Source: Sialis fuliginosa
Taxonomy: Eukaryota > Arthropoda > Insecta > Megaloptera > Sialidae
NCBI GenBank assembly: GCA_961205875.1
Contig: OY540812.1
Span: 11,656,001-11,720,000 of the forward strand
Reading direction: 5' to 3'
Length of the DNA stretch: 64,000 nucleotides
Below the pieces are notes generated by a model. It was not told the DNA's origin. It was given only the letters and a program-made list of their open reading frames with translations, and did not search any database. This document shows, one piece after another, positions 1 to 64,000 of this stretch. The stretch's first letter is position 1. Each line of letters opens with the position of its first letter. The position numbers were made by a program, and so were the translations under genes.

Positions 1-435
1 AGCGGGGTAGCCATTCGTCACCGTGTCACACCCTCACACACGCACTTTCCCACTCACCCACCCATCCACCTACACACCCGCTCGATGTCAGGGACGTGCT
101 GTGGTTTCGTTGTTGGTTTTTGTTGTAACATCTTTAACGTATGTATGCATGTACACTGTACATATACATACATACATATATAGACATTGTTATTTCGTTA
201 TTATATTGTGTTACACTGTTTTAATTTAGAAATCAATATGATAAAGTTTACTTTTTATAAACCAATTCAATATAAATTACATACATGTATTTTCGGTTAA
301 GTTTGAATGATGAATACAAATAAATAACTATTCTTATTTTGATACTATTAAGAAAACAAATTCCACGATCATTTTCTTAATTAAATTAAAATTTTTACTT
401 TATTTTGTTTTATTAGCCAGTTTTAAGTATACCTA

Positions 436-1117
436 CTATAATATCTCTATTTTTATATAAAAAAACCAATGTTCGTTTGTATGTGCCTTATAGACTCGGG
501 AATTACTGAATCGATTTCAATGCGGTTTTTACTAATAGTTAGATAATTTTTCTGAGCAGTATCGTGGCTATTAATATTTTATGAAAATCTCTTTATCAAA
601 TCGTGTTTATTTCCATGATGGCACAGGATACAACTGTCATTTAGGTATATAAAAACATAGTACCTAGCCATGGAATATAGAATTCTATAATTTACGATTT
701 CAGTATTTTATTAATTTTGACACAATGACATTCTAATAATTAAATATATTGATTGAAAATTGAAATATAAAGAAACATTTCACTTCCAAGAAAGGTAAAA
801 TATCGAAATTAATTATTATGATTGTTACTAACCTATTTATTTATTTATTTTTGATTTTCATACAAATTCTAAAACTAGACTTGGTATTTCCTGGGAGTTT
901 GAAAATATAATTTTACACGATTTTCTCAATAACTACTGAACGGATTTTATTCCGGTTTTCATTAATGGATAGGTAAAGTTTAGAAAATGTTCGGAAAAAA
1001 AACAATTTGCGGTGAATTCTGTGTTGTCGGCATGGTGGGTCGGCATGTCGCGTGGGCATGATTACTTTATGTTTAATTGAATTAATATCCCCACATAACA
1101 CCGGGTCCAATGCGCTA
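436..1117 (+). mobile_element. Helitron-like fragment
   Basis: The left part (about 436-560) carries the familiar stretch 'TTCGTTTGTATGTGCC', 'TAGACTCGGGAATTACTGAA', 'CGATTTCAATGCGG' seen at the front of many insect non-autonomous Helitrons. The right end at 1114-1117 is CTAG followed by T, preceded by 'CCGGGTCCAATGCG'. Helitrons end in CTRR and insert before a T. The 5' boundary is uncertain because several TA/TC starts are possible in this AT-rich run. No Rep/helicase coding sequence is present. A second 'TACTGAACGGATTT' block at 934-950 may mean two fused copies. Confidence 0.45.
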
Positions 1118-2751
1118 GTTTAAAATAAAATTAAAGAATTTGTCTAACGATATAAAAACGAAAACAAGTATCAGGTAAATAATGTGAGATAGGATATATC
1201 AACTCTGTTATTAATTTTCTAGGTTTTAAACTTGCCTTAATGATCCTGTTATAAAATAAGATTATTTTATAAAATAAACCCTTATTAGCTGTCTTATATA
1301 AACCAATTTGTAGCCCATCATTCATATAAATCAAGTAATCAATTAGAACGTATATTATATTTACATACCAACTCAATAGTCAATTAGCAATTTACATTTG
1401 TCAACAAGCTACCAACTAATTTGATAGTATGAGATTGTTTTATCGGTAACATACGGTCCTGTAACAATGGTAAATCCACGTACAACCTCCCCATCAACAG
1501 AATCGCGTTGGGTAACGACCATAGCCTACTAAATGACGTAGGAAAAGAAACCAATGATGAACGTTGCCATATGCTGTTGAATGGGGACCAAGAAAGCGTG
1601 GCTAAGTGCTTCGCGGTAGAGAATTGTGTTTGGCGGCTCAATCCATTTCGTTTCTAATACCGCTATGAATTATTATATATGTATGTCGGTTTTTATTGTC
1701 CCACGAATAACTTATGACACGAATGGAGGACAATTTAATATTTGGTAAAAAATCGATTAATCATTAATGTGTTTTGATTGCTTTTTTATTTATCATATGC
1801 CTGTCTCTTGAAAAAACGTATTTCCATCACATAAAATAAAAATTTCAATAAAACTATTGGATTATTTTACGGTTAGATAAAAGTATGAAAAACGATGAAA
1901 TGTTAAAATCAAAAATAATAAAAATCAGTGTAAATACAAATATCATAAAACTGAATTTTTTAATATGAAACATTTTTTAAACAATAAATACATCAAATTC
2001 CATGTAAAGAATTATATTACATCCACGCAAAGCATGTATGTAGATGTAGCTATGTAATAAAAAACGTGAATTGTTTCATTTTAAAGATAGAATTAACTGT
2101 GGGTGTTTTTATATGATATAGTAAAAATGATACTACCAGTTCCAAAAATATCTTTCTGTATTAAATATAACGACATCTTCAAAAGTTTGGTTTAAAAATT
2201 AATGAAAATAAAATAATGAAGTTTTAAATTTTACAAAAAAAACCCTCGAGATGTAATCAAACTAAACGGTTTATATCTCTTTCAACGTAATTTAACATTT
2301 CTTCAAAGAATGTAAGTTTAAAATTCATACAACAAGTCCCATAACAATAGTTTACGATTATTTCATAAAACTTCAAACATACTTTGTATATATATTATCA
2401 TCATATTCTCTTTGTATTATATTTTCATATACCATATTTCTACATTATGGTTTGTTTATAGTCAAACATGTTATTTGCTTCTTCTTGCACAAACTAAAAT
2501 CTAAATTTTAACTTGGGTTTAGAGTGCATATACATTTTTAGTTTCTAATAGTTTTGCATTCATGTTTGTTTTAATAAATGTATCTATATAATATGATAGT
2601 TTTTCTAAATCCTTCCTTTCAAAGTTGCAATAGGCTGGTGTCATTTTCTAAATAAATAAAATGAATATATGTACTATATATGTATATATATAATATACAT
2701 ATATAAAAACAAACTTGTTTGTTTAAACGTCAAAATTTATTAAAGAAGAGG

Positions 2752-2788
2752 AAACCGCAAGCTTTCGATTCACAGAATCATCGTCAGG
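2752..2788 (-). ncRNA. Hammerhead-ribozyme-like motif, left hairpin arm
   Basis: This is the mirror copy of the motif in the right arm, read on the minus strand, and is identical because the arms are perfect complements. The two motifs face each other head to head. In a single transcript the long hairpin would compete with folding of either motif. Confidence 0.38.
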
Positions 2789-2885
2789 CTATTAATAAAG
2801 ATTTAAATTTGAGAAAGATGTCGTTATCTCAATAAAATTCATTGAGATAACGACATCTTTCTCAAATTTAAATCTTTATTAATAG

Positions 2886-2922
2886 CCTGACGATGATTCT
2901 GTGAATCGAAAGCTTGCGGTTT
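2886..2922 (+). ncRNA. Hammerhead-ribozyme-like motif, right hairpin arm
   Basis: CTGACGA (2887-2893) fits the hammerhead core CUGANGA. One extra T follows, then GATTC-TGT-GAATC as helix II, then GAAA (2908-2911). TTTATTAA upstream and TTAATAAA downstream (near 2932-2939) could form the outer part of helix I. The helix III/cleavage region (GCTTGCGG) does not give a canonical A15.1-U16.1 pair, so activity is doubtful. Hammerheads of this minimal type are known from Penelope-like retroelements. Confidence 0.4.
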
Positions 2923-4440
2923 CCTCTTCTTTAATAAATTTTGACGTTTAAACAAACAAGTTTGTTTTTATTTTTATTTAACGTCACTACTATCATATTA
3001 TATAATATATATATATATCTATACATCTCACGTTTAAGGCTAATCATATTTTATCTACGCAAAAGCTTTTCATTAGTCGATATCTGTTATCTCTTACTAA
3101 TATCCTAATGAACGGTTTTTAAAATCTTTTGTAAAAGGAACAAAACAAAAACTATATTCTTCTTATTTTACTAAATAAACTTACTTTAACAAAAAAAAAA
3201 TAATTTAAAATTTTTAAAATACATATTAGCATATAACAAAAAAGTTATTAAGGTACGAATAAGAACTTCGTATATTGAAAATGGTGACACATGACCCATG
3301 TGACCCAGTTGTCCCATCAAATTATTTGCCGACGACTGAGATGACACGAGGAATCAACACGATACTTTAACTACATATAGTTAGAAAGATAGAGCAAAAA
3401 ATGTTCGCTGTGTTACTCGAAACGACTAACATTAGCCGTCTAGAATTAAACAATAATAAAACGTACAAACAATGGTGTAGTAAGATGTTTTGCCATTTTA
3501 TGCTAAACAAAGTTGTCATAATATACGAAAAAAAAGATCTACTCACTGCATTATGTTTTTTATCAGTGTTTCTAAGAAAAACATATTATTATTTATTTTA
3601 GTGTTATGGTCTTATTAAAATAACAATATCAAAATATAAGGATATTTATTATATTATTTATTTAAAAAAAAAAACGTAATATATTTATTTCGAATATCGA
3701 AAATACATATTGATAACAAAGAAATGATAAAAATATTCGAGCTAACAATAAGTAATAATCAATTTTATTTACTTATAATTTAATTTCGAATATGTAATTA
3801 TTAAAAAAAAAGACTAATGAAGTATTAAAAAAATAATGACTTTTAAACGTACATACTTTTAGAACTTTCCAGACAATGTCTTTACATATTAATTATCACT
3901 GAATATCTGATTGTAAGTAACGTTTAATCAATACAATAACGCTCAAATATGTATTATTTAGATATTTAATAAGTTGGATATAAGACGCGTGGCTAGACTA
4001 TGAATATAGTAATATAGTTGATTTATTTTTGTGAAGTAAAAGATGGAAGGCCGAATTTAAATCATGGTTTATTTTTATTAAGTTGTTTTTAACATTTTTT
4101 AATAACTAGTCAAAACTTTAATTACAAATTTTTTGAGACCAGCATTTTAAAATGAAACTTTTTATAAATCTCAGATACGAAAGTTTTAGTTTTTGCACTG
4201 AAATATTACAAGAACATAAACTGAATATTTTAGCATAACTTGTCTACATTAATATTTAACTTCGGTATATTTAAGCTCTGAAATATCATTTATTAAATTA
4301 TTGAATGCTTAAAACAACAAATTTGTTAGTTTTTTACAATAAACGAATTGTATTATATTCTAACAATCAATACTATTTTTTGATTTATTTTAAAATCCAT
4401 TTTTATTTGTTTTATTCTTAGTTCATTTAGTATTATTTAG

Positions 4441-5309
4441 GAGGGGTAAGGTTTTAAAGGCGAAAAAATGGCATATTTTCATGATTTTTTTTTTTGAAGA
4501 TATGAATAATGTTGGTTTATTTATTTCATATACACGTTATAGTATGACATCTAAAGTATCTTTGGAGAAATATTCAATTAAAAATATCAAAAAATAAGTC
4601 CATGACAGCGAATCTCTGGAGGCGCCTCGAAAAAAAGTTGTTATGCGGTGAACACTATAACTCGTTACCGGATCATCTAAAACAAAAAAATCAAAATGTG
4701 CTTGAAAGGTGATTTGTTTCCCTAGGTAATCAGAGAGAGTTTTTTTTTTTTCGATTTAATTATTTTTGGCAGCATTTGAAAGTGAAAAACGTGATTTTCG
4801 CTATAAAATTTCGGTGAATTTGTTATTATAAAATGAAAAACTGATTACCTGTTGATTTATGTGTAGAAATAGTGTTTAAAATTTCAAAAGGATCGGTCAA
4901 GTAGATTTTGAGTTATAATGTTCACGAACTTCAAAAATGACATTTGCGAGAAAATCGATTTAAAGTTTTTTATACTCGAACATCCAAAATTAAGCATCAA
5001 TAAAAGGGTATAATTTTTTATACTTACACAGAATCATCAATGCCAGCTTCGTACAGTGAAACACTGTCATTCAGGATGTCCAATGCATTTTTTGCTCTTG
5101 CCTAAGTTGGATTCTACCCTCTTTACTTGTACGTGCAGTTTGTCCGTATAAAAATCGAGCATGAGGGTCGGTCGCTTGAAACGCTGTATCTTCGTTAGTT
5201 TTATTCCGATTTACTTGAAATTTTGACACAATACTCTCAACATATTGTACATTCAGAAAAAAATTTAAAAAAAAAATGCATTTTAAAACCTTACCCCCCC
5301 CCCCCCCCC
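4441..5309. mobile_element. Inverted-repeat DNA element ending in poly(C)
   Basis: GGGGTAAGGTTTTAAA at 4443-4458 is matched exactly by its reverse complement at 5282-5297, giving a 16 bp terminal inverted repeat on an element of about 0.87 kb. The right end runs on into 16 consecutive C (5294-5309), so the terminus has grown a homopolymer. The interior has no open frame worth naming (a short minus-strand frame crosses the right end). No clear target duplication was found, so the superfamily is not assigned. Confidence 0.6.
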
Positions 5310-7376
5310 TTAAGAAAACACAAGTCAATGAAATGTTTTATACAAGAGCAATAAAAAAAACTGTGTATTCATTTTCCCTAAAGGTGTAATTGAAAAAAAG
5401 TAAAATTAAAACTGGTAGAAGCACTTCATGCATAAAATCTTAAAGAACATGGTCCTGTGCTTAAAGCACACTGCGCAATTAAATTCATTTATATTTCACA
5501 TAATCAATATGGCGGGTTTTAACACTATGAGACACGACGCAGTCTGCTAGTACTGCATCCGCGGGTGTACTTAACGGTATTAATAATAGATTGCGTACCT
5601 ACTCTCATCAAATTACATTTTACCTGGAGTAACAACACACTGTTGCAGAGATGAGAGATACACACGCAGGTGCTTCCATCTGGAAATGATGATTGGAATT
5701 GAAGTGCATGTAACAATATACACCGCGTAATTTCATAGCCGGAATTTATCAATATTTCAATATGTAGATACAACAAGGTGTGTTGAAGTGATTCATTACA
5801 GTGTTGGTTTGCGATGAATGGATTATAAAAGATTACTTGTTTGTTGTGAATAGATTTTAGTGTTAATATTTAATTTTTGTATCTTATTTATAACTCGATG
5901 TTTTATGTTACCCTCTTGACAACAGCCCTGTTCCTTTAATAGAGTTTACAAGGGTTGTCATCAGGAGTTTAGCAACTTCTCCCGGTTAAACGAAATAGTC
6001 CCCCAGGTTTCTAAGTTTTCTGTCCATTAAAGCAGGGCGGAAATGACTACTACAAGGAGAAAAATGGAATTGAAATTTTAGGAAAAATTTCAGTTCCTTA
6101 ATAAAAATATATTACAAACTCATTGTATTTTTAAATAAAAGATTATAATTTTTATAATAAGTCTGTAAATTATTGCAATACGGATAGTAAATTTTTACTA
6201 AAATTTGAGTATCATTTTTCTCCGTGTAGTGTTTTATACTCCCAGCAATTGCATATGTCTCTTAAAGTGACAGTAACCCGTTAACAGCCCAACTATGTCT
6301 CTAAATGTAGACTTTTCCATGCTCAAAAGTATCTTTATTAGTAACAATATTTTCTTTCTTGTATTTCAAAATCAGTAAATGCCCACGCGACTAGCTCTTT
6401 TAAAAAGTTAAAGACACCACAATCCCACTGATTGCGATCGTGGTTAAATTATATTAATATTAAAATGCCATTTTATTTATATACATTTTTCAATACGACT
6501 TATTAATATGAAAAACTTACTCTACACTTTATATATTATCTCTGACAAATGAAAATGACATTTTTTGATTTATTTTTTGTTCTACACTTACACTTGTCTG
6601 TATTATTTTTTTCTACTTGCAATTTTTCAACTGCACAAATTAGCTTTTACGACTGCAGTTTTCATTTTTGGAACTGCAGAAATAAGCTACAACTACACAC
6701 TAAAATAACCCCTAGAATGCAACATTTATAACGAAAGCATATTTATCATGTTCGCCAAGCAAGGCATGTATCTATCCTAATAATAATAATAACAATAAAA
6801 CAGGTACAAAATTATTAACAAGTATTAATCACTTAAATTGATGAATATCATGAATAAATAATATAAAATTAAAACAGGCATCTATGTAAATTTGATAAAC
6901 ATATAATTAAGTCAAATCGGCGTACGAATATTCAGACCGTAGTATTATTCAAACACAATGAAAATATATTAGCAGCCTACCACATACACGCCCACACAGT
7001 GTATACACATACATAAAATGTATACTACACATACAGACACATGGTTTTAAATACGTAAACAGTGCAGTGTTCTCGATATCGTTATAATTGTGTTAGAACA
7101 ATCATAACATCGGAACCGGCCTCGTATGTACAAAGCATCACGAGCCCTCTCTCGGATTTCACGTGTAAACAGCAAGTATATCCGTTTAATCATGTGGCGG
7201 CGGCAACAACCGGAAGCATACGGTGCGTAAAACGGCTCAACACATTTATCTCGTGCGACGCATGGGAAAATAAGTCTTAGGTAACGCGGTGTTTAGGTAC
7301 TCGTGTCCTCCAGACACAGATATATCAAGTGAAATAATCGCACTCTCTACATGTTGTACCATATCACACGCGTATG
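5310..7376. other. Intronic DNA, one short higher-GC island
   Basis: No gene or clear transposon seen. 5930-5990 has a possible short hairpin (GACAACAGCCCT with AGGGTTGTC). 7060-7310 is richer in GC and more complex than its surroundings and reads without a stop for 72 codons from an ATG at 7062, but shows no protein family; it may be regulatory. Confidence 0.4.
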
Positions 7377-8770
7377 TCAGTGGCGTGCGCAGGTGCGATA
7401 TTTGTTAATTAGCAAAATTGTACCAGTATATGAAAATTAATATTTTGTATAATTAAACAAATTTAAGATAAACATACTTATTATAGTGCTTTATCTTAAT
7501 AATTTTACTGTACGCTTATATAGGCTTACCTTATTTTTACTAATTGCAAGTAATTAACAATAGATATTAATTAAATATCAATTTTAGGGTTCTGTAGAAA
7601 ACTAGGAACCCTTATAGTTTCGTTCTGTCCGTTCATCTGTCTATATAAATATTATACCGATTAAAATGAAATTTGGTATACGGACGAATACTGATAACCC
7701 AAGAACAGAAATGATAAGATTTAAAAAAAAAACATTTTTTTGGCCCCCTTTCCATAGACTGAAAAGTATATTAAAAAAAATTTCACAAATCCATTAAGTA
7801 GGGTGTCTTTCGATAGGTCTTCTAAAATACAACAAAAAATGTTATATGACCTTTTGATTTTATCCCTTCATTTACGATATATTCGTTTTTCAAAAAATCT
7901 ATAAAAAAATACAGAATGTAGTACTTTCAATGAAAACGAACACTGTAGCAAAAATAGTTTATGAAAAATTTTGAAATAACTCTTTTTTATAAATCGTAAT
8001 AACTACGAACCCCTTTCATGTGCATGCCCAACACACACTTGGCTGTTTTATTTAATATTAATTCAATTATAAAATGTAATAAAACACCGTTTTTACATAC
8101 ATGTATCAAAATTATTCATGTGTATGTTTATAATAATGAAAGCATTTGGGTACTTGAATACAGAATATTGGAACTAAAAATATCTATAAACATAGAACAT
8201 GTGTATATAGAGTGTCCTTGCTTTTGACAAATCACTCTACCTCTAATCTATAGAAACGGAACCAAAACAATCTGTATTTAAAAAAATAATTTAATATTCA
8301 GTGAAAGTACTTGAAGTATCAAGTAATTTTTGATTTTTAGTGTCCCGTGAAAAAAGAATACTTCGGTGCCCATCCGTCTGTCACTGGCAATTTTCTCTGA
8401 AACTATTCGACGTAAAAATTTGAAATTTAGCACAGAAATAGAGTGTGATAGCCCAATTAAAGACTTGAAGTATAAAAAGTTGAATTTAGATTCTAGGGGT
8501 TAGTTTCAGGGAGTGAATTAGGAAATGGAAAAAAAATTCAAGAGCATCGTGTAGGGTGTCAAATGAAAGCTTCTTGAAGCACGAATTCAATAATATGTAT
8601 GATGTATTTTTTATGCATTTTTTAAAACATTTTTAGGGAAAAACATTTTAAAATTGCTGTCTTTCACCCTTATCACCAAAAGTAACTTTTTCTATTTTAA
8701 AATGTAGTTCATATAGTACTCTTCAAGTATCAAAAAGTACTAAGAGTACTTTTTCAAGTTTTTTTCTGTT
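7377..8770. repeat. Dispersed-repeat fragments (hAT-like end, GGGTTC family)
   Basis: CAGTGGCGTGCGCAGG near 7380 is a typical hAT-type terminus without a visible partner. At 7587 AGGGTTCTGTAG..AGGAACCC opens a dispersed repeat whose body (CGTTCTGTCCGTTCATC, then AATTTGGTATACGG, then AACCCAAGAACAGAAATGA) is also seen at 40280-40440. From 8330 a related block (GTGCCCATCCGTCTGTCACT) follows. None has coding capacity. Confidence 0.45.
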
Positions 8771-9920
8771 CGTAGACTACATTTATAGTGGCGATAGTCT
8801 CACGGTCAAGTACCGACATCGATCGATTATATTTCCATAGTTAATATGTATTATATTAAGTCAGAAATAAATATAAAACTCTCAAATTATTTTTTAGAAA
8901 TGGCGATATTCAAATAATTAGATAAATTAAAGAAAATACTGAATTGATTACCTTAGGTTTCTAGATAATATTTAATTTCTCCACCACTGTAATAGAATAC
9001 AAGAACATATTTCTTGTTTACCTTTATACAAGATTTTCTTCCGTTCTTGTCCTCTCTACCCCGTTGTCAGCAAAAATGTGTTATTATAATTTCAAAATCT
9101 GAGATGAAAAAAAAGTTAATTTATAAATATATTATTCATTAATGCAGGGATTCATCATACTCTAATAAATTAAATTCAGTTGAAGAGAATAAGAGTAATA
9201 TGTTATTATATTCTACTTTTTTTCTTTCGCACATGCCATACATTTTTTATCGAGATTGCGGAATAGACTGAATTTTTATAAAATGTTATTATTTGATAAA
9301 CACTTTTCAGTATGATATTTTTGTAATGTACATACTGCTCTATTTAATTAATTACTTATGTAAATTAAGGTGTTTAATTATAATTTATCACGCAATATAA
9401 CAACTCATAGCACAAAACTTTTTATATATTTTATTAGTTTGAAATTTTAAACAATATTAATAATACAAATTTATATAAAAGAGTGAATGAGTTTAATAAT
9501 GTATATTAACAAACACTTTAAAATAAATAACTTTTAATTACGCGAACATGCTACAATAATACGAGAGTACAAACATATATTATTGAAATTATAAAACCAT
9601 AATTCAGTATGATATTGATTTACTTTTTAATTAAAGCAATGCGTGCGCTTCACAAAAATTAATCTCTCGAGACTAAATACGCAATTAAATTTTAATATTC
9701 CTGTTATAAATGGGAACTTTTGAAATATTTAAATAATAAATGTACACAGTACCGGATTTGTTTAAGGTCATAGTTATAAAAAAAAACGTGAATACGTATA
9801 CTATGTAAATTGTGTGAAAAATTATACCCAAAAATTATAAGCAGCTATAAAATTTTATATATTCACATAAGTAGTAATGTTAATAAATAAATGACATACA
9901 GTTAGCATATTTAAAATTTG

Positions 9921-10020
9921 TTCACAACACATACAACGTCTGGAACTGTTAGGATCCTGATGAGGACTTCATGTGAAGTCGAAACACGTGTCGAGTGACA
10001 TTGTTTTATTGTGGTTAAGG
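9921..10020 (+). ncRNA. Hammerhead-ribozyme-like motif (Penelope/SINE type)
   Basis: CTGATGA (9957-9963) is followed by one G, then helix II GACTTC-ATGT-GAAGTC, then GAAAC (9981-9985), a two- or three-pair helix III (AC-ACGT-GT) and C at 9992, the expected cleavage base in a GUC triplet. Helix I could use TC/GA next to the core and ACAA/TTGT and CACAA/TTGTG further out. The downstream arm GAGTGACATTGTTTTATTGT is complementary to the upstream arm preserved in the related motif at 19.2 kb, which suggests the family originally had a long helix I. The extra base after CTGATGA recurs in all four copies in this window. Confidence 0.5.
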
Positions 10021-10142
10021 TGTATAATTTTAGTTTAAGATACAACGTATATATTATTATACATATCACCGACTCATTGCTGGCGATACGATCAAAAGAC
10101 AATCTGTGATGCTGAACATTTAATTCTAAATGTCCAATCTAC

Positions 10143-10604
10143 AATAACTCGGTCAAGATATACACGGGTTTATGTCATAAGGGCTTCGAAGTACGTACTA
10201 CGTGGACTGTTTGTTGAAAAAAATAAAATAGGATCATATTCTACTAATTGAGATATACATTTCGACACCCCACATGCCTAGATATGAAAATAAAAATACA
10301 AAATTCTATTCTACCCCTCCCTATTTCTCTAAAATTTGAATTGATATTTTTGACTTTAGTATTTGTCGTTGATAATCCCACCAAAGCCTCGTTACTAATT
10401 TTTTTTTCAGATTTTTTGAACCAGTAGTTATCCGAGTTAGATGGGGGGACAAAATCAAAATACTGCTAGCGCCATTTTTGAGTTATAAAAAATAATAAAT
10501 AGGGTCAAATTAAACTGATTGAGATCTATATTTTTCTTTGAGTGAGAAGGACGAATGGGCGGACAACAAAGTGAGGTTAATAGAGTTTCTTCGAAACCCT
10601 AAAA
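10143..10604. repeat. Dispersed repeat, copy of the 27.5 kb family
   Basis: Shares ordered blocks with 27472-27970: 'GGTCAA..ATA.ACGGGT', 'CATATTCTACTAATTGAGAT', 'GACACCCCAC.TGC.TAGAT', 'CCCCTCCCT', 'GTAGTTA.C.GAGTTAGA.GG' and an end 'CG.AACCCTAAAAAA'. The terminal GGAACCC matches the GGGTTCC start of the 7.6 kb repeat in inverted sense, so these may be the two ends of one family. Confidence 0.55.
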
Positions 10605-13600
10605 AATGAATGAAAGGTATTAAAATTAAATTTAAAAAAATAAAAATAAACTTCGAAAAATATTTTTTTATATTGCAAATGAAGCAAATTATGTATGTAC
10701 ACATTACGAACTGTAAATTAAAATTATAAAAAAAAAAAACATCTCACGTACCATTCTACCTTACACATTCCATGTACCTGGCTTCCCTGTATGTATAAAC
10801 CTACGATGACGATCCCATCAGCACCATCCTCTTCTATTTTGTGTCCCTGTTAATTCCCACAACAATGCAAAGCATAACATAAACATGAAGATAGCGCTAA
10901 TAAACAGCACTGAACTGTTAGAAAAGGAACAAATAAGCCAACACCACTACGCCATCTTCATCTTTGAATTAGTAACAAGTTTATTCCTGAATTAAATTAT
11001 TATTCACGATAGAGGTTCTATAATACTCGAGTCTTAAATATTTTTTATTTTTTTATTTAAGTTATTGGCCATCGGGCGTAGCCCCTCAGCCAGCCTTGAA
11101 CCGTATTGTAAATATATATTTTTTTTTATTTTTTATTTCTGTTATTATTTTTTTAACGTTATTCTATATTTTATGTTTTTTTTTTCCTTTTTTTGTTTGT
11201 TTATTTCTATTAGTATTTGCTGACTACCTAATTAATATAGACATCACTTGGGATACATATTTGTTAATTTGATTTGTTTTCTCCAAAATTAAAAATACGA
11301 TATGCTCGTATAATAAACCTTTCATAAATACGGGTCTGTCTGTACGTTCTTACGCGTAGTATCAATTATAAATTATCATAAAATGTGCCTATTTTTATTG
11401 CTCCATGTAATTTCGACTATAACTCTATAACGGCTGCCATAAAACAAATTTAGTGCAATACAGCAAACTATTAGTTAATAAATTATATTATTACTAAGCT
11501 AATTTGATTGGCAGAATTCATGATTTTATGAAATGACTGTAACACAGTTGTAGAATTTCATTTGTTTTTATGATACGGATCATAATTTTGTTATGTATTT
11601 CGCAAATGTTGATTTTGAAGATAATTACTATTTTGTATGTATGACATAATAATTTCAAACGAAATTTTAATTTAATAGAAAACTTTAACGTTAAAATTTA
11701 AATATATCATATGTTCATAAATTTTATTGACATTCTCACACTCTTGTTTATCTTCCCCACTTTATTTATAAAATAACCACACCAGTGGAAGTCATGATTA
11801 CAAATTAATATTACATATTCATGTATATACTTTATAGTTTAGCATATTTATAATTGTAATTATAAATATATTTTAACCAAATGAAAAAATAAATTTTCTT
11901 ATAGTAAACAGAATCATACATTAAGATAGATATACAGGATGTTTCAGCACTGTCATGCCAGACTTAGTCAGTAAATTAAGAAATATATTTTAAGCAAAAA
12001 AAAAACAAAAAACATTATATGAACATGTGTTCGGAAATTTTTCGTGAGGGGGCTACAGCCTTCCAAAGATTTTATTCAAAATTAGTTTTTATTTAATATC
12101 TTAAGAACCCATTGTGATACAGTTACGAAATTTGGTACAGGGTTTAGTATTAATAAGTTATATCGATTTCCAGTATTAACCAATTATAATTTAGACCAGG
12201 GTTGTATGGGGCCAGTAGGCGCATCGATTTTTATCTTTTATTTTTTTGTTTTTTAATTTTTTTCTTGAGTTAGACATTTGAATAAGACTGTATGACACAA
12301 AATATACAAAAATATATTTTACTCATTTATCATAGGATAAACCATTTACGAGAAATATCGATGCAAAAGAAAGCATGCAGAATTTTACATAATACGGATG
12401 CTTCAAATTACAAAAAATAAATTTATATTCTGGTTCTATAAATATACCTCCAAAAATTTATCCTTATCACAAATATCCATTTAAAGTATCGCTTTTTAGT
12501 TGTTAGTAAAATATACTTACTTGCAACAGCAATAGAACTGGTTATAGGTCTAAGAGGACACTTATTAGTGCTAAATAATCCTGTATATTCGAAATAAAAT
12601 AAAAAATATGAATAATAAAATGCGAACACCTGTTCAATAAAAATTGCGTAACAAACACCATCAATGATATTTTTTTAAATTCAGTATGACACAGTAGATT
12701 TATACTTCATGATATGAAAGAAGATGTAGGTTATTATGAATAATGGTTTTCCTTGCGTACTTTAAAGTTTCCCTTCTCCTACGTTACTCATTTTTATAGC
12801 TTGCATAAAATAAATAACATTCCGTTTTAAATATTTTGAAGGAAAAGTTTAAATATTTCATGTATTAATTATGCTCAATTTATTAATTTATGGTTTTATA
12901 ATGTACCTACATACTGTTAGATGGAATGTAAAATAATATATACTTTATTGTATTCTTTATTAATCCATAGTAGGTATGTACGTATGTATATAAATAATTC
13001 AGTTGATATGATTACCTTCCTTTATAATTAATTTTTATTGATACCTCGATTATACCTTATACATTTATTGGAAGTCAATAATTAGTATTATATTAATATA
13101 CATATTTTAATATTATATTGTCGTAAATTCATTGATAAAAATATTACATTCTTCAAATTATAATAAAATTATTATAATAATATATATTAATATTAGGTAA
13201 TTTCAAATTTCTTCTCGTTGTTTAGAGTCAAACAGAATTCATCAAATTCAAATTACTCTCCAATACACAAACAATATTTTATCTAGTCTGTTTGTTTAAA
13301 ATTAACTCTTGATATTGCATTTCGTAATAATTTTGTTTTAATGGAAAGCATGCATGTTGTTTTAAGCTGAAATTATGATAAAATTATCCTAACAAACAAC
13401 AAAAAAATAATTAAGTTTCTTTATTTACATGACTAGTGACATTATTTTTGCACAACATGCAAAACTCGCTTTATTTTAGCCAAATGAATGGCAAAAAAGC
13501 TAATTTAGTTTTATGTGCGTCATCAAACGGAATTTCTTAATGCAAATGTATTCGTACAAACAAATTAAAAACAACAATTTTTTACTTACAATTAGACGAC

Positions 13601-14146
13601 AAAGAATTTAATTATTATTTGTAAATATAGATCCTTGATACAATCTTTTTTCCATTTTTTTATCAGAAAATTTAATTTCTTCTTGTTCTTCATTTTTCTT
13701 TTCGTTTTATTCATGATTTCGTATTTTAAATCAAAAATCGTTTTTATTGAAGTACATAAACATTTCAATTAATAAATAATAACGAAAAACACTTATGTAC
13801 ATACGTTATAAAGAATAAATAATTCAAATATAGATTGTGTAACTCACGATTAAGAAACAAAATCCGTAAAACATCAAATTCTATTTTCTTGATGATTACT
13901 AATCACCCTACAAAATCGTTTTTGTTTCCCACATTTCTGTTGTTATATTAGCAAAATAAGATTAACCGATTCTTGCCCACCACCTTCCAATGTATCACAA
14001 TGTGAGAAATACAAATATACGTGATCCGTTGCTTTGTTCTTACCCTGTACTTCAAATTTTTCAATTTCTCTTTGACAGAGTAATGTAGGGGATTTGTAGG
14101 CAAAATTTTTATCAGATATGTGTATGTTAAATTATGAAACTATGTG
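10605..14146. other. AT-rich intronic DNA, little recognisable
   Basis: No gene seen. A possible transposon end TATACAGGATGTTTCAGCA lies at 11931; with the following 300 bases (GAAATTTGGTACAGGGTTT) it resembles a dispersed insect repeat. The stretch 'GGCCATCGGGCGTAGCCCC' at about 11067 is a brief GC-rich patch of unknown meaning. The rest is low-complexity A/T sequence. Confidence 0.4.
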
Positions 14147-14410
14147 TAATGTATTATAAACGAGTATCTGACAGTTCTCTTGAAGTTTCTTGATGTATTT
14201 GACAAGTTTCGCGCACGCTTAGTAAATACACACCAACGGTATTAAAACAGAGGTGATGTTATAAAAATATTTTTATACGGCCAGAGTCGCTAACTGTGTT
14301 ATAATAAGTTGAAGTATCACTGTTCCAATTTCCACTAGATACTATCATAGAATTAATATCCCATTTGAAATTGCTTGCAACATGCAACCTTGCTTAAATA
14401 ATACCGGACA
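14147..14410 (-). mobile_element. Degraded copy of the TGTCCGG element
   Basis: Read on the minus strand from 14410, it starts TGTCCGGTATTAT and continues with TTTCAAATGGGATATTAAT, 'CTTCAACTTATTATAACACA', 'ATAACATCACCTCTGTTTTA' and 'AGAGAACTGTCA', in the same order as the intact element at 26235-26566. The distal end is missing or unrecognisable. It marks this as a multi-copy family. Confidence 0.7.
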
Positions 14411-16149
14411 TATGAATTTTAATGCTCGAATTTCATACTTTTAAAAATACCTGATTTTTACCGCGTGAATTTGGAAATCAATGAATGTCTGAGCGATCAG
14501 CTGTGAATAACAACGCGCCATCCGCAGTAGAATAAATATGTGGGTTGAGGGAATAGGTTGAGGTCCCGAACCGACTGTTAGTGTAGTATTTAGTTTAAAA
14601 ATGTATTGTATTTAGTAAAACTTATTATCGAAAGAATGCCCCCCTCCAAAATATATTTTTTATGATGATGATAATGTCTAGCATAATCAATTAAAGGATC
14701 TTAGGCTTTCTAACAGTAAATATGCCATCAAAATGGATTCAATTGCGTCATAAGACGACGCAAAAAACCAAAAATATTTAAATTATAAAAATAAAGCTTA
14801 CAGATTTATATATTGTATGCAGTGTGGTATTTCAATGAATCTAATAATATAATATATACATATACATATTATGTTATATCAAAATAATTTTGTTAAATAA
14901 TTATGATACTATTTTTCATATTTTCCGAAAATACTTTAAAGTTTAAAATCCACATTTTTTTTACGTTTTTATATAAAAAAATACTATTTATAAATATGAT
15001 AAATAATAATTAATAAAATTTTACCAAATCAATTTACTTTACAAAAAGCAATAGTATCATTGAGAATTGTTTATTAAGAAAATATACCATCCCTAATGAA
15101 TATTAGTCTATATGAAAAGAATTGAGATAACAACAAATATCTAAGACAATATCCCTACTTTCCCCTACACAAAATTTACAAGACATTCCTTCCTTTATGC
15201 TTGTATATATCTGATTGTTTCCGAGCGAAGATGTGTTTGGATATATTGGAATGCGGCTCATTTTTTATGTATCGATGTATTACTGCAGAGTCGGTTTCAA
15301 TTTCGTTCTCGAATATTTGTTGTGGGTACAGCTTTATACGTACACGCATGTCAAAATATATATTTGTCAAGAAAAGGAAACATGTCAAAATTTATGACTA
15401 TTGGTTTGATATTACATATTACTTCTATTCAAATTTCCAATACATTTTAGAGTTTTTAGGTCGTATTTTTAGCATAATGTACGTACGTTGTACATATTAC
15501 TCTTTCAATAAAAATTTTATTGATATACATTAGCTAAAATATGAAATTTATTAAATATAAAATAATGTGAACTTTTTTTCTATTTTTAATTTATTTTAAT
15601 GTAGAAGAAAACATGTGGGTATATGTTTCCGTTTTAATTATTTAAAGTTACAAAAATCATATTTAGGGTCGAGCCGATCTCGCTCCAATCAAATATAAAT
15701 AATACACAATACAAAACCAATGTTAATCTAGGAAATTTAATATTACATGTTCATCTAAATTTATTTCTATTACATATTTACAAGATCCTAGTGTTTTCAT
15801 TATAATGCTCAAACGTAAGAATAGGACTGTAGATATATTGCACACATCATTATGTGCATACATTAAAGTAACGCTGTTTAATTTTAACAGTTAACACATT
15901 AGTTCAGCCTTACATTTACTTTACACATAGAAGTGTATAATCCCCAGCTCAAATGAAATCAACTCACTGTATAAACTCTAATGGGAACGTGTCAGTGTCG
16001 CAGGTTACATTTATGGTTTCATGTTTGTTATCTTGCCTGAAAAACTGAAATATTTGGTTTCTATGGTTTCAGACTGAGACGTGACCGATGGATAGATTTT
16101 GACGGAACGAAACTATGACGTTTCGTTCCCTGTGAGGTTTTATTAAAAA

Positions 16150-16696
16150 AACATCTGCCAAGTAAATGCACAGTGCATCCTCGTGCTAAATTCACCAAAG
16201 GTAGTTAATTATTGAACAATTTAAACAAAAACCTGATTTTTTATTTGTATATTTTTTGACATTTTCAATCTAATATAAATTTTTCTGTTATGTAAACGTC
16301 AAAATGACATTTAATATGTCAAAGTAAATATCAATTTACAAAAACACGACTAAGTAAATTGAGATAAATCTTTGTAGGGGAATATTTTACAACCTAATGA
16401 AAAAATAAATATTTTGTAATGTCACTCCTCCCCCTTACACACAATTTCGATTATTTTTAAATGGGACCGTCCTCAAGCTAGACCCAACCATTCAACCAAG
16501 TTTCCTGAATATCGGTTTAGTGGTTCATGAGTTATGCGTGTGACAACGATTTAGGGGACAGACACACAGACACGGAGCGAAAAGTTTTTCTTAGCATGAA
16601 ACACTGAAAATTTTGAAATCGGAGAACACTTTTTTTGTCTCATTTTAAAACGATCATAAAGCTTCTCGTATCTTCTATATTACGAGGAAGCAAAAA
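16150..16696 (+). repeat. Dispersed repeat family A, copy 1
   Basis: Begins ACATCTGCCAAGTAAAT and ends near GAGGAAGCAAAAACAG. Shares ordered blocks with 23198-23815 and, inverted, with 60430-61075: the lost-interior 'GAGATAAATCTTT', 'GGGACCGTCCTCAAGCTAG', 'ATATCGGTTTAGTGGTTCAT', 'GACAGACACACAGACACGGA' and 'CTTCTCGTATCTTC'. No coding potential, no terminal repeats clear enough to classify. Confidence 0.75.
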
Positions 16697-19185
16697 CAGT
16701 ACGATACACAAATGTTTTTCCAGACAAACATTTAAAAAAAATTCGAAAACCTAAGGACGAATGATACAGGTCACAGAAAATAATCAACATAAAATTTTCA
16801 CTTGATCCTAAAACACGACACTGATTCGATAAAGTACACAGAAGTATACATACAAGCACACTATTGCAGCATGTCTTATGCTCTGGGGGTACCGTAAACA
16901 GTCAATGTCGGCGGGTGAAGGTGACGCTAGGGCTGAGGCAGTCTACCGCCAACATTCAGGTGTCTATGTTGAGAATATTGACAGCCGAGAACATGACATT
17001 GCAAGCTCCAGTGGTTCTTAAACATTCCTTTTTACCTATTGCTTTCGACATGAGTGGGTGTGCATAAAGGTATTCAATCGTAGTAAAACATGTCTCGATG
17101 CTCCTCAGACGCTTGCTGCTGGTGAATGGATTAGCTTTTAAATACTGTTTTTACTTTCTTATACCCATTTATATAAAATATATATATATACATATAATAT
17201 AAGTAAGTATAGTGAAGCCGATTTTTTTCGAACTTGATGGAATTATCCATTTTGACCTTCCTTGAATTCATTCTGTTATTTTCGCCATTATGTCTGTTTG
17301 TCTGTCGGTCTGTAAGCACTGTAACTCACATATGACAAATCGTAGAAGGGTGAAATTTTATATTTAAGATTAATTTTTATTTGGGAAGAAAACCTCATAT
17401 TTGTGAAAACGATCTTTCAACCGGATATGGATGTTTACTGACGTCGATTTATAAATTTTTCAAATTACGTTGAAACAGTGTGAATTAGAAAAAAATGTTA
17501 AAAACTGTAAGTAATATTATTAACTATAGTTTACGTTCCATTCATTTTATTTTATCTTTTATTAGTTTGTCAAAAATGTGTTTTAATAAATTAAGAATCA
17601 CGTACAGTGTTCACTGTCAGGATTCAGTATAAGAAAGTCCCGTGGCTCCCATAGCAGATATTTTTTAATTTAATGAGGCACCAGAAACGTAAAATTATTG
17701 TATTAATTTATACTGTATATTCTTCTATAAAATTTTGATGCTATATAAGTATATCAGATTACAGAAAACACATACAAAATTATTAAACAAAATATTCGTA
17801 TAATGATAATTATGATTAATTAGCGAAAGTAAAAAATAGGTTTGTCTCAAAATTTCCAGTAATCGTTCGTTGTAATACGATTTTAAATGTAAAAAATACA
17901 TATTTTTTAATTTATTTAATGTCCGATGAGATATTTAAATTACCGTGCTAACCACCTATCACATATGAGCACAATTGATAGATTCGATTAATAAATATGC
18001 CAAAGACTTTTATTACGAGTATTATCAAGATGAATTTTTTTTTAATAAATGCTATAAATAATTATATTTATGAACATAAGCTACCCCCTAGTAGTACCTA
18101 TAATGTATATTACAATAGAAAGCAAAATAATCATAAAGTTTTGAAAAAAATATTTTCCAGAATTTTTACATAAAGTTTGAGAACCACTATTATAGACTCA
18201 TTGCATATAATATTTTTTATATTCCCTTTCACAAAATTTAAGACTCTCCAAATACATATATCAACAATATTAAATAATATTTTCAGAAACTCTGCCTCAC
18301 TAAAGAGTAAGTAAAGATAAAGTACGAATGTACATAACATATATGTATATATGTACATATAAGTACATACATACATACAGATGCATGCATGATTCATGAA
18401 GTCTCCACGCTGACACGGACGTAGTTGCTCGCACACGTGATGGATTCTCTTTCAAACAGTGTCAATAATTTCTTATAGTATTTTCCGTGATTTAACTCGT
18501 TTTATTTCTCATCTCAAACTTTGCCTGGCTCGAGTGAGCTGTTCTTTTGAGTTTGCATAACGTGTTCATGTATGTAAATTGGCAGACGATTTTTTATAAG
18601 GCGAGCTAAACAATGTAACCAAAGATCGACAAAGTGAAGAGGTCATATTATAGTGTAAATTTAAAAAGAATATAATAATATAGGTACCTATAATCTTATA
18701 TAAACTGATATATAAAGTAAAATACTTAAACTCAAAAATATACATATTTTCTATTATAAAAAAAATGTTTTCTAATTATTTGTTTCAATGAAATAATTAC
18801 ATACAATTACATTCTGTCTCATGAAAAATTGGTTGCTAATAGACGATTGTTTTTATATTTCTTTCATTGGTTACCTTATTAACCCGGCAGAACTGAAATA
18901 TAACTTTTTTTAAACTGAACAAATAAAAAGCAGTTATTTAAAAAAGAAAACTAAATTTTATAGAAATATTAATTATAATCATATTAAAATAAGGATTTTA
19001 GGTTTCTTAAGAGTATGTAGCTGATGGATCAAAACGTATTTCGCAAATATTTGTCATATGCTTCAAACACATATTTTTGAAACATTTGTTACAGAAACTT
19101 TTGGTGAGCAAACTGTACATCGAGATTTATATGCAAACTGAATGGGTTCTTTTTTTTACATTAAATATGTACAGTATGAACACTC
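16697..19185. other. Intronic DNA with a partial repeat and two GC-richer islands
   Basis: 16864-17060 is a higher-complexity island with a 67-codon open frame but no known domain. 17140-17665 shares 'TTACTTTCTTATACCCAT' and 'GTATAAGAAAGTCCC' (in opposite senses) with 42120-42320, marking another dispersed repeat. 18390-18620 is again richer in GC. No gene supported. Confidence 0.4.
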
Positions 19186-19186
19186 T

Positions 19187-19265
19187 GACTACAATAAAAC
19201 AATACCACTTGAAACTATAAGACTCATGATGAAGACTTCTTGTAAAATCGAAAACTAGTATTTCA
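19187..19265 (+). ncRNA. Decayed hammerhead-like motif
   Basis: ATGATGA, one extra A, GACTT-CTTGT-AAAATC, then GAAAAC keeps the layout of the 9.95 kb motif with the first core C changed to A and helix II weakened. Upstream ACAATAAAACAAT.CCACT is the reverse complement of the downstream arm of the 9.95 kb copy. Probably inactive. Confidence 0.35.
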
Positions 19266-19367
19266 AAACTATCTGAGTTCTCACGAACCCGTACCTTAAA
19301 AATTTAAGACTGGTCTAAAATTTACTCTGCTTTACTTAATACTTTTAGTTTGATTTTAAACCCACGT

Positions 19368-19447
19368 TAAAGTTTGTTGTAACTTGACATTTCGACCGTT
19401 ATCTCGCGGTCTTCTTCAACAACAAAGTTCAAAGCTGGATGAAACTT
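19368..19447 (-). ncRNA. Hammerhead-like motif, minus strand
   Basis: On the minus strand TTGAAGA, one extra A, GACCG-CGAGATAA-CGGTC, GAAATGTC. TTTGTTG before the core and CAACAAA after it pair as an outer helix I, so all three helices can be drawn. The first core base is T rather than C, which should reduce or abolish cleavage. GTC is present at the expected site. Confidence 0.42.
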
Positions 19448-19703
19448 AAGAAACCTAAATTGATAGAACAGAACAACCGCGAAAATCTAAAATCTATTCT
19501 GCTTTTATTTAATACAATGTAGCACACGTGTTGCATATACATATAACACATTTACTTTTGCTAAGATATTACGTACTTAGTTTCAATTATGAAGATAGTG
19601 GAGGTAAAGTAGTTCATTACAGATAATAGACATATAAAATTGTTTTATAATCAGTTTAAATTTACGACACATTAAATTTCGTGTAGTGAAGTTTATATGT
19701 ACC

Positions 19704-20244
19704 TACACTACCCTGCAAAAGTTTAAGACCACCTGAAAAAATGTCGATTTTTGGACTTTTTAATATTTTTGACCGGTTTGTTCAATTCGTCTCAGTAATT
19801 TTTCGCTGTGAATGGTCCAATTTATTCAAAATGAATATTTGAGCTCGTTTTTCTGTAAAATAAAGATTTTTTGGGGATCTCACAATATTGAGGTTAAGTC
19901 ATTTGAAATGTGAAAACACTGGAATTGTCGGTGCAGAAAATCAAAACACAAGGTACAATAATGAATAACATATAAAATGTATTGTAAATAATGAATATAC
20001 TCACTCATTTTAGGGATAAAGAAATTGTAACTATGGCAAAGCTGAGACAATTTGAATTCACACCTCGAAATACATGTGAGCTCCAGGTAACTAACCGACC
20101 GTCCAGTTATCGGGCGAGGAACATATTTTATTACCGGTAAATACAAACACGTTGAATATAGCGGTCAAAGACCGAGAAATATTCGCAAAAGTCAAAAAAA
20201 GGAAAAATTTTCAAGTGGTCTTAAACTTTTGCATAAACTTAGTA
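19704..20244 (+). mobile_element. Tc1/mariner-like relic, about 540 bp
   Basis: Left GCAAAAGTTTAAGACCACCT (19715-19734) is matched in reverse complement near 20210-20233 (GTGGTCTTAAACTTTTGC). Such 'GCAAAAGTTTAAGACCACC' termini are typical of Tc1/mariner elements, and TA dinucleotides lie at the outer edges, though the outermost bases have diverged. The element is less than half the usual 1.3-1.6 kb. A short frame from the ATG at about 20034 (MAKLRQFEFTPR) faintly recalls a transposase start, but it breaks off; the 88-codon minus-strand frame here is not a gene. Confidence 0.55.
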
Positions 20245-22676
20245 AATTAACGTATTAACAAAATTAATATTGATTTAATATTACGTTAACTAAAATAAGT
20301 TTTATTAAATTATTCAAATTAACAAAAAAAAAATATTTTTTCGTTGAAAAAGAAATTATTTTAATCAAGCAAAACAAAATAACCATAATTCAGTAATAAA
20401 TAAATAAAAACAGATCCTGATAAAATTATTAACTCTAAAACAAAGAACGTACCAACATTAATTTAAAACGGTGCGCATGTAAGCGTAATGTATTATATAA
20501 CGTAAAGGAATTTAATTAAAACTTTTTCGAAATTAATTCCGAAATGAAATAGAATGAAACATTACATCAATAAACAGAATTTGTTTTATTTTTAATTTCT
20601 TTACAAATGTTCCCTAACGTACAAAATAATCTCCTCGTTTTCTTTAATTACGCTAATGGGAGCCTTACATAGTATGCCGAAACTCCAAATAGAAATATTT
20701 AAATCAACATCATTAATCTATATTCCTTTGAAGAGTATTACATAGTATCAAATTAAAATCTAAATTGAAATTAACCGACAGTGTACAGACACGCAAACTT
20801 CTCCCTATACCAGAGTTTCGAACTGGTGGTAAATTCGCTAGTCTTCTTACCCACATGAATAGTAATGTGGGAAAATTATATTGGACGATAATTTGTTGAT
20901 TCTGTCTACAATAACAATCAATATGCTATCATGCATTCAACATTATTTTGAAATCCTAATATAGGTAGAATTATTATGTTTCATTGAATTAAGTATTATT
21001 GTTTAAGTTTTAATGTAGCTATTCTTGCCACGCTTACAAAAATTTTCTGAATTTTTCTATAATAAATTGAAGATTTGAATGCCTTCTTTATGGTAACTAT
21101 TTAATAGGCTTTTTGTAATATGTAGATTCAAATGATTTACTTAGCTCATTATATAAAAAAATGTATTGCTTTAATAACCGGTATTCTTTCAATGTGTGTA
21201 ATGTTATCCATAAAATAACAAAAATACTACTGATTGTAAGTATTTTATTTGTTAAATAAATTGCATATTAAAAAGAAAATAATAATAATAACAATTTTGA
21301 AGTCTTCATATCTTGAAAATTGATTTAATAAATTAATTAAATTTCAATTAAATAAATGTTATTGTCTTGTTATGTTATTATCTTTAATCTACAAAATTTG
21401 CACCAGAAGTCAAAATACAAATGACATTAAAGTATGACCACATTCTGGCATGACAGAAATATAATTATGTATAAATAATAAATATAATAATATTAAAATT
21501 TTAAAATTTATTTATTAAAATATTATTATTTACCACGTATTCTGAGCCCCTCCCATGATGTTCCTTCCAGTTAGTACAAAGTCGAACACAGGAGAATCGA
21601 TAATCGTAAAGTCCGTCGGCGGCTCCGTTTTATGAAAACAACTTTACGTGAGATGCATATTATGACTGCTGCAATTTTATGTGTCATTTCATATGTATAT
21701 GGTTTGCGTTATAATATGGTTATGGTATGTTTAACTATCTATAGGTTACCGGCGTCGTCTAGAACTAAAATAAATAATGTAAAATTAACATTAATTCTAC
21801 TAGAAGATATAAAATAAACCTTTAGAACGAGAAAGAACATAATACGACAGAGATCCAGCATGCATGAAAACTATAAATTCATATGTATGTAGTATGTAGT
21901 GATGTTAAAAATAACAATAATAACACAGGCCCACCAAAAGGTTTTCTACTTTTAACCAGACTATGGTTTTCTTGAATATTTTGGACGCTGAAACGAATTT
22001 AACAATAAAAAACTCGCTTAAAAGATTGCAAAAATAAAAAAATAAAACTACTGATTATTTTCAAACTAACTTCAAATGAACTAGTTATTTTTTATATTTA
22101 TAGGAATACTTTTAAGATATAAAATATGTATATAAATTTATTTTATTTTATCTGAAATATAGCTGTATTTCAATAAAGATAAAATCGCGGAAACTGGGTT
22201 GTATTATTTTTGTTCCGTAGGGCGAAATTGAATGTCAAAATAAATTCTCCAATTTAAATAATGTTATCTTACACACGATCGCACTTTACCTATGAATGTA
22301 TGTAAAATCTTGTAGAGAGAATCTATAGCAGGTATGCACAACCATTTTGTTGAAGAGACAATTTAGAACAATGAAAATATATTTTGCAAATGATTTTATT
22401 ATTGTGTATATTATGAAAATACAACAAATAAAATAACATTCGTTTTATTTGTTATATAAATTATTTCAATACATACACAAATTAATAGAAAAAAAGCTTA
22501 TGTCCCCATCAAATATTTTATATTACCAAATGTAATTGATTTTCAGTCCTTACAAGACATCCCCATCCCCTAAATTGTACATCACGATAAACTATATGAA
22601 CATTATTTTCTGTATTTATTTGTATAAAAAAAAAACCTGATCACACACATGTATAGATAGTATTGGAATTGAATGT
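20245..22676. other. AT-rich intronic DNA, nothing recognised
   Basis: Low-complexity A/T sequence. A short island at 21540-21640 (TCTGAGCCCCTCCC to GTCGGCGGCTCCG) is richer in GC and contains a 61-codon random-looking frame just downstream. No gene or transposon supported. Confidence 0.4.
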
Positions 22677-23084
22677 ATGTATAAAGAAAAGATAGAACAT
22701 ACCGTAATAAAAATCAACGCAGCACCGCAAATAAAGAGGCGGGCTATCTACAAGTACTTTGCAATCTTGGAGCTACCGATCGAGTCCCCCAGCATCCAAT
22801 TTTCCGCGATTCCTGCCCCTAATTGGATTGAATCGTATCTCTGGTGGGGTCGAGCTTCGTGTGATATCCAGTTAACAAATGACCCGTCCTTTCAAAAATA
22901 TCTTTCTCTTCATTGGACTCGAGTATCTGCATCAGATAACTTCAGTGATAAAAGATTTTTGTTCCTTTGTAACGTACCTAACTATCTCGTTATATTCCTT
23001 TCGCTTTGTACAAATGAATATGGTCTTGTAAAGGATACAGAAGATACCATCATTAATGCATCGTATTGGATATTAGTCTATTGA
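22677..23084 (+). other. 135-codon open frame in a GC-richer island, status unclear
   Basis: This is the longest ATG-started frame in the window. Roughly its first two thirds lie in an island clearly richer in GC than its surroundings (about 22725-22960). The peptide has no signal peptide, no recognisable domain, no repeat and no obvious relatives; its end is hydrophobic and low-grade (FLFLCNVPNYLVIFLSLC). Splice signals that would join it to the CUB exon were not seen. An alternative reading is a conserved regulatory block containing TAATTGG/CAATTA homeodomain-like sites. I lean to non-coding. Confidence 0.25.
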
Positions 23085-23197
23085 AACTAAATTTATTTTT
23101 TATTTTCTTTAGTCAATTAAACCTAAATTGAACAAAAAAAAAAAACAAAAATTATATTATAAGAATTACTGGGTTTTATCTCAATGCTGGACAAAAA

Positions 23198-23815
23198 ACA
23201 TCTGCCAAGTAAATACTTCCTCGTGCTAAATTCACTAAAGATAGTTAATTATTGAAAATTTATTGAAATTCAGATAAATTGCCTAGCATTGGTTAACCAT
23301 TTAATTTTTATACAATTTTACTAAAAAAATATTAGTTGAAAATTTTTCTTAAGACGCACCTGATTATTGTTTAGTATATTTTTAATTAAAAAAAAAAAAA
23401 CAAATTGCGATTTTTTAAAGCAAATTGAGATAAATCTTTCTAAAGAATATTTTATAACAAACGTTGTAGATCTTTATTATAGGAAATTAAATGTTCTACG
23501 AAAAAGATTCTATAAAATTTTCACGTAACATGTGTCGTTCTTGAAAAAATAAATATTTATTATTATACGATTTTGATGATTTTGAAATGGGGCCATCCTC
23601 AAACTAGGCCCAATCATCCAACTAAGATTCATTAATATCGGTTCAGTGGTTCATTTGTTTTGCGTGTGACAAGGATTCAGGGGACAGACAGATAGACACG
23701 GAACGAAAAGTGTTTGTCTTGACCTGAAACGGAATGATCAATTTAACATTTTTTTTGTCTCATTCTAAAACGATCACAAAGCTTCTCGTATCTTCGATAT
23801 TGCGCGGAAGCAAAA
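23198..23815 (+). repeat. Dispersed repeat family A, copy 2
   Basis: Same start (ACATCTGCCAAGTAAAT) and end (GCGGAAGCAAAA) as the 16.15 kb copy, with the longer interior 'GCCTAGCATTGGTTAACCAT' and 'CTTAAGACGCACCTGA' that is also found inverted at 61.0 kb. This is probably the most complete copy here. Confidence 0.75.
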
Positions 23816-24029
23816 TATGAATTTTTATGTCATAGAAATATGCTATAATATTTAGGTATGTATGTAAGTTACAAACAAAATTCATAAATAAAGTTTTAAT
23901 TGTCTGAATTACACAAAATGTTAATAATGTTTCTCAACAAAATTGACCAAATTAGCAAATAAGTTTTATCCGATACGTATAATATTGATTTTAAATGAAA
24001 TAACAAAAAGGAACGTACTTGTGTGGGTG

Positions 24030-24210
24030 AATGACATATCCGCAGCCCTTTAATCTCAACTCCCCGCATTGTTAATGCACGACCCTAAAACAGGTTTTAC
24101 TCTTTTTTATTTCGGTCGCGATAAAACTTGTCAATTAGACCCTTCGCGGTCTCTGATTTCGCTACGGGCAAATTGGAGAAACGCCTTTTTAAATTGAATT
24201 GTTAGAGAAC
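24030..24210. promoter_or_regulatory. GC-richer complex island, candidate conserved element
   Basis: Between long A/T runs this stretch is mixed in composition (CCGCAGCCCTTTAATCTC, TTCGGTCGCGATAAAACTTG, CCTTCGCGGTCTCTG) and has no open frame or repeat structure. CGCGATAAAA and CCTTTAAT resemble developmental transcription factor sites. Only a guess from composition; conservation in related species would decide. Confidence 0.25.
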
Positions 24211-25369
24211 CCTATATGCACATATATATTATATGTGGCGGAGTATTGGGGCTGTAAGCGATCATAACTTTACCACATGTACGTATTCGACGGTCAGCTC
24301 TTAAACTTTTTATGTGAATTTTTAAATTGTTGAAAAATGTTGAATACGATGTAGCAAAGCGTGTGGTTTTTATTCGTGTTAATAGTTACATTTATTTTAA
24401 AAGAGTCCACCACATTTTATATGTGTTGTTTATTTATTCGAATTTTACATGATTATTTTTACCAAACGAAATTTGAAACTGTAGTAATAATAATTAAAAT
24501 CAATATTTTTTATTATTTCTTGCATTACATAATTCACATTTAACTTAATTATTGTTTTCAGGTAATTCATATTATTTCATTTTACTAAAAACATACAATA
24601 ATAAAAATTCTTTAAATATTTTCATTTTTCATAAAACATAATAATAGTGATTAGAAAAACCGTTTTCAACTATTTCTGCAACTTTATTGTAACCTTTATT
24701 AATAATCATGTACCTATGTGTGAATTGTTTCAATTATTCTAATAGTAAAGTTTAAGTAGCTAATAAGCTATTACAATTGTCATTTGTATGTGCTAAAACC
24801 TAGAACATTTATCAAATATACACATTTTATAGACATTTATATAGATATTGTGATTTTTCTTCTTTACACGGTTCAGCGGAGATTTTATTTTATTTTAATA
24901 CATTTTATCGATTTTGAAATGTAAATTGTTCTAAAAAATTATTTAAATAGCAATATACAAATATAACATTTTCCAACATTTTTGTAAGTAAATACTCTTA
25001 ATTATATTTAACGCAATTACTATATCTCTCAATTTTACCTAAACAATAATCATTTCTCAACTTTTTTTCAGAAAAAAACTATGTAGTCAGCTTTTTCAAT
25101 TTAAAAACACATATTTTTCCAATCTCCAGTTTTAAATTATGTATTTATATAGCATTTGAATTGTAGATATATTATTGTTTTAAACTTCTAAAAATACCTA
25201 TTCGATTTCACATATATTTTTTGACCTACAGTTTATATAAAAATAATCTTATTGATATAATCTTTATGATACAATCGCATTTCTAATCACGTCTTGTAGA
25301 AACGGTAATTACATATTAAAAATAACCATCAACCACCACCAACAAACTACAAAAGTTTAATCCCGAAAC

Positions 25370-25575
25370 CAGTTTCCGCACGTCTCAGAATCGCGTGCAC
25401 GTTTTATAACAGAAGCAACAGAAAAAAAAACATGGGGCGGACGCGCGCATCGAACAACACCACGTCTTACAGGATTAACGAAGCTGTGCAAGCACCGCCG
25501 CCGCAACTCCAAACGCTAGGGCATGTTGTACAACCAGTGAATACCAGTGGTACTCAAAATTATAGTGGCCAATGA
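25370..25575 (+). other. GC-rich island with a 47-codon open frame
   Basis: A compact GC-rich block contains ATG at 25432 (context AAACATGG) and a frame to TGA at 25573-25575. The 47-residue peptide starts MGRTRASNNTTSYRINEAV and has a PPPQ run; it has no membrane segment or known domain. Composition and codon choice differ sharply from the surroundings, which could mean a small coding or 5' UTR exon or a regulatory element. No matching donor was found near its end, so membership in the CUB gene is not supported. Confidence 0.22.
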
Positions 25576-25870
25576 GACATAAATTCTATGACAAAGGAAC
25601 TCCTCTTAAAAATTAATACCTTTGGTTTTTCTAAAATCTAATATAAAAAAAAACTTAAGTTTACAGTCAATATGAAGAATAAAATACTTACGTTTTTCAG
25701 TGTTCAGTACCAAAAACAAAATGACGACTAATTTGTTATTTTGAATATGTTTTTGAATAATCATGTAGATATTCTGAAATCAATAAATCCCAAATTATAA
25801 AAATAGACATAAAATATGTATATCTATTTTATCAAATTTATAAAGAAATCTGCTAATTTTATTTACTTAG

Positions 25871-26638
25871 GTAGAGTTGCATGCAGAAGAGGTCGACCAG
25901 ATTTAATTTGAATATTATAATATTGAAATCATTTCTACATGTACCAAAAAAGACAGATATTTTGAAACTCATTTGTTAGATAAAGAAGTACTCTTCGTTT
26001 ATAATACTCGTTTATATTCTTGTGATTAAATTATTATGTAAATCTATTGAAAATTGTATAAGTAAACTTTGTGGCAGTAAATATTTGATATTCCAAATTT
26101 TAGTATTTAAATATGTTAAACTTGATTTAAAATTAATTAATGAAATGGACACATATTTTTGTTTTTATTTTCAATGATGGAACTACATATATAAGCTCTG
26201 CCCTAGAAAAAGATAACCGATGATATTTGTCTTATGTCCGGTATTATAAAGGACCTAACACAATTTGTTAGCTAGCAATTACATTCAAATGGGATATTAA
26301 TACTGTACTAGTATCTATGGATTAGTTATGGAATTTAGAGCAATGACACTTCAACTAATTGTAACACAGTTGGCATCTTTGACCGTACAAAATAATTTTC
26401 ATAACATCACCACTGTTTTAATACCGTTTGTATTTACCTTCAACGCGTGCACGAAACTTGGCAAAGTCATCAACAAACTCCAAAAGAACTGTCATATAAG
26501 TTTGATATCTCAGTTGAAAGTGCTTGTTAGTTAACAAATTTGTTAGGTCCTTTATTATACCGGACATTAATATTTGCGAATCTATTGTAAGCGATTCTGA
26601 CCTTTAGGGTGGCAGACAACTTCTGAAACCCGTAGTAC
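25871..26638 (+). repeat. Older dispersed repeat interrupted by the TGTCCGG element
   Basis: Flanks 25871-26234 and 26567-26638 match 45771-46236 block for block: GCATGCA.AAG.GGTCGACCAG, AAGTACTCTTCGTTTAT, TTAAATATGTTAAACTTGAT, CTAGAAAAAGATAACCGATG and GTAAGCGATTCTGACCTTTA. The 5' end (GCATGCAnAAGnGGTCGACC) resembles a Tc1/mariner-type terminus but no opposite end was found. Confidence 0.8.
26235..26566 (+). mobile_element. 332 bp inverted-repeat MITE with TTA target duplication
   Basis: Terminal inverted repeats at 26235-26260 and 26541-26566 agree at 25 of 26 positions and start TGTCCGGTATTATAAAGG. TTA flanks both sides (26232-26234 and 26567-26569). The related repeat at 46.16 kb shows the uninterrupted site with a single TTA (GTCTTAATG), which confirms insertion and the 3 bp duplication. 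A TTA duplication is typical of PIF/Harbinger, so that superfamily is likely. The 68-codon frame inside it has no transposase similarity; the element is non-autonomous. Confidence 0.88.
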
Positions 26639-27009
26639 CTCTGTAATATTTGTGACCTAAAAATCACGATGAACGATAACAAATTTTTTTTTGTATTTTA
26701 ATTTACAAAAAAACGTTATTTATTCGATTCCTTTCGTGAATCTGTCAACAAAGATCAGTGAGAAGTTATTTACTTAACAATAGTTTTAGTGGTCGAACAA
26801 TAAAATATGGTTTATCTCTCTTAACAAAATTATGATAATACTTCAATATTTGATTGTAACTTACAAAATTTTCATGAATATAAACAGTTTTTATCAAAAT
26901 TAAAATATAATTTTAATAAGACCTTTAATATGTATAATTTCTTTCTTATTTTAATCAATCCAAAAGTATTAACATCTAGTTTAAAACCTCATAATCTTAA
27001 ATTACACGC

Positions 27010-27310
27010 ACCAACCCACCAATTGAGAACCGTTATCATTCCGAATTAACAATAACACGACGAGTTTAGTTCTCCACCCACTGGTGCATTCCCGCCACGT
27101 AAAGTGAGTGCAGTCAGTTGCATCTTAGCAAAAACATCGCACACGTATCTCCGTATAACGTACTGCTTGTGCAAACCACCTCCCCGCCGGAATTAGTGTA
27201 AGCGCCGCAACGCTTCACTCGACCGGTACAAACTTAATAGTCGCCGCTTTCAGTCACTTGTCATGAGCCGAGCAAATCGGCTTACCGATGTCTGATAGAC
27301 GGTGATATTT
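27010..27310. promoter_or_regulatory. GC-rich island, candidate enhancer or internal promoter
   Basis: A 300 bp block near 50% GC in an otherwise very AT-rich intron, with CGCCACGTAAAGTGAGTGCA, TCAGTT and TCAGTC (arthropod initiator-like), CCGCCGGAATTAG and CGACCGGTAC. No open frame. An alternative promoter with a first exon would fit; so would a conserved enhancer. Nothing in the sequence decides. Confidence 0.3.
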
Positions 27311-27471
27311 CTCGTTTTTCTGCAATATTTATTATGTTGAGTGTTATTTTGTTCTGTTCGTGTGTCACATTTGTAATGTCTTTCAAGACGTGTGAATGTC
27401 TATGGGTTTCTATATACTTAAAAAACGATTGATTATTAAAAGGGTATTTTTGGAAAAATCATATACTAAAA

Positions 27472-27970
27472 AAATTGGTCAAAACATATATACGGGTGTA
27501 TGCCATAAAACTGTCTAGAGCTACTTACAGGTGCATTTTTGAGTTAGAAAAAAAATTAAAAATTGTGTCATATTCTACTAATTGAGATTTCCTTTTTGAC
27601 ACCCCACTTGCTTAGATTTAAAAATAAAAAGTTCTATGATGCCCCTCCCTTTTTATCAAAAATTTGAATTTATATTGTTGACCTTTGTTTTTGTTATTGG
27701 TAGTCCCACCAATTTTTTTTCAGATTTTTTGAGTCAGTAGTTACCAAGTTAGAGGGGGGCGCATAAAATTCTACAGTGCTTCATGCCTTGATATAAAAAA
27801 AATATTTTTTATCTAGCTTTAGCTCCTTAGCATCCCGCCCCCTAAAAAAATATTTTTTCAATTTTGTACATCTTTTACTGGGGGTATCATTTTACATGTT
27901 CAGTAAACATTTCAAGTTTCTATCTTATATAGTTTGTGAGATAAATAAGGTTTTTTCGGAACCCTAAAAA
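27472..27970. repeat. Dispersed repeat, ends GGAACCCTAAAAAA
   Basis: Copy of the family at 10143-10604 with the same order of blocks. Ends TTTTTTCGGAACCCTAAAAAA at about 27951-27970. No coding capacity. Confidence 0.55.
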
Positions 27971-30272
27971 AGAAAACATTAATGTTCCCTCAAATAATGG
28001 GGCAATTTGAGAAGTATTACTGTACATGTATTAAAAAAGTTTAGTTAGATATTACAAATAGGTTTATTTACTATTTTATTATAATTGTTAGGAAAGCGAA
28101 TTAGATACTGATATTTTTCAAAATAGATAAACAAAATAATTACATCCAAAATTGAGATAAAAAATTTCATATACCATCAATGAACACGACTATTAATAAA
28201 ATAATAGTCATTTACTATAAAATGTCTACTCACAGAATCTAAATAAAGAATATTATTTATTCTGATATTAAAAAAATGGACTAATTTATATATGTCGGAG
28301 GTGATGTAAAAATAGATAGATAAAAAATTATTCCCGTTTTTTTCGTATTTTATTAATTATCAGATACAGTTTCTAATTAATCAAAGTCATAGATAAATAT
28401 TATTCAAAGAAGGAAAAATATTTACAAATGTAAAACTTCGTTATATACAATCGATTTACCTAAAGCTATAACGAAGGGCGAAATCTAATTAATTTTCCTT
28501 AATAAATCAAAGAAGAAGAAAAGAGTTGCGAGATATAAAACAAACCTATTGGATTTAATTAAAAAAAATCAAATATTTGCAAAGATGAAAGCATCGAAAA
28601 TATTTCGTTCGAAGCATCCGTTAGATATTTATGTTGTAAATTGTTATTATTTATGCAATCAAAGTAACACGAAAAGGTGCTGGATACCGGGAAAAAATGA
28701 ATAAAAAATATTGAGAGTATTGTACACTACGTTCCAAAATTAAGCTTTCCAATAACACTTGTCATTTTTTTAATTTTCCTATTTGAATTTATCAGAAAAG
28801 TATTTGAATTCCAGAACTGTATTCTGTTTCATAATTAATAAAATTAAATTGTCATTGACAGCTTCTTTTTTAACACTTACAATAATTTTGTTAGTTAAAA
28901 GTAAAATTATACATTATGATAAAAAATGTATGTTATAATTTATATTAGGTATTTTGTGAGAACATTTGCCAAATATCAAAAATGATAATCGAAATATGGC
29001 CAAAGGAAATGTTTAGTCAATATAAGTTTTATAACTTCTATGAAAATTTATGAATCAAAACAGCATTTATCCACTGTAAAAGACATAACCGTTTTTACTA
29101 GACATAATAACAATTACATCTAAAAGATACTTTGTGTGGTGATATTTTTGAACTCTAGTGTACGTAAACTGAATGTGGATCACCAATATAATAAAATCTC
29201 ATGAAAAACAGCCACTGCATCTGTATTCGTAATTTACAAACAGAAAAAGAGAGAGAGGAAACTCGGCTAACACAATAAAACTTTCTGAAGCATTCAAACT
29301 TTTTCCGGAATTGCCCGGATTATGACAGATATGATGATTATATGTGCACATAATTTAAAAGTTTCCTTTTTCATATTTTATCAACTGAATGAAATTGAAT
29401 AAACATACGCATATGCTATTTTATAAATCTTTCTCTCTCTCTCTCTTAAAAATTTTATTTCGATATTTTTGTAAAACATTTTAATATTTTGTAATCATAA
29501 AACCGTAAAATACATTTGATATTATAATAAAAGAATTATTAAATAACAAAATATTTTTTTAGGTTTCTTGGCATTAGTACTTACACGCTTTTAGTCAACC
29601 AATTTCTTGTATCTAAGGGCGTCATACTTCAATGATCAAACACAAACATAATACACATATAACGGATAGATAAAGATAGCATAAAGAGTTATTTTGTGCC
29701 TGTACGGCATAAACAAACAATTTAAGGGTTTACCTTTACCCCTTCTTTCAAAAACACCCCCTTGAAAATGAGATTTCTTAAAAGAGAGATGCGAATTCAG
29801 GCTGAAATTTAACCCTTTAAGGATTACATTTCGAAGAAAATGTCTAAATCATTTTATAGCCATTTTTTTCTGGGTAATTTACTTTAAGCGTCATGTTGAT
29901 AGATTAAATAGATATTGAGATATTATAGTTTCCGAAATCCTTTAAAGTACAAAAAAATGCTGCACTCTATAGAACAAATATGGCCGCCACACGACAACAA
30001 AAAACAATAAAATTAAAATAATGGTCATTTTGAACTACCAAAATGTTATGGTAATTGCACACAAAAATCAATTTATTTAAGTATGGTCAAGTTACCAGTG
30101 CTGGACCACTGATATGGAATGACCCATAAATAATTATTAGCAATATTTTTTTTATGTAAAAGATTAAAGTTATTACAATTAGAGACTCAATGAAAAAAGT
30201 CGAAATCCATTTATTATAGACGTGTTCCGAGGGTTTACATTTTTTATGGCTAACTGCACCGGACTATGTAAG
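27971..30272. other. AT-rich intronic DNA
   Basis: No gene seen. A CT microsatellite sits at about 29431-29446. 29690-30250 contains stretches (CCTTTACCCCTTC, ATGGCCGCCACACGACAAC) that look like a further dispersed repeat but have no partner in this window. Confidence 0.4.
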
Positions 30273-30622
30273 TAAAATTTATAGAGTGATATTATTAAAT
30301 TTTTATTGTCTCCTGAAAAATTATACATCTGTGACATAACAGATTTTGAACACGTATTGACAATTATTGTATGTCATACACATTTAAAAACTAATATATA
30401 AAATTCCCTATTTCTTTGATAACTATCATTGTGTTTTATTGTTTAAATTGTAAAATTTATCAAGTGATATTATTAAATTTTTATTGTCTCCTGAAAAATT
30501 ATACATCTGTGACATAGCAGATTTTGAACACGTAATGACAATTATTGTACGTCATACACATTTAAAAACTAATATATAAAATTCCCTATTTCTTTGATGG
30601 CTATCATTTTGTTTTATTGTTT
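30273..30622 (+). repeat. 178 bp tandem duplication, two copies
   Basis: 30273-30450 and 30451-30622 are near-identical head-to-tail copies (for example TTTTTATTGTCTCCTGAAAA, CAGATTTTGAACACGTA and AAAATTCCCTATTTCTTTGA occur in each at a spacing of about 178). A handful of substitutions separate them. The second copy stops just short of the full unit. Confidence 0.93.
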
Positions 30623-33600
30623 CGCAATAAAAAAAGACTAGTTTGAATATATATTGAAATCCATTGTACACGTTGAAATAAAATATCCCTTTGATTTTTG
30701 CTCCAGCAGACTATGTAGGTATATGGCAACATAGTCTCGTTAAAATTCGACCCGCCATGTCGGCAATGATAAATCATTCACTCCCTCCCCTTTGCGTCTG
30801 GGATTAAGCCCCACCTTTATTCATCCCCACTACGGTGGAAAAATCTACCGAGTTTGGTTCTGAAAACTTTTGAATGTGCTTCAAATACGTAATATATTTT
30901 CATAATGCATGTCATATTTCAATAGAGCTAGTAAAAAATGCTTGCAGTTACTCTAATTAAGATTTATGGACATTTATATTTTTATCTTTTTGTTTAAATT
31001 TTGATATCAGTATAAAACATATAATATGTATGTATGTATATAGTTGTAATCTAAAAATATACCAATCTATTAAAATTTATTGGACCCTCACTTTATTTTG
31101 AAAAATAATCTAATTTAAAAACAGCCATATTTATGTATTAATACCTGTTTTAATTATAATTTAATAAAAACATTTTCTGCGAAACAATCTTTGAGGTTTG
31201 ATCGATGAGAAGAGTTTATAAAAAAAATGTTTTTCAGATTTTGTTGGAAGATGTATCTAATTAATCAATCAAATGCCAAATTACAAAACCAAAAATGTAT
31301 TCCTCTTCGCACCCATCAAAAATGTTTATACCTCGAAATGAGCTTCTTGTGAGTTCCCAAATGAATATTTACAATATATTGCCAAGTTTCACTATTAAAC
31401 ATTACCTAATTGGTGTTCGAACAATTAACTTATTCTTCGATATATATTTTATTATTTTCGCAATTTTCAAATTTTAGAATACGTAGGTATTGGTAATGTG
31501 AATCATCCTTAGCATACTCGTATATAAATCAAAGGAAAGGTAAGCAACGAGCTAGACTAAACTACAGACTGAATATTTTAAGGTAATTTCAGTCGATTAA
31601 GCATACAATTATAATAATACATGCTCATATATTTGAAAGAGACCACGTGGCAATTCAATATAGAGAAAATGTAAATTTCTTCCCCGGAATTTAAATGAGA
31701 TGTCCGCAAAACGGAGTCGCTCATTGTTTCCATAATTTGCTCATTTATACGCAAATATTGTCGCCATCTGACCGCAGCATACTGTATAAAATAAATGTGA
31801 GAAATCCTTTATAATATGAAGGAATCACATAACAAAGTTGAATTGACTTCTCTAAAAAGTTTTTTAATTTGAGCATCAAGGTGTGGGCTGTCAACTTATA
31901 TCTCGCAAATATGAGGCGTAAATTATGAAATTGTTTGAAGATATGTATGTAAAGTTTCAAGCGCTGTTATAAAATGTGAAGGAAATCATTTTATGTCTTC
32001 CCTTTTGTGTTCGAGTGTTTACATTATTATTTTTTCTGGAATTCAGATTTTTATATGAAAAATAAGAAACTTACTTTTGTATATTTTTTATTATTAGTTT
32101 ATTTCTTTACAGTTCTTCAATTTGGAAAATATACTCACACTTATAAACAACAAAATAAATTCTTGCTGAATAATGAACAATATTTTGTAAAAAAAAAAAA
32201 CTAAACATTAGTATAAAAAAGTGTACTGGATTTTACGATAATATGTCACTAATTGTAAGAGAATTTTTAAGAACATTCTTAAGGACATTTTTTTAGCACA
32301 AATTATTTTTATAACAAAGAAAATAAGTTTCTATTATCAGAGAAGCTTTAAAAATTTTATTTATTCTGCACAGTTGTTTATAATTCCTTATTGAATAAAT
32401 TTATAAATTGCTTTTTTCGTCAAGATACAAAAAACATCTTTCTTGAAAGATCCCTCTTGAATGTATTTTAATACAACAGTTTCTCGCAAAAAAACGAGAG
32501 GGTAAACAAATCTTGATTAACTTTTATTATTTAGTTAGAGAATTTGTGAGCACAATGCTTTCATTAAAAATATAATTGTGTTAGAACAGCTGATTATATT
32601 CATTATACTTTATTAATTTATTTTTTTAATAATAAGAATTAAATAATGAATATAAGACACAATGAATGAATATAAGTATTTATATGTATACGTGTTTACA
32701 ATATTTAATTTCTTGAATTGCATTTATTTGTGTGTTCACTGTTCATTTATACATATAAGACATTTTTAATATTATTAAAACAGAAATCAACAGTATAATT
32801 TGGTATTCTATTCCAATGGACATTTTATTTCGAACTTTTCATGTCGCTAAATTAAAGAAACTTTTTCAATATTAATATCATTGTATCTTATTGCCGTTCT
32901 ACGATCAAAGCAAATATAATTTTACTTCAAGTATCTGAACAAATATATTTATTTATTTTTAATACAAATCAGTATCTTTTCTAGTAAATAAAAATACGTA
33001 CATAATGATTGTCAATTTAATAATATTTAAAATATTCAAATAACTAACTAAATTTGATTAATTTTTGAAATATGTAGGTACATATTAACAATTTAACTCT
33101 TTTATAAGGTAATTTAAAATTTATTCAATATACACACAAAAAATTTTAAATTTTTAAACAAAAAGTACAAATGATATGAAATGCAATAATTTTCAAATTT
33201 AAAGCATCACATACATTTTTGTTTATGAAAATACAAATATGAGAATTTAACATACATGCCTCGAAATCATTTACCGAATATGGGGAAACTTTATATAGAT
33301 TGTGTTGAATAAAATATAACAGAAATGTTTATTACAGCATCTGAACAACAAGCTGTCACAGTAAAACAGTGAAAAAATGTGTTTTGTATCGTTTTGAGCT
33401 GACAGTATCCTAGTTAAACCCGGCTCACAAATATTCGTTGGCCGACAAATCAATAATTCAGAGTGTGTTTCGATCCAGCCGCATCATTAAGAATTTATCG
33501 TCGCAAGCCAATGAGACGAGCATTTTGAGATACACTAAAATATATCGTTTTTCACGTTTATTTAATTTTTCAATACTCGTATACAAAATTTATTATAAGT

Positions 33601-36456
33601 ACATGAATTGTTTATCTTTTTCGCACAGACACGATCTTTTACACTTTTATTTGGCAGTAAAGTTCACTATTTACTATTAAATATTTGGGCAATAACTTTT
33701 TCAGGAGACATAAAAACATTTTATATACCTTGCCCTATTGAACGAAGGATGTGGATTCGATACTTTTTGGATATTTATACCTTAAAAGCAAATAAATAAA
33801 ATTAAAAGAACTTTCTACCTTTCATTTATAAACGTACGGAATTTTAAATTTAAACTTGTTTTTTTATATTTCTGATATATAAACATAATTAAATAAAATA
33901 TGTCTTCTATGTTCTTTTGAAGACTTCTGACGAAATATTTTTGATATTTTTTATGTCAAAGAAAAAATTCAATTTCATTGACAGATCACTTTTCAAAAAA
34001 GGTCTAGCTCCCAGATAATAATAAAATAAAAAACAAGCACGCATGTATATGTATATCCTTCATAGAAATAATTGAAACTGTCAGACGTCTGTAATAAAAT
34101 TTTCTTTTCGACAACAAAAAGAAAAAGCAATATAAATAGAATAGATGTTGTATATGTAATTCTCCTGTACCTGTTTTCCCTCGTCTCTTTCAATATTTCT
34201 ACTAAGTTCAAATAAATGAAACAGCAACGGATACACCGACCGTTTGAAGTTGCCGAACAAAACTACATGCCCAATAAGCATCATCTGTTCCGAATTTATT
34301 GTCCATTATTCACAAGAAAGCACACAAAAACCAATCCAATACAGTATAAATCTTGTTCTTTGTACTAACAATACTGCAGCAACAAATTTTACTTGATAAG
34401 TTGATATCATGATTCAAAGAAGAATAAACTCTATCTGATACGGCCACAATTTTATAGACATACCAAAAAAATACGTATTCTATAATATAATACAATTATT
34501 TAAAATAGGGCTGGCCAAATTGCGGCCCGCGGCAACATTTGAATAAATTATATTTAAAAACGGTTTTTTAAGTATCGGGTTATTTAAAATGCCTGAAATT
34601 GGTTTTATTTTCCCATTGTTTTCTTTAAAATAACATTTATAATATTGTTTTATTTATGTATTATATAGCTTAACTAAAAGTTTTAGTTTTTAAAATATTT
34701 CGTTGTAATTGCCATATGTTTTTAAATTTATTACGTTTTGTGTGCATTGGCGTTGAATATAGGGTATATGGGGGTGTGGGTCTTGAATTTTTCAGGTCAC
34801 GATTGTGCTCCGACGTGAGCGTAAGCTATTTTCTTTTTTTGAAATTCTCGAATTTTAATGTTGAAATACCTGTGATGTAAAAGAAAAATTAGATGAAAAA
34901 TAATGAAAATTATTATTTATAAAGTAAGTTATGATGTTTCTTCTCGTTTTATTATCTTTAAATTGGATTTTCTATGGAAAGTTGAAATTTGAAGCATGAA
35001 ATATGACTAAAATATTGAATTTTAGATTTTATTAAAAGTACATTTTTTTGTATAGAAAATAAGGTGAAAAGTCGAAATTTTCAAACCGCAGGTCTGTATC
35101 TCAAACCATTTTCGAAATATGGCCTCTCAATGTTTCAGTTTTTTTCAAAATTTTAGGGAAAAATAGCCGTAACTTTTGAACGCGTGGTGGGAATTTTAGT
35201 TGACGAATTTGAAATCAGAGTGTCAAAATCTGTATAATGACATGTATAACACTTCAAAATCAGACAAAAAAATTTGGCCAAAAATCGACATTTTTTTAAG
35301 GTATACATATGTACTATGTACCCTTTTGAATTTTTTCGATTTTGCGAAATTTTTTTTGTCAAATTTTTAAGTATTTTACATGTCATTATATAGATAATTT
35401 TTTCAGTTTATGTAGGTTGGTACCTAAAAATATCCAAAAAAATTGTAACTTTATTATGATCTCTCGTAGAAGATACTTTAATAAAATAATGGTAATAAAA
35501 GCTAGTTGATTACATAAAATGAGTGTATTATATACCATTTATAAAGTGTTATCCAGTCTCATTATTGAAACTAGCTTACCAAAAGTTAATCTTCAGTGGG
35601 GACCGCAAATATTATACCCCATGATACCATTTACGTCTGTAAAATTTACGATACCAAGTAAAGGTTAATTTAAAAACTGATTTATTTTATAGTAAGAATG
35701 ATCAATTAAAACAAGATTATATTTAGAGTAATCCGAACTGAATATTTTTATAATGCTCGTGTAACTTTGAGTATAAATATTTGCACAGAAGTAAATCCAT
35801 AGCTTTGTATCCTATTAGCAATCCTACAATTAAATTTCCCTCAGCTGTATAAGCGGATATAGAGACCCATTTCGGACTCAGAATTAGGGTTACGTAGGTA
35901 GTGTTGGTCCAACAATGCGAAACTGTTTTGTTTAATCATCCAGTAAGTCTCTAGCACATTCACCACCACTATGCACACATTCGTACATATATAGTACATA
36001 TACATATATACATATTATCTGTGTTAATACCACATGTAAAAAATGGAGTGTGAGAACGTATTAGGAGCGACCCCTTTATAGATAGCATGAAACTAATTGT
36101 AAATATTCCTTAATGTATTCATTTTCAAGGTGCGGACAGAAAAATATGGATATAACTAAATTGTGTACGTAGTATTACAGAGACAGAAGATTAAAATATC
36201 TAAAAAAAAAGTTTTATGGACATAACGTAACTTGTGAAAAAGTGTCAATTTATGATCAAACATCTTGTTTTAAAATTGGTACTGATGCATTATGACTTGA
36301 AGAAATGTATAAAGAAGAAACTTGGTATTTAGAATTATACTTCTAAATACTACATTCTGGTTGGTCCATTTATAGATTTTTTTAATTGCAAAAATAATGT
36401 TATTTGAACACAGAAAATTATTCAATTTTAATACAATATCATCATTCTAAAAATTT
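30623..36456. other. AT-rich intronic DNA, small islands
   Basis: No gene supported. 30715-30860 is GC-richer (CCGCCATGTCGGCAATGATA, CCACTACGGTGGAA). A hAT-type terminus GGGCTGGCCAAATTGCGGCC starts at 34508 without a recognisable partner. 35050-35400 repeats the style of intronic dispersed repeats. Short frames at 33.4-33.8 and 34.0-34.5 kb look random. Confidence 0.4.
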
Positions 36457-36775
36457 CATTATTATAAAGAATTTACTTGAGTGCTAATGCAAATTAGCTT
36501 TCAGCTAACGCTATCTGTTAGGTATTAAATATAAATGACAATACGTATAAGTAGCAAATGAAATCGTACATATCATAAACTTGACGCATGCGTGATAAGT
36601 ACAATCAGCGACTAAAAATAAGTGCTGTCAAGTGTACCTCATAAAATGCATTTATATTATTATTATTTATTACAACTGCTTTAAAATATAAATTCAGAAT
36701 AATTTGACACCTAGCAGATAGCGATAGCTGGAAGCTAATTTATATTTGCACTCAAGCAAATTCTTTATAATGATG
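36457..36775. mobile_element. Inverted-repeat MITE, about 319 bp
   Basis: 36457-36530 and 36706-36775 are imperfect inverted repeats about 70 bp long sharing CATTATTATAAAGAATTT, ACTTGAGTGC and GCTATCTG.TAGGT. The interior includes a weak local hairpin and TATTACAACTGCTTTAAA, also seen near 43.3 kb. No open frame; superfamily not assigned. Confidence 0.78.
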
Positions 36776-37974
36776 GGCATGAAAATTGTAAATTTCTAGT
36801 AAAAAAAATATTCAATCAAAAAAACATTTAGAACACTGTACCTGAATAAATATAAAAACATCATGAAACAATTTTTCATTAATTTTGTAATTACTAAATT
36901 TACAATAAAGGTATATTTGCTCGTATTTACAGAAATATTAAATTACGTAAATTTTGTGAAATAAAATTTTTATGGTTGGCTATAATTCAAACATATTAAT
37001 AAAACCCGGTAGTCTTTAAAAATTAAAATTACGGGATTAAATCGCATTGAATTAATATAGCCTAATTGCTATTTATCATTTTTATTGTTTTCACTAATAT
37101 AACTCCGAATTATGTACGTGAAATTTTTAAATTTAATTTTATATTCTAATGTTATTGTGCGATGTATTTTCCCATTTAAAAGTTATAATTACATATTATA
37201 TGAAAATCATTTAAATTAAAAATATATAAAATAGCGCATTTACATTCTACAACTTTTAGAAATTTTTCATCTAGACTAATGAAGCTGAAGTAATTAAAAT
37301 AAGTTATAAATGAACTAAAAAAACTGAAGTTCATTTTCTCTGACCTAGAATCGACATATATACATATTTCTAAAAACAAAACAACAGTAAACTTGTGTGC
37401 GTACATCATTAACAGTATAATGTTTACTCTAAAGGATTATATGATGATGAAGCTGAAATAGCATATTTTGAATTAAGTTATATTAATTGTGTTGACCTTT
37501 TGGTAGACCTCGGTCAAAGAACATGGTTTTCGTCATAAGATCATAGGATGAAAACATACACCTATGCAAATTTTCTTATCCATCAAAGACCTTGTTATGA
37601 GGTAAAATAACAAGGTCCATTTTTTAAATGAACCGTTTATAAGTGTAATATAAAATATAATGATTGCATTGCATATTTAAATTAGATTATCAGATTTAAG
37701 TTTATAATATTTTTGTATCTATATAATATTATAATTGTTACTATATTCATTAAATAAATCAGGATTTTGTTGTTCATTTAACAAAATACTAATTTATTTA
37801 ATGGATAACACATTTTCCAATAATTGATGATCTACTACCATTAACATTTTATACTGTATAAACAAAAATAAAAAACAATGTTCCCTAGGGCATATGGTCC
37901 ACCTTGGCTATAACTCGCAGAAATTTTTTTGTATTTAACATAATAAGGGGAAGTTATGTGATCATTTCTAAAAG

Positions 37975-38120
37975 TATAACAAATTGTGTTCTCCGATTTC
38001 AGGTTAAACAAAAACACTTTTCTTTCCATGTCTGTTTGTCTGTCTCCTGATTCCTTGCCACACGCACAACTCACGAATTACTGAACTGATATTAATGAAA
38101 CTTGGTTTATTGGCAAAGTG
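37975..38120 (-). repeat. Dispersed repeat family A, partial inverted copy
   Basis: GTTCTCCGATTTCAGGTTAA, CATGTCTGTTTGTCTGTCTC and ACTGAACTGATATTAATGAA match the 60.5 kb copy in order. Continuation to about 38330 is possible but too diverged to be sure. Confidence 0.6.
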
Positions 38121-39819
38121 AGTTGGTATCCTAAGATTATTCTTTTTTTTCAAAATATCTCGAGATAAACGCGTTAAGTGAAAATTTTATAAAATCATTT
38201 TTTGTAGAAAATTTAATTTTCGATTAGAAATGTCTACAAAAAATTTTGTAGTAAAATATTAATTTACGAAGATATTACAAAATCTTGCTTCCTAAAATTC
38301 TAGCCATAGTCAATTGTTAAGTAAACAGATTAATCTGTAATTAGAGATCAGTGTATTCTTGCCATTTTTGAATGTAGGTGTAGTAATAGATTTTAATATA
38401 TCTGGAAAGAAATTATCACAAACATTTTATTAATTTATTACATTTGTTAAAGGGTAAGCTAACAATAAGTAAATATACAAATACATATACATACATAATG
38501 TAACTGTTGAAATAATCATTTTACATTTAGAAATCTTTAATCATGTAGTTAGTATGGATAAATATTGCTGAATTTAAATGAGAGTTTAGGCTTAACCCTC
38601 TTAAATTATAGGATTAGCATTTAATTTACATGAAAATATACCCTTTGTTGATTTCTAGTCCCTTCGAGATGCAATATTAACTAATTTGTATAATACTTGT
38701 ATTGCAATAAAGGATTCAACAAAGGTCCTCATTTTATTGAGTATAACTCTTTATATAAACACATAACTACTATATAGTAGTGTTTCTCAACCCAAATATA
38801 AATTAATATATATTTATTTTTAACTTTTTTTGTGAACTTAATAATATCACAATAATTAAGAAATGTATATTATGTGAATTAAAAAAAGGTTAATAATTGA
38901 CTCTTTTTCAGCATTTTTTATGGCCCAGTAAAATTTCTCGCAATTCAGAGGTTTAGAAACGCTAGTATATACTATACTTACATATATAAAATTACGTAGC
39001 ACTTTGCTCTGAATTATAATTGTAATATATACTTGGTTTCAGTTTTAATAAGTACCTGTACTTACAAGTGTTTGCAACAACTTTTTATATTACGTATTTT
39101 GCATTTCAACTCAAGATATACCCTGAAAATGATATTATGAAAATACGTTCGGAAATTACAAAATGAATATCATTCCTTTCACACATTTGTATACATTTAA
39201 TAACGTCCGTTCATGCACACTAATTAGTATATTTTTTAATACTTAAAAAATATAAATATTCAGAATAGAAACAAAAAAAAATATCAAAAAGAATACTCTG
39301 TGATTTCGTATTCATTAAGGTATTAGTACATTGAACATTTCTTTTTAATTTAAAAACGTCACAATGGAGAAAACAAAAAACGAGACGAATCAACATTAGA
39401 GTACAAATAAAATAAACAAACGGAACGCAAATGAGAGCAACGAGAAATGTTTTTAAAAAGCACAATACGTTGGCTTCATAAAGGAGGTCATTAGTGGGTG
39501 CCTGATGCTCTAGTGAGCTGATTAGGGGGTGCAAGGGTGAGGTTGTTGTGTTTTCGTAGCCAACATTCACGTGTCTACTCTGTATATGCGCTGCAAACTG
39601 ACATTTTGTGTTTTTTCAGCCTTATTTGTGTTCAGTTCTGAAACTTTTATTTACCGATATTTGTCGTATTCAAAAACATTTTTTTTGTAGACAGGTAGTT
39701 TGAGATTTCGTATTATTAATGGTAATTTGTACATAAAATGAAACGTTGAATATCATTGAGATTTAATATTGCTTAATATTTACTTCTATACAAATTAATG
39801 ATTATATATAATATGCATA

Positions 39820-39936
39820 CTATACTCTATTTCATTTAAGAATGCAGTGGTTGCCGGGGTTTTGACGGTACGAATCGTGCATTTTACCGTCAAAAACTAC
39901 GGCGACCACTGCATTCTTAAATGAAATAGAGTATAG
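39820..39936. repeat. Imperfect hairpin, about 117 bp
   Basis: 39820-39870 pairs with 39885-39936: CTATACTCTATTTCATTTAA and GAATGCAGTGG match their complements exactly, with three or four changes and one single-base indel nearer the loop (GGGGTTTTGACGGTA against TAGTTTTTGACGGTA). The loop contains CGAATCGTGCAT. Looks like a tiny MITE or fold-back. Confidence 0.88.
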
Positions 39937-40025
39937 AATATATCTTTTTCAAATCCAATATATTACATATTTTATAAAACCTGATTTTTAAGAACAAAAA
40001 AGTAAATGATAGTAAAATGCTTTAA

Positions 40026-40813
40026 CCCTTATGTTAATGGATAGGTACCCGTGTACTTTTTTCGATTTCATTCGACGAGTTTTGTATGTAATCATTTTTA
40101 TTTTATTTTATGAGCATCCAGGAATGCCAAGACCCATTTATTGTAACATAATTCTATTTCTTGAAAAAAAAAGTTAAAAAAGTATTTGGAAGTAACAGAT
40201 TTTCGGGCCTAAATTTAAACCAACGTTGGTTAATGGATAAGGCACCCGTGTACCTTAATTCTCTCATTTATGTACCTATTAATTTGAAATTTTGTATACG
40301 GGCGTGCATTGATGACCCAAAAGCAGAAATGATGAAATTAAAAAAAAAATTTAGGACCCTCTCCCATAGACTCAAAAAAAATTTTTCACTTACCCCATGG
40401 AGTGGGGTATCTTTAGATAGGTCTCTTCAAATGCAACAAAAATGAATAAAAGATATAAACAGAATAAAAGAAATTTCTCTATTTTGTAAAAATACAATAT
40501 ATAATATTATTGAAGTACCTTCTACATTGAACGGATGAAACTTATTTTTGATATTGAGCAAAATTAAAATATAAAAACACAACCGTTTGTAAGATCGAAA
40601 ATTTTATACAAATGTAAATAACATTTGCTTTCTATTTACATATTTTCATTAATTTTAAAATATTTACTGTAAAGTCACTAACAATAATATTAAATTTGAC
40701 AACAATAACATTAAACACACCGCACAAAAGTTTAATAGCGTAAATATCAAATCATATGAAGGTACCCGGGTACAAAAAAGCAACGTATAAACATATATCC
40801 ATTAACACAAGGG
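40026..40813. mobile_element. piggyBac-like non-autonomous element, 788 bp, TTAA flanks
   Basis: CCCTTATGTTAATGGATA (40026) and, inverted, TATCCATTAACACAAGGG (ends 40813) agree at 17 of 18 positions and are each bordered by TTAA (40022-40025 and 40814-40817), the target site duplicated by piggyBac transposases. The GGTACCCGTGTAC sub-terminal motif recurs near both ends. The interior 40230-40440 carries a piece of the 7.6 kb dispersed repeat, a nested insertion. The 94-codon frame from 40161 runs across both and is not a gene. Confidence 0.82.
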
Positions 40814-43800
40814 TTAAACAAAGTACGGTTCTATTTGACAAATATCAATAGTCATATGTTCAAATTACAAAGCTCACTCTTTCTGAAGAAACTAATAAAA
40901 CTAGTTAAGCCAGATAAGAAGAAATTATAGTAAAGATTTTGAGTTTTATCTCATTAAATAGTTGAAATGCCAAGTTAAAGTTCATTCAATATCTAAAGAC
41001 TGAAGAGGAGCAATATCATGGGCCAACAACTTCTACTGGTTAGAAAACCTGCCGGCTAACTTATCCGAGAAAACTAATTTACCGCCAGATTTTTCCTGTG
41101 GGGTTTAAACATAAAAATTACTCTTCGCTCGCTGCAGATTTATATTATGCATTTAGTATGATACTTTTGCTTGTTTCAACTAATTTGGAGAGTGATTATA
41201 TGAAGTTTTTTAAAACTACATAGTATTAAACTGAAATATGGTAATTTAAAAATAATAATTAATGACTTTTTTACCAAAATAATAAATAAAACATGTATTA
41301 AAAATATCTGCAAGTAAATAATCTATACTGAAAAAATAATACTTTTTGTAATGAAACAATGCGTTTCACATAAATTAATATATTCCCCTAACTCTACAAG
41401 CATAAATAAATTTTGTAATTATAACTAATTAATAAGAAAGTTCTAAGAAACGTAGTATTAATTATATATATTTTAATTCCTGTATTACTTTAAGATTATA
41501 CAATTACGAACTAAACATAAAAAGCGATAAAATATTTACAGTAATTAATAATAAATTTTAAATATTCCAAAGTGCATCAAATCCTGCTATATAAAAGGTA
41601 ATTATAAAGATTGTAGATTCAACGCTAGCCTTATTAAAACTAGATATGCATGCCGACTATTTGACCTCGGTAAAATATTAACTCCAGGAGGGTTAATTTA
41701 ATTTAGCGAGTCGGGTTTTAATTTTGAAATTGCGCAAGATAATATGATAAAGAAAACAAGCTAAACCATGTGCGTCCAGAATTATCTGATTTATACAGGA
41801 AAAACATAAAACATTTTATATCCACGAAGTCATTTTGTTCTGATTTAAAATGTATGAAATAAAGCTATAAATGATATTTTCTTTAAATATTTTCGGGGAA
41901 GGTGAAAAGTATATTTCATATATTGTTGTATAGAATCGACTTTATTTTTTTATAAATTAATAATTTCATAAATATTTTAATATATTGTTTTTGTATGTTA
42001 TTTCGATTTCTATAATGTAGGTACACAAAGGTATACATAATTTTAATATAAAATATTTGTGTAAAAGTAAGATGTGTAATTTTTCTAATATTTATGATTT
42101 AGCCAGAAAGAATTTTTTAAATAAATAAATTAGAATCACCCACACTGTTCACTCTTAATATTACGTATAAGAAAGTTCTATGGTACCTATGGCAAACACG
42201 AACACTGTTCAATCTCTTTAATACGTATAAGAAAGTCCCATGACACTCATGGTAGATATTTCTTCTCTGTTATGAACCATTTGAAAAATTTCATATATAT
42301 GGGTATAAGAAAGTAAAAATTACGTATCATGTTATTTTAAAATAAAAAGTATTTAATCATGTTTTCATTAAGAAAAGTACACTAAAAAAACAGCTTGAAT
42401 ATAAATTTAGCTCGATCTAAAATAAACTGAAACTAAATAAACAACGTCAGAAATTTTGAATATATATTATACGATGTCCCCTGTACAAAGTTTGTAAAAT
42501 ATAGTATACCGTTAGTACAGATGAGTTATGTCTCTATTACCTTGTATATAACACTGTGATCTGAAGATTATGTAACGTAGCTTGGAGCTACATCCATCAG
42601 CGTGCGCTGTGGGACGAAGTGTTGCAGACAACCGCTGGTGGCGCTAGTAACGCCGCAGCAGCCACCTAGTGGCAACATTGCGCACTATAATCGAACGCGC
42701 CATGGGAGTCATTAAGCTAGATGTGTATAATACACGCTCGGTTTTTTCTAATGAAATATGATACAGGTATATTTACTCACCGTGGTTGTACTAAGTTTTT
42801 TTATAAACATGCTTTAATTACAATATTAAGTTACTTAATTAAAACTTTCTGTTATGTTTCACTATTTTTCGTTCGTTTGAAGCGGTATCAGTATGATGTT
42901 ATAATTATGACGTGATTAATTATTGGAAACTGGACAACTTATTTTCATAAAGCTGTAATTCTAGTTATAGTAAAATTCATTTGCATGTGTACTGTCAGAG
43001 ATACTAATGATCGAACCAACAAAGCCATTATGAAGTAGAAAAATAATTAACTTTGTGTTAAATAAGGTACTAACACCAGTCTTGGATATGACCCCAGTAA
43101 TGGCTATTTTTTAATTAAATGTTCTGAATTAGAAATATTTGTTGATATTTGATTACTAACATTTCTGAATATTAATCTATATACACTTAACTGTCTTACA
43201 TCGTGATTTGATGACAATCGACCATTAGGTGTCAAAATGGTGGACATTTAAACTAATTATTAGTATAATTTATTTATTAATTATTATATTATTATTGCAA
43301 CTGCTTTAAATTGTTTCAAATTTGACTATTCTTTCTATTATATCTTTTGTGTCGTAGTACTTATTATTTTGTAATAATTAGCAAGAGTCCATCACGCGTG
43401 CTCATTACTGATTTACCTTTGCCATAGGCTATAATTTAAAAAACAATCTATATTTGTGGACTTTGGTAATTAAATTGATTAAATAAAGAGCTACTTGTTT
43501 TATTAGTAACATGAGTTCATAAGAATTACAAAAAAGAAATACGTTAATCACAAAAACAGTAAACCTTGCACTTATAGCGGCCATAACTGGTGCCAGTAAC
43601 TTACCTGCTTCCAAACTTGCTAACTAAAATTATAATACAAAAAGAATCGTATACACGTATGTATATTCTTTTTATGTACTATTTGAACTTATACGATTGC
43701 GACTTGAATATTTAAATCAAAACTGCAATACACATTCTCATATTTCTACAGCATAGCACACTTGACAAAATTAAAACATAAAACCCGGTACTTTATGCGA

Positions 43801-45770
43801 GAAATAAGTCCGTATATACATGCACTTACATAAATCTTAAAAAGTTAATAAAGAAAAGATCAAAATACGAAAAGTGGCCGTATAAAAAGTAAATATATGT
43901 TCCATTCTAAGAGCGCGGGAAGTAAATTTAAATAAATAACACGTTCTCTGAGCGAAAAAGAAAAACATTGAAGCTAGTGAAAAAGTCAGCGAATGTAAGC
44001 TACCAGGTAACTCGAGATACATTATGGGCAACGAATATAGCTCCGGTGCATTTGGAAAACAATGACAGGCTATTAGGTAACCGATATCTAGAAAGAGATG
44101 CAAATCTGCTTCACAAGTATTCTCAAATAACTGCGCATGGGTAATCGCGGAAAGGTCCTTTTTGCGCTCTGGAACGTCCGTTTTAAAATGCGGTTACGAA
44201 CATTTTTTCCTCTCTGTGTATAAAGCTTTTAAATAATGTAAAATATCGAATGCCGGTGTTTTCCTTTTCCTTACTTACAAAAAATGAATAATTTAAAAAA
44301 ATTAAAATACAGTTTCACATAAACTATAAAGGTGAAAAATGTCTTCTTGTTTTTCAGGAAAATAATATCATTTCCTATAATTTGACATAGCTGTAATATT
44401 TTTTAATTGTACAAATACATGGTGTAGAACTTAAAAATTTTGGTCAAGTATGACAATCATAATATAAACTAAAATCAGTTCTTACAAATTATAAATAAAA
44501 TGCAGAAAATAGGTTAAATTGGAATTTTTTAAAACTTGATTAATATTTTAAGGGAAGCTTTTTAAATTCTATAACTTACTTTCAAAGTTAGAACTTTAGT
44601 AATCAGGGTTCATTTAATGTCAAAATTAAATTAATAAGTTATAGAACAATCCAAAGTATCATATTTTCTGTAATTAATTAAATTAATTTAAAACTAATGG
44701 CTAATTTTGATCAAGCTTCAAATGCCGTAGTATTAACAGGATATTTGAATATATTAAAAATAATATTAACTATATACTTATGATTCTTAGTAGCGAAAAA
44801 ACATGTAGTTCTGAACTAATGTACTACCATTAAACTTAATTTTTTTTCTTATGTATGTATAATTACTTTACAACATCGATCATCAAGTTTGCTACGTTAT
44901 TCCTTTGTTATTATGTATATGAATATTTAAAAAACTTCTTAGAATGAAACTGCTATACCTATAAACTTAAATTGCATGCTTAAATAATAATGTTTCACAC
45001 AACTTAAGAACCTCATGTTATGTCTGTTGATTATAAAGATAATCCAAATAAAAGTGAACATTCATGTTTTGTGTTTTGTCTAGACAATGCACAATCTGTC
45101 TTTCCTGGCTGTGATATTCAGAAAATAAATGACCTTTGTACATTTATGTTCACTTGTAGTTTGCTATGGTTCTAGAATTAATACCGTTTACCTTGTCCTG
45201 AGTTTCAAACATGAATGTATTATAATATGAGTAATGTGTGTATTTGACTTTTCTTGTAACTTAAAAAAGTTAAATGGATTTAGAAAATTTTAGAACTTTG
45301 ATTTAATTTGTTATTTTGTTATATAATTTTACGTAGTATTAGAGTTTTGATTTTATGAATTTATATTTAAAATATAAACATTCTCTCAAAGCAAAATACG
45401 TCGCATTTAACATTGTAAAAATATCGTACATACATTCAAAGAGAATGAAATTAAATTGAATAGTTGGAAAACACTGTTATAAAATAAAATTTATGAAGGT
45501 AGTTCACGAAAACGTACATACATTTCAAATTACTAGCAATAAATTGTCGCAGTTTTATATTTTACTGCACAAATGGGACTGCTTAAGACAGACATTATAT
45601 GTGGTTAGATTGCTTCAACAAAATAGTCAATTATAGAATCGTATGTATGTACGTACATCAGTTTAAGTTCATATAAAGCGCCTATGTTTCTTTAGAACAA
45701 AGAAAATGTATTCATAATAATAATATTATACATAAAGATAAGAAAACATGTTTGGTAAATATCAATCATA
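40814..45770. other. AT-rich intronic DNA with scattered repeats and islands
   Basis: No gene supported. 42120-42320 carries duplicated 'TACGTATAAGAAAGTYC' blocks related to 17.6 kb. 42590-42720 is the GC-rich CTCF-like patch listed separately. 43990-44220 is a more complex island (ATTATGGGCAACGAATATAG, AACTGCGCATGGGTAATCGC). Confidence 0.4.
42636..42674. promoter_or_regulatory. Pair of CTCF-like motifs, candidate insulator
   Basis: TGGTGGCGCT at 42636-42645 matches the GGTGGCGC core used by insect CTCF, and CCACCTAGTGGCA at 42662-42674 fits the wider CTCF consensus at most positions. Both lie in a GC-rich patch of about 130 bp inside AT-rich intron. Inference from motif only. Confidence 0.28.
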
Positions 45771-46236
45771 CGTACAGTCGCATGCAAAAGTGGTCGACCA
45801 GTTTTCATTCAAACATGCTTATCACAAACTTAGAAGGCTCCTCTCATTTGATTATTATAATATTCAAATCATTTGTCCATGTACCAAACAAAGACAAATA
45901 TTTTAAAATTTATTTGCTAGATAAAAAAGTACTCTTCGTTTATGGTATTCATATATATTTGTGCGATTAAATTATTATGTAATCTATTAAAAACTGTACA
46001 AGTAAATGTTGAGGCAATAAATATTTAATATTCCGAATTTTAATATTTAAATATGTTAAACTTGATATAAAATTAATTAATGAATTAGACGTATATTTGT
46101 GTTTTTATTTAAAATTATGTAACTATAAACTCCGCCCTAGAAAAAGATAACCGATGATGTTTGTCTTAATGTTTCGAATCTGTTGTAAGCGATTCTGACC
46201 TTTAGGTTCGCAGACAACTTCTGAAGCCCATAGTAC
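45771..46236 (+). repeat. Older dispersed repeat, uninterrupted copy
   Basis: Matches 25871-26638 without the 332 bp insertion, so it serves as the empty site (GTCTTAATG near 46163). It carries an extra 40 bp block near 45812-45850 not in the other copy. Confidence 0.8.
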
Positions 46237-46325
46237 ATATGAATCAATTTTGTTATTAAATATAATAAACTATACGCACGGAAACATAAAAATATTTTCT
46301 ACTTGAACAGAAAAGTTACGTTTTA

Positions 46326-47221
46326 TCCTTAATATATATAAAGCTCAACGTCTCTCTGTCTGTCTGTCTGTCTGTATGTCTGTCTGTCTGTCCGTTAGTT
46401 ACCTTATCACTCGAGAACCACTTATCCGATTTACGAGTTTTTTTTTTTAATTCATAGGTACGTTCTCTGGCCAGGTTATAGGCTATATTTTTTTACGTTA
46501 GGTAACATAACAACAAAGCAGTGACGATAATAGTAAATCAAGTCGGAAAAAATTTTGCCGTCGGCGCGCTGTTTTGTAATACGCTGCCTAAACCGTTCAA
46601 TATAGAACAAAATAATGTATTAAAGAATTGTGTAGAATCAAAAGTTCTACAATTAAGTCAGCGACACGATATGTCTAACTTTTATATTTAAGCCACAATA
46701 ACTGCTTTTATGTTACAAAAAAAACATAAAATATTTGGGTTTTGTTTACATGGACTTATGACCTGCAAAACATTAATCCTTATCGAAATAAATGATTTCA
46801 TCGTCATAAGTACTTAATGTAGATATAGTTTGCCATTTACAGCATCCAATTTGGTCGTATAGTTTAGAAAATATCTTAAAATATATTTATAAAGGTAACA
46901 TTTTAAATGTATGGTGTCGTGCCGCATCGAAGCGATGTACATCAGACTGGATTCGCTTACGTTCGGTAGATATTCGGAGTCCCTCGGCTGACGTTTGAGT
47001 TAATTTTGTTTTCAATAATTAACATTTAAATTTAAACAGAACACAAATTATTTGTACTTTTTTCTTCTGATTCGTTTTTGTTAGGTAATTTAGGTATTGA
47101 TAAATTATTATTACAATAATAACTAATCGTGTTTGTACTTAATTAATTAAACTATATTTTTCAAAAATCCTAAACAATAATTCCGTAGTCTACGCGAGCG
47201 AAGCCGCGTGGGCCCAGCTAG
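46326..47221 (+). mobile_element. Non-autonomous Helitron, 896 bp
   Basis: Starts TCCTTAATATATATAAAGCT after an A and ends CTAG (47218-47221) before a T, the A/T insertion site of Helitrons. A hairpin ACGCG-AGCGAAGC-CGCGT (47192-47209) stands just upstream of the CTAG end, as expected. A TGTC microsatellite (46357-46392) lies behind the 5' end. The first third matches the inverted copy at 48686-49009 (TCGAGAACCAC, CTGGCCAG, GTAAATCAAGTCGGAAAAA). No Rep/helicase frame. Confidence 0.82.
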
Positions 47222-48490
47222 TTATTTATAAAATAGACAATTAAAATAATTTAATTAAATTATAGTTTGTTAAGATTGGGTTATACTTACTTCTAGTTAC
47301 TTTTAATATTAATAGGATACATATACGTAAAAACGTTAATTATAGGTACCTACAAATAAATAAAAATTATAAAACATATTTTTAGAACTATCTGGACGAT
47401 CTATATGTATTTTTTAATTAATATCACCTCTTTAGACAAATATGAAATATCGAAAACAGTTTTATAAATTAACTTTAGAAGCCTAGAATATTTTAAAGAT
47501 ATTCAGTAAATTCATATAAATATACACTTATAAACAAAAACACTACAATAATATTATCCACATTTTTTTCATATGTATTATCTACGTGTACCGATTTAAA
47601 AAACAACAGACATGTGTACCATTTTATTTTATAACTATTTTAAGTACTATTATTTATCAACCAAGAACGGACACATTGGTAAAACAGAAACCGTATCTAA
47701 ACAACAATACAAAACTAAAAGAGAAACCAAGACGTTATCGTTATCTAGAAGCCATCTGTGTGTCTCGGGCAGAAAAAGGTCATCATTCTTGTGGTCCACA
47801 AATATATTGATATAAAACACAGATGATATTGGCAGCACGGAGAGCTCTCAGAAAATATGATAGGCTATTTGTTAGCTCCATAATCAGATCAGCAGTTTCC
47901 ATCGTGTACTCACTCTCTCTCGCCGGTGTGCCTACGGCAAGGTTTTGCCATTTTTGAGCTATGTTTTTTCTTCTTATTCTTCTTCTGCTTCTCGACGAGA
48001 CGAAATCATGTTTATTCTATACAAACACGATGCTTTTATCTTTCTCACACGTACTTGTCTCGATATGTGCATAACATGTATAATGTTTGTAGAATATATA
48101 TGCAGTATTTGTTTTTGTAATAATACCTGAATTAAGTAGTTTTGCTATTGATATCCGAAAAAAATTTAGATTAATTTTTTTATCTTTTTATAAGTTTTTT
48201 AATATTAAAAAAAAGTAGGTAGATAATAAATACAACTTTGGCTATTAACTGTTGTTATATCTTCTATTTTTGTTGTTGATTTAATTAAATCGGAAATTAA
48301 AAGAAAAATAACATTTTCTTAAAGTTTATCTACTTAATAATGTACCAATAATATTGCATAAACATAGTTTATATATTTACTACGATGAGCTGAAAAGTCT
48401 TTGGCCTGATATACATATGGCGACATAAACAAGAAATCTTTATGCTTCCCATAGAGTATAGAATACCAATCTTAACTAGGATACTGTCTA
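47222..48490. other. AT-rich intronic DNA
   Basis: No gene supported; several overlapping short frames near 47.6-48.1 kb are mutually contradictory. 47870-47950 (CTCTCTCTCGCCGGTGTGCC) is briefly GC-richer. Confidence 0.4.
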
Positions 48491-48666
48491 TTTATAGATG
48501 CGCAATGTTAGGATAAAAATAAATATCAAATGAACAAGGGATTGCATTGGGTCGATATAAGCTTTTTGGATAACAAAAATAGTATTGTCAGTATTTATTG
48601 TCTGCGGTAGTATAAGTTTAATATTGTTTTCATCTTTATTGAAAACATACATTCAATTAAATTAGA
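48491..48666 (+). repeat. Dispersed repeat B, copy 1
   Basis: Nearly identical to 55380-55562 in the same orientation: ATAGATGCGCAATGTT, GGGTCGATATAAGCTTTTTG, AACAAAAATAGTATTGTCAG and CTGCGGTAGTATAAGTTTAA. About 180 bp; ends close to the Helitron copy that follows. Confidence 0.88.
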
Positions 48667-48685
48667 ATATATATTTATATATCCA

Positions 48686-49009
48686 CTAACGGACTTGCCC
48701 CGGCTTTGTACGGGAGTTAAAATTTCACCCCCTGTCTCATATAGAGGAATGTAATCAGTTTCATTAGATCCGGTGGGAAAAATACTCGCATATATAGGAG
48801 TCGAGATATTTACGATTTTTCCGACTTGATTTACTATTCTCGTCACTGCTTATTCCTTATGTTACCTAATGCAACAAAATATATCCTGTAATCTGGCCAG
48901 ATGAATTTAAAAAAAACATTAATTGGATGTGGTTCTCGAGTTATAAGCATACAAACGGACAAACAGACAGATAGAGAGACGTTGAGATTTATAATATATT
49001 TATTAGTGA
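48686..49009 (-). mobile_element. Non-autonomous Helitron, inverted shorter copy
   Basis: On the minus strand it starts TCACTAATAAATATATTATA (from 49009) and ends GTTAG before T (48686), a one-base variant of CTAG, preceded by CCCGTACAAAGCCGGGGCAA, the GC-rich hairpin region common in such elements. Its front half matches the 46.3 kb element. About 324 bp. Confidence 0.7.
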
Positions 49010-49837
49010 TGTAACGAATGTATGATTTTAAACATTCGCGAATGCGAATGCGAATATGAGCGGCCGACATTCGCGAATGCGAATGCGAATATTGACTTTT
49101 TTTTTATATTTTTATGCCCGGTATTATAAAGAAATTGCATGGGTGCAAATTTGCATGGTAGCGTGGTAGTTTTTTCATATTAAAATAGGTATTTAAAAAA
49201 TGTTTATATTTATCAATTAAAACTCATTACTTTGTAATTTTATATTATAAATAATTTAATAAATGTTGATTCGTTGATTAGTATTTTTTTGTTTTGTATT
49301 CCTAATCATTAATTAATTTTATCATTTATTTCCTTTCTTTTGATATAATGGATAATTTAAAAAACTTAATTATTATTTGAAAATTTGTTTAAGATGTACT
49401 AAATACATATATCTCAAGACAGATACTTAATTTTTGGGTTTTTAAAATAGAATATTATAAAAACTTTTTATTGCTATGAAAATATTAATTAAGAAACTGT
49501 CAACTATTGTCTGCTTAATACAGAAAAGAGTACTATATTAGAAGAAATTAACGGTATGGAGAACCATACATGAGTTCTATGTTCCATAATATTTTTTTTT
49601 ATATTTAAAATTATTTTTATTATAACTTTTCTTTTTCTTATTTTTTCGCTTTTAGGGGGGGGGGGGGGGGGCATGTAAAAATAAATGTTGATTGTTATTA
49701 AGTTCTAAAAAATAATTATTTAATATAATAGATAAAAAAATATTTTTTTTATTACAAAAAGAAGTAATATTCGCAAAAATATTCGCACTTTTTCTTGCGA
49801 ATGTTAAAAAATGTGCGAATGCGAATATTCGTTACAT
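49009..49837. mobile_element. hAT-like element with (GCGAAT) subterminal repeats
   Basis: ATGTAACGAAT at 49009-49019 is inverted exactly at 49827-49837 (ATTCGTTACAT). Repeated CGAATGCGAATGCGAATA blocks lie inside both ends. TAGTGATGTAACGAAT resembles known hAT termini, but no 8 bp duplication is clear because a Helitron abuts the left end. Inside lie a TGCCCGGTATTATAAAG terminus (49116, relative of the 26.2 kb element) and a 17 base poly(G) tract (49655-49671). No transposase frame. Confidence 0.55.
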
Positions 49838-52094
49838 AACTTATATGTATATATGCATGAGTGTCTAGTTTATTATCTCTTTAATCCAAAGATCAATTTG
49901 AAAAGTCTATACCTCAGATAAAGTTAATTATTCAAAACCCTCATAATCTATTAACCAAAATCTAAATTTCACACGTGTCTAGTGAACTAGACATTCAACA
50001 AAAACATACATGGAACGAGATTTAAATTATAAATATGTGTAAACATACAAAATGTATAGCGTGTTATAGAGGTTGTAGCGCATAGAGATTATTATTACAG
50101 AAAAATGTACTCGATAATTAATAAAGTGTGTTACATACAAGAAGACAACAACAAGATAAAATCATTTCCTATTATAACAGAAGTGGTCTAGACTTCAATT
50201 AAGATAAAATCTTTTTCAAACCGTATTATTGGTATAAAATAAGTAAATAATCAATTTAAAAATATAGTACCACGTCTAATTATATTTCCGTATAATGTAT
50301 ATTATTTTACCAGTATTATTTATAAATATTAATCGGATATTTTAACATACTTTACAAATCATTGGTCGAAAAGACGTGACTTAATCTCAGAATAGAATCA
50401 TAAAACATGTGTTTTTATTAGAATAGAAGCTAGTTACTATACAAATATGTCTCCATTTTTCAATGCTATGTAAAATTTATCAGATGCACTCTAAACCAGC
50501 ACCACGATAATAGACTAAATTTTTTGTATCAACTAACAGTTTTCGCAATAAAAATATGAATATTTCATTACATTTCCTGTAAATATACAAAACGTGACCC
50601 TTGTAGATGTTCGTAAGAGCATATATGATTATTTAATGCTCAACTGCTTTTATACTGATGCAAATTTTATAAAGTATAAGACTATAGTTTTCTATTATTA
50701 ATAAAAACCATACTTATCTTTTAGTTCTACTATAATTCTTTTGTATAGTAGTCATTTATCTTCAATAATATTTATGTAGTAATTAGTAAATTTTATATAT
50801 TTTGGTGTATTAATTAAGTACAATTGAACCTTACATTAGGAATATAATACCATTATATGATTAATGTTTTTCTTAAACTAAAACTTTATAAGTGTTTTAT
50901 TGTCTAAAAATTCATATTTAAACTCTAATAAACTTTCGACAAAATATTAAATTCATTTTGATGTATTATTTATAGATACTTGACCCAATAAAATACCTCT
51001 CTCATACCAATACACAAAATGAATTCATTTTGAAAATCAATCATTTTAAATTACCCTACAAAACATTTCAATTACTTGTACACATGAATAAAACAATTTA
51101 AATATTATTGGAAACCCATTTATCTCATTATTAAATGAATACATAATTGGTAGTTTTATGCTATTAAATGTTTATTATAGACTTCATACAGAATAACAAA
51201 TATTAAAATAAATTAAATATTTGATATTTGACACGCAACTCTACCGAAAACACACAACTGTACTTATTCTTGGAAATCAGAATCAATACTCTCTAGTGTG
51301 TTTCATGAAAACATAATATATTATGTCATTTGATAACATCTGACAAATCTATATTTCAGTAAAGTGTTATCGATACTCAATCAAGTTTTTTGTGAGTCTG
51401 TCATGTAAAGCATAATTTTTTAGGTTTCCATTATCATATTAAATCTGAGAATTCAATATAGAAGTTTCTGTCTTAATAAAATTGTAGACAATATAATTTT
51501 GTTAGAAATATTTGAATACATTTCTTTATTCATAGATGTATTTCAATAATATTGATAAGTATTAAAAGAGGAAAATACAATTTGTTGTTAATGCATGTGT
51601 CTTTGATACAAAATGTTTTCGTGTTAACGCTTTCAGGGTTGAAAATTTTAATTTTAAAATATAAAATGAAACACATTACGTTAAAAATATACACAAGAAA
51701 AAAGTATTTTAGCATTTGAAAAAGCTATTAGCTGAAATGTGATCTGAAAAATGAAACTTTATCTTTCCCGTTCGAATTTAGTATATCGTCTGCCCTGGGG
51801 TACCATTACTTCAAATCAGATGGGTTTATTTGGCAAATAAAAGTGAGATATACGCAACTTCGTGGACTATCCTTCTCACGAATGACTTCAGAAGATATTT
51901 TATATAAACTCTTAGAAACACGTATAAATTCTTTACCAACTATCTATACACGTTAACTCTTAAAAACATATATAATGCTCAATATTTCTTCACATTTCTA
52001 TATACATCGCATCACGTATTCTTCTTATATGTATATTATCTTTTAAACAAATTTAAAGCTTCTCTGTATTATAATTATTATCATAAGTATTATA
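49838..52094. other. AT-rich intronic DNA, nothing recognised
   Basis: Uniform low-complexity A/T sequence without repeats shared elsewhere in the window, without long frames and without GC-rich islands. Confidence 0.45.
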
Positions 52095-52102
52095 CATTAG
52101 AC

Positions 52103-52817
52103 CAGTGGTTCTTAACCGGTGTTCCGCGAAGCACAGGTGTTTCACGAAAATGTTACAATTGCTCCGCGAAATACATAATAAAAACAATTCATTAGCTACG
52201 CTACCGATTCAGATTTTCATCCCTACCACTTACAATACATTTGAGGAGCTGTATTTAATTTTATTTCAGTCGTTTGACAGAACAAAAAGTGATTAGATCA
52301 TTATTAAAAGAAAATATTGTACATTACATCTTTAAATACAGAAAATTACGATTGGAATCGAAATAATACCTATGTCAAATTACGAATTTTCATTTCATAA
52401 AGAAGAACAGTTAGTTTGTTGACGGATCGTATTAAAATTTTTTGAACTTGGATTTTTGTGCAAGCCGAATACCCAATTCTTTCCATAAAAGCAGACAATT
52501 TTTCTAAAGTTTTCAACATCATATTGAACTGGGTTTTTCAACATTTACGAACGTTTAAACTAAAAAAGTGAAAAACTTGGGAATATTGATAAAGAAATGA
52601 GGGTAGCATTATCACATATTAGGCCTGATATTTCTATGTAAAATCTACAAAAGCCGATAAGCTCAAGTATCATATTAAGTTGACTGTAGTTTAAAAAAAA
52701 TATGTTCTGCATATTTTTATTGTTTGTTTAAAGACCTTAATGATTCTAAGATAGTGCTCCGCAATTTTTTTTACAATCAAAAATGTTCCGTAACTTCAAA
52801 AAGGTTAAGAACTACTG
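52103..52817 (+). mobile_element. hAT element remnant, 715 bp, with 8 bp target duplication
   Basis: CAGTGGTTCTTAACC at 52103 is matched in inverse at the other end (GGTTAAGAACTACTG, ending 52817). The element is flanked by CATTAGAC (52095-52102) and CATTAAAC (52818-52825), an 8 bp duplication with one change, diagnostic of hAT. The right half carries a decayed transposase C-terminus, listed separately. Internally deleted compared with a full element of 2-3 kb. Confidence 0.9.
52440..52690 (+). pseudogene. Decayed hAT transposase C-terminus (ZBED/SCAND3-like)
   Basis: Across shifting frames the sequence reads WIFVQAEYPILSIKA, then, in the neighbouring frame, ELGFSTFTNV with KTKKVKN-like text, then EMRVALSHIRPDIS followed by a stop. 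This is the order of the hATC dimerisation region in ZBED5/SCAND3-type hAT transposases (EYP-LS-KA, L-GFSTLT, KTKKR, LRVALS-I-P). At least two frameshifts and several stops make it inactive. N-terminal BED finger and catalytic part are absent. Confidence 0.72.
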
Positions 52818-52927
52818 CATTAAACTGTCTTGGGTAATAACGTTTATTAAATGTAATTAGTGTTTAAGTAATTTAATATTTCACATTTATATGTGAATAC
52901 GTATAATGTATTTTATAGGTATAGACG

Positions 52928-53287
52928 ATTCCACCAAAAAAAGCTTTCTCATCCACATGAATTTTATTCTTACTTGGCCAGTTTATTAACTAGTTAATAT
53001 CGGAGGAAATAATCTCAACAAGATTATTCATCAGAAAGAGGTTTCGTAATAATACACATGGTCGCACTAATAAATTTTTTTTACATTATAATCATATAGA
53101 GTATAATATTTACAATTTTGTTCTCTTGGTGAGATGGGTGAGTGGAGGGATTTATATAATATTATCTTTATTTTTTAGGACCAGAATAATTTTCCCTTAA
53201 ATCATTATCGATATCATATGAACTACAAACTGGCCAAGTAAAAATAAATCCACATAGAGTGAGGTCCAAAAATATTTTTGGTGAAAT
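52928..53287. mobile_element. Inverted-repeat element, about 360 bp
   Basis: 52928-52985 and 53230-53287 are inverted repeats: TACTTGGCCAGTTT is exact, with CATCCACATGAATTTTATT/CTATGTGGATTTATTTT and CACCAAAAA outside it. The interior holds TTAACTAGTTAA and a small hairpin AATAATCT-CAACA-AGATTATT followed by CATCAG. On the minus strand this reads CTGATGA plus a hairpin, hammerhead-like in layout, but GAAA is lacking. Confidence 0.65.
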
Positions 53288-53846
53288 TACCCATATATCA
53301 TAACACACTTCTTGTGAAAATTAATGGATATGCTTATATTATCACATTAGACACACGTGTGTAGCTAAGTATATAATAATAATTTGCCTCTGAAAGATGC
53401 AATCATGCATTAAACTTCTGCCGATCTTGGAGAACAAAGTTATAGCTTTTTAAAAACCGTTTACAGTGGAAATGAAATCTATTGGTGATTTATTGTCACT
53501 CTCCCAGCATGAGACGCTCTGCTGTAGAATTCTCCCGGAGTTTGCATATTGTTGAAGAGTACAATTTATTACAGGTTTCTTCAATAAAGATTTCACCTAT
53601 ATATATATATTGTTTTCTCTATATATACATATTATATTTCTTGAAAATGGATAAATGCCTTGAATCAAATATTTTATTACCGTATGTCTTGATATAATAT
53701 TTCTTTTTTATCTAAAATTCTTTTTCAACATCAACATTTTTTACAATTTTCCAAAATTAGGTACCATGTTATAAATTTACTTTAAAAATTGATATTTTTT
53801 TATATATTATATCTATGCATAACATTTCATATTGTTTTTTTTTCAG

Positions 53847-53983
53847 CATGCAACAGAACGTATTTCGGTGAAGTTGGACGTACTTATGAACTAGAGGTCA
53901 GAAGGCCCAGAGAGGACAGACTACCCTTTTTATGTCACCTCAACTTCACTGCGATGGGTGGATCTCTTGGTGACTTAGTACAG
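53847..53983 (+). CDS. Internal coding exon, first half of a CUB domain (Sol1-like protein?)
   Basis: A 137 nt exon is bounded by a T-rich tract ending in CAG (AG at 53845-53846) and by CAG/GTAAAC (GT at 53984-53985). The open frame uses two bases to finish a codon split by the upstream intron (phase 1), then 45 full codons, and ends on a codon boundary (phase 0). The peptide starts CNRTYFGEVGRTYELEV and later has LPFLCHLNFTAMGG and GDLVQ. Two cysteines 28 residues apart, the C-x-L-x-F-T-A strand and the G-D-L-V-Q strand fit the N-terminal half of an extracellular CUB domain. NRT and NFT are glycosylation sequons, which suits a secreted or membrane-anchored protein. The wording resembles insect Suppressor-of-lurcher-like CUB proteins, which act as glutamate-receptor auxiliary subunits in nematodes; that identity is from memory and unproven. 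No partner exon was found, so both flanking introns are very long. Base composition here is clearly richer in G+C than the surroundings. Confidence 0.72.
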
Positions 53984-54559
53984 GTAAACATATATTTAAT
54001 TATTTTTAATGTTACTTAATTTTAGAAAAACTAACAATAAAACATAATAACATAATATTTAAATTCGAATTCTAAAGGAGTCCACATATTTTAAATGCAG
54101 TTGAATGGGAAATACAAAATTGTTTATTAACTTATTAACAAAAATATAAAATATTTTTATTATTTTTTTTAATACTTTAATGAAAAAATAATTAAAGTTA
54201 AGTAAGTTTACAACCAGGTGGCAAAATAAAGAAACTTTTATAAATAATTTAATTTTATTCTAAGAAAACGTCATTATAATATTTACCCACAATAGCGGTA
54301 AATCAGTCTATATTGTCCTACTAAACTAGCAAAATAAAAGCATAGGATAATAAAAAATATACTAAATATGTTTTTATTAAATAATAAAACCTCTATACCA
54401 TAAACTGTATATCATTGATGTTCTTAATTCTATTACCTACTATGCATAATGCGTTGACAGCACACACAATATTATAGTTTTGCAAAAGTGTCATTCACAC
54501 GACAGGTGATGTATGCATTATTGGTTCTATTGTGAATCTATCAATCATTTCTAACCGAA

Positions 54560-54640
54560 CGTACCTTGTGCGTAACACAGCGCGGCGGCAGCGGTGGCGA
54601 CGTGTGGAGGCAGTCTACCAACTAACTGACAGCGCCAATA
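54560..54640. other. Short GC-rich patch in the downstream intron
   Basis: CACAGCGCGGCGGCAGCGGTGGCG-type sequence for about 80 bases, then at 54735 a transposon-like end ATACAGGGTGGTGCATTT with a small palindrome (GTGCATTT..AAATGCAC, 54744-54764). The 96-codon minus-strand frame through here has no domain. Between 53984 and 55375 nothing else stands out. Confidence 0.3.
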
Positions 54641-55375
54641 ATACGTCACTTTAATATGTCGAACGTTAATATTATAATGATTCTGAATTATCATTAACTT
54701 AAAGTATATTATAATAACGTATAATATATTAATATACAGGGTGGTGCATTTAAAGTAAATGCACCTGCGGCAAATAAGGCCCATGTAAAAAAATAGTTTT
54801 ACAATAATTGGATCGGTCTGGGTTTTTATATATATGTACATAGAAGATACTTATACAAAGCTCACCACACAACAACTAATCTCTCGCCGCGCTAACTTTA
54901 ACTAAAAAATTTTCATTTTTGTAAAAAAAATTTTTTGTATTTTCTGTTTCTTATTTATTCAGGACTCCGGTAATAGTTCGATCCTTAAAGTTTATGGTGC
55001 AAGTTTATTTCTATTGTTTTTGCATTATAAAATAAAATAAAATTTACTGTGGTACCTTAGGGATAATAAAGCCCACCAAATTGTTATTATTTATTACAAT
55101 TTATTTCACATATTTTGTTCTAGATTGGTACGTCATTTTTATTTACTAATAGTTTTATAAAAAATCATCTACATCGAAGAAATAACGTGATCTGGTGAGA
55201 GTTTAGCAGCTGCTATGGATGCAGCATCGATACATTATGGTTAAAAAATAAATATTAAAATAAAATTTTATTGTTTATTTATCAGCTGTAATTAAGCAAA
55301 CATTACGCCAAATGTGTTAGTACACTGAAATATTTGGACTGTGTAATACAATATGACATAATTCTTAGAAAAGAG

Positions 55376-55562
55376 TTTATTTATAGATGCGCAATGTTGG
55401 GATGAAAATAAATACCAAATGAAGAAGGGATTACATTGGGTCGATATAAGCTTTTTGGGTAACAAAAATAGTATTGTCAGTATTTACTGTAAGTCTGCGG
55501 TAGTATAAGTTTAATATTGTTTTTATCTTTATTGAAAACATACATTGAATTAAATTATACAA
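55376..55562 (+). repeat. Dispersed repeat B, copy 2
   Basis: Second copy of the 48.5 kb repeat with few substitutions and one short insertion (TAAG near 55492). Same orientation. Confidence 0.88.
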
Positions 55563-55650
55563 TATAATATAATGCGTAAACTAAATCACAGCTAACATCA
55601 TAATTTTAAATTCTCGTATGAAGTATATTAAATATTAAAATTAATTTTAA

Positions 55651-55983
55651 CCCTCGGAGCTTCATCTGGGTCAATTTGACCCGTAGACCAACTTTGACCG
55701 AAAATAACGCTCAGGTATTTTAAAAAAGGGCGGTACCACAGTATCACAGTTACAATTTTTTTCATGAAATAATATTTTATAAAATCGCGATTTTTTTAAA
55801 ATATGTTGAATACTTCAAAGGTACTTATAATACTTATAAATTCATTTAACATGGTTCAAAGTATAACTCTGAATTTTGATAAGTCAAAAGGTTCCGTAGT
55901 TGCGAAATTATAGGTGATCAAAAAGTGTCTGATTGACCCAAATTGTACGCGATTATCGAAAAAATAGGTGTGTACTCTGAGGG
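55651..55983. mobile_element. piggyBac-like MITE, 333 bp, TTAA flanks
   Basis: CCCTCGGAG at the left and CTCTGAGGG at the right form short inverted repeats, each bordered by TTAA (55647-55650, 55984-55987). GGGTCAATTTGACCC sits just inside the left end as a palindrome, and TTGACCCAAATTG near the right end, a pattern common in piggyBac-type MITEs. No open frame. Confidence 0.85.
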
Positions 55984-56013
55984 TTAAGGAATTATATAAT
56001 AAATGTGAAAACT

Positions 56014-56285
56014 AAGGTGACCAGGTCTCAGGTTTTGACCCGGAGTCTCAGGGTTTGTATACTGGTTCTCCGGGCTCAGGGTTTCGGTGCAATTTCTCCG
56101 GGTCGTCAGTTATAGAGCAGGGGGCGCAAATGTGCAGGTTAGAGTAATAAATTTTTAATAAATTTTATAAAAAAAGGAATAAAATGAAAATAAAATGGAT
56201 AAAATAAAATAAAAAAGGGGTCTTCATTCACATGTCAGGATTTACGAAAACCAAAATCTGGACACAGATGAAAACCCATTTTTGC
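56014..56285. repeat. hAT-like repeat fragment
   Basis: AAGGTGACCAGGTCTCAGG followed by repeated 'TCTCAGGGTTTGTA / CTCCGGGCTCAGGGTTTC / TCTCCGGGTCG' and, at the far side, 'AAAACCAAAATCTGGACAC' resemble the two ends of the 'GGTGACCA' class of hAT elements. The boundaries are not clean and no duplication was found. Confidence 0.4.
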
Positions 56286-57415
56286 TAACAATATATATAT
56301 ATAACTACTAGCATTAATAATGATTTTTTTAAAACTATCTAAGTAGGTATGTATATTTTTCATCAATATTAAATTTATATTCATTGAAATATATAAAAAA
56401 AATTAACGATCTATTCAAGATGAAACTAGTTCAATCTCATCATATTTATAGTCAATAATGTTTAAATTAGATACTTTTGATGTCGTAAATTGCGATTGAG
56501 TGTAATAATTTTCAACAAAAATATGGTAAAATGTAAGGTACTTGAATGAATGAATTTGCTTTATGAGGGTATTCATTAAATTCATTCTGAAGTGCAACAC
56601 AGAACGGCATGCATAATGATCAGCTCGTTATCCATTGAACGATTCTCTCAAAGCGTATGAAAGACATAAGATGTACTCCGAACAAATGATTGCGAATATA
56701 CATACAGAAAGATAAATGTGCAAATGTACCCCGAAATTCGATAAATGGAAACACGATACTTTCTTACCGAATTACTTGTGTCTTTTGAAACATAATAGGT
56801 TCGATAAAATAATTAAATTAAAAGGCACATGAATTTAAATTCGTATGTATGAATTAGGTAATAACTTTGATAATTTTAAATGCTTTATTATGGTAACTTG
56901 ATCAATGAATTTCTTTAAATCTGCAGATTAGAATAAAAAGGCTCAATATAAAAAAAACATTATTTATTGCTTTTAATAACTGGATTTCTTTCAAAGCGCA
57001 TGTGGTTATAATGTTGCCCAATAAAAGTAATTTATATACGTAAATGTTCGAATAAAATAATACATGAATATTCTTAAGTTTAAAACTGTTTCGCTTAATA
57101 AATAACTTGAAAATTATAAAACATTATTAATATTTAAACATAATTTGCATCTTTCAAAGAATGAATGATTAGTCTAAATAAGTATTTTTATGCAAAATTT
57201 AACTTTTTTTTTTTTAGTATGAAGTTTTTTACTCATTAAAACTAGTTAAATGTTTTGATTTGTACTTGTATCACGTAGATCTAATCGAGATTTATAATTT
57301 GAGACCAAAACCCGCGTGGTAGCTGCTCTGAGTGTCGAGGTATACTGATTATAAATTTTTGCTAGCGCGCAAACTGATCTCAGCGCGTTACATCAAGTTT
57401 CTGAAATACCCACCC

Positions 57416-57580
57416 CAGTGGCGTAGTAAGAAAAAAATTTTTTTGGGGAGGGGATAATACACATGAGTTAAATTTTTTGAATGTGTTTTGAACTGATGTT
57501 TTCTCAAAACATACGTCTTTTTAGAACACTGAATATTTCGGGGAGGGTTTCATCCCCCCCCCCCCGTTACTACGCCACTG
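57416..57580. mobile_element. hAT MITE, 165 bp, 8 bp target duplication
   Basis: CAGTGGCGTAGTAA at 57416-57429 and TTACTACGCCACTG at 57567-57580 are exact inverted repeats. ACCCACCC (57408-57415) and ACCCATCC (57581-57588) are an 8 bp duplication with one change. A second, inner symmetry (GGGGAGGG near both ends, AACTGATGTTTTC) and a run of C next to the right end are present. Confidence 0.92.
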
Positions 57581-58247
57581 ACCCATCCAGTATCTGGAGT
57601 AAAACATTAGACATTATTCACGTCAAAATAAAATTTGTATGTTTTATCTGAAGTAGGTAGGTAATGAATTAAATTGAACAAATTTAATTGCCACTTATAC
57701 ATATTTCTCCTTAAAAAACATAACTTTTCTTTATATCCTAATTGTTGACACTCAATTTTCAAAAGAAATTAATTCACGCTCTAATGTTCAAATATTTGCT
57801 TTAAATTGTGCCAGTGTAATAAAATAATTAGAAAACAAATCTAAAAACAACAACTACTTTGATTGCTAACAAGCATAAAAAACTTCTCTTCAAGCTCAAA
57901 ATAAAAGTTATCAATAAAAAATTTTAATCACGTTACATTACACATCGTACATTTAGAGAACCGTTTTACCAAAGAAAGAAGTCTGTATTCGATGACGCGG
58001 CTTTTCTTACAGACAGACAACGTTTGCTTTCTTCTAATTAACCACATCATGAGATGTTCTGAATGCTCTCTTTTTCATCAGGCTTTATAACATAAATCTT
58101 CAATTTATGATTTATTTATGAGATGTGTTTAATATTTAATCCTAAATATTAAATTAATTAACCGTATTTTTTCTGCGTAAAATAGGCCCCGGACCAATTT
58201 TCTTCAAATTTCGTAAAAAAGCAATTATTTATATTTCTTCAACAGCT

Positions 58248-58385
58248 CGTGTATTATGCGATATACTACAGAGTAGAATGAGAGGAAATGTATTTGTTGG
58301 TTCGTTTACGACCTTGTACGTGTTTCACTCGTATTTTCAAAACACATTCCTTCTCTTTCTATTCTTTAGTATATCGCATAATACG
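58248..58385. repeat. Inverted-repeat hairpin, about 138 bp
   Basis: CGTGTATTATGCGATATACT (58248) pairs with TAGTATATCGCATAATACG (58367-58385) apart from a 2 base insertion; pairing continues imperfectly inward (TAGAATGAGAGGAAATGT against ACATTCCTTCTCTTTCTA). Confidence 0.82.
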
Positions 58386-58514
58386 TTTTCTACTTTATTA
58401 TCAGATATATTGCAGTAAAAAAAAAAAAAATTATATATTATGTATATATTTTTATTTATTTATGTATATTGTATAGCACATATTGACGTTTTGTATACCT
58501 AACCAATGGTCGAA

Positions 58515-58556
58515 CATAACAAATAAAATTTATTATTATTATTATTATTATTATAT
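58515..58556 (+). repeat. (TTA)n tract after AACAAATAAAATT, possible retrotransposon 3' tail
   Basis: The A/T-rich lead AACAAATAAAATTTA followed by about eight TTA units is a common 3' tail of insect non-LTR retrotransposons. The preceding 350 bases show no reverse transcriptase sequence, so this may only be a microsatellite. Confidence 0.4.
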
Positions 58557-59360
58557 TGTTTCAATATCTCGCAATAGTGATTTTTTGTGATTGATTTACT
58601 TAATAATACGTCTAATTGTTTACTGATAAAATAAGGAGAATCGTAGAGCGTATCCAAGATTTTGTTCAGGGGGAAGGGAAAATTTTTTTTTAGAAACTGA
58701 TTTTTACAGCTAAATTATTCTTCATTGTTAACTAATTCCTTTTGATGCACATATAGTTAATTATAAATACGTTTTCAAAGCAATTATTCATTTTCATTCA
58801 AATGAACAGTTTAATTAAATACAATGCAGTCTGTATAATGATACTTTTTAGTTATTAATATGGTTTAAATTACAATTCCATGCTTTATACATATCTATAT
58901 GACATATCAGTGTTCTTTTAATTTGATATCGATGCAATTGATATCATTTTTTTCACGTTCTTTTATTTTAATCTCAATTCATTAAAGTTCTTTTAGAATA
59001 GTACCTACCTATAAATAGTCTATACGTATTTAAGGGCGCCGTTATAGAGACGGCTGTTTGTCAAAATTCACTAAAACCTTTGAGTATGTTATGTATGCTT
59101 CTTGCTGTTCATTATAACCTGTGCAATTAGCAGTGTCGCTCGCTTTGTTTGAAATACATTTAGAAATTAATTGAAGTTACAGACATATGTATATAAGTAC
59201 ATATAATATCTATGTGCGTACGTTTGTTGTGTGTGTATAAAGTATATATGTTTGCTGGTATTGATGAAATGATCATTAATATATTTATAAAGACCAATTA
59301 TACATCAAGACGTTTTGTATAATATTATGAAAACTATTAAACATGAAAAAGGTATTTAGG

Positions 59361-59674
59361 TTAGGTGAACAACGTGGAACAAATGTACCAGAATACATTT
59401 TAAACAGAAAAATTTATAATTATAATTCCATCAAGTTCATCCAACCAATCTCCCCCCCTATTAATTTTTTCTATATATATACATAGATGTATTTAAAGAA
59501 AGAAAACCATAATGAGTAAGAATTAATTGTACAATGGTGTCAAATTAAAATTTCATAAAATATCAAGTCTCCCTATAGCCCTCCCCCCAAATTCTGATGT
59601 CCCACTCCTGCCGATGAAGAAGGGATTTTATTAATTTTATTTTTTGATAAAAATGTACCACGTCGTTCACTTAA
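59361..59674. mobile_element. Inverted-repeat MITE, about 314 bp
   Basis: TTAGGTGAACAACGTGGAAC (59361) pairs with GTACCACGTCGTTCACTTAA (to 59674), with a few changes. A third, partial copy of the end (GTACCACGTTTTTCACTG) lies at 59769-59786, so a second element end or a tandem relic adjoins it. No open frame. Confidence 0.68.
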
Positions 59675-60429
59675 GGCTGTACTACTTACCCCTAAATTTA
59701 ATTTACTTATTAATAAACAGAAATCTAACTTTTCTTTGAATCTTACTGAACTGTAATTGGTACAATTGTACCACGTTTTTCACTGGAAAGTTAAACATAT
59801 TTTTTGATAGATAAAATAAATGAAAACTTTTTCTATTTGAATCTATGTCATGTCCACTTATTTTTGTACATTGATGCACACCAACAAAATACTAAATTGT
59901 TCGAGATTTCTTTAGTCTATAAACTGTTTGATAAAAAAAAAACACTAGCAGACTAGACTTGATATTTACTTAAACACAAAAATCAATTTGCTCACTTTTG
60001 ACTTTAACAAGAAACGTTTTTCTTTATGTTAACAGTATTTTTTTATAGAAAACTGTTCTGAACTTTCAATATCAATATATTTTATTAAATTATATAAAAA
60101 TTTTGCGCGGCATTATTAAATTTTAAACCGTAGTTCTAAAATTGTCGCTGTCAGTTGAAAAGTTTGAAGAAAGTCGGATTATCTACATCATTTAACAAAA
60201 AAACATTGACTTTATTGTTATTTCTGAATGTATCATATTATATGATTATTCTTTAATATCATATGGTTTTATTTTTACCCGATCAAAAAGGAGGGTTATG
60301 ATTTTGGCAATATGTATGTATATATGTATGTTCTTCTGTTCTGCAAAATCAAAACTACTTGACCAATTTAATCAAATGAGGTATCACTGGATTCGTCTTA
60401 ATTGTCCTCGTGTCATGGACTAAATTATT

Positions 60430-61075
60430 TTGCTTCCTCGCAATATCGAAGATACGAAAAGCTTTTTGATCATTTTAGAATGAAACAAAAAAAGTGTTCT
60501 CCAATTTCAAAATTTTAAATTTATCTTTCCGTTTCAGGTCAAGACAAACATTTTTCGATCCGTGTCTGTCTGTCTGTGTGTGCGTGTGTATGTCCCCTAA
60601 ATCCTTATCACACGCTTAACTTATGAACCACTGAACCGATATTAATGAAACTTGGTTGGATGGTTGGGTCTGGCTTGAGGACGGTCCCATTTCAAATTCA
60701 TGTGTAAGGGGGAGGGGTTATATCCCAAAATATTTATTTTTTTCAAGGTATCTCAATAACGACACATGTCTACAACATCTGTTATAAAATATTCCATTAC
60801 AAAGATTTATCACAATTTGCTTTAAAAAATCTCGTTTGTTTTTTAAAATTAATATTTACTTTGACATATTAAATGTCATTTTGACGTTTTAAATTACATT
60901 TGACGTTTGCATTAATTTATATTTAGATTGAAATTGTCGAAACATTAAAAATATACGAAAAAATAACTAGATGCGTCTTAAGAAAATTTTTTTTAAGTAA
61001 AATTGTATAAAAATTTAATGGTTAACCAATGCTATGCAATTTATCTGAACTCAATTCTGTACTTTAAACGTTCAA
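60430..61075 (-). repeat. Dispersed repeat family A, copy 3 (inverted)
   Basis: Reverse-complement copy of 23198-23815: TTTTGCTTCCTCGCAATATC at its left is the family end, ATGAAACTTGGTTGGATGG and GAGGACGGTCCCATTT the middle, ATGGTTAACCAATGCTATGC the deep interior. Includes TCTG/TGTG simple repeats near 60562-60590. Confidence 0.78.
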
Positions 61076-63639
61076 ATAACAAATCATTAATTAAGTATTC
61101 TCTACACTAAATTTAAACAGTAAATGCGTATAGAATAAATAAAAAATAAAACATTTTTTCATAAACGAAATATGGCTGTCAACAACATATTCAAGTTACA
61201 TCAAACTGTTTGCGAAAACATGTAAAATCAAAAAGCGCAAAAACTGAATAACATTATTATTGATAATATCACTAATTACTTTTTGATGACATCGAAACTC
61301 TCCCAATAATACTGATATGTTTTTAATGGCAGTGCTCTTTTTTAATCGTTTACCACATCAAAAAAAGAAAACATGATAGCGACAGATTCAATCGTCCACT
61401 GCATTGTTTTAAGTACGCATATTTGCATTTGTATTATTGCATAATGCTTTAATATATGTACATAATTTAATATATATATTAAAAAAAATTACTCTAAATA
61501 TATAAATAAATATATTATTTACATATTTCTCTTTTTGTCATTAAAAGATATAAATCCATACAATACATACTAAATGTAATGCCTTATGTATTTATTTTAT
61601 TTAAATAATTGTTTAATTATACTCGTAACCATTAAAAATTAATTGAAAAACGTAAATAAATTGCTATAATATTATAATTTTTACGTTTGTACTTATCTTT
61701 ATAGAAATAAGTTATAATGATAATAAATTTTATTTTCTGTTAGCTGAATATTCCATTTATTTTACTCGGCGCGTTTTCCAAATTTGCAACTTATTATATT
61801 ATTAATTTTGTAAATTATCCTTTTCATCTTCGTCTGTTTGTTGACATAGAAGACATTTATTAGAATGAAAAGTAATTGTTAATTTTATTACACCTAAATT
61901 GCTGTAATCATATTTGCTAAAACGTAATTTGTATATAAGTGGAAGGTTCCGAGTATAATAATTTGATCCATAAAAATTTACAATAACTCATAATTGGTGA
62001 ACCTTCTGTACTAAATTAGATCTATAGCTATAGATTAAACATAAATAATTTTTATTCACTGATATATACAAAATACAATACTTTATGTAGTCTAAAAGTT
62101 ATATTTGTAAAGGGTCAATAAAATATTAAATGTAATTAAAATTATCAATACAGTCTTATTTTGTTATTAATAAAAATAATAGTTATATATCAAAATGTAT
62201 TTTATTTTTTTATCTATCTATCGGACTTGATATTTCACTTCTGAAAAAGAATACGCAATGTTGAAATGTCAAATTTAAAGAAAAACAATGCGTAATAAAG
62301 CCTTAAAGTATAAAAAATCACAAAAGTCTACGATTAAAAATAGTTAAATAAGTTTTTTTATTTTATGTTAAATGCCTTTATAAATAATATTTAAGTAGCG
62401 CTGTAAATTTAACTAATGCCAATAAGTCTAAAAATAAATTAAAAAAGAACTTACACAAAGACATTAAATAATGTTTGATAATATACAAATACAATTTGAT
62501 TACGATTAATGCACAAACAATTCATTTAATCGCCCAATTCACGACACAATTCAAAATTGGATAAAATAAATTGCACACAATAACCAATTGTAGAAGTAAT
62601 CAAAATATAGACATTAAAACAAATCACGTAACAACATTTTACTTACTAACGCGACCAAATTAGAAGAACAATTATCCGTCCGACGTATCGTTACGGTTGA
62701 CCGTGATTCATTTGAACAAGTCTTGTGTATTCAAACGACCGCGCTAATGTACGCATCGCGTGCTTTGTGTCATTAAACAAGCCTTCAGTGCAAATAAATT
62801 TCTTTTATGATTGCTCTTTCTCGTACGCCATCAATGGGTGCAATAATGCCGCCGTACATACATTGACGATTGAAAATTTTTAAGCGTCCAAACAATTTAT
62901 CATTTTTTTTTATCATTGATGGTAATCGATGTATTTTAAATAAGTGTATTAAGGTTGTGACATAAAATGTCATATGTAAATATCAATGTCTTTGAAATAA
63001 TGTTATGTATTTTGTTTATAATCTCGTAAGTTTGATCTAATGTAAATGTGCCTATAAGTTGGATATTGCCAGGAAAAATGTCATTAATTTTTTATTGTCA
63101 ATAAAAAATGAGTTTATAAAATTATAATTATTTACAATATATTATTTGTTAATTTTTTCAGACTGAAAATCACATTTATAAATTGAAATATTAGTTCAAT
63201 ATTTTGTTTTTTAATTTATGTTGTACCTTGTTTCGAACAATATTCATATTTAATAAACACATTTCTGTGAACAAAACGTTCAAGATCATTAAGAAATATC
63301 AGTATGGAGAACCATACATGACTTCCATGTTCTATCTATCTTTTTAAATAATTTTTAAATATACATTTTTTAATTTTAAATATTTTATTTATATAACCTA
63401 CTACTATGAATATACATATCGTAATACATTAAAAAAACATATATACTTACAACGGTTACAGCTCTTTTTGCCATTTGTATATAAATATTAGTTTTTCTAA
63501 TGTCAAAAACATAATTCACATTCGTAGAAAAACTAATTTGACAATTTGAATTTAGTTGCATTTGTTTCCAAGGCAACATGAATTAATGACATATTAGTAT
63601 TTAAAATTCAAATTTTAAGTGTTTTTCATCCCTTTAATG
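61076..63639. other. AT-rich intronic DNA with one complex island
   Basis: No gene supported. 62650-62880 is GC-richer and complex (ATTATCCGTCCGACGTATCG, CGACCGCGCTAATGTACGC, GGGTGCAATAATGCCGCCGT), a candidate conserved regulatory block. The rest is low-complexity A/T. Confidence 0.4.
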
Positions 63640-63965
63640 GCTGTTTAGGCACGTACAAATAATAAATGTCCCTTAGATTCAATTGAACTGCAAATGTACC
63701 AAATCTTATCAAAATTAGTGAGATAATACTCGCAATATTCATTTTTTTGACGAAAAAAGTTACAAAATTTCGAATATTTCCAAAACCCCTTATCCGATTA
63801 GCACCAAAATCAATAGGTCTGGAGTACTCACTGAGACAAATATTTTCCCCAAAAATAATTAAGATCGGTGCATTTTTACAGTAGTTATCGTGAACGAAAA
63901 AAAAATCTACATCCTGACAGACAGACACACAGACACACAGACACACAGACGCACGCACAGCCGCC
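63640..63965 (-). repeat. Dispersed repeat ending in an (ACAGACAC)n microsatellite
   Basis: CCAAAACCCCTTATCCGATT, CACCAAAATCAATAGGTC and the ACAGACACACAGACACACAG tract (63915-63952) are the standard body and microsatellite of a common insect intronic repeat. The 113-codon minus-strand frame crossing it includes the microsatellite (SVCLCVCVSVC) and is not a gene. Confidence 0.6.
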
Positions 63966-64000
63966 ATGCGGAAATTAACTTTTCTTTACGTTTTGAAGTT

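Follow-up and report, generated by a model that had tools for sequence, protein, structure and literature searches.

The perfect hairpin in the 64,000-nt stretch of Sialis fuliginosa DNA analysed here (the window) is probably a single Penelope-like retrotransposon insertion, complete and very short, a reading assigned a probability of roughly 0.7. Its formation is best, and quite probably, read as two-ended target-primed reverse transcription in which both cut strands copied one RNA, and dozens of sister insertions in the same genome suggest from their sequences that the element may write DNA on both strands of a cut site at once. We see no function for the hairpin itself, which looks like a by-product of transposition.

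The hairpin and its relatives

Exact reverse-complement comparison of positions 2703-2833 with 2841-2971 gives two arms of 131 nt, perfect throughout and separated by a 7-nt loop (AAAATTC), as an earlier sequence-only reading had described; a looser pairing of the arms at the same hairpin covers 143 nt at 97%. Folded as RNA, positions 2695-3005 reach -211 kcal/mol, compared with a mean of -46.0 (sd 4.5) for shuffled sequences, none of 100 being as low. The extent of 2703..2971 given in that reading holds for the perfect arms, but the insertion is larger: the right arm continues through a 30-nt tail to 3001, the left arm extends inward to about 2842, and the whole is bounded by direct repeats of 13 nt that differ at one position (2690-2702 and 3002-3014). 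This duplication is weak on its own because the flanks are AT-rich. The parts of the insertion are as follows.

2690..2702, no strand: left copy of the target-site duplication, ATAATATACATAT, a 13-nt repeat with one mismatch against 3002-3014
2703..2842, minus strand: left arm, a pLTR end apparently from spliced sense RNA (reference 93-234, intron absent); its outer end is the tail-less start site, where no tail was found
2761..2788, minus strand: hammerhead-like motif, the left-arm counterpart by sequence match
2788..2789, minus strand: exon-exon junction, the left-arm counterpart
2841..2971, plus strand: right arm, the same pLTR end (reference from 102, intron absent), with a 2-nt junction overlap with the left arm
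2885..2886, plus strand: exon-exon junction AATAG/CCTGACG, the 82-nt intron of unspliced relatives being gone
2886..2913, plus strand: hammerhead-like motif CCTGACGATGATTCTGTGAATCGAAAGC, a candidate by sequence, with the letters CTGACGA from 2887
2972..3001, plus strand: tail TTTTATTTAACGTCACTACTATCATATTAT, on the right arm only, with the putative second start site at its far end
3002..3014, no strand: right copy of the target-site duplication, a direct repeat with 2690-2702

Alignment with the relatives shows the outer ends to correspond to the ends of the element, the inner ends to be apparent 5' truncations, and both arms to lack exactly the intron that relatives keep; on the best reading, the window copy would derive from a spliced leader RNA. 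A second near-perfect hairpin occurs elsewhere in the window at 39820-39936, with perfect arms of about 32 nt (39820-39851 and 39905-39936) and an inner part that is likewise palindromic (GACGGTA...TACCGTC). Its letters resemble those flanking the Penelope insertion L050, and it therefore looks like a dispersed palindromic repeat.

The genome searched (G000) comprises 392 Mb in 20 contigs, with the window on C4. At least 45 arms, the window's two included, are identical over all 131 nt among the 40 candidates scored of 1,196, and a 33-nt core pattern gives 915 + 926 = 1,841 matches at up to three mismatches, the reversed control giving none. The hairpin had been called very young or maintained; the at least 43 further arms identical over 131 nt bear out its youth, but not its maintenance. 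The same search, which the sequence-only reading had proposed, also upholds its link to Penelope, as the arm recurs in many copies, single and paired, some of them beside GIY-YIG/RT frames. Oriented by the coding sequence, the arm runs from pLTR through the hammerhead-like block to ...GTTTGTTTTTAT, and longer copies continue upstream into a coding frame. L054, the arms of which are alike over 423 nt, contains the GIY-YIG end of the frame, and the upstream part of its plus arm (reference from 34) bears a palindrome, TTAGTAAC...GTTACTAA, in the pLTR of longer copies, which recalls the 5' palindromes of Adineta pLTRs (PMC3846280, in part).

The full-length copy L070 (G000 C1:22322400-22326300) is a tandem pLTR-ORF-pLTR element with pLTRs in direct order and a 745-aa frame, separated by one stop from a 66-aa frame upstream. 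Its sub-stretch 1400-1950 matches RVT_1 of Pfam (E 4.1e-12) and its sub-stretch 544-900 matches GIY-YIG (E 4.4e-4; 20.9 bits, just below the Pfam cut-off of 22.6); the whole 745-aa frame has no Pfam match at E 0.01, and a PDB search with it to E 1 yields a single match, to an RNA-directed DNA polymerase (E 0.0008). The window holds no match to the L070 ORF at E 1e-3. As longer copies carry RT and GIY-YIG frames, the arm represents a pLTR, the end of such an element of the Penelope-like kind, and by these predicted domains the element is a canonical endonuclease-bearing (EN+) one, with pLTRs found here in both direct (L070) and inverted (60 pairs) order. In that group a single ORF encodes RT and a C-terminal GIY-YIG endonuclease, and a tail of 30-40 bp may be present at one end. 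At L017 (2790-3110) and L033 (2800-3120), younger insertions directly adjoin older copies of the same family that are 80-88% alike, an adjacency that hints at possible re-targeting of the element's own ends. A long near-perfect hairpin separate from the Penelope arm is present at L003 (2625-2747). MicroRNA identity was rejected for this hairpin and for that of the window, with Rfam scores far under gathering, as expected of any long hairpin.

Each arm carries, in opposed orientation, the CUGANGA-helix II-GAAA letters that the sequence-only reading had noticed, here CTGACGA-TGATTCTGTGAATC-GAAA, on the plus strand from 2887 and on the minus strand at 2781-2787 and on. The motif block is, as judged by eye, the best-kept part of old copies. 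In our own reading, one extra unpaired U lies between A9 and the helix II pairs, and in L070 the frame opened by the ATG of the motif runs for three codons before a stop. The intron ends one base before CCTGACGA, and splicing would thus swap the upstream strand able to form helix I. Rfam scans matched no hammerhead model, which is weak evidence because minimal PLE hammerheads, as described in the available part of PMC6155905, lack helix III; the hammerhead of the green anole element cleaved only with protein present (PMC11167929, in part). The arm motif is accordingly best termed an unproven candidate for a hammerhead ribozyme, with the core letters present.

Tails, introns and ends of paired arms

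In all 60 head-to-head pairs fetched, exactly one outer end bears the tail of about 30 nt, comprising 56 of 56 pairs at first, 28 of which carry it on the left arm, and all 4 pairs of a later test set. The count is limited to pairs in which both outer ends were recognised, a pair being a minus arm followed by a plus arm, and no plus-then-minus order occurs in the fetched loci. Only arms in which the 29-nt end motif is recognisable at up to 5 errors were captured, and L028, the second arm of which has lost its outer end, was thus taken as a single arm; duplicates of an arm with the same ends were counted once (the left arm of L007; L006/L007 are one pair), and two older arms for which the alignment jumped to a younger arm were left out (L017 +3095 and L033 +3102). 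The 135 arms kept divide into 64 ending at the tail site (up to 4 nt off) and 71 at the near site (up to 7 nt off), and the 100 exact tails of an independent coordinate list include only one facing pair within 2.5 kb, that of L070, one of its tails being internal. Arm order in the fetched loci was head-to-head in 56 cases, same-strand in 3 and tail-to-tail in none; for neighbouring arms within 3 kb on C1-C3 the corresponding counts were 29, 2 and 0.

In most of the 23 rows with a single arm a second end cannot be clearly recognised, so that they neither support nor break the one-tail rule. The single-arm, tail-less L070 and L078 open with sequence that matches the inverted tail end exactly, over 43 and 16 nt respectively, and L036 has a weak match of 11 AT-rich nt. 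As L070 starts with this inverted 43-nt stub, made up of the tail and 13 nt more, and has no tail at its other end, the long element obeys the one-tail rule too. The length of an arm is independent of its tail (tail arm longer in 29 and shorter in 21 of the 52 of 56 pairs compared; p 0.22), leaving unsupported a shorter tail arm of the kind that a leading and a trailing polymerase would produce.

A second regularity concerns an intron. Unspliced relatives contain an extra 82-nt stretch, GTATAT...TTTTAG, inserted precisely where AATAG would meet CCTGACG and directly ahead of the hammerhead-like motif. It is absent from both arms in 22 pairs, present in both in 9 and mixed in none (31 of 31 concordant): the first set, among pairs informative on both arms, gave 21 spliced, 7 unspliced and 0 mixed (28 of 28; exact p 2e-7), and later-fetched pairs gave 1, 2 and 0 (3 of 3). 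Exact-match coordinates on C1-C3 gave 18 spliced, 11 unspliced and 0 mixed (p 6e-9), for insertions that partly overlap the first set. Across the genome, at up to three mismatches, the spliced junction pattern has 777 matches, the 5' splice site of the intron 312 and the controls none, the first two being counts of different patterns and not a clean ratio. That the longer form is merely a different subfamily was rejected, since the extra stretch is a GT...AG insert whose absence maps to one exact point. We take it that sense RNA, spliced anew, would be the template of most small insertions. The arms of one insertion also agree in other respects: in 42 of 56 pairs no difference occurs over the locally aligned shared part, some pairs differ at 1 to 4 sites, and all variants examined are common to both arms in L035 (4 of 4) and L061 (3 of 3).

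The third regularity lies at the 5' end. Because L001-L039 were chosen by the spliced 131-nt arm and favour long spliced arms, it was assessed in a core-selected sample of exact-core matches on C1 and the first 19.6 Mb of C2 (34 pairs and 13 single arms; L058/L059, which are the tandem element L070, and L029 were left out of the insertion counts). Among spliced insertions, 16 of 22 have a longest arm that stops within reference 83-104, compared with 3 of 23 unspliced ones (p 7e-5), the remaining 6 of 22 spliced insertions ending outside this interval, and the longest arm reaches above reference 60 in 0 of 22 spliced and 9 of 23 unspliced insertions (p 0.0015), 6 of the latter reaching the ORF. 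Four unspliced insertions end inside the intron, which is impossible for spliced ones; without them the unspliced fractions are 3/19 (p 4e-4) and 9/19. The sequence TCACATG lies at reference 89 and could, at a guess, be an initiator. A recurrent 5-nt microhomology junction, 161/89, found in L002, L010, L022, L032 and L034, explains part of the peak at 89.

The inner junctions of spliced-form pairs overlap by a mean of 2.55 nt (38 of 41 pairs, the other 3 having inserts of 16-32 nt), compared with 0.78 nt for simulated blunt joins, of which 0 of 5000 were as high. Target duplications of 8 nt or more flank 46 of 56 pairs and 8.4% of mismatched flanks; they vary in length and are missing at this size in the other 10 pairs. 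The duplications of 8 to 18 nt, together with the one-sided tail, are the grounds on which a DNA transposon with TA duplication was rejected.

Two-ended priming and its alternatives

These footprints suggest a pathway in which the RT/GIY-YIG protein would cut both strands of an AT-rich target and the two free 3' ends would serve as primers for copying a single RNA, from start sites separated by 30 nt and close to its 5' end. One cDNA would begin at the far site, and so carry the tail, and the other at the near site without it; synthesis of both would proceed in the direction of the RNA 5' end, which in spliced RNA would lie about 130-150 nt from the near site. With the 5' end of spliced RNA so close to the near start, the product would be tiny and resemble a strong-stop product. 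Annealing of the cDNA 3' ends through a microhomology of a few bases, followed by fill-in, might then complete an insertion with its arms head to head, a single tail and a duplicated target site. Longer insertions with coding sequence would come from long, unspliced RNAs. Splicing and the position of the RNA 5' end are inferred from the sequences of the insertions, and service of the same RNA to both strands would be the simplest route to the one-tail and like-intron rules together. In the available account of the green anole element, the purified Penelope protein acts on both strands, which it cuts and extends, two internal starts bound a tail, and in vitro the start site is alike on both strands (PMC11167929), the last of which counts against a scheme of one site per strand. 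The fullest version of two-ended priming, with symmetric priming on one RNA with two fixed starts, a tail arising because two polymerases cannot share one site, cDNA annealing in place of a second-strand step, and strong-stop hairpins from spliced RNA primed near its 5' end, is tentative and falls a little short of even odds.

The alternative that survives best, unlikely as it is, retains synthesis from both ends but supplies it with two separate RNAs held in an asymmetric protein dimer, one subunit using the tail site and the other the near site. One tail per insertion would follow directly and, with like RNAs, so would like intron states; the purified anole protein is indeed a predicted dimer (PMC11167929, in part). 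The scheme needs an added rule, the co-loading of like RNAs, to account for concordant intron states in 31 of 31 pairs and for the variants common to both arms.

Self-priming by snap-back is improbable. Here a single cDNA would fold back at its 3' end and be extended, and the resulting hairpin would be integrated; self-priming on an antisense template is the preferred explanation of Penelope inverted repeats in PMC3846280, which, in the part available, leaves an unspliced sense template open. Mostly identical arms (42/56), the variants common to both in L035 and L061 and the same intron state are all as snap-back predicts, and the junction microhomology would also suit fold-back priming. A snap-back arm, however, ends where the first cDNA began, so that matching ends are expected, yet 60 of 60 pairs are one-tailed; an antisense template, moreover, leaves the precise loss of a GT-AG intron (777 spliced-junction matches at up to three mismatches) unexplained. 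Taken together, the rules indicate a sense, spliced RNA template and argue against simple snap-back and a purely antisense template.

Equally doubtful is the idea that the spliced form is a separate intron-less, short SINE-like element with its own master copy. Such an element would explain the narrow common 5' end, the failure of any spliced insertion to reach the ORF (0/52) and a one-base deletion present in 51 of 52 spliced insertions, although the same deletion occurs in 20 of 25 unspliced ones. Spliced copies span sub-lineages, however: the tail variant of the window occurs in 10 spliced insertions and in one unspliced (L082), the spliced L035 and unspliced L061 have two variants in common, and the copies that are 80-88% alike (L017, L033) also lack the intron. 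Perfect hairpins belong to a known class of assembly or library artefacts, but a false palindrome deserves almost no credence here, as it does not suit the many sites, unequal arms, one-tail rule and target duplications.

Comparison with known systems

With many near-unmutated natural insertions available in a single genome, rules can be derived at the population level, and annotators are cautioned that a perfect hairpin or a solo pLTR pair is not necessarily a foldback transposon. Foldback elements and MITEs have identical terminal inverted repeats and a target duplication of fixed length; the insertions described here resemble them in having inverted repeats inside a target duplication, but bear a tail at one end only, with variable inner ends and duplications of variable length. 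Twin priming of LINEs places an inverted segment upstream of a direct segment without overlap, whereas both arms here cover the same reference stretch. Non-LTR retrozymes form head-to-tail tandem monomers with hammerheads, and neighbouring arms within 3 kb on C1-C3 were same-strand in only 2 cases as against 29 head-to-head. Animal non-LTR retrozymes, for which PLEs are the proposed movers, are small and dispersed and carry a hammerhead-type motif (PMC7761336, in part), a likeness that the present insertions share; unlike the retrozymes of that account, their arms are nearly always head to head and their longer copies enter the PLE's own ORF.

A close published counterpart is the Penelope type of Adineta vaga, in which pLTRs are direct or inverted, head-to-head order is commonest and a 31-bp tail is optional on one inverted pLTR (PMC3846280, in part). 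Given these inverted, one-tailed pLTRs, the new fold-back class offered as an alternative by the sequence-only reading is not needed. The two systems have in common direct and inverted pLTRs, an optional tail, short target duplications and an RT and GIY-YIG ORF, and one A. vaga copy has an intron, within its ORF (PMC3846280). In A. vaga, copies are few and the inverted pLTR is described mainly at the 5' end of long copies, whereas here many solo pairs exist in spliced and unspliced versions. Neither the one-tail rule nor the same-intron-state rule is stated for A. vaga in the available part of that paper, which treats Penelope integration, intron retention and copy inversion as open questions. 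A literature search covering mainly open-access papers returned no one-tail rule, paired splice states or spliced solo hairpins, and the novelty of the three insertion regularities (one tail, like intron state and a narrow spliced 5' stop) is provisional.

The biochemical counterpart is PAc, the Penelope/Poseidon element of the green anole, which likewise has two adjacent internal starts bounding a tail and both strands cut and extended, with the steps after priming left open in the available account (PMC11167929). In PAc the C3 and G8 of the hammerhead precede an ATG, as in the CTGACG-ATG found here. The start sites of PAc lie inside the ORF (PMC11167929), whereas the tail site of L070 is 41 nt upstream of the first ATG of its coding region and the near site 30 nt further upstream. 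The insertions of S. fuliginosa resemble what the two-strand cutting and the two start sites known in vitro would leave behind in vivo.
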